A stretch of DNA of 64,000 bases, taken from the NCBI GenBank assembly GCA_030680415.1, contig JAUXVE010000095.1, forward strand, positions 1 to 64,000, in the 5' to 3' direction. Below are positions 1-64,000 of the stretch, in pieces. Position 1 is the first letter of the stretch, and the number at the start of each line of letters is the position of its first letter. The DNA is from Rubrivivax sp. Lineage in GTDB: Bacteria > Pseudomonadota > Gammaproteobacteria > Burkholderiales > Burkholderiaceae_C. The notes below the pieces were generated by a model. The model searched no databases. It was not told where the DNA came from and saw nothing but the letters and a program-made list of their open reading frames with translations. A program made the translations under genes and the position numbers.

Positions 1-33
1 GGGCCCGCCTGCGCGGGGCCTGCCGCCTGCGAA

Positions 34-59
34 GGCCATGACCCTCTGTGGTCATGGCC
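34..59. terminator. perfect hairpin at the left edge
   Basis: Two 10-base arms, GGCCATGACC and its exact reverse complement, flank a 6-base loop. No T-run follows on either strand, so this is not a classical intrinsic terminator. It lies downstream of the minus-strand salicylyl-CoA hydroxylase gene and could act as an mRNA 3' end stabiliser or belong to a gene outside the window. Bases 1-167 hold no gene that I can support. Confidence 0.4.
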
Positions 60-167
60 CCACCCCGGCTGCGCTTTGCGCCTTGATTGCGGCTGTTCTG
101 GGGGCTTACGCGGGTGCATGGGATTGCCTCTCAACCTCTCAGTCCTTGAAGGCGCGTCGGACCCGGT

Positions 168-2465
<2,298 letters not shown>

Positions 2466-2544
2466 GGGTTCCAGGTCTCCTGCAGCGATTGTCGCAGCGT
2501 GGTGTCTGACAGGTGAACGATGGGCGATCGCGGACAATTCCGGC

Positions 2545-3498
2545 ATGTCCGCTGCCCTGCCCGCCTACCTCGAGCCTCTCGGCCAGGGTGTCCACGCCGT
2601 CGACACCGGCTTCCTCCGCGACCGCTTCGACGCCGCCTACCTCGTCGTGCAGGACGGCCGCGCCGCCTTCATCGACACCGGCACCGCCTACGCGCTGCCG
2701 CGCCTGCTGGGTGCGCTGGACGCACTGGGCCTGGCGCGCGACGCCGTGGACTGGGTGATCCCCACGCACGTGCACCTGGACCATGCCGGCGGCGCCGGTG
2801 CGCTGATGCAGGCCTTGCCACGGGCGCGCATGCTGGTGCACCCCCGCGGCCTGCGCCACATGGTGGACCCGAGCGCGCTGTGGCAGGGTGCGCTGGCGGT
2901 CTACGGGCGCGAGGAAATGGAACGCTCGTACGGCAAGCTGGTGCCGGTGGCGGCCGAACGCACCATGGCCACGCACGACGGCATGTCGGTGCCACTGGGC
3001 AGCCGCAGCCTGGTCTTCGCCGACACCCCCGGCCACGCCCGCCACCACCATTGCGTCTGGGACGCCAGCACGCGCGGCTGGTTCACAGGCGACACCTTCG
3101 GCCTGAGCTACCCCGAGTTCGACACCGCACGCGGACCGTGGATCCTGCCCACCGCGACACCGGTGCAGTTCGAGCCTCCGGTGCTGCAGCACTCCATCCG
3201 CCGCCTGCTCGCCACCGAGCCGGCGTGCATGTACCTCACGCATTTCGGCCGCGTCGGCGGCGTGCCGAGGCTGGGCGCGCTGCTGCTGTCGCTGATCGAC
3301 GAGCTGGCGGCGCTGGGCCAGGCGCAGCGCGCGGCGAGCGACCGCCACGAGGCGCTCAAGCGCGGCCAGCTGGCGATCTTCACGCGCAGCCTGGCCGCGC
3401 ATGGCTGCACGATGGACAGCGGGGCCATCGCGCAGCTGCTCGCGATGGACCTCGAGCTCAACGCCCAGGGCATGGCGATCTGGCTCGACCGCGTCTGA
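2545..3498 (+). CDS. metallo-beta-lactamase fold hydrolase
   Basis: A 317-residue MBL-fold protein. The metal-binding signature [10 protein letters not shown] (HxHxDH) lies near residue 75, followed by a second histidine in [10 protein letters not shown], an aspartate in [10 protein letters not shown], and a late histidine in [10 protein letters not shown]. This matches the dinuclear-zinc hydrolase pattern. The substrate cannot be told from sequence; glyoxalase-II-like thioesterase activity is one possibility, and several aromatic-degradation loci carry such hydrolases beside CoA-dependent enzymes, which fits the divergent salicylyl-CoA hydroxylase. The start at 2545 is preferred because upstream codons in the same frame run antisense through the FAD motif of the neighbour. 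No signal peptide is visible, so it is probably cytoplasmic. Confidence 0.85.
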
Positions 3499-3521
3499 CC
3501 CGCGACGGACCGGCGGCGGCG

Positions 3522-4091
3522 ATGTTCGAAGCCTTTGCCGTCTCGACCGGCGTCGTCGCGCTGGGCGAGATCGGCGACAAGACGCAGCTGCTGGCCCTGC
3601 TGCTGGCCGCGCGCTGGCGCCGGCCGCGGCCGATCATCGCCGGCATCCTCGTCGCCACGCTGCTCAACCACGGCCTCGCCGGTGCCCTGGGCACCTGGCT
3701 GACGCGCGTCGTCGACCCGGCGTGGATGCGCTGGATCCTCGGCGGCTCGTTCATCGCGGTGGCGCTGTGGATGCTGGTGCCCGACCGGGCCGAAGAGGTG
3801 CAAGGCCGTGGAGCCGGCCGCCTGGGCGTCTTCGGTATCACCGTGATCGCCTTCTTCCTGGCCGAGATGGGCGACAAGACGCAGATCGCCACCATCATGC
3901 TGGCGGCCAAGTACCAGGCGCTGGTCGCCGTCACCCTGGGCACCACGCTGGGCATGATGATCGCCAACGTGCCGGCGGTGCTGCTCGGCGAGCGCGCTGT
4001 CAAGCATGTGCCGGCGCACTGGGTGCACCGCGTCGCCGCCGTGGTGTTCGCGTCGCTGGGCGCGGCGGTGCTGGCCGGCGTGGGCCGCTGA
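3522..4091 (+). CDS. TMEM165/GDT1-family cation exporter (Mn2+/Ca2+)
   Basis: A 189-residue integral membrane protein made of two homologous halves. Each half carries the family hallmark E-x-G-D-K-T: ALGEIGDKTQLL near residue 13 and LAEMGDKTQIAT near residue 116. About six hydrophobic segments are present. The UPF0016/GDT1 family exports Mn2+ or Ca2+ in exchange for protons (MneA in Vibrio, TMEM165 in mammals). It starts 23 bases after the MBL hydrolase and is probably co-transcribed with it. Bacterial relatives often sit behind a yybP-ykoY manganese riboswitch; the short gap here leaves no room for one. Confidence 0.88.
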   Translation: MFEAFAVSTGVVALGEIGDKTQLLALLLAARWRRPRPIIAGILVATLLNHGLAGALGTWLTRVVDPAWMRWILGGSFIAVALWMLVPDRAEEVQGRGAGRLGVFGITVIAFFLAEMGDKTQIATIMLAAKYQALVAVTLGTTLGMMIANVPAVLLGERAVKHVPAHWVHRVAAVVFASLGAAVLAGVGR

Positions 4092-4158
4092 CCCGGCGCG
4101 ACGCGGCGGCCACGGCAAGCGGGGACAAGACCCGCGTGCAGGGGCGACAATGCGCGCC

Positions 4159-4593
4159 ATGAAATACCTGCACACCATGGTCCGCGTGACCGACATCGAA
4201 GCCTCGCTGCACTTCTACCGCGACGCCCTTGGACTGGAAGTGCTGTCGCGGCGCGACTCCGAGCCCGGCCGCTACACGCTGGTCTTCCTGGCCGCGCCAG
4301 GCGACCGTTCGGCGCAGATCGAGCTCACCTACAACTGGCCCGCGCCCGACGGCACCGCCGAGGTCTACACCGGCGGCCGCAACTTCGGCCACCTTGCCTA
4401 CGCGGTGGACGACATCCATGCCACGTGCCAGCGCCTGGCCGACCACGGCGTGACGATCAGCCGCCCGCCGCGCGACGGCCGCATGGCCTTCGTGCGTTCG
4501 CCCGACGGCATCTCGATCGAACTGCTGCAGGCCGGCAGTGCGCTGGCACCGGCCGAGCCGTGGCTGTCGATGCCCAACGTCGGCAGCTGGTAG
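4159..4593 (+). CDS. gloA: VOC-family lactoylglutathione lyase (glyoxalase I-like)
   Basis: A 144-residue single-module vicinal oxygen chelate protein. The expected metal ligands are visible: His in KYLHTMVRV at the N-terminus, Glu in IELTYNW, His in FGHLAYAVDD and Glu in SIELLQ. This is the Ni/Zn ligand set of bacterial glyoxalase I, which isomerises the methylglyoxal-glutathione hemithioacetal to S-lactoylglutathione. A matching glyoxalase II (gloB) lies near 63 kb. MKYLHT is the usual start; an ATG three codons upstream (4150) is also possible. It is longer at the C-terminus than E. coli GloA by about 10 residues (PAEPWLSMPNVGSW). Confidence 0.87.
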   Translation: MKYLHTMVRVTDIEASLHFYRDALGLEVLSRRDSEPGRYTLVFLAAPGDRSAQIELTYNWPAPDGTAEVYTGGRNFGHLAYAVDDIHATCQRLADHGVTISRPPRDGRMAFVRSPDGISIELLQAGSALAPAEPWLSMPNVGSW

Positions 4594-4626
4594 GCACTGC
4601 GCGCACGATCCCGTGACTGGGCCGCG

Positions 4627-5283
4627 ATGTACCTGCCCCCGCACTTCGAGCAGCACGACCCGGCCGCGCTGCACGCGTTGATGCGCGAGCATCCGCTGGC
4701 CGCGCTGGTGAGCAGCGGGCCCGAGGGCCTGACCGCCGACCACGTGCCGCTGCAGTTCGACCCGGCGGCGGGCGAGCACGGCACGCTGCTCGGCCACGTG
4801 GCACGCGCCAACCCGTTGTGGCGCGTCGCCGCCGGCACACCGGTGCTGGCCCTGTTCAGCGGCCCGCAGGCCTATGTGTCGCCTTCGTGGTACCCGGGCA
4901 AGGCCGCCGCGCACAAGGTCGTGCCGACCTGGAACTACGCCGTCGTGCACGCCCACGGCGTGCTCGAAGCGGTCGACGACGCACCCTGGCTGCGCGCCCT
5001 GGTCGGCCGCCTCACCGGCCATCACGAGGCAGCGCGCCCGGCGCCCTGGTCCGTCGACGACGCACCTGCAGACTACATCCAGCAGATGCTGCGCGCCATC
5101 GTCGGCATCCGCATCCCCGTCACGCGCCTGGTCGGCAAGTGGAAGGTCAGCCAGAACCGCAGCCAGGCCGACCGCCTGGGCGTGGCCGCCGGTCTGGCGG
5201 CAGGGGCCGACGGCGGCGAGCCTCTCGCCATGGCCAAGCTGGTGCGACACCCCGTAACGCCACCCACCGAGGACGCGTCATGA
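4627..5283 (+). CDS. PaiB-family FMN-binding protein
   Basis: A 218-residue member of the PaiB/FMN-binding split-barrel family. Family features include the opening MYLPPHFEQHDPAALHALM, then PLAALVSSGPEGLTADHVPL, and the conserved block AYVSPSWYPGK followed by VPTWNYAVVHAHG. PaiB was described as a negative regulator of sporulation and protease genes in Bacillus; most proteobacterial members are uncharacterised and may be flavin-dependent enzymes rather than DNA-binding proteins. Its stop codon overlaps the start of the DUF3617 gene (ATGA), implying translational coupling. Confidence 0.87.
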   Translation: MYLPPHFEQHDPAALHALMREHPLAALVSSGPEGLTADHVPLQFDPAAGEHGTLLGHVARANPLWRVAAGTPVLALFSGPQAYVSPSWYPGKAAAHKVVPTWNYAVVHAHGVLEAVDDAPWLRALVGRLTGHHEAARPAPWSVDDAPADYIQQMLRAIVGIRIPVTRLVGKWKVSQNRSQADRLGVAAGLAAGADGGEPLAMAKLVRHPVTPPTEDAS

Positions 5284-5819
5284 AATACCTGCCCCTGGCC
5301 GCCACCGTCGTGCTGTCCTGCCTGAGCGCCACCGCCTGGTCGCAGAAACTCACGCCGGGCCTGTGGGAACAATCGGTGACGATGAAGTCGCAGAGCGGCC
5401 GCATCGAGCAGGGCATGGCGCAGATGCAGCAGCAGATGGCCAAGCTGCCGCCGGACCAGCGCAAGATGATGGAACAGATGATGGCCGGCAAGGGCGTCGG
5501 CATGGCCGCCGGCCAGCCGAACACCGTGCGCATCTGCATCACGCCCGAGCAGGCGGCGCGCGACGAAATGCCGCAGCACGACGGCCGCTGCAAGCAAACC
5601 GCGATGGAGCGCAGCGGCAACAAGGTGCGCTTCAAGTTCTCCTGCGCCGGCGACCCGCCGACCAGCGGCGAAGGCGAGTACACCGTCGAAAGCAGCAAGG
5701 CGCACAGCGGCAACGTGGTCATCAACACCGCCGTTCAGGGCCAGCCCGAACGCATGGAGATGCAGACCCGCGGCCGCTGGATCGCGGCCGACTGCGGCGC
5801 GGTCAAGCCGCTGAAGTAG
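5280..5819 (+). CDS. DUF3617 family secreted protein
   Basis: A 179-residue protein with a clear signal peptide ([21 protein letters not shown], cleavage near residue 21) followed by [13 protein letters not shown], the typical opening of DUF3617 proteins. The middle is rich in Met, Gln and Lys ([21 protein letters not shown], quoted in part), probably helical. Three cysteines ([24 protein letters not shown]) fit the disulfide-bonded family core. The family is periplasmic and has no assigned function. The start overlaps the stop of the PaiB gene. Its 3' end overlaps the convergent eda gene by 17 bases. Confidence 0.83.
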
Positions 5820-6447
5820 GGGCCCGGGCCAGGCGGGCCGCAGCGCGCGCCAGTTGCGTGATGCGGCCCCAGTCCGCCGCCGCCACCGCAGCCGCCGGTG
5901 TCAGCCACGATCCGCCGCAGACCAACACGTTCGGCAGCGCCAGGAACAGGGGCGCGGTCTCGGGGGTGATGCCACCCGTCGGGCAGAACCGAACGTCGGG
6001 AAAGGGCCCGGCCAGGGCCTTGAGCAGCGGGATGCCACCGGCCGCGCTGGCCGGGAAGAACTTCAGGAAGTGCAGGCCATCGGCCTGTGCCGCCATCACC
6101 TCGCTGGCCGTGGCCACGCCGGGCAGCAGCGGCAGGCCGGCGTCGCGGCAGGCGGCAGCCACCGCGGCCGTGTAGCCCGGGCTGACGCCGAAGGCGCTGC
6201 CCGCCGCCCTGGCCGCCCGCACGTCGGCCGCCGAGCGGATGGTGCCGGCGCCGACGATGGCCTCGGGCACAGCGCGCGCGATGGCCTCGATGCCGGCCAG
6301 CGCCGCCGGCGTGCGCAGCGTGACCTCCAGCACGCGCACGCCGCCGGCCACCAGCGCCCGCGCCAGCGGCACCGCGTCGTCGACGCGATCGAGCACGATG
6401 ACCGGGATCACCGGGCCGTGGGCGGCCAGTTCCAGCGTGTTCATCAT
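5803..6447 (-). CDS. eda: KDPG/KHG aldolase (2-dehydro-3-deoxy-6-phosphogluconate aldolase)
   Basis: A 214-residue class I aldolase that splits KDPG into pyruvate and glyceraldehyde-3-phosphate, the last step of the Entner-Doudoroff pathway. Seen motifs: [17 protein letters not shown] at the N-terminus, [15 protein letters not shown] (active-site Glu), VGAGTI, and the Schiff-base lysine in [12 protein letters not shown] followed by FCPTGGI. It lies 5 bases downstream of edd on the same strand, the classical edd-eda operon. Two adjacent ATG codons (6447, 6444) are possible starts. Its last 17 bases overlap the end of the convergent DUF3617 gene. Confidence 0.93.
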
Positions 6448-6452
6448 GGCGC

Positions 6453-8273
6453 TCACATCCAGCTGATCGCGCCTTCCTCGGCGCTCTTGACGTTGCGCCG
6501 CATGCCGGCGAAGAGTTCGCGGCCCAGATCGTGGGCGTGTGCTTCGGCCTCGTCGCCGGGCATTGTGGCCGGCTCGCGCGCGGCCCACTCGGCCTCGCCC
6601 ACCAGGGCCTGCAGCGTGCCGGCGTCGGCGTCGAGCCGGATCAGGTCGCCGTCGCGCACGCGGCCCAGCGGTCCGCCGGCCAGCGCCTCGGGGCTGACGT
6701 GGATGGCCGCCGGCACCCTGCCGCTGGCGCCACTCATGCGGCCGTCGGTCACCAGCGCCACCTTGTAGCCCTTGCCCTGCAGCACGGCCAGCGGCGGCGT
6801 GAGTTTGTGCAGCTCGGGCATGCCGTTGGCCCGCGGGCCCTGGAAGCGCACCACGGCGACGACGTCGCGCTCCAGTTCGCCGGCATTGAAGGCGGCCAGG
6901 AAGGCCGCCTGGCTGGTGAAGACACGCGCCGGGGCTTCGATGCAATGGCGGTCGTCGGGCACCGCCGAGGTCTTGATGACGGCGCGGCCCAGGTTGCCTT
7001 GCAGCAGCTTGAGGCCGCCGCTGTCCGAGAACGGTGCGGCCGCGGTGCGCACCACATCGGCGTCACCCGGCGCGGCCGGCAGTACGTTCCAGTGCAGTCG
7101 CCCGCCGTCGAGCGCCGGCACCTCGCCGTAGGCGGCCAGGCCGCGCGCGCTGACGGTGGCCACGTCGGCGTGCAGGCAGCCGCTTTGCAGCAGCTCGCGC
7201 AGCACGAAGCCGGGGCCGCCGGCGGCCTGGAACTGGTTCACGTCGGCGCTGCCGTTGGGGTACACGCGGGCCAGCAGCGGCACCGCGGCGGAGAGGTCGG
7301 CGAAGTCGGTCCAGTCGATCACGATGCCGGCGGCGCGCGCCACCGCCACCCAGTGGATGAGGTGGTTGCTGCTGCCGCCGGTGGCCAGCAGCGCGACCAT
7401 GGCGTTGACGATCACGCGCTCGTCCACCAGGCGGCCGATGGGCGTGAACCTGGCGCCGGCGCGCTCGGTGATCGACAAGGCGGTGCCGACCGCCTCGCGT
7501 GTCAGCGCCTCGCGCAGCGCCGCCTGTGGGTGCACGAAGGCGGCACCGGGCACGTGCAGGCCCATCGCCTCGAGCAGCATCTGGTTGCTGTTGGCGGTGC
7601 CGTAGAAGGTGCAGGTGCCGGGGCCGTGGTAGGCCGCGCTTTCGGCGGCCAGCAGCTGGTCGCGCCCGACCCGCCCCTGCGCCGCCTGCTCGCGCACGCT
7701 GGACTTGGCGCTGTTGGACAGCCCCGTGCCCATCGGCCCGGCGGGCACGAAGACACAAGGCAGATGGCCGAAGTGCAGCGCGCCGATCAGCAGCCCGGGC
7801 ACGATCTTGTCGCACACGCCCAGCAGCAGCGCGGCATCGTAGACGTCGTGCGCCAGCGCGATGGCCGTGCTCATGGCGATGGTGTCGCGCGAAAACAGGC
7901 TCAGCTCCATGCCCGGCAGGCCCTGCGTGACGCCGTCGCACATCGCCGGCACGCCGCCGGCCACCTGCGCCGTGGCGCCGCGCCGGCGCGCCTCGTCGCG
8001 GATGATGGCCGGGTAAACCTCGTAGGGCTGGTGCGCCGAGAGCATGTCGTTGTAGGCGGTGACGACGGCCAGGTGCGGTGCCTGCTCGGCGGCGACACGG
8101 AACTTGTCGCCGGCCGGCAGCGCGGCAAAGGCATGCGCGACATTGGCGCAGCCCAGACGCTCGCGACCCGGCGGGCGCTGCAGCAGCCGCTCGATACGCC
8201 CCAGGTAGGCGCTGCGCGTGGCCGCGCTGCGCTCGGCGATGCGCCGGGTGACTTCGACGAGGACGGGCTTCAT
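6453..8273 (-). CDS. edd: phosphogluconate dehydratase
   Basis: A 606-residue IlvD/Edd-family [4Fe-4S] dehydratase that turns 6-phosphogluconate into KDPG. The cluster and active-site cysteines appear in [21 protein letters not shown] and [14 protein letters not shown]; substrate-binding blocks such as [13 protein letters not shown] and [15 protein letters not shown] are intact. Length matches E. coli Edd (603). It is the promoter-proximal gene of edd-eda. A palindrome resembling a HexR operator lies about 60-75 bases upstream of the start. Confidence 0.95.
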
Positions 8274-8330
8274 GACAACGGGTTGACAACGGGGACGGAC
8301 GGGCGCGTGTAACCGATTTTTGAATTGTGA

Positions 8331-8346
8331 AGTAACTTAGTTACAT
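8331..8346. promoter_or_regulatory. HexR-like operator upstream of edd
   Basis: A short palindrome with GTAAC and GTTAC arms around TTA. Read on the edd strand it is TGTAACTAAGTTACT, close to the TGTAATTAAATTACA-type boxes of HexR, the RpiR-family repressor that controls edd/eda and central carbon genes in proteobacteria and responds to KDPG. It sits in an AT-richer stretch (8310-8345) of the edd/chaC divergent gap. The operator role is inference from motif and neighbour. Confidence 0.5.
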
Positions 8347-8422
8347 CGTCAACGCCCCGCCCCCAGTACCCGTTGGCATTGCACTTGCTCGCCCATCCAG
8401 CCGCCGTAGCGTCGCGCACACC

Positions 8423-9031
8423 GTGTCCACCGACATTGCCCCCGAACTGATCGCCCGTGACCCGCAGCAAGCGCTGCACCGGCTGCGCCGTGCCTGGCAA
8501 GGCCATGGCGAGCGTTGGGTGTTCGGCTACGCGTCGCTGATCTGGCGGCCGGAGTTCGACGCTGCCGAGCACCGCACGGCGCTCGTGCACGGCTGGCACC
8601 GCGCACTGCGCATGCGTTCGCGCGTCAACCGCGGCACGCCCGAGCGACCCGGCCTGGTGTTCGCGCTGCTGCCCGGCGGCGCCTGCCGCGGCATGGTCTA
8701 CCGGCTGCGCGCCGAGCAGGCCGAAGCCGAACTCGAGCGCCTGTGGGCGCGCGAGATGCCCACTGGCGTCTACGACGCACGCCTGCTGCCTTGCCGCACA
8801 CCGCAGGGCATGGTGGCGGCGTTGGCCTTCACGCTCAGCCGGCGCAGCGAGGCCTGCCTGGCGCAGCTGCCCGACGAAGAACTGCTGCACATCCTGCGCC
8901 ACGCCCGCGGCCGCTACGGCAGCACGCTGGAATACCTGGCCGAGACCGCGGCTGCCCTGCGCGCGCACGGCGTGCGCGACCGCGAGATCGAGCGCCTGAT
9001 GGCGCTGTCTCGTCACCATGGCCTGGTATAG
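8423..9031 (+). CDS. ChaC-type gamma-glutamylcyclotransferase
   Basis: A 202-residue ChaC-family protein. The glycine-loop equivalent WVFGYASLIWRPEF (usually YGSL; here YASL) is near residue 32, and the catalytic glutamate lies in REMPTGVYDARLL. ChaC enzymes cleave gamma-glutamyl bonds of glutathione, giving 5-oxoproline and Cys-Gly. It uses a GTG start (8423); the 22 residues before the YASL motif are normal for the family. It diverges from edd with a 149-base gap and converges on the MobA-like gene, 15 bases away. Confidence 0.87.
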   Translation: MSTDIAPELIARDPQQALHRLRRAWQGHGERWVFGYASLIWRPEFDAAEHRTALVHGWHRALRMRSRVNRGTPERPGLVFALLPGGACRGMVYRLRAEQAEAELERLWAREMPTGVYDARLLPCRTPQGMVAALAFTLSRRSEACLAQLPDEELLHILRHARGRYGSTLEYLAETAAALRAHGVRDREIERLMALSRHHGLV

Positions 9032-9046
9032 GAGCCGGCCCAGCTG

Positions 9047-9655
9047 CTACGAATCCGCGGGCTGTGGCAGGCCGCCGGCCCGGCGCAAGGCTTCGAGGTC
9101 GGAGGCGGTGTCGACGTCGAGCAGCACGCCCGGGTCGTCGAGCTCGACGCCGTGCGACGGGTAGCGCGCCGCCACGCGGCGTGCGCCGTCGTCGCCATGC
9201 AGCAGGATCAGCTCGGAGTACAACTCGGCCGCGAAGCCCACCGGGTGGCCACGGCGGCCGCCGTGCTGGGCATAGGCCACCGGATGCTGCTCGAGTGCGC
9301 TGGCCACGGCCAGGATGCTGCCGGAACGCACCAGCGGCATGTCACCGGGCAGCACCAGCCAGCCCGGCGCACCGGAGCGTTCAGCCACGCCGGCCGAGAT
9401 CGAGCGGCCCATGCCGTCGGCGGCCTCGCCGGCGTCGAGCACGACGATGTCACGCGTGGCTAGCTGGCGCGCGACCAGCGGCGCCAGGGCGGCCGTGGTC
9501 ACCACCACCACCGGCAATTGCGATTCGATGGCGTGGCGCACCGTGCTGCCCAGCACGGTGCTGCCACCGAAGGGCTGCGCCAGCTTGTGCAGCGTGCCAC
9601 CGAAGCGGTGGCCCGGGCCCGCCGCCGGAATGACGATGGTGGGACGGAGTCTCAT
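9047..9655 (-). CDS. MobA/MocA-like nucleotidyltransferase
   Basis: A 202-residue NTP-transferase-like protein. The nucleotide-binding loop IVIPAAGPGHRFGGTLHKL replaces the usual LAAGxSxRMGxxK; then LPGDMPLVRSGSI (metal-binding Asp, GDxP) and GHPVGFAAELYSEL follow. This resembles molybdenum cofactor cytidylyl/guanylyltransferases of the MocA/MobA group. In view of moaA at 56 kb a role in molybdenum cofactor finishing is possible, but the loop is unusual and the substrate is open. The start is at MRLRPT (9655); the longer frame to 9745 adds residues of no family resemblance. Confidence 0.78.
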   Translation of the reverse strand: MRLRPTIVIPAAGPGHRFGGTLHKLAQPFGGSTVLGSTVRHAIESQLPVVVVTTAALAPLVARQLATRDIVVLDAGEAADGMGRSISAGVAERSGAPGWLVLPGDMPLVRSGSILAVASALEQHPVAYAQHGGRRGHPVGFAAELYSELILLHGDDGARRVAARYPSHGVELDDPGVLLDVDTASDLEALRRAGGLPQPADS

Positions 9656-9744
9656 TTTCTTGTTGGGCGACGGGTCGCACCCGGCACACCCTCCTTGGGC
9701 ACAAGAATGGGCGCCTTGCGGGCCTGCATGAAGTGGGACGTTCA

Positions 9745-9764
9745 CTTACGGCGTTACACGTAAG
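9745..9764. promoter_or_regulatory. palindrome in the mobA-like/pdxH divergent gap
   Basis: CTTACG and CGTAAG arms are separated by 8 bases. The element lies in the 180-base gap between the divergent MobA-like gene and pdxH, where an operator would be expected. No regulator is identifiable. Confidence 0.25.
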
Positions 9765-9835
9765 GGATGCCACCGGGTCTGCCTGCTTCGAGTTGCGTCA
9801 GCGCGCCCCGAGGGCCCGCTTCCTATACTGTGCGC

Positions 9836-10468
9836 ATGGACATCGCCAGCCTGCGCAAGAGCTACGAACGCGACGAACTCGACGAAACCGCCTCGGCCGC
9901 CGACCCGATGGAGCAGTTCCGGCGCTGGTTCGAGCAGGCCCTGAACGCGCAGCTGCCCGAGCCCAATGCCATGACCCTGGCCACTGTGGGTGCCGACGGC
10001 CGACCGTCGACGCGCATCGTGCTGGTCAAGGGCTGCGACGCGCATGGCATCGTCTGGTACACCAACTACGCCAGCCGCAAGGGGCGCGAACTGGCGCACC
10101 AGCCGCAGGCCGCATTGCAGTTCCACTGGGTCGAACTCGAGCGTGTGGTGCGCATCGAAGGCCGGGTCGAAAAGACCACGGCGGCCGAGTCCGACGCCTA
10201 CTACGCAACGCGCCCGCTCGACTCGCGGCTGGGCGCCTGGGCGTCGCCACAGAGCGAGGTCATCAGCTCGCGTGCGGTGCTGGTGGCCGGCGCGGCCAAG
10301 GTGGCGGCGCTGTATGCGCTGCACCCGCCACGGCCGCCGCACTGGGGCGGCTACCGCCTGACCCCCGACCGCTGGGAGTTCTGGCAGGGCCGCAAGAGCC
10401 GGCTGCACGACCGGCTGCGCTACCGGCTGCAAGGAGCCGATTGGGTGCGCGAGCGGCTGGCTCCCTGA
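9836..10468 (+). CDS. pdxH: pyridoxamine 5'-phosphate oxidase
   Basis: A 210-residue FMN enzyme that oxidises PNP or PMP to pyridoxal 5'-phosphate. Seen blocks: [23 protein letters not shown]-type FMN contacts in [23 protein letters not shown], the [17 protein letters not shown] segment and the C-terminal [18 protein letters not shown] with SRLHDRLRY. Length agrees with E. coli PdxH (218). The ATG at 9836 gives the usual N-terminus [11 protein letters not shown]; an upstream in-frame ATG at 9767 adds 23 implausible residues. Confidence 0.95.
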
Positions 10469-10475
10469 GTGCCGT

Positions 10476-10504
10476 TCAGCGCCCTCAGCGCCCCTCAGCG
10501 CCCC
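10476..10504. repeat. three tandem copies of a 9-10 base unit
   Basis: TCAGCGCCC(C) occurs three times in a row between pdxH and the end of the convergent kinase-like gene. The third copy supplies the kinase stop codon (TGA on the minus strand), so slippage here could alter the C-terminus. Confidence 0.6.
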
Positions 10505-11866
10505 AATGCCGCCGCCAGGCCGTCGATGCCGGCGAGGAAACGCTCGAACTGGATCGGCTTGGTCCAGTAGTCATCGAAGCCCGCAGCCAGCGCGGCCTCG
10601 ACGTGGTCGGTCATCGCATCGGCCGACAACGCAACGATGCGGCAGCCGGCCAGGCTGGGGTCGGCGCGCAGCCGGCGCATGACCTCGAGGCCATCGATGT
10701 CGGGCAACTGCAGATCCAGCAGCAGCAGGTCGGGGGGTTCGGCCAGCGCCGCGGCGATGCCCGAGGCACCGTCGATCGCGGTCCGCAGGCGCACACGCGG
10801 ACGCAGTGCCAGCAGTTCGCGCACCAGTTGCAGATTCACCGGGTTGTCTTCCACGCACAGCACATGCAGCTCGCCGGCCGCCCGAGGCTCGAGCGCTGTC
10901 GCCGGGCCGGGCTCCAGGCGCGCGGTCACGAGCAGGCTGTCCACCAGGCGCATCATTGCTCTGCCGGCGTCGGCGATGTGGGTCAGGCGTTCACGCTGAC
11001 GCGCGCTGGGCGGGTGCTCGGGGTCCTGGGCCAGCAACTGCGCGAAGCCGAGCACGGCGTTCATCGGCGTGCGCAGTTCGTGGCTCATGCGGGCCATGAA
11101 CTCTGACTTTTCGCGGCTGGCCTGCTCGATGCGCTGGCGCTGCTGCAGCAGCGCCTCGGCACGTTTGCGCTCGGTCACGTCCATGTGCATGCTGAAGCAC
11201 ATGCGCCGCTCGCCGCGCACGACACGGCGCGCCCACGACTGCACCCAGCGTTCCTGCCCGTCGTCGTGGGCGGTGCGGAACAGCGCCTCCATGACCGGCT
11301 CCCAGCAGCGTGCGCCAGCCGCCGCCGGGGTTGCGGTAACGCGCCACGACGTCGACCACGCCGTCGCCGGCCAGGGCCTGCTCGGCGGCTTGCTCCACGG
11401 CCAGGCGGTCGTCGGGGTGGATGGTGCTGCGCATGAGGTCGAGGTCGATGCCGTCCGGGTCTTCGCTCATGCCCATGACACGGAAGGCCACGGCGTTGAA
11501 GAAGATACGCCGCGTGGCGAGGTCGATGCGCCACACCGACACGCCGGCCAGCACCAGTGCGCGGTCGAGGAATTCGGTGCCGCGCTGGGCAGCCGCAGGG
11601 CCGGGCGCCGAGGTGTCGAGCCAGAGCAGGAAACCGTCGGACAGGTCCACGCGCGTGCAGTTCACGACCATCGTGCCGACCCGCACCGGCACCGTCGCCG
11701 GCCCGCTGGCCAGCCCTGATTGCGTCAGGTCCGTCAAGGCACCGGGCCCCACGCCTCGCGCCTGAGCCCAGCGGCGCGCCGCCTCGTTCAGCTCGATGGC
11801 GGCGTTGCTGCCCACGGATCGCACACGAAGCGCAGGCAGCGGCGCGTCTTGCCAGATTCGATCCAT
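10495..11866 (-). pseudogene. PAS - HisKA - receiver protein, frameshifted, lacking an ATPase domain
   Basis: Two frames together encode a hybrid-kinase-like protein of about 457 residues. The 5' part (from MDRIWQDAPL, start 11866) carries a PAS fold (WRIDLATRRIFFNAVAFRVM, ending near YRNPGGGWRTLL). Reading then has to shift at the CCC run 11301-11303, where dropping one base restores LLEPVMEALFRTAHDDG. The 3' part has a PAS tail (MHMDVTERKRAE), a HisKA H-box (SEFMARMSHELRTPMNAV) and a receiver domain with phospho-acceptor in LLLLDLQLPDIDG. The HATPase_c domain that should lie between HisKA and receiver is absent: the helix ending LLVTARLEPG runs within about 20 residues into LHVLCVEDNPVN. 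As it stands it cannot autophosphorylate by the usual mechanism. The single-base shift could be an assembly error; the missing domain cannot. Confidence 0.7.
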
Positions 11867-12069
11867 CGACAGCGGTCCGTGCAGCAGCGAGCGCCACAGT
11901 TTAGCGGCCGGTCGGGTCGAGGGGCGACCCGGCCTTGCACCGCTGCGGCGCGACGGGTGCCTCAGACGCGCGAGCCCTGCAGCGTCGAGACACCGAAGCG
12001 GCGTTTTCACCCCGCCTGCCCCGGGGCCGGTCCGGGTGGCGCCGTTTGCCGCTAGAGTCGGCGCCGTCC

Positions 12070-13142
12070 ATGAACTTGTTGCTCTTCATCGTCGGCCTCG
12101 CCGCGCTCGTGGTCGGCGCCAACCTGCTCGTGCGCGGCGCCTCCAGGCTGGCCCTGACCTTCGGCATCTCGCCGCTGGTGGTGGGCCTGACCGTCGTCGC
12201 CTTCGGCACCAGCGCGCCCGAAGTGGCGGTGTCGGTGGGCGCCGTGCTGGAAGGCAAGACCGACATCGCCATCGGCAACGTCGTCGGCAGCAACATCTTC
12301 AACGTGCTCTTCGTCCTCGGCCTGAGCGCGCTGATCGTGCCGCTGGTGGTGAACGTGCAGCTGATCCGCCAGGAAGTGCCGATCCTGGTCGGCGCCTCGC
12401 TGCTGCTGCTGGTGCTGGTGCAGGACGGCCGCATCGGCATGCTCGACGGCGCGCTGCTGTTCGCGCTGCTCATCGCCTACACGGTGTTCCTGGTGGTGCA
12501 GTCGCGCGCCGAGGGGCAGGAGGCGCAGGACAGCTTTGCCGGCGACCTGCCGGCCAGCACGCCCGGCGCCTGGGGCGACCGCGTGCCGCTGCAGCTGGCG
12601 CTGATCGCGGCCGGGCTGGTGGGGCTGGTGCTGGGCTCGCAGTGGCTGGTCACGGCGGCGGTGTCGTTTGCCCAGGCGCTGGGCGTGAGCGACCTCGTGA
12701 TCGCGCTCACTGTCGTCTCCGCCGGCACCTCGCTGCCCGAAGTGGCGACCTCCGTCGCCGCGGCCTTGAAGGGCGAGCGCGACATGGCGGTGGGCAACGT
12801 CGTCGGCAGCAGTACCTTCAACCTGCTGGGCTGCCTGGGCCTGGCCGGCATCGCCTCGGGCAGCACCGGCCTGGGCGTGGCGCCGCAGGTCATGCACTTC
12901 GACATCTGGGTCATGCTGGCGGTGACGCTGGCCTGCCTGCCGGTGTTCATCACCGGGCGCGAGATCGCGCGCTGGGAAGGCGCGCTGTTCCTCGCCTACT
13001 ATGCAGCCTACGTGGCGTGGCTGATCCTGGCTGCGCAGCACAACGCCATGCTGGGGGCCTACTCGGCGGTGATGATGAGCTTCGTGCTGCCGTTGACGCT
13101 GGTGACGCTGGTGGTGATGCTGATCCGCCGGCAGCCGCGGCC

Positions 13143-13146
<4 letters not shown>
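12070..13146 (+). CDS. CaCA-family calcium/sodium:cation antiporter
   Basis: A 358-residue membrane protein with about ten transmembrane helices in two inverted halves. The alpha repeats are clear: VVAFGTSAPEVAVSVGA with GNVVGSNIFN in the first half, and VVSAGTSLPEVATSVAAA with GNVVGSSTFN in the second. This is the YrbG/K+-independent Na+/Ca2+ exchanger type. Its stop overlaps the mrpA start (ATGA), so it heads or belongs to the Mrp operon, an uncommon partnership. The ATG at 12070 is followed at once by the first helix; the longer frame upstream lacks family features. Confidence 0.9.
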
Positions 13147-15949
<2,803 letters not shown>

Positions 15950-15950
<1 letters not shown>

Positions 15951-16291
15951 TGCTCCTGCTGCTGACGCTGGGCATCGGCACGCTCACCGGCTGCGGCGTC
16001 TGGCTGCTGCTGCGTGCGCGCACCTTCGACGCCATCCTCGGCCTGACGCTGTTGTCCTACGCCGTGAACCTGTTCCTTTTCACGAGCGGCCGGCCCCGCG
16101 TCGACGCCGAGCCCATCGTGCCCGCCGGCGGCGGCGCCACCTTGTCCCACATGGCCGACCCGCTGCCACAGGCGCTGGTGCTCACCGCCATCGTGATCGC
16201 CTTCGCGATGACGGCGCTGTTGCTGGCCATCGCGCTGCGCGCGCGCGCCGAGACCGGCTCCGACCATGTCGATTCGAAGGAGCCGCGGTGA
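15950..16291 (+). CDS. mrpC: Mrp antiporter subunit C
   Basis: A 113-residue protein with three membrane helices, homologous to NuoK. The sequence LLRARTFDAILGLTLLSYAVNLFLF carries the family core (quoted in part: ILGLTLLSYAVN), followed by the loop DPLPQALVLTAIVI that defines MrpC/MnhC. It overlaps mrpA by one base (TGATG) and mrpD by GTGA, consistent with strict translational coupling in the Mrp complex. Confidence 0.92.
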
Positions 16292-17874
16292 CCGGCGCCG
16301 GGATCGACACGCTGCTGGCCACGCACGGCCCGGTGTTGCCGGTGGTGCTGCCGCTGGTCAGCGGCGCGCTGCTGCTGCTGCTGGAGTCGGCACGCTCGTC
16401 CGTGCTGCGGCGCTGGGTGCCGTGGCTGTCGGCAACGGCCACCGTTGCGCTGGCCGTGCTCGCCCTGCAGCTGACGCTGCAGGCCGGTGCAGGCAACGTG
16501 CAGGCCTACCTGGTGGGCAACTGGCCGGCGCCGTTCGGCATCGCGCTGGCGCTGGACCGGCTGGGCGCGCTGATGGTGCTGCTCACTGCTCTGGTGGCCT
16601 GCGCGGCGCTCGTCTACGCGCTGGGTGGTGTGGCGGCGCGTGGGCTGCACTTTCACGCCCTGTTCCAGTTCCAGTTGATGGGACTGAACGGGGCCTTTCT
16701 GACCGCCGACCTGTTCAACCTGTTCGTGTTCTTCGAGGTCCTGCTCGCCGCCAGCTACGGGCTGCTGTTGCACGGCCGCGGCGCCGGCCAGCGCCAACGC
16801 CTGCAGGCTGCCGTCCACTACGTGACCTTCAACCTCGCCGGCTCGTCGTTGTTCCTCGTCGCGCTGGCCCTGCTCTACGGCGTCACCGGCACGCTGAACA
16901 TGGCCGATCTGGCGACCAAGCTGCCGGCACTGCCGGCCGGTGACGCGCGACTGGCGCAGGCCGCGGCACTGCTGCTGCTCACGGTGTTCGCCGTCAAGGC
17001 TGCGCTGTTGCCGCTGTACTTCTGGCTGCCCGACACCTACGCCGCCGCCAGCGCGCCGGTTGGGGCGCTGTTCGCGATCATGACCAAGGTCGGCGTCTAC
17101 GCCGTGCTGCGCGTGACGACGCTGGTCTTCGGTGCCGACGTCGCCGCGCCCTTCCTGTCGGTGCTGGCGCTGGCCACGCTGGCGTTGGCCGCCGTGGGCG
17201 CGCTGGCGGCGACGCGGCTGCGCGGCCTGGTGGCCTACCTCGTGGTGGGTTCGGCCGGCACGCTGCTGCTGGCCGCCGCACTGGGCAGCGAAGGCACGCT
17301 GGCGGCCGGCCTGTTCTACCTCGTCAACAGCACACTGGTGGCGGCGGCCTGGTTCCTGCTGGCCGACCGCATCGCCGCCGCGCGCGGCGGCAGCGATCTG
17401 TTGCAGCCGCGGCCGCTGGCCGGCGGCTGGGCAGCCCTGGGTGGGGCCTACTTCATTGCCGCGGTGGCCGTCGCCGGCGTGCCGCCTCTGGCCGGCTTCA
17501 TGGGCAAGGCGCTGCTGCTGCAGGCCGCCTGGCCGGCGCCGCTCGGCCCCTGGGTGATGGCCGGGGTGCTGGCCGCGAGCCTGGCGGTGCTGGTGGCGCT
17601 GGCGCGCGCCGGCAGCATCGTCTTCTGGAAGTCGGAGCAAGGGGGCGTGCCGGCCGCCGACCGCTCGCCGGCGCATCCGGCGGCCATCGCGGGTCTGCTG
17701 GCCGCGGTGCTGCTGGCTGCCGTTGCGGCCGGTCCGATCTCGGCCTACACGGGCGCCGCGGCGCATCAGTTGCTGCAGCGCCAGGGCTACATCGACGCCG
17801 TGATGGGCGCGTTGCCGGCGCCCGCGGCCTGGGACGTGCGCAAGGAAATGCGCGAACGCGGAGATGCCAAATGA
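16288..17874 (+). CDS. mrpD: Mrp antiporter subunit D
   Basis: A 528-residue NuoN/NuoM-like subunit with about 14 helices. The core motif LFNLFVFFEVLLAASYGLLL contains the conserved glutamate, and VKAALLPLYFWLPDTYAAA contains the conserved lysine of the proton pathway. The gene starts with GTG at 16288, overlapping the mrpC stop, and its own stop overlaps the mrpE start. Length is normal for the family. Confidence 0.92.
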   Translation: MTGAGIDTLLATHGPVLPVVLPLVSGALLLLLESARSSVLRRWVPWLSATATVALAVLALQLTLQAGAGNVQAYLVGNWPAPFGIALALDRLGALMVLLTALVACAALVYALGGVAARGLHFHALFQFQLMGLNGAFLTADLFNLFVFFEVLLAASYGLLLHGRGAGQRQRLQAAVHYVTFNLAGSSLFLVALALLYGVTGTLNMADLATKLPALPAGDARLAQAAALLLLTVFAVKAALLPLYFWLPDTYAAASAPVGALFAIMTKVGVYAVLRVTTLVFGADVAAPFLSVLALATLALAAVGALAATRLRGLVAYLVVGSAGTLLLAAALGSEGTLAAGLFYLVNSTLVAAAWFLLADRIAAARGGSDLLQPRPLAGGWAALGGAYFIAAVAVAGVPPLAGFMGKALLLQAAWPAPLGPWVMAGVLAASLAVLVALARAGSIVFWKSEQGGVPAADRSPAHPAAIAGLLAAVLLAAVAAGPISAYTGAAAHQLLQRQGYIDAVMGALPAPAAWDVRKEMRERGDAK

Positions 17875-18410
17875 ACCCCTCCCGAACGACCGCGCGTGGA
17901 CCTGCGCGACGGCTGCTGCACCGCCTGCTGCCGGCGCCGCTGCTGAGCGCGGTGCTGTTGCTGGCGTGGTTGATGCTCAACGAGTCGACCTCGGCGGGTC
18001 ACCTGTGGCTGGCCGTGGCCCTGGCCTGGTGGCTGCCCTGGTGGACCCAGCGCTTCCGCCCCGAACAACCGCGCATCGGACGCTGGCGCACCGTACTGCG
18101 TCTGCTGGGCCGCGTGCTGGCCGACATCGTCGTCTCCAACGTCGAGGTGGCGCGTCGCGTGCTCGGCCCCGAGGCCGCCCTGCGCTCGACGTTCGTGTGG
18201 GTGCCGCTGGCGATCCGTGACGCCCACGGCATGGCGGCGCTGGCCGGCATCGTCACGCTCACGCCCGGCACGCTGTCCAGCGAGATCACGGCCGACCGCC
18301 GCCACCTGCTGGTGCACGCGCTGCACTGCCCGGACGCCGCCGCCGAGGCGGCGCTGGTGGCCAGCATCAAGGCCCGCTACGAGGCACCCTTGAAGGAGAT
18401 CTTCGAATGA
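17871..18410 (+). CDS. mrpE: Mrp antiporter subunit E
   Basis: A 179-residue MrpE/MnhE protein. After an Arg-rich N-terminus there are two hydrophobic segments (LLSAVLLLAWLMLNES and HLWLAVALAWWLPWW) and the family block LADIVVSNVEVARRVLGP. The C-terminal domain has the typical LTPGTLSSEI. It overlaps mrpD (ATGA) and mrpF (ATGA). It is needed for full activity of the complex, though it has no Complex I homologue. Confidence 0.9.
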   Translation: MNPSRTTARGPARRLLHRLLPAPLLSAVLLLAWLMLNESTSAGHLWLAVALAWWLPWWTQRFRPEQPRIGRWRTVLRLLGRVLADIVVSNVEVARRVLGPEAALRSTFVWVPLAIRDAHGMAALAGIVTLTPGTLSSEITADRRHLLVHALHCPDAAAEAALVASIKARYEAPLKEIFE

Positions 18411-18679
18411 TCCTGCCTGCCGTACTGCCCTGGGTGATGGCGGCGTTCGCGCTGGCGCTGGCGCTCAGCGCCTGGCGCCTGTTCCGCGGCCCGAGCCTGC
18501 CCGACCGTGTGCTTGCGCTCGACACGCTGTACATCAACGCGCTGGCGCTGATCGTCGTGCTGGGCCTGTGGCTCGGCACCAAGGCCTATTTCGAGGTCGC
18601 GATGCTGATCGGGCTGCTGGGCTTCGTCAGCACCGCGGTGCTGGCCAAGTTCGTGATGTGCGGGGACATCGTCGGATGA
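18407..18679 (+). CDS. mrpF: Mrp antiporter subunit F
   Basis: A 90-residue protein of three helices. The conserved FRGPSLPDRVLALDTLYINA block is diagnostic for MrpF/MnhF. It overlaps mrpE by ATGA at its start. Its stop overlaps the ATG of a 25-codon mini-ORF rather than mrpG itself. Confidence 0.9.
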   Translation: MILPAVLPWVMAAFALALALSAWRLFRGPSLPDRVLALDTLYINALALIVVLGLWLGTKAYFEVAMLIGLLGFVSTAVLAKFVMCGDIVG

Positions 18680-18753
18680 GCACGCCGAGCCGCCCCAAGT
18701 GCTCATGCTCCCGCTCGGCGGGACCGGGCGAAACCCGTAGGGTGCACCAATGA
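18676..18753 (+). other. 25-codon mini-ORF bridging mrpF and mrpG
   Basis: An open frame of 25 codons fills the only gap in the mrp operon. Its ATG overlaps the mrpF stop and its TGA overlaps the mrpG ATG, so ribosomes could pass through it by coupled re-initiation. Its first ten bases, ATGAGCACGC, are repeated exactly at the mrpG start (18750), which suggests a 74-base insertion or duplication that split an original mrpF-mrpG overlap. The predicted peptide is Cys-, Ser- and Arg-rich and resembles no protein that I know; most likely it is an intergenic repeat that happens to stay open. Confidence 0.5.
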
Positions 18754-19082
18754 GCACGCTGCCGCTGTGGGCCGAGATCGTCATCGCCGCGCTGCTGGTC
18801 ACCGGCGCCGGTTTCACGCTCGTCGGCTCCTGGGGGCTGGCCAAGTTCAGCGACATCCTGAAACGCCTGCACGGTCCGAGCAAGGCCACCACGCTGGGCG
18901 TGGGTTGTGTGCTCATCGCCTCGGCGCTGGCCTTCGCGCTGCAGGGCGAGCCCAGCCTGCATGAGATGCTGATCGCGCTGTTCCTGTTCATCACCGCGCC
19001 GGTGTCGGCGCACCTGATCGTCAAGGCCGCGATGCGGCTCGACCCGGCGCTGCGGCCACCGGCGCCGGGCGAGCGGCGCTGA
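18750..19082 (+). CDS. mrpG: Mrp antiporter subunit G
   Basis: A 110-residue MnhG/MrpG protein with three helices. Family features are GAGFTLVGSWGLAKFSDIL, then KRLHGPSKATTLGVG, and the C-terminal helix LFLFITAPVSAHLIVKAA. It completes the operon CaCA-mrpAB-C-D-E-F-G. Unlike the other junctions, its start is 70 bases from mrpF, bridged by a small open frame. Confidence 0.91.
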   Translation: MSTLPLWAEIVIAALLVTGAGFTLVGSWGLAKFSDILKRLHGPSKATTLGVGCVLIASALAFALQGEPSLHEMLIALFLFITAPVSAHLIVKAAMRLDPALRPPAPGERR

Positions 19083-19231
19083 GCTCGGCGGCCGGCTGCT
19101 GCGCAGCGGAGCCCGCGCCCAGCGCCCTCCTGCAGCCGACGCCCGGATGCACCGGCGTGTGCCTGGGGGATTGCATGCACGCACGACCCAGGGTGTAATA
19201 CGAACCTTCCTGAACCAGAGGTAGCGGCATC

Positions 19232-20119
19232 ATGAAACGTTGGCTGCTCTTCGCTGTCGGCGTCGCCATCGTGATCGCGGCCACGGCGGCTGCGGCGGTG
19301 GCGGTGGGGGAACACCTGGCGCAACAGCGGGCCCAGCGCGTGGTCAAGGTCGCGGTGCGGCCGGTGGCCTACCGCAGCGACGCGCCAGCGTTGGAACGCG
19401 GGCGTTACCTGTACGCCTCGCGCGGTTGCGCCGACTGCCATGGCGGCGACGGCAGCGGCCGCACGCTTGTCGACGACGGCAATGGCACGCGCCTGGCCGG
19501 GCCCAACATCACCAACGGCAACCCGCTGGTGGCCGCCTACGTCGAAGTCGACTGGGTGCGCAGCATCCGCCACGGGGTGTCGCCGTCCGGCCGTCCGCTG
19601 CGCCTGATGCCGAGCGTCGACTACAACCGCCTCACCGACGATGACCTGGCCGCACTGGTGGCCTACGTGCGGCAATTGCCCCCGGCCCAGGGCAAACTGC
19701 GCGGCGTCATCGAGCTGCCGCTGCCGGCGCGTGTGCTGTACGGCTTCGGCGCCATCCCGGATGCATTCGAGATCATCGACCACGGCCTGCCGCCGGCCCA
19801 ACCCGTGCCCGAAGGCCCGACCGCAGCCTACGGCCAGTACGTGGCGCAGATGTGCCTGGGTTGCCATGGCCCGAACCTGGACGGCGGTCGCATCCCAGGC
19901 GGCCCCCCCGACTGGCCGCCGGCGGCGCGGCTGACCCCGGGCGCGGACTCGGCCCTGCTGCGCTACGCCGACGCCGCCGCCTTCAAGCGCATGCTCAAGA
20001 CCGGCCAGCGCCCCGACGGCACGCCGATCGCGGTGATGCCGTTCGAGTCGCTGGCGCAGTTGAGCGACACCGACGCGACGGCGCTGTTCCGCTACCTGAA
20101 GGGCTTGCCCGGAGCCTGA
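19232..20119 (+). CDS. dihaem c-type cytochrome
   Basis: A 295-residue exported protein with an N-terminal hydrophobic segment (WLLFAVGVAIVIAATAAAA) that acts as signal peptide or anchor. Two haem-binding motifs are present, CADCH near residue 68 and CLGCH near residue 209, so two cytochrome c domains stand in tandem. Possible axial methionines lie in LRLMPSVDYN and AVMPFESLAQ. The arrangement resembles the cytochrome subunits of membrane-bound dehydrogenases and similar periplasmic electron carriers, but no dehydrogenase partner is adjacent. It stands alone, 149 bases after mrpG and convergent with the deacetylase-like gene. Confidence 0.86.
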   Translation: MKRWLLFAVGVAIVIAATAAAAVAVGEHLAQQRAQRVVKVAVRPVAYRSDAPALERGRYLYASRGCADCHGGDGSGRTLVDDGNGTRLAGPNITNGNPLVAAYVEVDWVRSIRHGVSPSGRPLRLMPSVDYNRLTDDDLAALVAYVRQLPPAQGKLRGVIELPLPARVLYGFGAIPDAFEIIDHGLPPAQPVPEGPTAAYGQYVAQMCLGCHGPNLDGGRIPGGPPDWPPAARLTPGADSALLRYADAAAFKRMLKTGQRPDGTPIAVMPFESLAQLSDTDATALFRYLKGLPGA

Positions 20120-20149
20120 GCCGAGGCCGCGCGCGGCGCTGCGAGGTCG

Positions 20150-20251
20150 ACGCCGGTGTCCGGCCAGCACCGCCAGTTCGGTCAGCGCGCTGGGCTGGAG
20201 CAGGCCGTCGACGAGCGCGACGAGATCGGCTTTCGCCTGGAGACGGGCCAC
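20150..20251 (-). pseudogene. possible 5' remnant of a mechanosensitive-channel gene
   Basis: A GTG at 20251 opens a frame of about 30 codon-like residues (VARLQAKADLVALVDGLL then QPSALTELAVLAG) that resembles the N-terminus of MscS-type channels, where a similar segment leads into the first helix. After LAVLAG the hydrophobic helix does not continue; the frame becomes Arg-rich shadow sequence. It lies 12 bases downstream of the deacetylase-like gene on the same strand. I read it as the stump of a deleted downstream gene, with limited confidence because the similarity is short. Confidence 0.35.
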
Positions 20252-20263
20252 GGCTGGCCCCGC

Positions 20264-21202
20264 TCAGCCGACGTCGGCGAGCACGCGCAGGTGGGCGGCC
20301 ACGCTGCGCGCCAGCGCACCCAGGTGGTAACCGCCCTCCAGGCACGACACGATGCGGCCCTGGGCATGGCGGCGCGCCAGGTCGACCATGCGCCGGGTGA
20401 TCCATTCGTAGTCGGCCTCGACGAGGCCCATCTGGCCGAGGTCGTCTTCGCGGTGGGCGTCGAAGCCGGCCGAGATGAAGAGCATCTGCGGCGCGAAGGC
20501 CTCCAGCGCCGGCATCCACATGGCGTCGATGGTCTCGCGCACGGCCGCCCCGTGGGTGTAGGGCGCCACCGGCACGTTGACCATGTTGGTGCCCTTGGGC
20601 ACGGCACCGCAGTAGGGGTACAGCGGGTGCTGGAAGAAGCTGCACATCAGCACCCGCTCGTCGCCGGCGATGATGTCCTCGGTGCCGTTGCCGTGGTGGA
20701 CGTCGAAGTCGACGATCGCCACCCGCTTCAGGCCGTGCACGTCGAGTGCGTGGCGCGCGGCGATAGCCACGTTGTTGAAGAAGCAGAAGCCCATCGTCTC
20801 GTCACGCGTGGCGTGGTGGCCGGGCGGGCGTACGGAACAGAAGGCGGTGCCGGCGCGGCCGGCAAGCACGTCGTCGGTGGCTGCCACCGCGGCGCCGGCG
20901 GCGCGCAACGCGGCCTGCAGCGTGTGGGGGCAGCCGATGGTGTCGGGGTCGAACGCGCGCGTGTCCCCTTGGCTGCGCAGCTGTTGCAGCAGGTCCTGCA
21001 ATTCGGTCACGTAGTGCGTGGTGTGGGCGCGTTCGAGCTGTTCCAGCGTCGCCTCGGGGGCGTCGCGGAAGTCGAGCGCGATGTCCAGCCCGGTGGCCAA
21101 CAGGTGGTCGGTGATGGCGTCCAGCCGCTGCGGGCATTCGGGGTGCCCGGGGCCCATGTCGTGCAGGCGACAGTCGGGATGGCTGTAGAACACGGTTCTC
21201 AT
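20264..21202 (-). CDS. histone-deacetylase-family hydrolase
   Basis: A 312-residue class II HDAC/acetylpolyamine amidohydrolase-like protein. The zinc site and charge relay are complete: GPGHPECPQRL at the N-terminus, RPPGHHATRD (paired His), DFDVHHGNGTED (Asp and His ligands) and SAGFDAHREDDLGQ (Asp ligand). Bacterial members deacetylate polyamines, acetoin-type or other small acetylated compounds, or lysine residues; which one cannot be told here. The start MRTVFYSHPDC at 21202 is the usual family opening. It diverges from the MoxR gene by about 30-40 bases. Confidence 0.92.
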   Translation of the reverse strand: MRTVFYSHPDCRLHDMGPGHPECPQRLDAITDHLLATGLDIALDFRDAPEATLEQLERAHTTHYVTELQDLLQQLRSQGDTRAFDPDTIGCPHTLQAALRAAGAAVAATDDVLAGRAGTAFCSVRPPGHHATRDETMGFCFFNNVAIAARHALDVHGLKRVAIVDFDVHHGNGTEDIIAGDERVLMCSFFQHPLYPYCGAVPKGTNMVNVPVAPYTHGAAVRETIDAMWMPALEAFAPQMLFISAGFDAHREDDLGQMGLVEADYEWITRRMVDLARRHAQGRIVSCLEGGYHLGALARSVAAHLRVLADVG

Positions 21203-21242
21203 CTGGGAAATCGGCTCGCTCTTTTGGGTTATGGTGCCGCGC

Positions 21243-22165
<923 letters not shown>

Positions 22166-22169
<4 letters not shown>

Positions 22170-23236
22170 CCCCCCCCCGGAGCGCCTTCGGCGCACCCGC
22201 CCAGGGGGGCGCCGCTGGCGGACCGGCAGAGCCGGTTCCGCGGCGGCCGCCTGGCTCGGGTGCGGCGATCGGCTCGCCGGTGGCGCTGGTGCGGCAGCGC
22301 TTTCGTGCCTGGTGGCAGTCACGGCTGCCGCTCACCGACACCTGGCAGCTCGGCCAGCGCAACATCTACATCCTGCCCACGCGCGCCGGCTTTGCCTTCG
22401 CCACCACGCTGGTGGTGATGATGCTGGCGGCCATCAACTACCAGCTCAACCTGGGTTATGCGCTGACCTTCCTGCTCGCCGGCGCCGGCGGGGTGTCGAT
22501 GCACCTCACGCATGGCAACCTGCGCGGCCTCACGCTGCACCTGCGGCCGGTGGCGGCGGTGTTCGCCGGCGAGCCGGCGCTGCTGGAGGTGGTCATCACC
22601 AGCCCCGGCCGCGAACGCCACGGCCTGGCGTTGCACTTCGACGACCGTCCCGCCCACGGCCGCGCCTTTGCCTGGTGCGACGTGCCCTCGGGTGGCCAGA
22701 CCAGCGCGCACCTGAGCCTGGTGCCGGTGCGGCGCGGCTGGCACGCGGTGCCGGCGCTGGTGGTGGAGACGGTGTTTCCGTTCGGCCTCTTCCGCGCCTG
22801 GACGGTGTGGCGCCCGGCGGCCCGCCTGCTGGCCTGGCCGCAGCCCGAGCAGCCGGCGGCGGCCCTGCCTGCCGCTGCAGCGACCGGCGGCGACGAACGC
22901 GCCAGCCAGCGCAGCAGCGGCAGCGAACTCGACGGCGTGCGCCCCTGGCGGCGCGGCGACAGCATGCGCCAGGTGGCATGGAAGAAGGTCGCGCGCAGCG
23001 GCGAGCTGGTCAGCCGCGAAACCACCGGCACCGCCAGCCGCGAACTGTGGCTGGACTGGGCCGATGCCCACGGCACCGACACCGAACAGCGCCTGTCCCG
23101 CCTGGCCGCCTGGGTGCTGGTGGCCGAACGCCAGGGCCTGGACTGCGGCCTGCGGCTGCCCGGCCACACGCTGCCGCCCGGCCAGGGCGACGCCCACCGC
23201 CGTGCCGCGCTGGACCTGCTGGCGCTGTGGCGATGA
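22166..23236 (+). CDS. DUF58 domain protein (MoxR partner)
   Basis: A membrane protein of up to 356 residues. Two hydrophobic segments after residue 65 (AGFAFATTLVVMMLAAINYQ and LNLGYALTFLLAGAGGV) precede an extracytoplasmic/cytoplasmic beta domain and the hallmark DUF58 motif DGVRPWRRGDSMRQVAWKK near residue 255. The nominal GTG start at 22166 overlaps the moxR stop, but the first 30 or so residues are encoded by a GC-rich multi-hairpin element typical of intergenic repeats. The real start may be a GTG near 22280-22289 (VALVRQRF region). Together with MoxR and the transglutaminase-like protein it is thought to serve envelope protein assembly. Confidence 0.88.
22170..22240. repeat. GC-rich multi-hairpin element inside the DUF58 5' end
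   Basis: A run of eight or nine C pairs with GGGGGG at 22204-22209; inside it, GCGCC and GGCGC arms (22182-22194) enclose TTC; next, ACCGGC and GCCGGT arms (22222-22236) enclose AGA. Such stacked palindromes are typical of short dispersed intergenic repeats in Burkholderiales. Here it lies in frame at the beginning of a coding region. Confidence 0.5.
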
Positions 23237-25242
23237 AGCTGCGCCAGCGCCTGACGCACCTGCCGCGCAACACGCGCGACACGCTGTTCCACCTGCTCGT
23301 CATCGGCTGGACGATCGCGCCGCACCTGCTGCACCTGCCCGCCTGGTGCGGCGTCATGGCGACGGCCTTGCTGGGCTGGCGCGTGCGGCTGGCACTGACC
23401 GCCAGCGCCCTGCCCAGCCGCTGGGTCGTCTCCGGCCTGCTGGTGCTGGCGGCCGCGCTCACGCTGTGGGGCGAGCGCACGCTGCTGGGCAAGGAAGCGG
23501 GCATCACGATGCTGGTGGTGCTGATGTCGCTGAAGACGCTGGAACTGCGCGCACGCCGCGACGCGCTGGTGGTGCTGTTCCTGGGCTTCTTCCTCGTCCT
23601 CACGCACTTCCTGTATTCGCAGTCGCTGGGTACCGGCCTGTGGCTGCTGGTGGCGGTGTGGGGCCTGCTGACGGCGCTGGTGCTGGCGCACATGCCGGTG
23701 GGCCGGCCACCGTTGTGGCGCGCCGGGCTGATCGCGGCGCGCACGGCGGCGCTGGGCCTGCCGGTGATGGTGGTGCTGTTCGTGCTGTTCCCGCGCATCG
23801 GGCCGCTGTGGGGCCTGCCGCAGGACGCCGCCGCGCGCACCGGGCTGTCGGGCAGCCTGCGCATGGGCGGCGTGGCCTCGCTGGCCGAAGACGACAGCAT
23901 CGCCTTTCGCGTGCGCTTCCCGGGCGCCGTGCCAGCGCCGGCGCAGATGTACTGGCGCGGCCCGGTGCTGTCCAACTTCGACGGCCGCGAGTGGACACGC
24001 CTGGCGCCCACCTTCCCGGTGGCGCTGCGGCCGCGCCTCGAACTCCAGCTGCAGGGCGAACCGCTGCCTTATGAAATGGCCCTCGAAGCCAGCCGGCTGC
24101 CGCTGCTGCCGCTGCTGGAGATGACACCCGACGAGGGCGACGACACACCGCACATCCCAGGCTGGCTGCTGACGCTGCGGCCCGACGGGCAGTGGCAGGT
24201 CGACCGCCCGGTGAGTGAACGTGTGCGCATACAGGCCTCGGCCTGGCTGGACCATCGCCACGGCCCGCGCAGCGCCGTGCCCGGCCTGCGCGACCTGGTG
24301 CGGCTGCCGCCGGGCTACAACCCGCGTCTGCTGGAGTGGGCGGCGGCACTGCGCGCGCAGCCGGCCCACGCCGATGCCGACGCACCGGCGCTGGCGCAAC
24401 TGCTGCTGCGGCACATCCGCAGCGGCAGCTACACCTACACGCTGCAGCCGGGCGAGTACGGCCGCGACGCCATCGACGAGTTCTGGTTCGACCGCAAGCT
24501 GGGCTTCTGCGAACACTACGCCACCGCCTTCGTGGTCGCGATGCGCGCCTTCGACGTGCCGGCGCGCGTGGTCACCGGCTACCAGGGCGCCGATCCCGAG
24601 CCGCAGGACGGCTGGTGGATCGTGCGCCAGCGCCACGCCCACGCCTGGGCCGAGGTCTGGCACGAAGGCAGCGGCTGGGTGCGCATTGACCCCACCGCGG
24701 CGGTGGCGCCGGAACGTGTGCAGCGCAGCTTCAGCCTGCGGCCGCCGGCGGGGCTGATGGCCGGCGCCTTCGACACCATCGACCCGGCACTGGCGATGCG
24801 GCTGCGCAATGCCTGGGAGAGCGCCAACAACCGCTGGAACCAGTGGGTGCTGAACTACTCGCGCGGCCAGCAGTTCGACCTGCTGCATGAACTGGGCTTC
24901 GAGGCGCCGACCTGGCAGGACCTGGCGACGCTGTTGGTCGGGCTGCTGTGCAGCGCGGCGCTGGCCGGCGCCGGTTGGGCCTGGTGGGACCGCCGCCGCC
25001 AGGACCCCTGGCAACGCCTGCAGCGGCGTGTGCAGCAGCGGCTGGCTGCGCTGGGCGTGGCCGTGCTGCCGCACCACCCGCCGCGCGCGCGCGCCGAGCA
25101 GGTGCGCGCCGCGCTGGGGGCCCGCGGCGAGGCCGTCGCCGGCTTGCTGGAGGCGCTGGATCGCGAACGTTACGCCGAAGGCCGCGTCTCGCTGCGATCG
25201 TGGTCGCGGCGCTTCAGCGCCGCGGCACGAGACGCGGCGTAG
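23233..25242 (+). CDS. TgpA-like membrane transglutaminase (DUF3488/transglutaminase core)
   Basis: A 669-residue protein. Five to six membrane helices occupy residues about 15-190, followed by a periplasmic domain with a papain-like transglutaminase core. The catalytic triad is visible: Cys in KLGFCEHYATAF, His in RQRHAHAWAEVW and Asp in VRIDPTAAVAPERV. One more helix (about 560-580, TLLVGLLCSAALAGAGWAWW) precedes a cytoplasmic tail. This is the architecture of Pseudomonas TgpA, whose substrate is unknown. It overlaps the DUF58 gene by ATGA, so MoxR, DUF58 and this protein are probably made together. Confidence 0.9.
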   Translation: MKLRQRLTHLPRNTRDTLFHLLVIGWTIAPHLLHLPAWCGVMATALLGWRVRLALTASALPSRWVVSGLLVLAAALTLWGERTLLGKEAGITMLVVLMSLKTLELRARRDALVVLFLGFFLVLTHFLYSQSLGTGLWLLVAVWGLLTALVLAHMPVGRPPLWRAGLIAARTAALGLPVMVVLFVLFPRIGPLWGLPQDAAARTGLSGSLRMGGVASLAEDDSIAFRVRFPGAVPAPAQMYWRGPVLSNFDGREWTRLAPTFPVALRPRLELQLQGEPLPYEMALEASRLPLLPLLEMTPDEGDDTPHIPGWLLTLRPDGQWQVDRPVSERVRIQASAWLDHRHGPRSAVPGLRDLVRLPPGYNPRLLEWAAALRAQPAHADADAPALAQLLLRHIRSGSYTYTLQPGEYGRDAIDEFWFDRKLGFCEHYATAFVVAMRAFDVPARVVTGYQGADPEPQDGWWIVRQRHAHAWAEVWHEGSGWVRIDPTAAVAPERVQRSFSLRPPAGLMAGAFDTIDPALAMRLRNAWESANNRWNQWVLNYSRGQQFDLLHELGFEAPTWQDLATLLVGLLCSAALAGAGWAWWDRRRQDPWQRLQRRVQQRLAALGVAVLPHHPPRARAEQVRAALGARGEAVAGLLEALDRERYAEGRVSLRSWSRRFSAAARDAA

Positions 25243-25263
25243 CACGCTGTCGATAATCGGCTC

Positions 25264-26337
25264 ATGACGCTGTTGCTGCGCTGCCGCCTGGCCACCCTGC
25301 TGCTCCTGGGTACCGTGCTGGCCTGGCCGGTGGCTGCAGCGCCGCGTCACGACACCAGGAAGGCGGCGCGACCCGCGGCCACGGCGCCGGCTTATGGCCA
25401 CCACGAAGGAGCCCGCCGCTTCGCCGCCGAGGTGGCCGCGCGGCGTGGCCTGCCGCGCGACTGGCTCGCATCGCAACTCGCGCAGGCACGCCGCATCGGC
25501 GCGGTGCAGCGGCTGGTCATGCCGCCACCGGCCGGCACGGCCAAGAACTGGGCCGCCTACCGCGAGCGTTTCATCGAGCCGCGGCGCATCGAGGCCGGCG
25601 TGGCCTTCTGGCGCGAGCACGAAGCCTGGCTGGAAAGCGCCGAGAGCCGCTGGGGCGTGCCGGCGCAGATCGTGGTCGGCGTCATCGGCGTCGAGACCTT
25701 CTACGGCCGCATCACCGGCGGCTTTCGCATCGTCGATGCGCTGGCCACTCTGGCTTTCGACTTCCCCGCCGGCCGCCGCGACCGCAGCGCCTTCTTCCGC
25801 GACGAACTGGAGGAATTCTTCGTCATGTGCGCGCGCGAAGGCATCGACCCGCAGGCGGTGAAGGGCTCGTACGCCGGCGCCATGGGCCTGCCGCAGTTCA
25901 TGCCCGGCAGCATCAACCGCTGGGCCGTGGACCACGACGGCGATGGCCACGTCGACCTGCACACGAGCGCCGCCGACGCCGTGGGCAGCGTGGCGCATTA
26001 CCTGCAGGCCTTCGGCTGGCAAGCGGGGCTGCCGACGCATTACGAGGTGGCGGTGCCGGTGGACGCGAGCGACCGCGCGCTGTTGCTGGGCCCCGACATC
26101 GTGCCGAGCTTCACCGCAGCACGGTTCGCCGAGCGCGGTGCGGTGCTCGACGAAGCCGGCCGCGCCCACGCGGGGGCGCTGGCGCTGGTGGAGCTGCAGA
26201 ACGGCGACTTCGCCCCCAGCTACGTCGCCGGCACGCAGAACTTCTACGCCATCACGCGCTACAACCAGTCGAGTTACTACGCGCTGGCAGTGATCGAACT
26301 CGGTCGCGCCGTGGCGGCGGCGCGCGCGGCGCGCTGA
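25264..26337 (+). CDS. mltB: membrane-bound lytic murein transglycosylase B
   Basis: A 357-residue periplasmic peptidoglycan lyase. A signal peptide (TLLLLGTVLAWPVAAAPRHD) is present; no lipobox cysteine is seen, so it is likely soluble or uses another anchor. The catalytic glutamate lies in VVGVIGVETFYGRITGG, and conserved SLT2 motifs GSYAGAMGLPQFMPGS and FYAITRYNQSSYYALAV follow. It cuts glycan strands to 1,6-anhydromuramic ends. It starts 21 bases after the transglutaminase gene. It is followed by a large palindromic repeat rather than a simple terminator. Confidence 0.92.
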   Translation: MTLLLRCRLATLLLLGTVLAWPVAAAPRHDTRKAARPAATAPAYGHHEGARRFAAEVAARRGLPRDWLASQLAQARRIGAVQRLVMPPPAGTAKNWAAYRERFIEPRRIEAGVAFWREHEAWLESAESRWGVPAQIVVGVIGVETFYGRITGGFRIVDALATLAFDFPAGRRDRSAFFRDELEEFFVMCAREGIDPQAVKGSYAGAMGLPQFMPGSINRWAVDHDGDGHVDLHTSAADAVGSVAHYLQAFGWQAGLPTHYEVAVPVDASDRALLLGPDIVPSFTAARFAERGAVLDEAGRAHAGALALVELQNGDFAPSYVAGTQNFYAITRYNQSSYYALAVIELGRAVAAARAAR

Positions 26338-26353
26338 GCGCCGCCTCATTGCT

Positions 26354-26441
26354 CCCTCTCCCACTCGTGGGAGAGGGTTGGGGTGAGGGTGCGGGGCCGC
26401 CACCACCCTCACCCCTGCCCTCTCCCGCCTGCGGGAGAGGG
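26354..26441. repeat. paired-hairpin palindromic repeat (REP/BIME-like)
   Basis: Two hairpins stand head to head: CCCTCTCCCAC/GTGGGAGAGGG (26354-26377) and CCCTCTCCCGC/GCGGGAGAGGG (26418-26441), each with a 2-base loop. Between them GGGTGAGGGTG (26381-26391) and its reverse complement (26404-26414) pair as well, so the whole 88 bases are one nested inverted repeat. Similar CCCTCTCCC elements are scattered in many proteobacterial genomes. It lies between the convergent mltB and S9 peptidase genes and may end transcription from both sides. Confidence 0.8.
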
Positions 26442-26447
26442 AGAGAG

Positions 26448-28577
26448 TCAGCGGCCCTCGGCCAGCCCCGCCTGGTCGATGAGGAAGGCGTACTCGCGCG
26501 CGATCTCCGCCAGCACCTCGAAGCGACCCGACGCGCCGCCGTGGCCGGCGTCCAGGTTGACGTGCAGCAGCAGCGGGTGGCTGTCGGTCTTCTTCGCGCG
26601 CAGCCGGGCCACGTACTTCACCGGTTCGAAGTACTGCACCTGCGCATCCCACAGCCCGGTCATCACCAGCATCGCCGGGTAGGCCTGGGCGCGGATGTTG
26701 TCGTAGGGTGAATACGACAGCATGTAATCGTGTGCCGGCTTGTGGCGCGGGTCGCCCCATTGCGTCCATTCGTTGGCGGTGAGCGGGATCGTCTCGTCGA
26801 GCATGGTCGTCACCGCGTCGACGAAGGGCACGTCGAGCACGATGGCGCGAAAGCGCGCGCCGGCCTCGTTGGCAACCACGCCCATCAGCAGCCCGCCGGC
26901 GGAGCCGCCGCTGGCGAACACCTTGTCGGCGGCGCCCCAGCCGGCGCCCAGCAGCGCGTCGGTGGCATCGACGAAGTCGTTGAAGGTGTTCTTCTTGTTC
27001 ATCAGGCGGCCGTCTTCGTACCAGTCCTGGCCGAGCTCGGCGCCGCCGCGCACATGGGCCAGGGCGACGACGAAGCCGCGGTCGAGCAGGCTCGGACGGT
27101 TGGACGAGAACTCGGGGTCGTAGGAACTGCCGTAGGCACCGTAGCCGATGACCAGCAGCGGCGCGCTGCCATCGGCGCGCGCGCGGTCACGCCGCCACGA
27201 CACCGTGACCGGGATGCGCTTGCCGTCGCGCGCCGGCGCCCACAGGCGTGCGCTGGCGTACAGGCCGGCGTCGTAGCCGGGCACCGGCTGCACCTTGCGC
27301 AGCACACGCCGGCCGCTGGCCAGGTGCAGGTCCCAGGTGGCCCGCGGCTGCACCATCGACGTCACGCTGTAGCGCAGGTGCGCCGCGCGCGGGTCGAGGT
27401 TGTCGTCCAGGGCCACCGTGCTGGCCGGCGCGGCAGCCACCTCGAGCCAGCGGCCGCCTGCGAGCAGGCGCACGCGGCTGTCGGCGTCCACCCGCTCCTG
27501 CACGGCGATGCCGCGCTCCAGCAGCACGAAGGCTTCCAGCGTGGCCTGTTCGCGCCCCGGTACCAGCGTGCGCCACAGCTTGCGGTCGTCGGGCGCACGG
27601 TCGGGCGCGCCGACGAGCTTGAAGTTGGGCGCGCCTTCATTGGTGCGTATGACCCAGCGGCCCTTCAGGTGGTCGGCCGTGTGGCGAACCTTCTCGCGCC
27701 GCGCCAGCACCACGCGAGGCGGGCTGCGGGGCGCGCCGGCCGGCACAGCCAGCGTCTCGGCGGTGTCGAAACCCGTCACCGCGATCAGCACGTACTTGCG
27801 CGAGGCGCTGTTGTGCAGCGAAACGAAGAGCGTCTTGTCGGCCTCCTCGAACACCTTCACGTCGGCGCCGACGTCGGTGCCCAGCACGTGGCGCCAGACG
27901 GGTCCGCTCTGCAGCGTGACCGGGTCCTGGCGCACGTAGAACAGCGTGCGGTTGTCGTTGGCCCAGGCCAGGTCTTCCAGCACGCCCGGGATCGCGTCGG
28001 CGTAGGTCTGCCCGGTGCGCAGGTTGCGAAAGCGCAGCGTGTGGATGCGGCGGCCGCCGGTGTCTTCGGTCCAGGCCAGGATCTGGCCGTCGCGGCTGAC
28101 AGCCGTCGAGCCGACGCGGTAATAGGCCTGTCCCGCGGCCAGCGCAGGCTGGTCCAGCACCACCTGCCGCGCAGAGCGCGCATCGGGTCGCTCTGGGCTG
28201 CCGCGCTGGCGCATCAGCACCGGGTACTCGCCGCCGGACTTGAACTCACGCCAGTACCACCAGCCTTGATCGTAGACCGGTGGCGTGCTGTCGTCTTCCT
28301 GGATGCGCGAACGCATCTCGGCCACCAGCCGGCCCTGCAGCGGCTGCAGCGGCGCCATCATGGCCGCGGTGTAGGCATTCTCGGCTTCGAGGTAATGCAG
28401 GATCTCCGGCCGCTTGGCCTGGGGGTCATCGTCGCGCAGCCAGTGGTATTCGTCGACGCGGTCGCCGTGCGGGCTCTTCACGACATGCGGCACTTGCGGC
28501 GCGACGGGAGGCAGCGGGGTCTGGGCCGTGGCAGCGGCCGCGAGCAGGGTCATGAGCAGCAGCAGGAGGTGGGGCAC
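26448..28577 (-). CDS. S9 family prolyl oligopeptidase / oligopeptidase B-like
   Basis: A serine peptidase of about 709 residues. After a signal peptide (PHLLLLLMTLLAAAATAQ) come the propeller start HGDRVDEYHWLRDD and a seven-bladed propeller region, then the alpha/beta hydrolase domain. The catalytic residues are Ser in ASGGSAGGLLMG, Asp in TGLWDAQVQYFEP and His in LDAGHGGASGR. The pattern fits oligopeptidase B (cleaves after Lys/Arg in short peptides); unlike the E. coli enzyme it appears exported. I prefer the GTG at 28577 because it begins the signal peptide; the frame is open to an ATG at 28631. Confidence 0.9.
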   Translation of the reverse strand: MPHLLLLLMTLLAAAATAQTPLPPVAPQVPHVVKSPHGDRVDEYHWLRDDDPQAKRPEILHYLEAENAYTAAMMAPLQPLQGRLVAEMRSRIQEDDSTPPVYDQGWWYWREFKSGGEYPVLMRQRGSPERPDARSARQVVLDQPALAAGQAYYRVGSTAVSRDGQILAWTEDTGGRRIHTLRFRNLRTGQTYADAIPGVLEDLAWANDNRTLFYVRQDPVTLQSGPVWRHVLGTDVGADVKVFEEADKTLFVSLHNSASRKYVLIAVTGFDTAETLAVPAGAPRSPPRVVLARREKVRHTADHLKGRWVIRTNEGAPNFKLVGAPDRAPDDRKLWRTLVPGREQATLEAFVLLERGIAVQERVDADSRVRLLAGGRWLEVAAAPASTVALDDNLDPRAAHLRYSVTSMVQPRATWDLHLASGRRVLRKVQPVPGYDAGLYASARLWAPARDGKRIPVTVSWRRDRARADGSAPLLVIGYGAYGSSYDPEFSSNRPSLLDRGFVVALAHVRGGAELGQDWYEDGRLMNKKNTFNDFVDATDALLGAGWGAADKVFASGGSAGGLLMGVVANEAGARFRAIVLDVPFVDAVTTMLDETIPLTANEWTQWGDPRHKPAHDYMLSYSPYDNIRAQAYPAMLVMTGLWDAQVQYFEPVKYVARLRAKKTDSHPLLLHVNLDAGHGGASGRFEVLAEIAREYAFLIDQAGLAEGR

Positions 28578-28726
28578 GCGGGCGATGATAGGTGGGGATG
28601 CCGCGGATTCACCGCGGCTGCAGCGAGCCATCGGTCGAACGAGACCGCAGGCCCCTTGGCGCAGGCAAGCACTAGGCCCGGGTCAGGCTCGCAGCCTGGT
28701 TGACCGTTTCGATCCCTGGCGAACGT

Positions 28727-28752
28727 GGAAAAGGGCCCCGCAGGGCCCCTGG
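28727..28752 (-). terminator. intrinsic terminator of the phoX gene
   Basis: On the minus strand GGGCCC, loop TGCG, GGGCCC is followed directly by TTTT. It lies about 22-45 bases beyond the phoX stop, in the right place and orientation for a rho-independent terminator. The rest of 28578-28773 shows nothing that I recognise. Confidence 0.75.
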
Positions 28753-28773
28753 CGACAAGGTCGGTACGCGGGC

Positions 28774-30930
28774 TCAGGTGCCGACCACGCCGCCATCGCC
28801 GCGGCGCACGACGACGGTGGCCGAGCGCGGCCGGGCGCCGGCGGTCGGCCACTGCGAAAACGCCGTGGCATTGCGCGCGATGTCGTTGTCGCCCAGCGTC
28901 GCACCGGCGGCGTTCTTGGGCGCACGCGGGTGGTTGCCGACCTCGCCCGGGTGCTGGATGTTGACGAACATCGTCTTGCGGTCGGGCGTCCAGGTGATGC
29001 CCGTGACCTCGCAGCCCGACGGGCCGACGAGGAAGCGCCGGATGACCTTGGTCGCCACATCGCCGACCAGCATCTGGTTGTTGCCCATGCCGGCGTAATC
29101 GCCCGCGTTGGAGTAGTTGCCGTCGGTCTGGATCCACAGGCGGCCGAAGCTGTCGAAGGACAGGCCATCCGGGCTGTTGAACAGGTTGTCCGGCGTGACG
29201 TTGGCCGACGGTGCACGTGCGCTGGTCACGGTGGGCTGGCCGGCGAGCACGAAGATGTCCCAGGCGAAGGTCAACGCGGTGCCGTCGCCGCCGGCCTCGT
29301 TCCAGCGCAGGATGTGGCCCCAGACGTTGTTGGCGCGCGGGTTGGCCTCGTCCACGGGCGGGCGGGCGCTGCCGGCGGACGTCGTGCCATCGGCCTTGTT
29401 GGACGATGCGGTGCTCGTGCCGCGGCGGTTGTTGTTGGTCAGGGTGACGTAGACCTCGCCCGGCTTCTTCGGGTTGGCGGCGACCCATTCGGGGCGATCC
29501 ATCATCGTGGCGCCGACGCGGTCGGCCGCCTGGCGGGTCTTGATCAGCACCTCGGCCTGGTTGTTGAAGCCGTTGACCGGCGTGAGGCCGTTGTCGCCGA
29601 ACACCAGCGGCACCCACACCCCCGTTCCCATGCGGTCGCCGACCGTGGTGCCGGCATCGAAGCGCGCCACGTACAGCGTGCCCTGCTCGAGCAGCCGGCG
29701 GTTGGCGGCGCTGGTGGGGTTGGCGCGGTCGAAAGTGCCACTGGAAACGAACTTGTAGAGGTACTCGTTGCGTTCGTCATCGCCCGAATAGACCACCACC
29801 TTGCCGTTGGCGGCGACCACCAGTTCGGCGTTCTCGTGCTTGAAGCGGCCCATGGCCGTGCGCTTGACCGGCTTGCTGCCGGGTGCGAACGGATCGATCT
29901 CGACGATCCAGCCGAAGCGGTGCGGCTCGTTGGGGTTGACGTCGGCGTCGAAGCGCGGGTCCACGGTGTGCCAGCGGTAGCCGAAGCCCGCGGTGGTGAT
30001 GCCATAGCGCGACTGGCCGGCCAGGATCTCGGCCTTCTGATCCTCGAATCCCGGCGCGATGGTGGCGCCGCTGGTCGGTGCGCCGAAGTAGCCGTTCCAG
30101 TTCTCCTCGCAGGTCAGGTAAGTGCCCCAGGGCGTCCAGCCGCTGCCGCAGTTGTTCAGCGTGCCCAGGACCTCGGTGCCGGCGGGGTCGGCCGCGGTGC
30201 GCATCAGCGCGTGGCCGGCGGCAGGCCCTTGCAGCGACATCGGCGTGTTGCCGTGGATGCGGCGGTTGTAGGGCGAGGTCTTGACGTGCTGCCAGCTGCC
30301 GTCGGCGGCGCGCCTGACGTGGCACACGCTCACGCCGTGCGCAGCCTGGGCCTTGCGCGCCTTCTCGAATGTAAAGGGGGCCATCCAGTCGGCGGGGTCG
30401 GTGTCGGCTGCGATGGCGTAGAAGTACTCGGCGTTGATGTATTCGTGGTTCATCACCAGCAGGCCTTCGTCGCTGCGCTCGCCGTAACCGATGCCGGTGG
30501 CGTTGAAGCCGAAGAACCACATGCCGTCGTGGTTGTCGCCGACCTGCTCCTCCTGCTCGGCGGCGGTGTTGCTGGCGTCGGCCTTCCAGGCCGCGGCGAA
30601 GCCGTTGATCGGCTCGCCCCAGGGCAGGAAGGCCGTGGCCACGTAGCCTGCGGGCACCGCCACGCTGTCGCCGCTGGCCACGGCAACGGCGCTGAACCCC
30701 AGTGTCTGTTCGGGGGGAACCGCCGGCGCGGCCGGCTCGGCAACGGCGTCGTCGCTACCGCCGCAAGCGGCCAGGCCACCCAGGAAGGGCAGCGCGGCGG
30801 CGCCCAGGCCGGTCAGCAGCAGCCGGCGCCGGCTGGGACGCGCTGCGATGGCCTGCTCGACGACGTCTGTCAGCGCGCGGTTGTGCGAAGGATTGGACAC
30901 GCCATCATCGTCAAGAATGCTTTGAGCCAT
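28774..30930 (-). CDS. phoX: PhoX-family alkaline phosphatase (DUF839), Tat-exported
   Basis: A 718-residue PhoX-type phosphatase. A twin-arginine signal is visible around residues 33-57 ([19 protein letters not shown], ending ACGG). Family blocks include [12 protein letters not shown]-type sequence ([16 protein letters not shown]), [39 protein letters not shown] and the C-terminal [17 protein letters not shown]. PhoX enzymes use Fe and Ca ions and release phosphate from a range of monoesters in the periplasm. The start at 30930 is backed by a good AGGAG site about 7-12 bases upstream. An ATGAC/GTCAT inverted repeat lies in the leader at 30977-30989. Confidence 0.9.
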
Positions 30931-30976
30931 GCTCGGAACTCCTCGGTTGGGGAAGTCGCAAGCATTGAGTCGGACG

Positions 30977-30989
30977 ATGACGCTGTCAT
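30977..30989. promoter_or_regulatory. small inverted repeat in the phoX leader
   Basis: ATGAC and GTCAT arms surround GCT, about 50 bases upstream of the phoX start. CTGTCAT on the plus strand equals one Pho-box half site, but the second half is not present at the expected 11-base spacing and the orientation is opposite to phoX. Regulator unknown. Confidence 0.25.
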
Positions 30990-31168
30990 GTCCGCCACGT
31001 GACGAGCCCGTGAAGATACCGGGGCGCGCGGCGTCGATGTCCGCCAGACAGGGTGTCGCGCGAACGTCGACGCGACAGCGCGTGCACCGCATGCCCCGCC
31101 TGCGCCAGGGCCGGCGCCAGGTGGCGGAACTGGCCGGGGAAGTTCTGGTGGACGAAGAGGATGTTCAC
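30986..31168 (-). pseudogene. 5' remnant of a family-4-like glycosyltransferase
   Basis: From a GTG at 31168 the frame reads about 30 residues, [18 protein letters not shown] then [14 protein letters not shown], the characteristic opening of glycosyltransferases of the Glyco_trans_4_3/GT4 group. After this the frame runs for another 30 residues of unrelated Arg-rich sequence to a stop at 30986. A whole gene would need about 400 residues, so this is a truncated relic. The 328-base interval 30931-31258 between phoX and the MarR gene holds only this fragment and the phoX leader. Confidence 0.65.
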
Positions 31169-31258
31169 GTGACGATCGTGGCGCTTTCGACCAGCGGCTG
31201 TGTCGGCCATGCGGAACGACCGCACACCCGTTTCAGGCGCCGCCGCGGCCGGCAGACG

Positions 31259-31780
31259 CTACATCTGTGCCAGCGGGATGCCGGCCGCCTTTTCGTCCGG
31301 ATTCAATGCCTCGATGAGTGCCGCCAGGTCCTCGTCCAGGCGCTCCAGCGTCCTGGCGTCCAGCCGCGCCAGCGCCTCGGGCAGCACGCCCGCAAAGGGT
31401 CCGGGGGCCCTGCGCAGCACGCGAGCGCCCGCGGGGAGCACACGCAGTTGCACGGCGCGACGGTCGGGTCCGTTCCTCTCGGCCACCAGCATGTCGGCGC
31501 CCACCAGGGCCTTGACCAGGTTGCTGGCCGTCGTCTGATGGATGTCCATGGCCCGGGCCAGGCCGTTCACTCCCAGGCCGGGGTTGGCGCGGACGACGCT
31601 CAAGGCCCAGATCTGCGCCCCGCCGACGCCGGCCCTCCTCTCGACCTGCTGGAAATGGGTCTTGACGGCGTTGAAGACGAGCCGGAAGCGCCTCAGCACG
31701 CGCGTCGCCGGCTCACCCAGGTCTTCGGCCTGCGACGGCACCGGAGCCGGCGCCTTGGACGTGCGGGTCTTGGAAGGCAT
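31259..31780 (-). CDS. MarR-family transcriptional regulator
   Basis: A 173-residue winged-helix protein. The helix-turn-helix region is [20 protein letters not shown] with the recognition helix continuing into [15 protein letters not shown], followed by the wing [19 protein letters not shown] (DxRRxxV/L type). An N-terminal basic tail ([15 protein letters not shown]) precedes the dimerisation helix. The ligand and targets are unknown; the adjacent glycosyltransferase remnant suggests that an original target may have been lost. The ATG at 31780 is preferred over a GTG four codons upstream. Confidence 0.82.
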
Positions 31781-31872
31781 GACTGGACTCACCGGAGTGC
31801 CGTGCGGAAGGCAAGCATGTTTGTATCAATGCAGATTTGCGGTGCTGCCGGTCACGATGGCCGGCGGCAAGG

Positions 31873-34236
31873 TCAACCCGACTGGTGGCTGCGCACGCGC
31901 GCCTCGATGCGCGCGCGCAGCCGCCAGCGGCCGGCGTCGGCCAGCATGCGGCCGGCCCAGCGGAAGACGTTGAATTCGCGCACCGTGCTGCGCAGGCTGG
32001 CCATGCGTTCGCGTTGCTCGGCCACCGGCATGGTGGCGGCGCGGTTCAGTGCGTCGGCGGTCTCCTCCACGTGGTACGGATTCACGATCAGGGCCTCGGT
32101 CAATTCGCGCGCCGCGCCGGCGAAACGGCTCAGGATCAGCACGCCCTGCAGGTCGTCGCGCGCGGCCACGAACTCCTTGCACACCAGGTTCATGCCGTCG
32201 TGCAGGCTGGTCACGACGCAGACGTCGGCGGCGCGAAAAAGCTCCATCACCGCGTCGTGCTCGTGGTGCTGGGCCAGCAGGTGCACCGGCTGGTAGCCGG
32301 GGCGGCCGTAGCGCTGGTTGATGCGCTCGGTGACGCGCTCGATGCGCTCCTGGAAGCTGCGGTACTCGTCGAGTGCGCTGCGCGAGGGCGCTGCCACCTG
32401 CACGAAGACGAAACGGCCGATCCAGGACGGCCATTTCTCGAGCAACCGCTCGACGGCGTTGAGCCGTTCGAGGATGCCCTTGGTGTAGTCGAAACGGTCC
32501 ACGCCCACTGCGATGCAAGCCTGAGGCGGCAGGCCCAGGCGCTCGATCACGCGGCTGCGGCACTCGGCCACCGGTGCCCAGCTGGCCACCATCTCGTCGC
32601 TGGGCCATTCGATCGATATCGGGTAGCTCTCGATCAGCGTCTCCTTGTCCTGGAACGAGATGGTGGAATATTCGTGCTCGATGCGGGCCTCGAGATAGCG
32701 GTCCACCGTCTCGATGAAGTTCTTGCAGTGGTAGCGGGTGTGAAAGCCCAGGATCGTGCTGCCCAGCATGCCCTGCAGGATCTCGCGCCGCCAGGGGCAG
32801 ATGCCGAAGGATTCCGGGTTGGGCCACGGGATGTGCCAGAAGGTCAGGATGGTGGCCTGCGGCAGCTGCTCGCGGATCATCGCCGGCAGCAGCGCGAAGT
32901 GGTAGTCCTGCACCAGCACCACCGGGTCGGCACTGCGCGCCTCGGCGACCACGGCGTCGGCAAAACGCTGGTTGATGGCGCGGTAGGCCGCCCAGTCGGA
33001 CTCGCGGAACACCGGACGCACATGCGCGACATGGCACAGCGGCCACATGCCTTCGTTGGCGAAGCCGTAGTAGTAGCCCTGCTCCTCTTCGGCCGTGAGC
33101 CAGATGCGACGCAGCCAGTACTCCTCGCGCCCCGGGGGTACGCGCACGCGGTCGTCGCCGTCGACCACGTCGCGGTCGGCACCGCCGCTGCCGTGGGCCA
33201 CCCAGGTGCCCGAGCAGGCGCGCATCACCGGCTCGACGGCCGTCACCAGGCCGCTGGCCGGGCGCTTGACGACGACGCCGCCGGCACCGTGCTCGTGGAT
33301 GTAGGGTTCGCGGTTGGAGACCACGATGACCTGGTCGCCGCTGAGCCGCGTGCGCAACAGCGTGCGCAGGCGTTCGGCGGTCCATTCGGCGTCGGGACCC
33401 TGTGCACGACGGTACTCGTCCTCCAGGTCGCGCAGCCGGTGGCGCAGGTCGGCCGCGAACGGCGCCAGTTCGGGCGGTGCCGCCAACAGCGGGCTGAGCA
33501 GGCCCTCGCCGCGCATGATGGCGCGTACGCCGTTGACCCAGCCGCGCCAGCTGAGCTGGGCCACGACCACGGTGATGACGGCGATGACCAGGCCCAGCGC
33601 CGCGATGAGGCCGATCAGGTAGCGCTGCGTGTCCTGGCTGCGGCGGTCGATGAAGCTCAGGTCGTGCACCAACACCAGTCGCGCCACCAGCACCATGGGT
33701 GCGGCGGCAGCCTCGGGCGCTGCGGCGGCGGCCGCCGAGGCGGCACTGGCCGCTGCCGCTGCCGCCCGACGCGCGCCAGCCGGCTCGGTGATGGGCACCG
33801 GCGCCGGCGCCGCAGGGCGCTGGCCCATGATGTCCTGCACGCCCACGTGCACGGCCCCGCCCGCCAGGCCCAGGCGCGGCTCGGCCCGTGCGACCAGCTG
33901 CATGGCGGCCGCGCAGGACAGGTCGTCCGGAAAGCGCTCGGTGCTCAGCAGCACCCGCCCGTCGGGGCTGCACAAGGCCACCGCAAACAGGCGTTCATCC
34001 TGGGCCGCGCGGTCGAGCAATGGGCGCAGGCGCTGCAGCCGATTTGCCGCCAGGCCCTCGGCGATCGAATCCGACAAGGCGTTGGCGACGAGCTGGCCGC
34101 GGCTGTCGAGGTCGCGACTGAACCAGCGCAGCGTGACCTGGTCCATCAGCGGCACCGCCAGGGAGGCCGCGAGGATCAGCGTGGCCCCCAGCGGCAGCAG
34201 GAAGCGCAACTGCAGGCGCCACGTTCTCATGGCCAT
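31873..34236 (-). CDS. otsA: membrane-anchored trehalose-6-phosphate synthase with N-terminal sensor-like region
   Basis: A 787-residue protein. Residues about 11-31 form a first membrane helix, 32-205 an extracytoplasmic region with a folded part ([19 protein letters not shown]) and an Ala-rich linker (157-180), 206-228 a second helix, and 229-275 a HAMP-like charged segment. From about 302 a GT20 domain begins ([13 protein letters not shown]) with the OtsA signatures [27 protein letters not shown] (Arg and Lys for phosphate/UDP-glucose) and [17 protein letters not shown]20 makes trehalose-6-phosphate from UDP-glucose and glucose-6-phosphate. The sensor-like layout suggests that membrane or osmotic signals modulate the synthase; this is inference. 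No otsB phosphatase gene is in the window. ATGs at 34236 and 34230 are both possible starts. Confidence 0.9.
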
Positions 34237-34294
34237 GGCCGACCCGCCTCGGCGGCGCTGCGCCCGTATGCATTTGCGTTCATGTGGTTTCCTG

Positions 34295-34320
34295 CTATCT
34301 TTGGACAAATATATACTGCT
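34295..34320. promoter_or_regulatory. AT-rich promoter-like island between otsA and the DUF3014 gene
   Basis: A strikingly AT-rich stretch within a 70% GC region, containing TATACT (34312-34317) on the plus strand and TATATT on the minus strand. It lies in the only intergenic gap between the divergent otsA and DUF3014 genes, so promoters for one or both probably sit here. No strong -35 element is evident. Confidence 0.35.
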
Positions 34321-34372
34321 TGGCGGCGGTTCCCCATGGCGGTCGCGGCCGCATCGACGAGGAGAAACGGTG

Positions 34373-34408
34373 ATGAAGCGTTCCAAGCCCTGGGCAGGAC
34401 GGCCGTGA
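34373..34408 (+). other. 11-codon leader ORF with the only strong ribosome binding site before DUF3014
   Basis: An AGGAGA site stands 7 bases before this ATG. The frame encodes MKRSKPWAGRP and stops at 34408, where TGA overlaps an in-frame GTG (34405) of the DUF3014 gene. The peptide reads like the natural cytoplasmic start of the membrane protein that continues in the next frame. Either translation re-initiates at the GTG, or one base has been lost here. Confidence 0.5.
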
Positions 34409-35250
34409 CGCGCGGCACCGCCGTGGCGGCCGGCGCCGTCGTCATTCTTGCGCTGCTGGGCGCCGCAGCGCTGTTGTGGTGGCCACGAACCGCACCGGCG
34501 CCAGCGCTCGACGTGCCGGCCGAACCCATCGCGGCGGCGACCCCGGCTTCAGCCGCACCAGCGGCGCCAGTTGCTTCGCCCGTCGCCGCCGCGCCCGTAC
34601 CCGCCTCGGCCCCCGAGCCCAGAGCCGCCGCTGCGCCGCTGACTGCCACCGGCATCGGCCAGGCCTTTGCCGACCTGCTGGGCGCCAAGGCGGTGCAGCG
34701 CTGGCTGCTGCTCGACGACTTTGCGCGCCGCTTCGTGGCCACACTGGACAACCTCGGTCGCTCACAGGCGCCGTCGATGCTTTGGCCGATCCATCCGGTG
34801 GCCGGCCGCGTCGCGGTCATCGAGCACGGCGGCCGCACGGTGATCGATGCCGACAACGCCTTGCGCTACACGCCCTTCGTGCATTGGATCGAAGAGGTCG
34901 ACAGCGCCGCTGCGGTGGAACTGTACGTGCGCCTGCTGCCGCTGCTGCAGCAGGCCTATGAAGAGCTGGGTTTCCCCGGACGCCGCTTCCACACGCGGCT
35001 GCTGGAGGTCGTCGATCACCTGCTCGACGCCCCCGAGTCACCGACACTCATCGAGGTCCGGCTGACCGACGTCAAGGGGCCCATCCCCTCGCTGCGGCCC
35101 TGGGTGCGTTACGAGTTCGCCGACGCGGCGCTGGAATCGGCCAGCGCGGGCCACAAGCTCATGGTGCGTGTCGGTACGCCCAACCAGCGCCGCCTGAAGG
35201 CCAAGCTCGTGGAGTTGCGCGCGGAACTGGTGCGGCGAGCGAGGGAGTGA
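34405..35250 (+). CDS. DUF3014 membrane-anchored protein
   Basis: A protein of about 281 residues from the GTG at 34405. One membrane helix (AVAAGAVVILALLGAAALLWW) is followed by a Pro/Ala-rich linker of about 55 residues and a globular domain starting near LTATGIGQAFADLLG, with LLLDDFARRFVATLDNLGR, HPVAGRVAVIEHGG and RYTPFVHWIEEVDS. This matches DUF3014, a periplasm-facing family without known function. The frame is also open upstream to an ATG at 34336, but the strong ribosome site belongs to an overlapping 11-codon frame. It diverges from otsA. DUF3014 is not known to be linked to trehalose. Confidence 0.78.
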   Translation: MTRGTAVAAGAVVILALLGAAALLWWPRTAPAPALDVPAEPIAAATPASAAPAAPVASPVAAAPVPASAPEPRAAAAPLTATGIGQAFADLLGAKAVQRWLLLDDFARRFVATLDNLGRSQAPSMLWPIHPVAGRVAVIEHGGRTVIDADNALRYTPFVHWIEEVDSAAAVELYVRLLPLLQQAYEELGFPGRRFHTRLLEVVDHLLDAPESPTLIEVRLTDVKGPIPSLRPWVRYEFADAALESASAGHKLMVRVGTPNQRRLKAKLVELRAELVRRARE

Positions 35251-35377
35251 CGCGACAGGCGACAGGTTTCGTCTCCCCGCCACCCCGTCGCGCCGGTCAA
35301 CGGCGGCCGATCAGCAGCCCGACCAGAAGACAGACCCCCGTTCGTGCAAGGCCTTCGACGGGCCGGCCCGCCTGACA

Positions 35378-36580
35378 TCACCAGGCCCGGCCGCCTTGTT
35401 GCAGCGCCCGACGCGCCAGCAGGAAGGTCGCCGCGTTCCAGCTTTGACCTGCCATGCCCATGGGCACCCCCGAGCGGCCATGAAGCCACTCGGTGAAACG
35501 CCAGCCGTCCAGAGCGTTCACGCGTGCGAGTTCGCCGAGTTGCTGCCAGGCCATGTCGTGCAGGCCCAGCCGGGCCAGCGCCATGACCCAGAAACCCCCC
35601 ACGAACGGCCAGACACCGCCGTTGTGGTACTGGTGCACCCGGTTCTGCTGGTGGCGCGCCATGTAGGGCCGCCACAGTTCATGTTCGCGCGACAGCGGAT
35701 GCAGCACCACCCGTATCGGATACGGCTCGCTGGCGCGGGCGGTGGCGAGGGTCTGCACGATGCCGTGGCCCTTGGACTCGCCGGCAGCTCCGCACAGGAT
35801 GGCCAGCACGTTGCCGAACACGTCGCCCTCGTTGCCGGCAAAGGCCAGGTTGACGAAGCTGAGATACAGCCCGCCGTCGCGCCGGCCGCGACGCGCGTAA
35901 TGCCTCAGCAGCCGCGCCCGGTGGTATTCGGGCAGGTCGTGCTGGAAGGGGTCGAACAGGTGGTTGAAGTGGTGGTGGGTGGCCTCGGCGTCGGCCAGCG
36001 CAAAGCGCCGCTTGACCTCGACCCACAGGGCATTGGTGTAGAGAACGTAGCCGGAGCGCGGCATGATGTCGGCCCAGTCGCTGGCCTCGTTCTGCTGCAG
36101 CAGCCGGAAGTGCTGGTGTTCCTGCGCCAGCAGCCAGCCGATCGCCCGCGCGATGCCGTCCTGCCAGCGTGCGGCGCCGACCGTGCCGTGGCGCCGCAGG
36201 TGGTCCACCGCGATCAGCCACCACAGCGTGGCGTCGATGCAGCCCAGGTACCAGAAGTCGGCGTCGCGGCCGTCGGGGTCGACGTACTTCGGGATCTGGC
36301 CGTTGCCGGCCTGCTCACGGGCCAGCGCGTCCAGGGTGTCGATGGCGCCCTGCTCGAGCCTCGCATCGCCGCTGCCGCACATCGCCAGCGCGCAGATGGC
36401 ACCGTCGCGGCCGAAGATGCGCGTGTAGCGGCGGGCCTCGGCCGCCTCGGTGCGGCTGGCGGCCAGGATGCCGTGCGCGGAGAGATTGCGCTCCAGCAGC
36501 GCCAGCGATTCGCGCGCGCAGGCCTCGATCGCCGCCGCGGTCGTGGGCGCTGTATCGCCTGCCGTCCCGGATCGGTTCAA
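35378..36580 (-). CDS. glycogen-debranching-type glycosidase (GH100/amylo-1,6-glucosidase-like)
   Basis: A 400-residue (alpha/alpha)6-barrel protein. Recognisable blocks: RRYTRIFGRDGAICALAM, GQIPKYVDPDGRDADFWYLG, IDATLWWLIAVDHL, QQNEASDWADIMPRSGYVLY and HNGGVWPFVGGFWVMAL. These resemble the glycosidase domain of amylo-alpha-1,6-glucosidase/GH100 neutral invertase-like proteins; Asp in FGRDGA and Asp/Glu in NEASDWAD are likely catalytic. It is the last gene of the glgB-to-treY operon, its ATG overlapping the treY stop. A role in trimming alpha-1,6 branches or hydrolysing an oligosaccharide is inferred from context. It might partly replace the decayed treX in this operon. The stretch 35251-35377 shows nothing. 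Confidence 0.75.
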   Translation of the reverse strand: MNRSGTAGDTAPTTAAAIEACARESLALLERNLSAHGILAASRTEAAEARRYTRIFGRDGAICALAMCGSGDARLEQGAIDTLDALAREQAGNGQIPKYVDPDGRDADFWYLGCIDATLWWLIAVDHLRRHGTVGAARWQDGIARAIGWLLAQEHQHFRLLQQNEASDWADIMPRSGYVLYTNALWVEVKRRFALADAEATHHHFNHLFDPFQHDLPEYHRARLLRHYARRGRRDGGLYLSFVNLAFAGNEGDVFGNVLAILCGAAGESKGHGIVQTLATARASEPYPIRVVLHPLSREHELWRPYMARHQQNRVHQYHNGGVWPFVGGFWVMALARLGLHDMAWQQLGELARVNALDGWRFTEWLHGRSGVPMGMAGQSWNAATFLLARRALQQGGRAW

Positions 36581-39408
36581 GGGGGCCCGGGCCAGGCACC
36601 GAACAGCGCCGCGACCGGGAATTCCGTCAGCACCGAGGCCAGCGGCAGGCTGGCCGCCGCCGGCGTGTCGCCGCCTGCGGTCAGTGCGTGGCGCCGACCG
36701 CTGATGGCGTCCTCGAGCCAGGGCACCTGTGCGTCGGTGGCCGCGGCATCGGCCTCGGGCCAGACGACGGCGGTGTCAGCCCAGGCGACGCCCTGCGGTG
36801 CCGCGCCCACCGGGCAAGCCAGCGACGCATACAGCCGCGCCGCGATGACGACCAGCCAAGCTCCGCCGTGACGGCGCCCAAAGGCCACGATGTGTCGCGC
36901 ATGGGTGCCTCGCACCTCGAGCGCCACGTACTCGGACTGCCGCAGCATGGCATCGTGCTCGCGGCGCAGCTGCAGTGCGCGCCAGGTGACCCAGAACTTG
37001 GCGCGGCCGTCCACCGCATGCGCCACCAACTCACGCAGCGCTGCGCTGCGCTCGGGCAGCGCGAGCAGCTGGCGCGACTCCTCGATGAGGCGGCGGCGCT
37101 GCGCGAAGTCGATGGGGCGGCGGTTGTCCGGATCCACCAGCGACAGCCCGATGAGCTCGTGGCCCTGGTAGAAGTCGGGCACCCCCGGCGACAGGGTCTT
37201 GACGACGGCCAGGGTCAGGCCGTTGAGGGCCCCGTACCAGGCGATCACTTCGGCGTTCGATTGCAGGTCGGCCAGGAACAGGTTGCCCTCGCGCCGGCCC
37301 AGCAGCGCCTGCACGAAAGCCGCGAGAGCGGCTTCGTAGGCCTCGTCGGGGTTCATCCAGCTGCTGACCGCCTTTGATTCGCGCACCGACTTGAGCATCG
37401 CCTGCTGAATGCGCGCGGCGTACTCGGCCAGGCCGGCGTCGTCGATCGCTCCCGCGGGCAGGCTGCCCACCAGCAGCTGGTAGAGCAGGTATTCGTCGTT
37501 GCGCGTCGGCGCCAGCCGGGCGTTGACGGTGTGCTTGTGGCGGCGGTTCATGCGCGTCCAGCGTCGCGTGGACAGCCGCCAGGCCGCGGGCATTTCGCTG
37601 ATGACGTCGATGCGCGCGCGCACGTCTTCCGAGCGCTTGGCGTCGTGGGTCGAAGTGGTCAGCATGGCGCTCGGCCTGTGCTGAGCGCGCTCGCGCGTAA
37701 TGGCATGGAAGGCCGTCACCGAGATACCGAAGTCGTCGGGTTCGCCACCGACGTCGTTCACCGATATCAGCCGGTGGTGACGGTACAGCGCCGTGTCTTC
37801 GATGCCCTTGGCCACTACCGGCGCGGTGTACTGCTGCAGGCGCTGCGCAAAGGCGCGGCAGCGTTCGGCCAGACCAGCCGGCGCCCCGTGCAGCGGCCGC
37901 CCCAGCAGCGCCTGGCGCAGCGAGTGCAGCGTGAAGTCGCGCGTGCGGCGGTCCTCGCGCGCCAACCGCAGCAGGGTGCCCGACAGCACCGTCAACTCGC
38001 CGGCCAGGCTGCCGTCCATCACGACGTGGCGGCACCGCCACGACAGGGTGTCGAAGCCCTCGAACTCGTCGGGCGCGAAGACGCGCCAGACACGGTCGAG
38101 CCGCGCCTTCGATGCCGGGTCGATGGGCAGGCCGTTGACGACGTTGGCAAAGCGATAGCCGGTGGTGCCGTGCAAGGCCCAGTCGCGCGGCACCTGCTCG
38201 TGCGCGGCGACGATCTTCTCGGCCACCACGTACAGCGGCAGCTCGGGCGGCATGCCGTCGCCGCCGGGCAAGGGCGGGGGCAGGCCCGCCACTTCGGCAT
38301 AGCGCCGCTGCAGGCGGCTGAAATAGCCGGCCGGGTCGGCCAGGCCATCGGGATGGTCCAGGCGCAGGCCGTCGATGGCGCCGGCGGCAGCCAGTTCCAG
38401 GATCAACCGGTGTGTGGCCTCGAAGACCTCGGCACGCTCCATGCGCAGCGCCGCGAGCTCGTTGATATCGAAGAAGCGCCGGTAGTTGATCTCGTCGCCG
38501 GCCACCCGCCAGTGGGCGAGACGGTAGGGCTGGGCATCGATCAGCGCACTCAAGGTGTCGAAGCTGGCACGCTCGCCAGGGCGGCCGTTGATGCGGGCAA
38601 CGACGCCATCGATGGCCTGCACGAGCGCCGGTTGGCGTCGCAGGCAGGCGGCCAGGCGGGCCTTCAGCACCGACTTGTCGGATTGACGGCGCAGACGCGC
38701 CTGGCCGTCGGCGCCGTGGTGCGCCGGCAGACGGTCCAGCCCGTCGGCCACGGCCTGCAACTCGGCGCGGCTGCCCAGCGGCGCAGGCAAGGTCTGCAGG
38801 GCGCGGCGCAGCAGCGGTCCGTATGCCGCCGGGTCCAGCGGCAGACGGTGTTCGTGGCAGCGCAGCGTGAAGTAGCCACGCTCGGCGTCGAAAGCGAGCT
38901 GCAGCTCGCCGCGCTCGAGCACCAGGCCGTACTGGTCGCCCAGGATCGGCAGCAGCACCTTGCCCGTGAGCGCCGGGTCGGGCGAATGCCAGTCGATGTC
39001 GAAATAATTCGCATAGGTGGACGACGCGCCGTTCTCCAGTACGTCCAGCCACCAGGCGTTGTCGCCGCCGAGCACACCCATGTGGTTGGGCACGATGTCC
39101 ACGAGCAGGCCCATGCCGTGGCGGTGCAGCGCCGCCACCAGGCGGTCGAACTCATCGCGCGTGCCGAGTTCGGGGTTGAGCTCGCCATGGTCGACCACGT
39201 CGTAGCCGTGCTGGCTGCCGGGGCGCGCGCGCAGCACCGGTGAACAATACAGATGACTGACGCCGAGGTCGGCCAGGTAGGGCACCAGCGCCGTGGCGTC
39301 GGCGAAGCGGCAGCCGGCGTGCAGTTGCACGCGGTAGGTGGCGCGCGGCACTCTGGCGCGGGCCGGCCGTGCCGTCGTCGGCGGCGCACTGCCGGCCATG
39401 TCCTTCAT
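36577..39408 (-). CDS. treY: maltooligosyl trehalose synthase
   Basis: A 943-residue GH13 enzyme that converts the reducing-end alpha-1,4 bond of maltodextrins to alpha-1,1, making maltooligosyl-trehalose. N-terminal [20 protein letters not shown] and [20 protein letters not shown] are typical. Catalytic residues are Asp in [14 protein letters not shown], Glu in [12 protein letters not shown] and Asp in [16 protein letters not shown]. The TreY-specific [20 protein letters not shown] is present. The start at 39408 overlaps the treZ stop. Length exceeds the usual 700-850 residues because of a long middle region. It works in series with TreZ. Confidence 0.94.
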
Positions 39409-41237
39409 GCCGCCTCCACGGCCACTTGCACCGACCACGCGGGCAGCACCGCACCGGCGGCGTGGCTGCGGTAGACGATGCGACCCGGCAGCGAGGCCGC
39501 CAGGGTGGCAGACCCGTCGTGGTCGGCAAGTTGGGCCAGCAGATGCCAGCGGCGGCCCGCGGCGAGCGGCCAGGTGACCCGCAGCGTGCCCGCTGCCGGC
39601 AACTCCCAACGACCGCTGCGTGCTTCGGCCAGCCAGGGCATCAGCTCGCGCTGTCGGCAGTGCAGCAGCTCGGTGTAAAGCGCCAGCATGCGCGCTTGAG
39701 GCGCGCGCTGGCATTGCGGCCAGTCGAGCTTGCTGTTCAGGAACGTACTTTCGGCATTCGGGTCGGGAATGCGGCTGCGCACCGCCGGGTCGGCAAAGCG
39801 GGCGAAGCGGCCGAACTCGGCACGCCGGCCGTTCCTGACGGCCTGGGCCAGCTCGCCATCGAAATCGCAGAAGTACTGGAAAGGCGTGGCGGCGGCGTAT
39901 TCCTCGCCCATGAACAGCATCGGGGGCGACGGGGCCAGCAGCACGCAGGCCGCCAGGGCGCGCAGTGCATCGTCGCGGCCCGCGGCCGCCGCCTGTTGTG
40001 CGATGCGGTCGCCGAAGGCGCGGTTGCCGACCTGGTCGTGCGTCTGCAGCGAATTGACGAAAGCCAGCGGTGGCAGGTGCGCCGACGGCGTGCCGCGCGG
40101 CCTGCCTCCGGCGTAGACCGAAGCCTCGCCCTGGTAGGCGAATCCTTCGGCCAGCGCGCGGCCGAACTGCTGCAGCGGCGTGGCCGCGAAGTCGATGTAG
40201 TAGCCGTCGGTCTCGCCGCTGGCCAGCACGTGCAGCGCATGGTGCAAGTCGTCGTTCCATTGCGCGTCGGCGCCCGAGGCCAGGCCCGCTGCGTCACGCA
40301 CGAGCCGCGCAGCGTCGTTGTCGTGGTTCTCCAGGATCAGGTGCACCGCGCGCTTGCGCCCCGGACCGTTGCGCAGCTCCAGCGCCAGTTCGTCGGCGAA
40401 GTGCAGCGCCGAGCGGTCGCGCATGGCGTGCACGGCGTCGATGCGCAGGCCGTCGAGGTGGAACTCCTCCACCCAGTACAGCGCGTTGTGGATGAAGAAG
40501 TCGCGCACCGTGCGGCTGTGCTCGCCATCGAAATTGATCGCCGCGCCCCAGGGCGTGGGCACCTCGCTGTTGAAGAAGGCACGGGCGTAGGCGTGCAGGT
40601 AGTTGCCGTCCGGGCCGAAGTGGTTGTAGACGACGTCCAGCAGCACCATCAGGCCGCGCGCGTGGGCCGCTGAGACCAGCTGCTTGAACGCGTCGGGTAT
40701 ACCGTAGCTGGCATCGGGCGCAAAGAGCAGCACGCCGTCGTAGCCCCAGCCGCGGCGGCCGGGAAAGTCGGCCACCGGCATCAGCTCGATCGCCGTCACG
40801 CCCAGGGCCACCAGGTCATCGAGGCGGCCGATCGCGGCACTGAAAGTCCCTTCGGGCGTGAAGCAGCCGACATGCAGTTCGTAGATCACCGCCTCATGCC
40901 AGGGCCGACCGCGCCAGGCGTCGTCGGACCAGTCAAAGGCCAGCGGGTCGGTCAACGCACTCGGCCCGTGCACGTCATCGGGATTGCAGCGTGAAGCCGG
41001 ATCGGGCACCGCCGCACCGCCATCGACGCGAAAGGCGTAGCGGGCGTTCGCGTCGGCATGCTCCGCGGCGAGCTCGAACCAGCCACCGGCGAGCGGCTGC
41101 ATCGCATGGTCGCCGGCTTGCGGACCGCCGATGCGAACCAGATCGACGCGCTGCGCAGCGGGGGCCCAGAGTCGGAACAGTGCCGTGCCGTCGGTGTCGA
41201 GGCGGGCGCCAAAGGGCATCTCGTGCCGGCGCTTCAC
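39405..41237 (-). CDS. treZ: malto-oligosyltrehalose trehalohydrolase
   Basis: A 610-residue GH13 enzyme that releases free trehalose from the TreY product. It has an N-terminal beta domain ([16 protein letters not shown]), then [20 protein letters not shown]. Catalytic residues are Asp in [14 protein letters not shown], Glu in [13 protein letters not shown] and Asp in [34 protein letters not shown] marks the eighth barrel strand. It starts with GTG at 41237, overlapping the stop of the decayed treX; an ATG at 41219 (MPFGARL) is an alternative. It overlaps treY at its end. Confidence 0.94.
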
Positions 41238-43025
41238 GGCGGCACCCGAGTTGCGAAGCGGATCAGCGCCAACGCACGGCCCGACAGCTCGTACGGCGTC
41301 GCCGGGCCGACGCGCACCTGCGCCGGCGTGACCGCCAGCGCGGTATCGATCAGCAACTCACCGGCGCCCAGCCCCAGGTCGGCCGGCAAGGTGAAGGTCA
41401 CCGGGTTGGCATCGGCGTTGAAGAGCAGCACGAAGCTGTCGTCGCGCACTGCGCGGCCGCGCCCGTCGACCTCGTTCAGCCCGTCTCCCGACAGGAAGAC
41501 GGCCAGCGCGCGGGCGTGGCCGTGACCCCATTCCTGGTCGGTCATTTCCGAGCCATCGGGCTGCAGCCAGACGATGTCGCGGTTCTCTTCGCCATTGGCT
41601 TCGTTGTGCTTGTCGTTGTAGGACACCACATCGGCGAGCGTGAAGCCGTCGTGGGCAGCGACGAAATTGATGCTGGCGTAGGGCCTTCGGCTGCTGCGGT
41701 TGTAGAGGTCGCTGGAGCCTGTCAGGCGCTGCGCGAACTCACCGATGATCCCGCCCTCGCCTTTCCAGCAGGCACGCATGGTGTCGCGGTACTTGTCGTT
41801 CCATTCGGTCCAGCCGACCGGGAAGTTGCCGACCTGGTAGCCGCCCGCGCCCAGATCCCAGGGTTCAGCGATCAGCTTCACCTGCGACAGCACCGGGTCC
41901 TGGCGCAGGATGTCGAAGAAGGCGCTCAGGCGGTCCACCGCATGCAGTTCGCGCGCCAGCGCCGAAGCCAGGTCGAAGCGAAAGCCGTCGACGTGCATCT
42001 CGGTGACCCAGTAGCGCAGCGAATCCATCAACAGCTGCAGCACACGGGGATGCTGCATGTTCAGCGTGTTGCCGCAACCGGTGAAGTCCTGGTAGTAACG
42101 CTGGTCGTCGGGCATGAGGCGGTAGTACGCCGCATTGTCGATGCCGCGAAAGCACAGCGTCGGCCCACACTCGCTGCCTTCGGCGGTGTGGTTGTAGACG
42201 ACGTCGAGCAGCACCTCGATGCCCACCTCATGAAGCGTGCGCACCATGGTCTTGAACTCGCCGACCTTGCCCGTGGCGCTGTAACGGTGCTCGGGGGCGA
42301 AATAGCCGATCGAGTTGTAGCCCCAGTAGTTGCGCAGGCCGCGCTCGACGAGATGGCGGTCGTCGAGGAACGAATGCACCGGCATCAGCTCGATCGTCGT
42401 CACACCCAGCCGCTTGAAGTGCTCGATCACCGGCGCGCAGGCCAGGCCGCCGTAGCTGCCGCGCAGCGCAGGCGGCACGTCGGGGTGCTGGCGCGTGAAG
42501 CCGCGCACATGCAGCTCGTAGATGACCGTCTCGTGCCACGGCACCCTGGGCGGCCGGTCATCGCCCCAGGTGAACGCGGACTCGACGACCTTGCAGCGAG
42601 GCAGGTAGGGCGCGCTGTCGCGGCGGTCGAACGAGAGGTCGCCCTGGCTGTGGCCGATGCGGTAGACGAACAGCGCATCGTGCCAGCGGATGCTGCCCAC
42701 GATGTTGCGCGCATAGGGGTCGAGCAGCAGCTTGTGGCCGTTGAAGCGATGGCCATCCCTGGGGCTATAGAGGCCGTAGACGCGGTAGCCATAGTGCAGC
42801 CCCGGCCGCGCCTGCGGCAGGTAGCCGTGGAAGACCTGGTCGGTCTGCTCGCGCAAGACCAGGCGCTGCACTTCATTGCGCCCGCTGGCGTCGAACAGGC
42901 ACAGCTCGACGCGCTCGCGCCGACTCGGAGAACAGCGCGAAGTTCACCCCCATGCCGTCCCAGGTGGCGCCGCGCGGGTACGGCTTGCCCGGCCACAGGG
43001 CGTCGATGACCGCAGCGCCGGCCAT
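41234..43025 (-). pseudogene. glgX: decayed glycogen debranching enzyme GlgX/TreX
   Basis: The gene starts at 43025 ([20 protein letters not shown], one-base overlap with the channel gene) and reads to FALFSESA; a superfluous base near 42916 then shifts the frame, and [15 protein letters not shown] continues in the next frame. The GH13 catalytic residues survive: Asp in [14 protein letters not shown], Glu in [11 protein letters not shown], Asp in [12 protein letters not shown]. At about 41573-41582, however, [11 protein letters not shown] runs straight into [16 protein letters not shown]; in normal GlgX these are separated by roughly 110-130 residues including strand eight (LLLSQGTPMLLAGDE-type) and the GNNNAYCQDN loop. 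The protein would be near 600 instead of 700+ residues. The deletion keeps frame, so the operon downstream stays translatable. Debranching activity is probably lost. Confidence 0.8.
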
Positions 43026-43708
43026 CAGGGCAGCCGGTCGCCGCGGTCGCGCGGGAACCAGCGCTCGATCAGCGCAGCCGCACGGTCGCGGCCACCGAGG
43101 CCGAACGACAGCGCCAGCGCCACCACGATGCCGGCCAGCAGGATCAGGAAGGTCTGCTGGATGAGGCCGCCGCCGATGTCCAGGTGGTCCACCGCGAGCA
43201 GCACCACGAAGACCATCACGCCGTACTGCATGAGGCGGCCGAGCAATTCGCCGTCGCTGATCTCGGCGCTGCGGCAATAGCTCTGCACCGCGTTGCCGGC
43301 GAAACGGGCGAAGTAGCTGCCGAACACCACCACCAGCAGCGCCACCAGCAGCCGCGGCACGAACAGCAGCACCTTGCCGAGCAGGTCGGTGACCTGGGTC
43401 AGCCCCAGGCTGTTGAAGGCGATGATCAGCGACGCCAGGAGGACCAGCGCATAGGCGATCCAGCCGAACAGCTCGGTGGTGTCCTTCTCGGTGCCGCCTT
43501 GCTGCAGGAAGCCGTCGATGCCGGCGCGCTCGGTGAGGACGTGGAAGTTCAGCGCCCGCAGCGCCTTCACGACGCTGAAGCGGAAGGCCTTGGCCACCAG
43601 CCAGCCGATGAACAGCACGGCCAGCGCCAGTGCCAGCCTCGGCATGAAGGCGCCCACCTGGTGCAGCAGCGCGCGCAGCGGTTCCAGCATGACATCGATG
43701 TTCTGCAT
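43025..43708 (-). CDS. mechanosensitive channel-like protein (conserved TM helix/MscS-related)
   Basis: A 227-residue protein with four or five hydrophobic segments: [59 protein letters not shown] and [20 protein letters not shown]. The pairs of helices with the [13 protein letters not shown] and [11 protein letters not shown] patterns are those of the TM-helix repeat proteins related to small-conductance mechanosensitive channels (YkuT/CmpX type). The classical MscS beta domain is absent. It lies inside the glycogen/trehalose operon, 25 bases after treS and with its stop overlapping the glgX start, so it is made together with the trehalose enzymes. Release of solute on osmotic downshift would fit; this is inference. 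Confidence 0.82.
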
Positions 43709-43733
43709 GTTCAGTCCCCTTGTTGCGGCGCCA

Positions 43734-47069
<3,336 letters not shown>

Positions 47070-47079
47070 GGGCGGCCCT

Positions 47080-49103
<2,024 letters not shown>

Positions 49104-49107
<4 letters not shown>

Positions 49108-51011
49108 GCCTGGGCTCCGTCGCACTGCAGCACCAGCACGCCGAGCGGCGGCAGGCGCAGGTTCAATGCGTGATAGCGACCGTGCGCCGACACCGGCACG
49201 CTGTGAACGCCGCCTTGGTTGCCCACGCCGCTGCCGCCATAGATGGCGGCGTCACTGTTCAATCGCTCGACCCAGTGGCCGGCCTGCGGCACGCCGACGA
49301 GGTAGTCGTCGCGCGGCAGCGGCGTGAAGTTGGCCACCACCAGCAGGCACGATCCGTCCCTGGCCTTGCGCAGGTAGCTCAGCACGCTGGCCTCGGCGTC
49401 GCCGGCGTCGGTCCATTCGAAACCGGCGGCGTCGAAATCCAGCTCATACAGCGCCGGCGCATTGCGGTAGAGGCGATTCAGGTCCTCCACCCAACGCTGC
49501 AAGCCGCCGTGGGCAGGGCTCTCCAGCAGCCACCAGTCCAGCGCATCGTCGTGGTTCCACTCGCGGCGCTGGCCGAATTCGCCGCCCATGAAGAGCAGCT
49601 TCTTGCCCGGGTGCGCCCACATGTGGCCGAACAGCAGGCGCAGGTTGGCGAACTGCTGCCAGTCGTCACCCGGCATTTTGTCGATGAGCGAACCCTTGCC
49701 GTACACCACCTCGTCGTGCGAGAGCGGCAGCATGAAGTTCTCGTTGAAGGCGTAGACCAGCGAAAAGGTCAGTTCATTGTGGTGCCAGCGGCGGTGGATG
49801 GGATCTTCGTGCATGTACTTCAGCGTGTCGTGCATCCAGCCCATGTTCCACTTCATGCCGAATCCCAGGCCGCCGACATGGGTCGGGCGCGACACCATCG
49901 GCCAGGCGGTCGATTCCTCGGCGATGATCTGCACGCCGGGGTGGTCGCGGTAGGCCGATTCGTTGAGCTGCCTCAGGAACGAGATCGCCTCCAGGTTCTC
50001 GCGGCCGCCGAAGGCATTCGGAATCCACTCGCCTTCCTTGCGCGAATAGTCCAGGTACAGCATCGACGCCACGCCGTCGACCCGCAAGCCGTCGATGTGG
50101 TATTCGTCGAGCCAGAACATGGCGCTCGACAGCAGGAAGGCCCGCACCTCGTTGCGGCCGTAATTGAAGACCGAGGAACTCCACTCCGGGTGAAAGCCCT
50201 GTCGCGGGTCGGCGTGTTCGTAGAGGTGCGTGCCGTCGAAGCGGGCCAGGCCATGCGTGTCGGCGGGGAAGTGCGACGGCACCCAGTCCAGGATGACGCC
50301 GATGCCGGCCTGGTGCAGGGCGTCGACGAGGAACTTGAAGTCCTGCGGCGTGCCGTAACGCGAAGTGGGGGCGAAGTAGCCGGTGGTCTGGTAGCCCCAC
50401 GAGCCGTAGAACGGATGCTCGGTGATCGGCATCAGTTCGACGTGCGTGAAGCCCAGGCGCCTGACGTATTCGACCAGCAGGACGGCCGCGCTGCGATAGT
50501 CGAGCATGGCGCCGGCCTCACCGCGCCGCCACGACCCCAGGTGCACCTCGTAGACGGACATCGGCAGATCCAGCGCGTTGCTCGCCGCACGCGAGCGCAT
50601 CCACGCCGCGTCGGCCCATTCATGGTCCTCGCTGCGCCAGGCCACCGAAGCCGTGGCCGGTGCCGGCTCGGCACAGCGCGCGAACGGGTCCGCCTTCTCG
50701 ATCGACTCGCCGTCTGCGGTGCGGATCGAGTACTTGTACTTTTGGCCCTGCACGACGTGCGGGATTTCGACTTCCCACAGACCACTGCCGTCGGCCCGCG
50801 GCGCGGCAACATGCAGGCCCTCTTGCCAGCCATTGAAATCGCCGACCACGCAGAGCGACCATGCATTCGGCGCCCATACCGTGAAGCGGGCCGAGCCGGG
50901 CCCCAGCCTGCAGCCGAGCTTCTGATACAGCCGGCCATGCGTGCCCTCGCGGAACAGGTGGATGTCCTGCTCGCCGAGGGCTTCGATCGAAGATACATTT
51001 GTACAAAGCAT
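49104..51011 (-). CDS. glgB: 1,4-alpha-glucan branching enzyme
   Basis: A 635-residue GH13 branching enzyme with one N-terminal CBM48 domain ([20 protein letters not shown]). Catalytic motifs: [18 protein letters not shown], Asp in [19 protein letters not shown], Glu in [15 protein letters not shown] and Asp in [33 protein letters not shown] follows. It introduces alpha-1,6 branches into the glucan made by GlgE. It is the first gene of the eight-gene minus-strand operon. The start at 51011 has only a weak ribosome site; a nearby downstream start before LGEQDIHLF is not excluded. It diverges from mlaE across 210 bases that contain no further gene. Confidence 0.94.
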
Positions 51012-51221
51012 TCGTGGAGCTTACCTTCGAACGACGAAACCTGTCCAGACGCCCACTGGCATCACAGGCACACGCATCCCACGCTGCCGGCCCCACGGCG
51101 TGTGGGCTATTCTCTTTCGTGTGGCGTCGTCGCGGGGCGGCGCCGCGCAACGTGCCGGCCACGCCTGGGCTCGAACCAGGGCCATTGTCGACCTCCGACG
51201 CGCTGCCCGGCCCGAGGACAA

Positions 51222-52334
51222 ATGCCCATCACAGACCCCCCATGGCTGACGGCTGACACCCACGGTGGGCAGGCCACGCTGCGGCTGGCCGGGGCGTGGC
51301 GCCTGGCCAGCCTGGCCGAGATCGACCGCGCGCTGGCACAGACGACGCCGCCGGCGGTCGTCGATGGCAGCGCGCTGGTCGAGCTCGACAGTGCGGCCGC
51401 ACTGGTGCTGCTGCGTGCGCTGGGCCGCGGCGGCGCCGCGGGCCCGGCTTGGACCGGCTTCAGCGAAGTCCACGCGCGCATCCTGGGCCAGGTCCGCGGG
51501 CAACTGGAGGCGCTGGCGGCGGCGCCGTCGCTGCGGCGCGAGGGCCCGCTGGCGCGCATCGGTCGCCACACGGCGGCGCTGGGCGCGTTGCTGCACGGCC
51601 ATCTGAACATGCTGGGCCTCACGGTCGCCGCGTTCGGTGCGGTGCTGGTGCAGCCGCGCCGGCTGCGGCTGCGCGAAACGACGGTGCAGCTCGAGCAGAC
51701 GGGGCTCGACGCCATTCCGGTGGTGGCGCTGGTGACGCTGCTGATCGGCCTCGTCATCACCTACCTGCTGGGGCTGCAGGCCGAGATCTACGGCGCCAAC
51801 ATCTTCGTCGTCGACGGCGTCGGCATCGGCGCGACGCGCGAGTTCGCACCCATCATCGTCGCCATCATCGTGGCCGGCCGCTCGGGCGCGGCCTTCACGG
51901 CGCAGCTGGGTTCGATGCGGCTGACCGAAGAGACCGACGCCATCCGCACGCTCGGCCTGTCGCCGATGCAGGTGCTGGTGGTGCCGCGCGTGCTGGCGCT
52001 GATGGTGGCGCTGCCGCTGCTCGTGTTCGTCGGCGACGTGATGAGCCTGCTCGGCGCGATGGCCATCGCCGGGCCGATGCTCGACATCACGCCGCTGGCC
52101 TTCCTGGCGCGGCTGCGCGAGGAACTGGCGCTGCGCCATGTCATCGTCGGCCTGGCCAAGGCGCCGGTGTTCGCGCTGGCGATCGCGGTCATCGGCGTGC
52201 GCATGGGCATGACCGTGGGCCGCGACACGCGCGCCCTGGGCGCTGCCACCACGTCCACCGTGGTGCAGAGCATCGTCGCCGTGATCCTGCTCGACGCGGC
52301 CTTCGCCGTCGTGCTGCAGGCCTTGGGCCTGTGA
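51222..52334 (+). CDS. mlaE: MlaE-family ABC transporter permease with N-terminal STAS-like domain
   Basis: A 370-residue protein. Residues 1-100 resemble a STAS/MlaB-like domain (TLRLAGAWRLASLAEID, VVDGSALVELDSAAALVLL), and about 120-370 form the MlaE permease with ALVTLLIGLVITYLLGLQAE, FAPIIVAIIVAGRSGAAFTAQLG (quoted in part) and GMTVGRDTRALGAATTSTVV. The family moves phospholipids between the inner and outer membrane. It heads the operon mlaE-mlaF-mlaD-lipoprotein, with overlapping codons throughout. A separate MlaB and the periplasmic MlaC are not encoded here. Confidence 0.92.
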   Translation: MPITDPPWLTADTHGGQATLRLAGAWRLASLAEIDRALAQTTPPAVVDGSALVELDSAAALVLLRALGRGGAAGPAWTGFSEVHARILGQVRGQLEALAAAPSLRREGPLARIGRHTAALGALLHGHLNMLGLTVAAFGAVLVQPRRLRLRETTVQLEQTGLDAIPVVALVTLLIGLVITYLLGLQAEIYGANIFVVDGVGIGATREFAPIIVAIIVAGRSGAAFTAQLGSMRLTEETDAIRTLGLSPMQVLVVPRVLALMVALPLLVFVGDVMSLLGAMAIAGPMLDITPLAFLARLREELALRHVIVGLAKAPVFALAIAVIGVRMGMTVGRDTRALGAATTSTVVQSIVAVILLDAAFAVVLQALGL

Positions 52335-53233
52335 GTGCCGGCGCCGTGATCACCACCCTGCCGGCCGCGGCGGCGGCCGCGTTACCGGTGATCGAAGTCG
52401 AGGACATCGTCACCCGCTTCGGCGCGCAGACCGTGCACGACGGCGTGGCGTTCAGCGTCGGCCGCGGCACCCTGGTGGCGCTGATCGGCGGCAGTGGCAC
52501 CGGCAAGTCGGTGCTGCTGCGCGAGATGATCGGCCTGCAGCGGCCCAGCGCCGGCCGCGTACGGCTGCTCGGCACCAGCCTGTGGGACGCCACGCCGGCC
52601 GAGCTGGAGGCGCTGCGCCGACGCTTCGGCATGATGTTCCAGGACGGCGCGCTGTTTTCGTCATTGACGGTGGCGCAGAACGTCGCCGTGCCGCTGCACG
52701 AACACACCGGGCTCGGCAAGGCGACGATCGACGCGCTGGTCGCGCTGCGGCTGCTGCAGGCCGGGCTGCCGGTGGCCGCCGGCGCCAAGATGCCCAGCGA
52801 GCTGTCGGGTGGCATGCGCAAGCGCGCTGCGATCGCGCGGGCGATCGCGCTCGAGCCCGAAATCCTGTTCCTCGACGAGCCGACCTCGGGGCTGGACCCG
52901 ATCACCGCGCGCGCCTTCGACCGCCTGGTGCGATCGCTGGTCGACGACCTCGGCATCACCGTGTTCCTGGTGACGCACGACCTCGACACGCTGCTGGGCG
53001 TGGTCGACCGGCTGATCGTGCTGGCGGGCGGCAAGGTGCTGGCCGACGGCCCGGTACGCGACGTGATGGCCGTCGACGACCCGTGGATCCGCGAGTACTT
53101 CTCGGGGCGGCGGACCCTCGTGCCGTCGAAGTCCGCGCAGGCGGACTTCGGGCCGCGGCACGCAAGCCCCACGCAGGCAGGCGCAGGCTCTGAGTCCGGG
53201 GGCCTCCAGTTAGACTCGAGCGATGGAAGCTGA
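52331..53233 (+). CDS. mlaF: MlaF-family ABC transporter ATP-binding protein
   Basis: A 300-residue ATPase. Walker A IGGSGTGKSVLLREMIG, Q-loop FQDGALFSSLTVAQN, signature LSGGMRKRAAIARA, Walker B ILFLDEPTSGLDP and the H-loop VTHDLDTLL are all intact. It starts with GTG at 52331, overlapping the mlaE stop. The last 35 or so residues (from TLVPSKSAQADFGPR) are low-complexity and encoded partly by a 9-base-arm hairpin, beyond the usual family end. The gene overlaps mlaD by 11 bases. Confidence 0.92.
   Translation: MSAGAVITTLPAAAAAALPVIEVEDIVTRFGAQTVHDGVAFSVGRGTLVALIGGSGTGKSVLLREMIGLQRPSAGRVRLLGTSLWDATPAELEALRRRFGMMFQDGALFSSLTVAQNVAVPLHEHTGLGKATIDALVALRLLQAGLPVAAGAKMPSELSGGMRKRAAIARAIALEPEILFLDEPTSGLDPITARAFDRLVRSLVDDLGITVFLVTHDLDTLLGVVDRLIVLAGGKVLADGPVRDVMAVDDPWIREYFSGRRTLVPSKSAQADFGPRHASPTQAGAGSESGGLQLDSSDGS
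53128..53149. repeat. perfect hairpin in the 3' coding end of mlaF
   Basis: GAAGTCCGC and GCGGACTTC are separated by GCAG, giving a 9-base perfect stem. It lies inside the extra C-terminal tail of mlaF and looks like an inserted dispersed palindrome that stayed in frame. It could also attenuate transcription between mlaF and mlaD. Confidence 0.6.
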
Positions 53234-54275
53234 GGCGCGTTACACCTGGGTCGGTGCGGTGGTGCTGGCGCTGCTGGGGGCGCTGGTCGCGGCCGTGTTG
53301 TGGCTGCGCAATACCGGCAGCGACGAGCGCTTCAGCCGTTACGCGATCCACTTCGAGCACCAGGCCCTCGACGGCCTGGAAGTCGGCGCCGAGGTCACGC
53401 TGCGCGGCATCCGCGTCGGCCGCGTCGAGGACTACGACCTGCCCGGCGAGAACCTGAACCGGGTCCGCGTTCAGGTGCGCGTCGACCGCCGCGCGATACT
53501 GCACACCAACACGGTGGCCGTGGTGACACGCAATTTCGTCACCGGCATTGCGGCGATCACGCTGGTCAACGGCGACCCCCCCGGCGAACTGCTCGTCCAG
53601 GTGCCCGCAGGCGAGACCCTGCCGGTGATCGGCGAGGGCCGCTCCGACATGCAGGAGATCGCCGGCCGCGTCAACAAGGTCGGCGAGATGGCCACCATCG
53701 CCATCGCCAACCTGAATCAGTTGCTCAGCGCCGAGAACCGCGAAGCCTTCATGGCCACGGTGCACAACCTGCGCGACCTCACGACCGGCATCAAGCAGCG
53801 GCTGCAGTCGCTGGACGGCACGCTGACCCGCCTCGGCCGGGCTGCCGGGGACGTCGGCCAGGCCGCGACGCATGTCGGCGGCGCCGTCACCGACATCGGA
53901 AACGCCGCGGCCGGCGTCGGTGCCGCCGCAGCGACGCTGGGGCAGGCTGGTGAACGCGTGGCCACGGTCGCTGAAAGCGGTGGCAAGCGGCTGGACGCCA
54001 CGCTGGCCGAGACCGAGCGCGCCGTCGCCGACGCACAGCGTGCGTTCGCCCGCATCGCCGCCGCCAGCGACGCACTGCAGCAGCAGGCGTTGGTGACGGC
54101 GAACCGGCTGGAACAATCCGCTGTCAACATCGACGACCAGCTGAGCGCGGCGGTCACCGAACTGCGACTGAGCGTCGAAACCGGTGCGCGCGTGCTCGAC
54201 CGCCTGCGCGAGCCGCGTGCCGCGCTGCTGGGCCCGGGCCCGGCGCAGTTGGGGCCGGGGGAGAAAGCACCTTGA
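53223..54275 (+). CDS. mlaD: MlaD/MCE-domain substrate-binding protein
   Basis: A 350-residue MCE protein. One N-terminal helix (TWVGAVVLALLGALVAAVLWL) is followed by the MCE domain (FEHQALDGLEVGAEVTLRGI, then RVGRVEDYDL). The long C-terminal region (about 160-330) is alpha-helical with Ala/Gly-rich heptad-like repeats, as in MCE proteins that form tunnels or needle-like structures in the periplasm. It belongs to the same lipid transporter as MlaE and MlaF. It overlaps mlaF by 11 bases. Confidence 0.91.
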   Translation: MEAEARYTWVGAVVLALLGALVAAVLWLRNTGSDERFSRYAIHFEHQALDGLEVGAEVTLRGIRVGRVEDYDLPGENLNRVRVQVRVDRRAILHTNTVAVVTRNFVTGIAAITLVNGDPPGELLVQVPAGETLPVIGEGRSDMQEIAGRVNKVGEMATIAIANLNQLLSAENREAFMATVHNLRDLTTGIKQRLQSLDGTLTRLGRAAGDVGQAATHVGGAVTDIGNAAAGVGAAAATLGQAGERVATVAESGGKRLDATLAETERAVADAQRAFARIAAASDALQQQALVTANRLEQSAVNIDDQLSAAVTELRLSVETGARVLDRLREPRAALLGPGPAQLGPGEKAP

Positions 54276-54277
54276 AG

Positions 54278-54904
54278 ATGTCGCGCCGCTTTGCCGTGCT
54301 GGGCCTGGCCACGGTGCTCGCCGGCTGCATTTCGGTCGGCAGCAGCGACAGCGCGGCGCCGCACGCCAGTCATCTGCTGCACGACACGGCCGCCAGGGTC
54401 GAGCGCCGCGCGCAGCCGCTGGTGGCGGCCTTGCTGATCCAGCCCTTGCCGGGCAACGCGCTGGCCGACACGGCGTCGATCGCGTATTCCCGCCGCGCCA
54501 ACGAGTTTGCCTTCTACCAGCTGGCGTCGTGGACCGAACGCCCGGTGCGCCAGCTGCCGCGCCTGCTGCAGCGCCGGCTGGAGGCGCGCGGAGTGGCCGG
54601 CGCGGTGGGCCTGCTGGGCGAGCCGCTGCGTGGCGACTGGCTGCTGGCGATGGCCATCGACACCCTGCATCACGATGTCGCCACGCCGCCCGGGGTGGCG
54701 CGTTTCGCGCTGACGGCCGAGCTGTTCGACCGCCGCAACCGCACGCGCGTCGCGCGCCGCCAGTTCGAAGCCACAGTGCCGACGGCACGCGCCGACTCGG
54801 CGGCGGCGGCAGCAGCGATGTCGCAAGCGGTCAGTGCCACCTTCGACACGCTGGGGCCCTGGCTCGAGGACGAGCTGCAACGCGCCATCGCGGCCCAACC
54901 CTGA
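54278..54904 (+). CDS. ABC-type transport auxiliary lipoprotein (PqiC-like)
   Basis: A 208-residue lipoprotein. A lipobox ends the signal peptide (AVLGLATVLAGC, Cys at residue 17). The mature part has RANEFAFYQLASWTERPVRQL, the core of the ABC_trans_aux family that includes PqiC. It probably supports the MlaEFD transporter at the outer membrane. The ATG at 54278 gives a normal signal peptide; a TTG at 54272 overlaps the mlaD stop and is an alternative with a better-spaced GGGGGAG site. The 84 bases to the convergent reductase hold no gene. Confidence 0.85.
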   Translation: MSRRFAVLGLATVLAGCISVGSSDSAAPHASHLLHDTAARVERRAQPLVAALLIQPLPGNALADTASIAYSRRANEFAFYQLASWTERPVRQLPRLLQRRLEARGVAGAVGLLGEPLRGDWLLAMAIDTLHHDVATPPGVARFALTAELFDRRNRTRVARRQFEATVPTARADSAAAAAAMSQAVSATFDTLGPWLEDELQRAIAAQP

Positions 54905-54988
54905 GCCGGCCGCTGCTGCCGCAATTCGGGCCGGCGGCCGGGAGTCGGCGCACGGCCAGCAGCGCATGGCGCCCGGCGCGCCAGCGCG

Positions 54989-55978
54989 TCAGTCGATACG
55001 CACCACATAGCGCCCGCGCATCTGCCCGGCGATCAGCCTGGCGGCCGCTGCCGGCGCCTCGGCCAGCGCGATCTCGGTGATCATGCGCTCCAGCAGCGCC
55101 GGATCGAGGTCGCGCGCGAGGCGGTCCCAGGCCTGCTGGCGCCGTGCACGCGGCGCCATCACGCTGTCCACGCCGGCCAGCGTGACGCCGCGCAGGATGA
55201 AGGGCGCCACGCTGCCGGGCAGGTCCATGCCCTGCGCCAGCCCGCAGGCCGCCACCACGCCGCCGTAGCGCGTCTGCGCCAGCGCGTTGACGAGCGTGTG
55301 GCTGCCCAGCGCGTCGACCACGCCGGCCCAGCGCTCCTTCTGCAGCGGCTTGCCGGCGGCGGCGAACTCGGCGCGGTCGACCACCGCAGCGGCGCCCAGC
55401 GCGTTCAGGTAGTCGGCTTCCTGGGGTTTGCCACTGGCGGCCGTGACGCGGTAGCCCAGCCGCGACAAGAGGGCGATCGCCACGCTGCCGACACCGCCGG
55501 TGGCGCCGGTGACGAGCACGTCGCCGTCCGCGGGCTGCAGGCCGTGGCGTTCCAGCGCCAGCACGCACAGCATGGCCGTATAGCCTGCGGTGCCGATGGC
55601 CATGGCCTGGCGCGGCGTGAAGGCGGCGGGCAGCTTCACCAGCCAGTCGCCCTTGAGCCGTGCGCGTTCGGCCAGGCAACCCCAGTGGGTTTCGCCGACG
55701 CCCCAGCCGTTGTGCACGAAGCGCTCGCCGGGCTGCCAGTCGGGGTGGCGGCTTTCGAGCACGGTGCCGGCGCCGTCGATGCCGGGCACCATCGGCCAGG
55801 CGCGCACGACGGGGGCACGGTTGGTCAGCGCCAGGGCGTCCTTGTAGTTGATCGTCGAGTACTCGGGCTGCACCAGCACGTCGGCCTGATTCCATTCCGG
55901 GAGGCGCGATTCGTCCAGTGTCGTCAGGCCGGCGCGGAAGCCGGCGTCGTCTTTCTCGAGCAGCAGGGCCTTGAACAT
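54989..55978 (-). CDS. acuI: AcuI/YhdH-type quinone oxidoreductase (acrylyl-CoA reductase family)
   Basis: A 329-residue zinc-independent MDR oxidoreductase. The opening [18 protein letters not shown], the block [19 protein letters not shown] and the NADPH-binding [19 protein letters not shown] are those of YhdH/AcuI, which reduces acrylyl-CoA to propionyl-CoA and confers acrylate tolerance. The exact substrate is inferred. It converges on the lipoprotein gene and diverges from moaA with a 177-base gap. Confidence 0.88.
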
Positions 55979-56155
55979 GATCTCTCTATGAGGTTGGCAG
56001 GAACCCGCATGCTGCCGCTTCTGCGGTCATGCGGCAAGCGCCGCGGCGCCGAGCCTCGTCGTCGGCCGCTTCATGGCCGCACCGTGCCAGCTGAACCCGG
56101 GACCGCAGCACGGCCATGGGCCTGGGCATCGCCCGCGGGGCGGCACAATCCCGGC

Positions 56156-57280
56156 ATGGGCGAAACCTTCATACCGCTGGCGGACCTGCGCTACGCCGCC
56201 GACGTGCCGCGCATCCCCGAGACTGCCCTGCCCCCCGGCGGCCTGCTCGCCGACCGCCTGGGCCGGCCGCTGCGCGACCTGCGCATCTCGGTCACCGACC
56301 GCTGCAACTTCCGCTGCAGCTACTGCATGCCCAAGGAGGTCTTCGACAAGGCCTACCGATTCCTGCCGCACAGTTCACTGCTGAGCTTCGAGGAGATCAC
56401 GCGCGCGGCGCGGCTGTTCGTCGCCCACGGCGTGAGCAAGCTCAGGCTGACCGGTGGCGAGCCCTTGCTGCGCAAGAACCTCGAGGTGCTGATCGAGCAG
56501 CTGGCCGCGCTGCGCACGCCCGAGGGCGAGGCGCTGGACATCACGCTGACCACCAACGGCTCGCTGCTCGAACGCAAGGCCGCGGCGCTGCGCGCGGCGG
56601 GATTGAGGCGCGTGACGGTGAGCCTGGACGCCCTCGACGACTCCATCTTCCGTCGCATGAACGATGTCGACTTCCCGGTCGCCGACGTGCTGCGGGGCAT
56701 CGATGCCGCCCTGCGCGTCGGGCTGGCGCCGATCAAGATCAACATGGTCGTCAAGCGCGGCACCAACGACCACGAGATCGTGCCGCTGGCGCGCCACGTG
56801 CGCGACACCTACGGCCCGGGCGTGATCCTGCGCTTCATCGAGTACATGGACGTGGGTGCCACCAACGGCTGGTGCATGGACGAGGTGCTGCCTTCGGCCG
56901 AGGTGGTGAGGCGGCTTGCCGATGTGTTCCCGCTGCAGCCGATCGAGCCCAATGCCAGTGGGGAAACCGCAGCGCGCTGGCGCTACCTGGACGGCGGCGG
57001 CGAGATCGGCGTCATCAGCAGCGTCACCCAGGCCTTTTGCCGCGACTGCAACCGGGCGCGGCTGTCCACCGAAGGCAAGCTGTTCCTGTGCCTGTTCGCC
57101 AGCCGCGGGCACGACCTGCGCACACTGTTGCGCGGCGCCTACAGCGACGAACAGATCGCAGCGGCGATCGGCCTCATCTGGGGCGAACGGGAAGACCACT
57201 ACTCCGAGCTGCGCGGGGCCGGCACGGCGGCGGCCGGCAGCGGCGAGCGCCGCGTCGAGATGCACTACATCGGGGGCTGA
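56156..57280 (+). CDS. moaA: GTP 3',8-cyclase (molybdenum cofactor biosynthesis)
   Basis: A 374-residue radical SAM enzyme that starts molybdopterin synthesis from GTP. The N-terminal cluster motif is [15 protein letters not shown], with [14 protein letters not shown] following. The C-terminal cluster ligands are in [20 protein letters not shown], and the protein ends with Gly-Gly (MHYIGG) as the family requires. The N-terminus is about 30 residues longer than E. coli MoaA. It stands apart from the MobA-like gene at 9 kb; no other moa gene is in view. Its end is 4 bases from the convergent RND permease gene. Confidence 0.95.
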
Positions 57281-57284
57281 GCGC

Positions 57285-60200
57285 TCAGCCCGCGCCGGCC
57301 TCGACCAGTTCCGGGGTGACGATCTCGCCGGGCACGCGCTTGCGCGCCAGCAGCGTGTAGACCGTGGGCACGACGAAGATCGTCAGCAAGGTGCCCAGGC
57401 TCATGCCACCGACGATGACCCAGCCGATCTGCTGCCGGCTCTCGGCACCGGCACCGCTGGCCAGCGCCAGCGGCAGCGCACCCAGCACCATGGCGCCGGT
57501 GGTCATCAGGATCGGACGCAGGCGCAGGCTGGCGCCTTCGACGACGGCGTCCATGATGTCGCGACCCTGCTTGCGCAATTGGTTGGAGAACTCGACGATC
57601 AGGATGCCGTGCTTGGTGATCAGCCCCACCAGCGTGATGAGGCCGATCTGCGAGAAAACGTTGATCGTGCCGCCGGCCAACTTCAGCGCCAGCAGCGCAC
57701 CCACCATCGACAGCGGCACCGCGAGCAGGATCACGAAGGGGTCGACGAAGCTCTCGAACTGCGCCGCCAGTACCAGGAAGATGAACAGCAGGGCGAGCAC
57801 GAAGACCAGCCCGAGCGCGCCCGACGAAGCCCTGAACTCGCGGCTGACGCCGTTGAGCTCGGTGGCATAACCGGCGGGCAACAAACGCGCTGCGGTCGCG
57901 TCCATGAACGCCAGCGCCTCACCCAGCGAATAGTCGGGCGCCAGGCTGGCGGTGATGGTGACGCTGCGCCGCTGGTTGAAGTGGTTGAGCTCGCGCGGAC
58001 TCACCGCCTCGCGCACCTTGACCAGCGACGACAGCGGCACCATGGTCTCACCGCGGCCGCGCACGAAGAGCTTCTCGATGTCCTCCGGCGTGGCCCGGCC
58101 GCGGCCCGCGGTCTGCACGATCACGTCGTACTGTTCGGCGTCGCGCTTGTAGCGCGTCACGGCGCGGCCACCGAGCATGGACTCCACCGTGCGTGCCACC
58201 GCTTCCACCGACACGCCCATGTCGGCGGCGCGGATGCGGTCGACCTCCATGAAGATCTCGGGCTTGTTCAGCTGCAGGTCGCTGTCGGGCTGCAGGATGC
58301 CGGGGTTCTTCTGCATCTCGGCGATCATCGCCTGTGCCGCGCGCGCCATGTTCTCGTAGCTGTCGCCGCTGACGATGACGTAGTTCAGCGGCTGCGAACG
58401 GAAACCCTGGCCCAAGCTGGGCGGCGTCACCGGGAAGGCGGTGATGCCCGGCAGCGCCATGAACTGCGGCATCAGCTTGCGCGCCAGTTCCTGCGTCGTG
58501 ATGTTGCGTTCGCTCCAGTCCACCGTGCGCAGCACGCCGAAGGCGCTCGACACCTGGCCGCCGCCGATGAACATGAAGCGGCGGTCAAACTCCGGGTACT
58601 GCGCCGCGATCGCGTCCAGCGCGTCGAGGTAACGCGCGGTGTATTCGAGCGTGGCGCCATCGGGGGCGCGGATCGGCATCGCGATGACGCCACGGTCTTC
58701 CATCGGCGAGAGCTCGCTCTTGGCGGTGCTGTACAGCCAGGCACTGCCGGCACCCGAGGCCAGCATCACCAGCAGCACCAGCCAGCGCTGCCCCAGCGTC
58801 CAGCGCAGCGCACGCGTGTAGCCGCGCGTGGCGCTGACCAGCAGCGACTCCATGCCACGGTCGAAACGATTCGGCTTGGCGTTGTGGCGCAGCAGCTTGC
58901 TGCACATCATCGGCGTCAGCGTCAGCGCCACGAAACCCGACACCAGCACCGCGCCGGCCAGCGTGAGCGCGAACTCGCTGAACAGGCGCCCGGTGCGCCC
59001 GGGCGTGAAGGCCAGCGGCGCGAACACCGCCGCCAGCGTGAGCGTCATCGCGATGACGGCAAAGCTGATCTCGCGCACGCCCTTCAGCGCCGCCTGGAAG
59101 GGCGTGAACCCCTCCTCGATGTGGCGGAAGATGTTCTCCAGCACGACGATCGCGTCGTCGACGACCAGGCCGATGGCCAGCACCAGCGCCAGCAGCGTGA
59201 GCGTGTTGACGGTGAAGCCGGCCAGCGCGATGAGCGCGAAGGCACCGACCAGGCTGACGGGTATCGTCACCAGCGGGATGATCGACGCGCGCAGTGTGCG
59301 CAGGAAGACGAACACGACCAGCGCCACCAGCACCACCGCCTCGATCACCGTGGTGAAGACGGCCTTGATCGAGCGGTCGATGAAGACCGAAAGGTCATTG
59401 GCCTGCACCACCGTCACCGATGGCGGCAGGTCGCGCTGGATCTGCGGCATCAGCGCGCGCACGCCGTCGGCCACTTCCAGCGGGTTGGCGGTGGCATTGC
59501 GGATGATGCCGGTGCTGATCGACGGCACGCCGTTGAGCCGCACGCGGCTGCGTTCGTCGGCCGCCGCCTCTTCCACGTGCGCCACGTCGCGCAGCCGCAC
59601 CGTGTAGCCGCCGGTGGTCTTGAGCCCGATCTCGTTGAACTGGGCCACCGTGTTGAGGTCGGTGCGCGCGGTGACGCTGAATTCGCGCTGCTGGCTTTCG
59701 ATGCGGCCGGCAGGCACTTCGAGGTTCTGCCGCCGCAGCGCGTCTTCGACGTCCTGCACCGTGAGCCGGTAGCCGGCCAGGCGGTCGGGGTCGACCCAGA
59801 TGCGCATCGCATAGCGGCGGGCGCCGCCGATCTGCACGTCGGCGACGCCGGGAATGGTTTGCAGGCGCGGCTTGACGACGCGGTTGACGAGGTCGGTGAG
59901 TTCCAGCGGGCTCATCGTCTCGCTCGTGTAGGCGAGCCAGATCGTCGGTGTCGCGTCGGCTTCGACCTTGGCGATCACCGGTTCGTCGGCGGCGTCGGGC
60001 AGGCGGCCGCGCACGCGGGCGACGCGGTCGCGCACCTCGGCCGCCGCCGTGTCGGGGTCCTTGCTGAGCTTGAAGCGCACGGTGATCTGGCTGCGCTCGG
60101 TGCGCGACACCGAAGTGATGATGTCGACGCCGTCGATGCCGGCGATGGAATCCTCCAACGGCTTGGTGACCTGCGACTCGATGACCTCCGACGAGGCGCC

Positions 60201-60356
60201 GATCAGCCGCGTGCTGACGTTGACCAGCGGCTCGTCGATGCGCGGGTACTCGCGCAGGCTGAGCTGGTTGAACGAGACCAGGCCGACGAGAATCAGCAGC
60301 AGCGACATCACGCTGGCCAGCACCGGACGGCGGATCGAGGTTTCGGAGATCTTCAT
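57285..60356 (-). CDS. RND efflux transporter permease (inner membrane)
   Basis: A 1023-residue AcrB/MdtB-like pump of 12 helices with two large periplasmic loops. Typical features: MKISETSIRRPVLASVMSLL at the N-terminus, the proton-relay helix AIGLVVDDAIVVLENIFRHI with paired Asp, and GLITLVGLITKHGILIVEFS with its Lys. It is driven by proton motive force and expels hydrophobic compounds. It follows the adaptor gene by 34 bases. No outer membrane factor is in the cluster, so it may borrow a TolC/OprM-type protein. Specificity is unknown. Confidence 0.93.
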   Translation of the reverse strand: MKISETSIRRPVLASVMSLLLILVGLVSFNQLSLREYPRIDEPLVNVSTRLIGASSEVIESQVTKPLEDSIAGIDGVDIITSVSRTERSQITVRFKLSKDPDTAAAEVRDRVARVRGRLPDAADEPVIAKVEADATPTIWLAYTSETMSPLELTDLVNRVVKPRLQTIPGVADVQIGGARRYAMRIWVDPDRLAGYRLTVQDVEDALRRQNLEVPAGRIESQQREFSVTARTDLNTVAQFNEIGLKTTGGYTVRLRDVAHVEEAAADERSRVRLNGVPSISTGIIRNATANPLEVADGVRALMPQIQRDLPPSVTVVQANDLSVFIDRSIKAVFTTVIEAVVLVALVVFVFLRTLRASIIPLVTIPVSLVGAFALIALAGFTVNTLTLLALVLAIGLVVDDAIVVLENIFRHIEEGFTPFQAALKGVREISFAVIAMTLTLAAVFAPLAFTPGRTGRLFSEFALTLAGAVLVSGFVALTLTPMMCSKLLRHNAKPNRFDRGMESLLVSATRGYTRALRWTLGQRWLVLLVMLASGAGSAWLYSTAKSELSPMEDRGVIAMPIRAPDGATLEYTARYLDALDAIAAQYPEFDRRFMFIGGGQVSSAFGVLRTVDWSERNITTQELARKLMPQFMALPGITAFPVTPPSLGQGFRSQPLNYVIVSGDSYENMARAAQAMIAEMQKNPGILQPDSDLQLNKPEIFMEVDRIRAADMGVSVEAVARTVESMLGGRAVTRYKRDAEQYDVIVQTAGRGRATPEDIEKLFVRGRGETMVPLSSLVKVREAVSPRELNHFNQRRSVTITASLAPDYSLGEALAFMDATAARLLPAGYATELNGVSREFRASSGALGLVFVLALLFIFLVLAAQFESFVDPFVILLAVPLSMVGALLALKLAGGTINVFSQIGLITLVGLITKHGILIVEFSNQLRKQGRDIMDAVVEGASLRLRPILMTTGAMVLGALPLALASGAGAESRQQIGWVIVGGMSLGTLLTIFVVPTVYTLLARKRVPGEIVTPELVEAGAG

Positions 60357-60390
60357 GGTCGTCCCTTCCGTGGCGCGCGGGCCCGCGCGT

Positions 60391-61629
60391 TCAGGGCTGC
60401 GCCGGCCGCGCCGCCGAGGCTGCGCCCGCAGCCGGCTTCGCGGCCGCCGTGGGCCCGCCGGCGTTGCCGCCAGCAGGCTTGGAGATGTCGATCACGCGCA
60501 CCGGCAGGCTCTCGCTGCGCAACAGCCTGGCCTGCCCCGCGGTGGCCACCAGGTCACCGGCCGCCAGGCCCTCGACGATCTCGACCCTGCCCGGCAGGCG
60601 CAGGCCGATCTTCGCCTCCAGGCGTTGCGACACCTTCTGCCCGCCGGGTCCGTCGACGACCTTGAAGATGAACTGTTTGGCGCCCAGCGGCACCAGCGCC
60701 TCCTCGGGCACGACCACGGCACCGTCGCGCACCGCGAACACCACGCGCGGTCGCGCGAACATGCCAGGCTTGAGCAGCGTGCCCGGGTTGTCGACCCGGG
60801 CCAGCACCTGCAGCGCGCGGCCGTTGGCGTCGACCTGCGAGTCGACGGCCTGCACCCGGCCCTTGAAGCTGCGCCCTGGCAGCGCATCGACAGCGACATC
60901 GACGCTCTGCCCGGCCCGCAGTCGGTCGATGTAGCGCTCGGGCAGCGCGAACTGCACCGTCAGCGCGGTCAGGTCCTCAATGTTGACGATGTCGGCGCCG
61001 TCCTTGACATAGTCGCCGACGTTGACCAGCTTCAGGCCCGCGGTGGCGTCGAAGGGGGCCAGCACCCGCATGCGCGCCAGCTGCGCCTGCGCCAGCGCGA
61101 CCTGGGCTTCGGCCACCAGCAGGCTGGCAGCGTTCTGGTCCACCGCGCTCTGGCTGACGAAACTCTGCGCCAGCAACTCGCGACTGCGCTGCAGGTTGGT
61201 CCGCGCGATGCTGGCCTGCGCCTCGGCCTGCTTGAGCTGGGCTTGCTGCAAGGTGTCGTCCAGTTGCACCAGCAGCTGGCCGCGCCTGACGCGCTGGCCG
61301 TCGCTGAAGCCCAGGCGGGCGATCCGGCCGCTGACCTCGGGCCGCAGCATCACGCCATGGCTGGACTTGAGCGAACCGACGGCCTGAACGTCGTCGGTGA
61401 GCGTCACGCCTTCGGCCTTGGCCACCTCCACGACGACCGGGCCACCGGGCCCGCCGGGACCACCGGCCCGGCCACCACCCGCGCCAGCGCCGGGCGCGAC
61501 GCCGGCGGGCGTTGCAGCGGGCGAGCCAGGCACCATTGCAGCTTCCATGGGCTGGTTCTGCCACCACCACGCTGCGGCGCCGGCCAGCCCGATGCCGACG
61601 ACGGCCACCACCGTATAGATCTTCTTCAA
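60391..61629 (-). CDS. RND efflux periplasmic adaptor (membrane fusion protein)
   Basis: A protein of about 412 residues. The N-terminal helix KIYTVVAVVGIGLAGAAAWWW anchors it. A Gly/Pro/Ala-rich linker follows (about residues 35-65), then the lipoyl half motifs HGVMLRPEVSGRIARLGFSD and ATAGLKLVNVGDYVKDGAD around a coiled-coil hairpin (AQLKQAEAQASIARTNLQRS). The C-terminus is Ala/Pro-rich. I prefer a TTG start at 61629 (KKIYTVV) because GAGAG stands 6 bases before it; TTG at 61635 is also open. It bridges the permease to an outer membrane channel. Confidence 0.9.
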   Translation of the reverse strand: MKKIYTVVAVVGIGLAGAAAWWWQNQPMEAAMVPGSPAATPAGVAPGAGAGGGRAGGPGGPGGPVVVEVAKAEGVTLTDDVQAVGSLKSSHGVMLRPEVSGRIARLGFSDGQRVRRGQLLVQLDDTLQQAQLKQAEAQASIARTNLQRSRELLAQSFVSQSAVDQNAASLLVAEAQVALAQAQLARMRVLAPFDATAGLKLVNVGDYVKDGADIVNIEDLTALTVQFALPERYIDRLRAGQSVDVAVDALPGRSFKGRVQAVDSQVDANGRALQVLARVDNPGTLLKPGMFARPRVVFAVRDGAVVVPEEALVPLGAKQFIFKVVDGPGGQKVSQRLEAKIGLRLPGRVEIVEGLAAGDLVATAGQARLLRSESLPVRVIDISKPAGGNAGGPTAAAKPAAGAASAARPAQP

Positions 61630-61717
61630 GGGCAACTCTCGCGGCGACGGAAACCAGCGACTTTAACGACCTGTCACGATTGCCGCTGAGCTGGGACCTG
61701 CAGCGCCAGCGCGAGCT

Positions 61718-62164
61718 TCAGCCGAGCACGGAGTCGACACCGCGGTTGGCCAACTGGTCGGCGCGTTCGTTGCCCGGGTCCCCCGCATGGCCTTTGACCC
61801 AGCGCCACTGCACCTCGTGCGCAGCGTTGAGCTCGTCCAGGTGCTGCCACAGCTCGATGTTCTTCACCGGCTGCCGGCTGGCGGTCTTCCAGCCGCGCGC
61901 CTTCCAGTTGTGGATCCAGCTCGTGATGCCGTCCTTCACGTAGGCGCTGTCGGTGTAGATGGTCACCTTGCAGCGCCGCTTCAGCGAGGCCAGCGCCTCG
62001 ATCACCGCGGTCAGCTCCATGCGGTTGTTGGTGGTGAGCTTGTTGCCACCGAAGAGTTCCTTCTCGCGTTCGCCGCTCTTCAGCCACGCGCCCCAGCCGC
62101 CGGGGCCCGGGTTCCCGCGGCAGGCGCCGTCGGCGTAGATGACCACATGACTTATCCCACTCAT
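61718..62164 (-). CDS. rnhA: ribonuclease HI
   Basis: A 148-residue RNase H. The four catalytic acids are present: Asp in [17 protein letters not shown], Glu in [13 protein letters not shown], Asp in [11 protein letters not shown] and Asp in [11 protein letters not shown]; the Trp-rich basic segment [13 protein letters not shown] matches the handle region. It degrades the RNA of RNA-DNA hybrids. Its ATG overlaps the methyltransferase stop by one base. The pair methyltransferase-rnhA opposite gloB is a conserved neighbourhood in many beta- and gammaproteobacteria. Confidence 0.95.
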
Positions 62165-62991
62165 CAGGATTCCATTTCGGCCTCGGCGCGCGCCGTTTCG
62201 CGCCGTCGGTTCGCCACTGCCGCCGGCGCTGCATGCGCCTTGCGCTTCTCGTTGCGCACCAGGCCCACCAGCCGCATGCCGCGCACGCGCTTGACCGCCA
62301 CCAGGAAATACACCGCTCCCAGCACCGGCCACCAACGGTCACCGACGCGGTCCATCCAGGCAAAGCGCTGCAGCCACTTGTCGGTGCTGACAGGCGGCCG
62401 CCAGCAGCCGAAGCGGCCGGCCTCGACCTCGAAGCCGAGCAGGCGCAGCCAGTCGCGCAGTCGCCAGTAGCCGATGAATTCCCCCGCCCGCGGCAGGTAC
62501 AGGCCCTGCTCGCGCCCGCAACCCAGCCGGCGCCGCAGGTGGCCGGCGCGCTGGCGCAGGCCCCACAGGCTGGCGGGGTTGAAGCCGGCGATGACGAGCC
62601 GGCCCTCGGGCACCAGCACACGCTCGACCTCGCGCAGCGTGAGGTGCGGGTCACGCGCCAGCTCCAGCGCATGCGGCAGCACCAGCAGGTCGATGCTGGC
62701 GTTGGGGAAGGGCAGCGCGTCGAAGTCGCAGTGCAGGCCGATCGGCTCGTGCGCCGGCAGCGTGGTGATCAGCGCGTCCAGCGGCGGCGGCAGCGGCAGC
62801 GCCTCGGGCACCACCAGCGAGTCGCTGGCCACCCAGCGGTGCGGCATGCGGTTGGCGCGCAGGCCATCGAGTTCGGGCAGGCCCAGCTGCACGGCGTGAA
62901 AGCCGAAGGCGTCGGTCACCGCGTGGTCGAGCCGGTCCTGTTCCCACGCCAGCAAGTGGCGGCCCGGCGCAGTGCGCAGCCAGGCCCCCAT
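62164..62991 (-). CDS. class I SAM-dependent methyltransferase
   Basis: A 275-residue methyltransferase-type protein. The methyltransferase_11 core is recognisable: [20 protein letters not shown], then [23 protein letters not shown] and the C-terminal [12 protein letters not shown]. The usual glycine-rich SAM loop at motif I is weak in this family, which is found beside rnhA and gloB. The substrate is unknown. I chose ATG 62991 because an earlier ATG (63018) would overlap the start of gloB and the TATAAT box; the start is therefore uncertain by nine residues. Confidence 0.8.
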
Positions 62992-62994
62992 CTC

Positions 62995-63000
62995 TATAAT
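62995..63000 (+). promoter_or_regulatory. TATAAT -10 box of gloB
   Basis: A perfect TATAAT lies 19 bases before the gloB ATG, in a 28-base divergent gap. The -35 region (around 62972-62977) is weak. Transcription would begin roughly 12-14 bases before the gloB start, giving a very short leader; the box touches the start of the methyltransferase gene on the other strand. Confidence 0.5.
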
Positions 63001-63019
63001 CGACTCGTCCCTCGTCATG

Positions 63020-63796
63020 ATGAACCTGATCGCCCTGCCCGCCTTTGCCGACAACTACATCTGGATGCTTCACGACGGCGCACGTGCCGTGGTGGTGGAT
63101 CCGGGCGATGCAGCACCGGTGCGTGCCGCTCTCGACGCCCAGGGCCTCGCGCTGGCCGGCATTCTAGTGACGCACCACCACCCCGATCATGTCGGCGGCG
63201 TCGACGACTTGCGGCCGCGTCTGCAAGGCCCGGTGTACGGCCCGGCGCGCGAGAAGATCCCCGGCCCCTACCTTGCACTCCACGACGGCGCGTCCATAGA
63301 GGTCCTTGGCTTGCGCTTCTCGGTGCTCGACGTGCCCGGCCACACCGCCGGGCACATCGCCTACCTGCAGCAGGCCGCTGCCGGGGCGAAGGGGCCGCTG
63401 CTGTTCTGCGGCGACACACTCTTTTCTGCCGGCTGTGGCCGCCTCTTCGAGGGCACGCCGGCGCAGATGAAGACCTCGCTGGAACGGCTGGCGGCCCTGC
63501 CGGCCGAAACCCAGGTCTGCTGCACGCATGAATACACGCTGTCCAACCTGCGCTTCGCGGCGGCGGTGGAGCCCGGCAACAGGGCGCGTGCAGACTACGA
63601 ACAGCGCTGTCGCGCTCGGCACGAAGCCGGCATGCCGACGTTGCCCTCTTCGATCGGCCTGGAAAGGCAGATCAACCCGTTTCTGCGCTGCGACGCGCCC
63701 GAGGTGGTCGCTTCGGCGCGCGCCCAGGGCGCGGCCAGCGACGAGGCTGTGGCAGTGTTCACTGCGCTGCGCGAATGGAAGAACCGATTCCGATGA
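63020..63796 (+). CDS. gloB: hydroxyacylglutathione hydrolase (glyoxalase II)
   Basis: A 258-residue MBL-fold enzyme that hydrolyses S-lactoylglutathione to D-lactate and glutathione. The dinuclear metal site is complete: VTHHHPDHVGGVDDL, VPGHTAGHIAY, LLFCGDTLFSAGCGRLFEG and CCTHEYTLSNLRFA. The C-terminal glutathione-binding part (RARADYEQRC and REWKNRFR) fits. Two adjacent ATGs (63017, 63020) are possible starts. Its stop overlaps the start of the next gene (ATGA). Confidence 0.95.
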   Translation: MNLIALPAFADNYIWMLHDGARAVVVDPGDAAPVRAALDAQGLALAGILVTHHHPDHVGGVDDLRPRLQGPVYGPAREKIPGPYLALHDGASIEVLGLRFSVLDVPGHTAGHIAYLQQAAAGAKGPLLFCGDTLFSAGCGRLFEGTPAQMKTSLERLAALPAETQVCCTHEYTLSNLRFAAAVEPGNRARADYEQRCRARHEAGMPTLPSSIGLERQINPFLRCDAPEVVASARAQGAASDEAVAVFTALREWKNRFR

Positions 63797-64000
63797 CCCT
63801 GTCTGAGCTGCCGGCACGCGTGCGGCGTCTTGCCTTGTCGGCCACCCTTGCCGCCACCGCCCTCGTCACCGGTTGTGCCAACCTGGCGGCCCCGCAACCG
63901 CCGCCCGTCGAAGCACCCATCGCCGCCGAATTGCCTGCCGCGCCGGAGTTCGCCGCCGTCGAAGTCATGGCGCAGGCGCAGCCCGACGATCTCGAGATCG
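63793..64000 (+). CDS. lipoprotein, 5' end only; probably lytic transglycosylase MltD
   Basis: The first 69 codons run off the right edge. They show a signal peptide with lipobox (LAATALVTGCAN, Cys at residue 28) and then a Pro/Ala/Glu-rich linker (PQPPPVEAPIAAELPAAPE). No enzymatic domain is in view. The assignment to MltD rests on the frequent gene order gloB-mltD in Burkholderiales and on the ATGA overlap with gloB, so it is inference. Confidence 0.6.
   Translation, partial: MTLSELPARVRRLALSATLAATALVTGCANLAAPQPPPVEAPIAAELPAAPEFAAVEVMAQAQPDDLEI

What the first reader, a model, noticed from the sequence alone, without database searches (positions are those of the whole stretch)
35378..51011. 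Eight-gene glycogen/trehalose operon with a stretch-channel gene embedded
glgB, glgE, treS-maltokinase, an MscS-related channel, glgX, treZ, treY and a debranching-type glycosidase run on one strand with gaps of at most 25 bases and mostly overlapping codons. The set joins the GlgE pathway (trehalose to maltose-1-phosphate to glucan) with TreYZ (glucan back to trehalose), so the operon can in principle cycle carbon between branched glucan and trehalose. The channel gene between treS and glgX is not part of known GlgE or TreXYZ clusters. I infer an osmotic module in which trehalose level and membrane tension are tied together.
Basis: partly seen in the sequence, partly recalled or inferred. Interest (0 to 1): 0.72.

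Follow-up and report, generated by a model that had tools for sequence, protein, structure and literature searches.

The report
Trehalose enzyme paired with membrane channel
In this bacterium a small stretch-channel-like membrane protein is encoded right behind the trehalose-converting enzyme TreS, and the two genes stay together in many related bacteria even where the rest of the sugar operon is missing, which hints that cells tie trehalose handling to membrane stretch.

Summary
The eight-gene operon is real (35378-51011, minus strand), but its glgX is broken as assembled (frame change plus about 333 nt missing). The channel is a 227-residue MscS relative (PF05552 twice) without the beta-domain. 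The conserved unit is smaller than the operon: treS plus channel. In 22 of 22 GTDB loci treS lies directly upstream. On a tree of 97 TreS proteins, channel presence needs two changes. What follows the channel varies. Seven relatives keep the pair although no glgE match was found in their genomes: four beside otsA/otsB, three without a trehalose or glycogen neighbour. In 5 of these 7, but 0 of 30 pairs with glgE upstream, the maltokinase half lost a catalytic-type Asp; the TreS residues are kept in all. So the channel follows TreS, not the GlgE pathway. In the window's genome the one canonical MscS gene found overlaps the otsA stop codon. Most likely the protein senses tension and helps drain or regulate trehalose; that step is inferred. 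My open-library searches found no description of the pair. Nearly all named loci are MAGs; channel activity is untested.

The parts
49104..51011 (-). glgB, 1,4-alpha-glucan branching enzyme
   Evidence: NF003811 and TIGR01515 over cut-off; Pfam
47080..49107 (-). glgE, maltose-1-phosphate maltosyltransferase
   Evidence: PF11896 and PF21702; ORF listed as 47080-49125, ATG at 49107 overlaps the glgB stop
43734..47069 (-). treS-mak fusion: trehalose synthase plus maltokinase
   Evidence: TIGR02456 and TIGR02457 over cut-off; TreS residues and kinase motifs HGD and DFEGEP present
43025..43708 (-). MscS-related membrane protein, 227 aa, PF05552 twice, no beta-domain; constant partner of treS
   Evidence: Pfam, MscS TM1-TM3a alignment, all-helical model, 22 of 22 loci behind treS
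41234..43026 (-). glgX, glycogen debranching enzyme, broken as assembled (frame change near 42916-42921, about 333 nt missing near 41580)
39405..41237 (-). treZ, malto-oligosyltrehalose trehalohydrolase
   Evidence: TIGR02402 over cut-off
36577..39408 (-). treY, malto-oligosyltrehalose synthase
   Evidence: TIGR02401 over cut-off
35378..36580 (-). GH100/GDE_C-like glycosidase, substrate open
   Evidence: PF12899 and PF06202; NF047898 far below cut-off
31882..34242 (-). neighbouring otsA-like GT20 enzyme with two N-terminal hydrophobic segments (membrane anchoring inferred)
   Evidence: PF00982, 86% identical to the L018 otsA, hydropathy

Best explanation
Shown by sequence: treS and a short MscS-like membrane protein form a conserved two-gene unit that arose about once on the TreS tree sampled, appears to have moved between lineages as a pair, and sits in GlgE operons, beside otsA/otsB genes, or without such neighbours. 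Inferred: the protein is a tension-responsive pore or tension sensor that works with TreS on the trehalose pool. After an osmotic downshift TreS turns trehalose into maltose (and, where Mak and GlgE are present, on into osmotically inert glucan), while the membrane protein vents small solutes or signals the swelling to the enzyme. The eight-gene operon here is the GlgE/TreYZ version of this trehalose drain.
For: 22 of 22 GTDB loci with the channel have treS directly upstream on the same strand. In 61 relatives, 11 genomes have the channel at 60% identity or more, all 11 behind treS; treS occurs in 13. In 369 class genomes, 5 of 8 channel matches (48% or more) are behind treS; the 3 weak ones (28-32%) have no treS in the DNA fetched. 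TreS tree of 97 rows, 40 with channel: two changes. Channel and TreS distances correlate, r 0.81, highest of 1000 permutations 0.21, n 40. Rhodocyclaceae and Nitrotoga copies nest among Sphaerotilaceae and Comamonadaceae copies in both trees. Channel and TreS are equally conserved: mean identities to the window 67.0% and 67.3%, n 39. The pair stands without glgB/glgE beside otsA/otsB in L018, L020, L021 and L155, and with no match to my 15 query genes other than itself in L152, L153 and L154. Those 7 genomes gave 0 glgE matches, the control genome G022 gave one. A catalytic-type Asp of the kinase is lost in 5 of the 7, in 0 of 30 rows with glgE upstream and in 0 of 3 others; the three TreS residues checked are kept in 40 of 40. 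The own genome has one PF00924 match, in an otsB-otsA-mscS cluster with overlapping otsA and mscS.
Against: No transport, gating or osmotic data. The association arose about once on the tree, so it is one evolutionary event; 19 of the 40 channel-positive rows came from the channel search itself, which enriches the tree. If rows with undetermined neighbours are counted as lacking the channel, the tree needs three changes. Distance correlation is expected from mere linkage. Three TreS rows inside the clade lack the channel (L103, L107, L108), and TreS rows outside it do not have it; Pseudomonas has glgE-treS-glgB (PMC8084333). The protein lacks the MscS beta-domain; the model is moderate (pLDDT 75.1, pTM 0.53), and Foldseek gave no match at E 0.001 or better, its top rows being BAR domains of low probability. 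The NCBIfam msc score is below its cut-off (83 against 100). Of the 7 GlgE-less genomes, L018 keeps all kinase residues checked and L021 both Asp, and two have no completeness value. The MscS gene behind treS in G311 is not behind treS in two of three relatives that have it; the third is cut by its contig end.
Confidence: 0.45

Rival explanations
1. The protein is not a conducting channel but a membrane anchor or tension-dependent regulator of TreS (a role like that proposed for CmpX as a membrane sensor).
For: No beta-domain or vestibule; the pair is adjacent in all channel loci with 48% identity or more that were checked; CmpX of P. aeruginosa is proposed as a membrane sensor of a signal transduction system (PMC10965496, passages seen); the OtsA next door also has hydrophobic N-terminal segments.
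Against: No fusion or contact was looked for beyond the gene maps; adjacency also fits co-expression only; the C-terminal Gly/Ala-rich helix that resembles the MscS pore helix (recalled) is well conserved.
Confidence: 0.3
2. Hitch-hiker: a general membrane-tension protein landed behind treS once and is kept by linkage and useful co-expression under stress, without working on trehalose.
For: About one gain on the TreS tree; many TreS operons do without it.
Against: Kept while the rest of the operon differs or is absent; the own genome's canonical mscS is separately coupled to otsA; third codon positions carry most differences in the 5 relatives compared, as under purifying selection.
Confidence: 0.2
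3. Eight-gene osmotic module: the channel serves the whole glycogen-trehalose cycle.
For: Tight gene packing; the same eight-gene order in L016, L019, L027 and L036.
Against: The channel persists in 7 genomes without a glgE match, 5 of them with a kinase half that lost a catalytic-type residue; the operon glgX is broken as assembled.
Confidence: 0.05

Closest known systems
GlgE pathway operon glgE-treS/pep2-glgB of Pseudomonas aeruginosa (PMC8084333, passages seen)
   Same: Same enzymes: GlgE, TreS-Mak (Pep2) fusion, GlgB
   Different: No channel is mentioned there (0 occurrences of mechanosensitive or channel); treZ, treY and glgX lie in a second operon
MscS family, PF00924/PF21088/PF21082
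   Same: Residues 114-204 align with MscS residues 25-115
   Different: No beta-domain or vestibule; extra N-terminal TM-helix repeat
CmpX of P. aeruginosa
   Same: Described as MscS homologue and possible membrane sensor (PMC10965496, passages seen); that it carries the PF05552 repeat is recalled
   Different: Encoded as cfrX-cmpX upstream of sigX, not with trehalose genes; sequence not compared here
TreXYZ (TreX/GlgX, TreY, TreZ)
   Same: treZ and treY intact in the operon
   Different: The glgX member is broken as assembled; a GH100-like gene ends the operon

Membership tests
MscS superfamily | Conserved TM helix repeat PF05552 | tested here: met
   Two stretches, E 1.1e-19
MscS superfamily | TM1-TM3a core like E. 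coli MscS | tested here: met
   Profile match to MscS chains, E about 4e-4, residues 114-204; fold comparison only weak
MscS superfamily | Beta-domain and cytoplasmic vestibule (PF00924) | tested here: not met
   No PF00924 match, all-helical model
MscS superfamily | Tension-gated conductance | not testable with these tools
   Needs patch clamp or downshock assay
GlgE pathway | GlgE, TreS, maltokinase and GlgB present, with key TreS and kinase residues | tested here: met
TreXYZ pathway | TreY and TreZ | tested here: met
   TIGR02401 and TIGR02402 over cut-off
TreXYZ pathway | Intact debranching enzyme TreX/GlgX in the cluster | tested here: not met
   Frame change and about 333 nt missing as assembled; other glgX matches elsewhere
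CmpX | Gene context cfrX-cmpX-sigX | tested here: not met
   treS directly upstream in 22 of 22 loci; context of CmpX from PMC10965496
CmpX | Sequence orthology | not tested
   No CmpX sequence was fetched

The most novel reading that the evidence does not exclude
Trehalose enzymes in these bacteria come with dedicated tension-sensitive membrane proteins: TreS with a vestibule-less MscS relative, and OtsA with a canonical MscS in the same genome. The TreS-channel pair would be a self-contained device that couples membrane stretch to trehalose disposal, works without the GlgE pathway, and passes between lineages.
Probability: 0.3. Interest if true: 0.75.

Novelty: new variant of a known kind. 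Interest (0 to 1): 0.6.

Why it matters
Mechanosensitive channels are usually seen as general safety valves. A channel-like gene that is fixed to one metabolic enzyme across families, and stays when the rest of the pathway is not there, would mean that an osmolyte enzyme and a stretch-responsive protein act as one unit. The review PMC11046441 (passages seen) says that regulation of the GlgE pathway has very sparsely been studied, so a candidate physical input is testable with one gene deletion. It also gives a natural MscS-like core without a vestibule to study.

Tried and rejected
Convergent evidence from G311 (glgB-glgE-treS followed by a PF00924 channel): not used as support, because in two of three relatives with that mscS it is not next to treS in the DNA fetched, and the third is cut at the contig end. 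The promoter and terminator scan gave nothing above shuffles. No Rfam match at the gathering score and no tRNA in the window. The PLSDB plasmid search at E 1e-20 found no relative of the channel. The second structure job and the viral fold library were not used. That the channel serves GlgE or maltose-1-phosphate was rejected; one search had looked at 13 rows with glgE upstream, at all 30. MscS genes beside trehalose genes: no formal chance estimate. One search scanned 20 loci and the window, not every long locus held; L018, L020, L021, L024, L036 and L144 have one. The queries came from L018, L020 and L144, so L021, L024 and L036 are the finds independent of query choice, 3 of the 17 others. 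A 27-residue match in L034 was not counted; the filtered frame list shows no frame there. At most 30 loci were fetched per genome search, so the TreS (54 of 399 and 60 of 398 genomes) that rank below the best 30 are not on the tree. Of 101 TreS sequences taken, 97 distinct ones went in; matches spanning 900 query residues or fewer and loci L001-L014 were left out. The tree is a quick one. Gene names glgC, otsA and otsB in loci rest on Pfam for sample members and tblastn for the rest; Pfam gives glgC only as nucleotidyl transferase with a GlmU/GLGC-type end, the name is recognised by sight. GH13 and kinase catalytic motifs are recalled.

Full report
What is there. Eight genes lie on the minus strand from 51011 down to 35378: glgB, glgE, treS-mak, a small membrane protein, glgX, treZ, treY and a GH100/GDE_C-like glycosidase. 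Gaps are at most 25 bases and most junctions overlap. An mlaE permease gene (divergent) and a DUF3014 gene (convergent) bound the set. The window lies on contig C80 of a genome of 4,758,010 bases in 167 contigs, 96.16% complete, 4.18% contaminated. The closest named channel relatives are from Rubrivivax and other Burkholderiales MAGs.

A correction. glgX is not intact as assembled. Its first part and the rest are in different frames, with the change near 42916-42921, and about 333 nt present in relatives are missing near 41580. The GH13 catalytic motifs (recalled) lie outside the missing part. Two other glgX matches over the family cut-off exist in the genome, on C19 and C155; near the one on C19 lie a glgB match and a glgC-type match. 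The otsB gene on C76 also looks short, 168 residues matching only the end of its profile, so assembly error is possible for both.

The membrane protein. It has 227 residues, two PF05552 stretches and no PF00924 match. Five hydrophobic regions are seen (two overlapping windows at 154-184 counted as one). A profile from 21 sequences matches E. coli MscS residues 25-115 with residues 114-204 (E about 4e-4). The AlphaFold model is all helical (pLDDT 75.1, pTM 0.53). Foldseek lists MscS chains with probability 0.90-0.99, but with E 0.35 or worse and TM about 0.3, among BAR domains of lower probability; nothing reaches E 0.001. So it looks like the MscS membrane core with an extra N-terminal repeat and without the vestibule.

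The conserved unit is treS plus channel. In GTDB contigs 22 loci encode a relative; in 22 of 22 treS lies directly upstream on the same strand. Among 61 relatives (own genome included), 18 have some match at E 0.001, of which 11 reach 60% identity; all 11 are behind treS, and treS occurs in 13 at E 1e-100. The two treS genomes without it, G041 and G056, have a glgC-type gene and treZ there. Of the weaker matches only L014 was checked for neighbours, and it has no treS. Among 369 class genomes, 8 have a match at E 1e-20; the 5 at 48% identity or more are behind treS, the 3 at 28-32% have no treS in the DNA fetched. On a TreS tree of 97 distinct proteins, 40 with the channel, presence versus absence needs two changes, three if undetermined rows count as lacking it; three rows inside the clade (L103, L107, L108) have glgX in its place. 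19 of the 40 rows came from the channel search itself. Channel and TreS distances correlate, r 0.81 against a maximum of 0.21 in 1000 permutations (n 40). In both trees the Rhodocyclaceae, Nitrotoga and f15 copies nest among Sphaerotilaceae and Comamonadaceae copies. In L024, L091 and L092 the pair sits in front of a second, different treS, which looks like transfer of a block that includes glgE-treS-channel.

What surrounds the pair varies. Of 40 channel-positive rows, glgE is directly upstream of treS in 30, glgB in 2, otsB in 2, divergent otsA in 1, and 5 were unmatched in the DNA then held. Downstream of the channel lie glgX in 17, a glgC-type gene in 4, a second treS in 3, treZ in 1 and the glycosidase in 1; in 14 none of these is close by, 7 of them with under 1 kb of DNA. 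More DNA for four of the five unmatched ones showed otsA/otsB nearby in L155, and no match to the 15 query genes other than the pair in L152, L153 and L154; the fifth, L062, starts at its contig end. The genomes of L018, L020, L021 and L152-L155 gave no glgE match at E 1e-50 (0 of 7), while the control genome G022 did. Five of the seven are given as 89-100% complete (G033 89%); the other two have no value shown.

The kinase half. In all 30 rows with glgE upstream, and in the 3 other rows, both Asp of HGD and DFEGE are kept. In the seven GlgE-less genomes, L045, L046 and L047 have HGA, HGA and HGG; L020 and L042 have lost the Asp of DFEGE; L021 keeps both Asp with changes beside them; L018 is intact. 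The three TreS catalytic-type residues checked are kept in 40 of 40 (one search had shown 22 rows). Five of seven against none of 30 is far from chance if rows were independent, but L045-L047 are sisters on the tree, so there are about three events. The reading is that the channel goes with trehalose-maltose interconversion, not with maltose-1-phosphate.

A second link in the same genome. The one PF00924 gene found lies on C76 with its start codon overlapping the otsA stop, in the order otsB-otsA-mscS. PF05552 was found only in the window operon, and one MscL is on C17; the genome is about 96% complete, so others may be missing. Canonical MscS genes also lie beside the otsA or treS-channel genes in L018, L020, L021 and L036 and upstream of glgB in L024. 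An otsA-like gene with N-terminal hydrophobic segments lies next to the operon in the window.

How it may work. Shown: conserved adjacency, shared descent of the two genes, third-position bias of differences in five relatives, loss of kinase residues without loss of the pair. Known: in P. aeruginosa trehalose serves osmotic tolerance and GlgE glucan desiccation tolerance, and the genes form glgE-treS-glgB and a second operon (PMC8084333, passages seen). Inferred: the membrane protein responds to stretch and, with TreS, lowers the trehalose pool on osmotic downshift, by venting solute or by controlling the enzyme.

Literature. Full-text searches of the open PMC library: mechanosensitive plus GlgE, trehalose and operon, 0 papers; mechanosensitive plus treS and glgX, 1, a metabolic engineering paper by its listing; trehalose synthase plus mechanosensitive ion channel, operon and adjacent, 3 genome papers, listing only; PF05552 plus trehalose, 0; two of small-conductance mechanosensitive, trehalose synthase and maltokinase, 30 papers, the 10 listed without the first term; otsA, mscS and related terms, 69 papers, 15 listed and not read; trehalose with MscS efflux terms, 132 papers, 12 listed and not read. 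None of what I saw describes the pair. The review PMC11046441 has no occurrence of mechanosensitive in the part held, 300,000 of 445,374 characters. Unlisted, unread and subscription papers are not covered.

Noticed in passing
window 31882-34242 (-): OtsA-like GT20 enzyme with two N-terminal hydrophobic segments about 190 residues apart, as if membrane-anchored with an outer domain; close relatives in L018, L020, L021, L036 and L155.
   Followed up: partly
L157 8362-11196 (own genome, C76): otsB-otsA-mscS cluster with ATGA overlap of otsA and mscS; otsB looks shortened.
   Followed up: partly
L045, L046, L047, L020, L042: TreS-Mak fusions whose kinase half has lost a catalytic-type Asp, in genomes without a glgE match.
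   Followed up: partly
window 41234-43026: glgX with frame change and about 333 nt missing; real decay or assembly error.
   Followed up: partly
L015 (L004 and L050 come from an equally long contig, G034:C318, with the same matches): Channel 99% but treS 88% identical to the window, with an inverted treS piece at the contig end, while G034 has another contig with treS at 98%: likely chimeric MAG contig.
   Followed up: no
L020 10768-13726: treS-channel followed by a GH15 trehalase-like gene and an overlapping canonical mscS.
   Followed up: partly
L144 (G311): glgB-glgE-treS followed by a PF00924 channel; not behind treS in two of three relatives with the gene, the third cut by its contig end.
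   Followed up: yes
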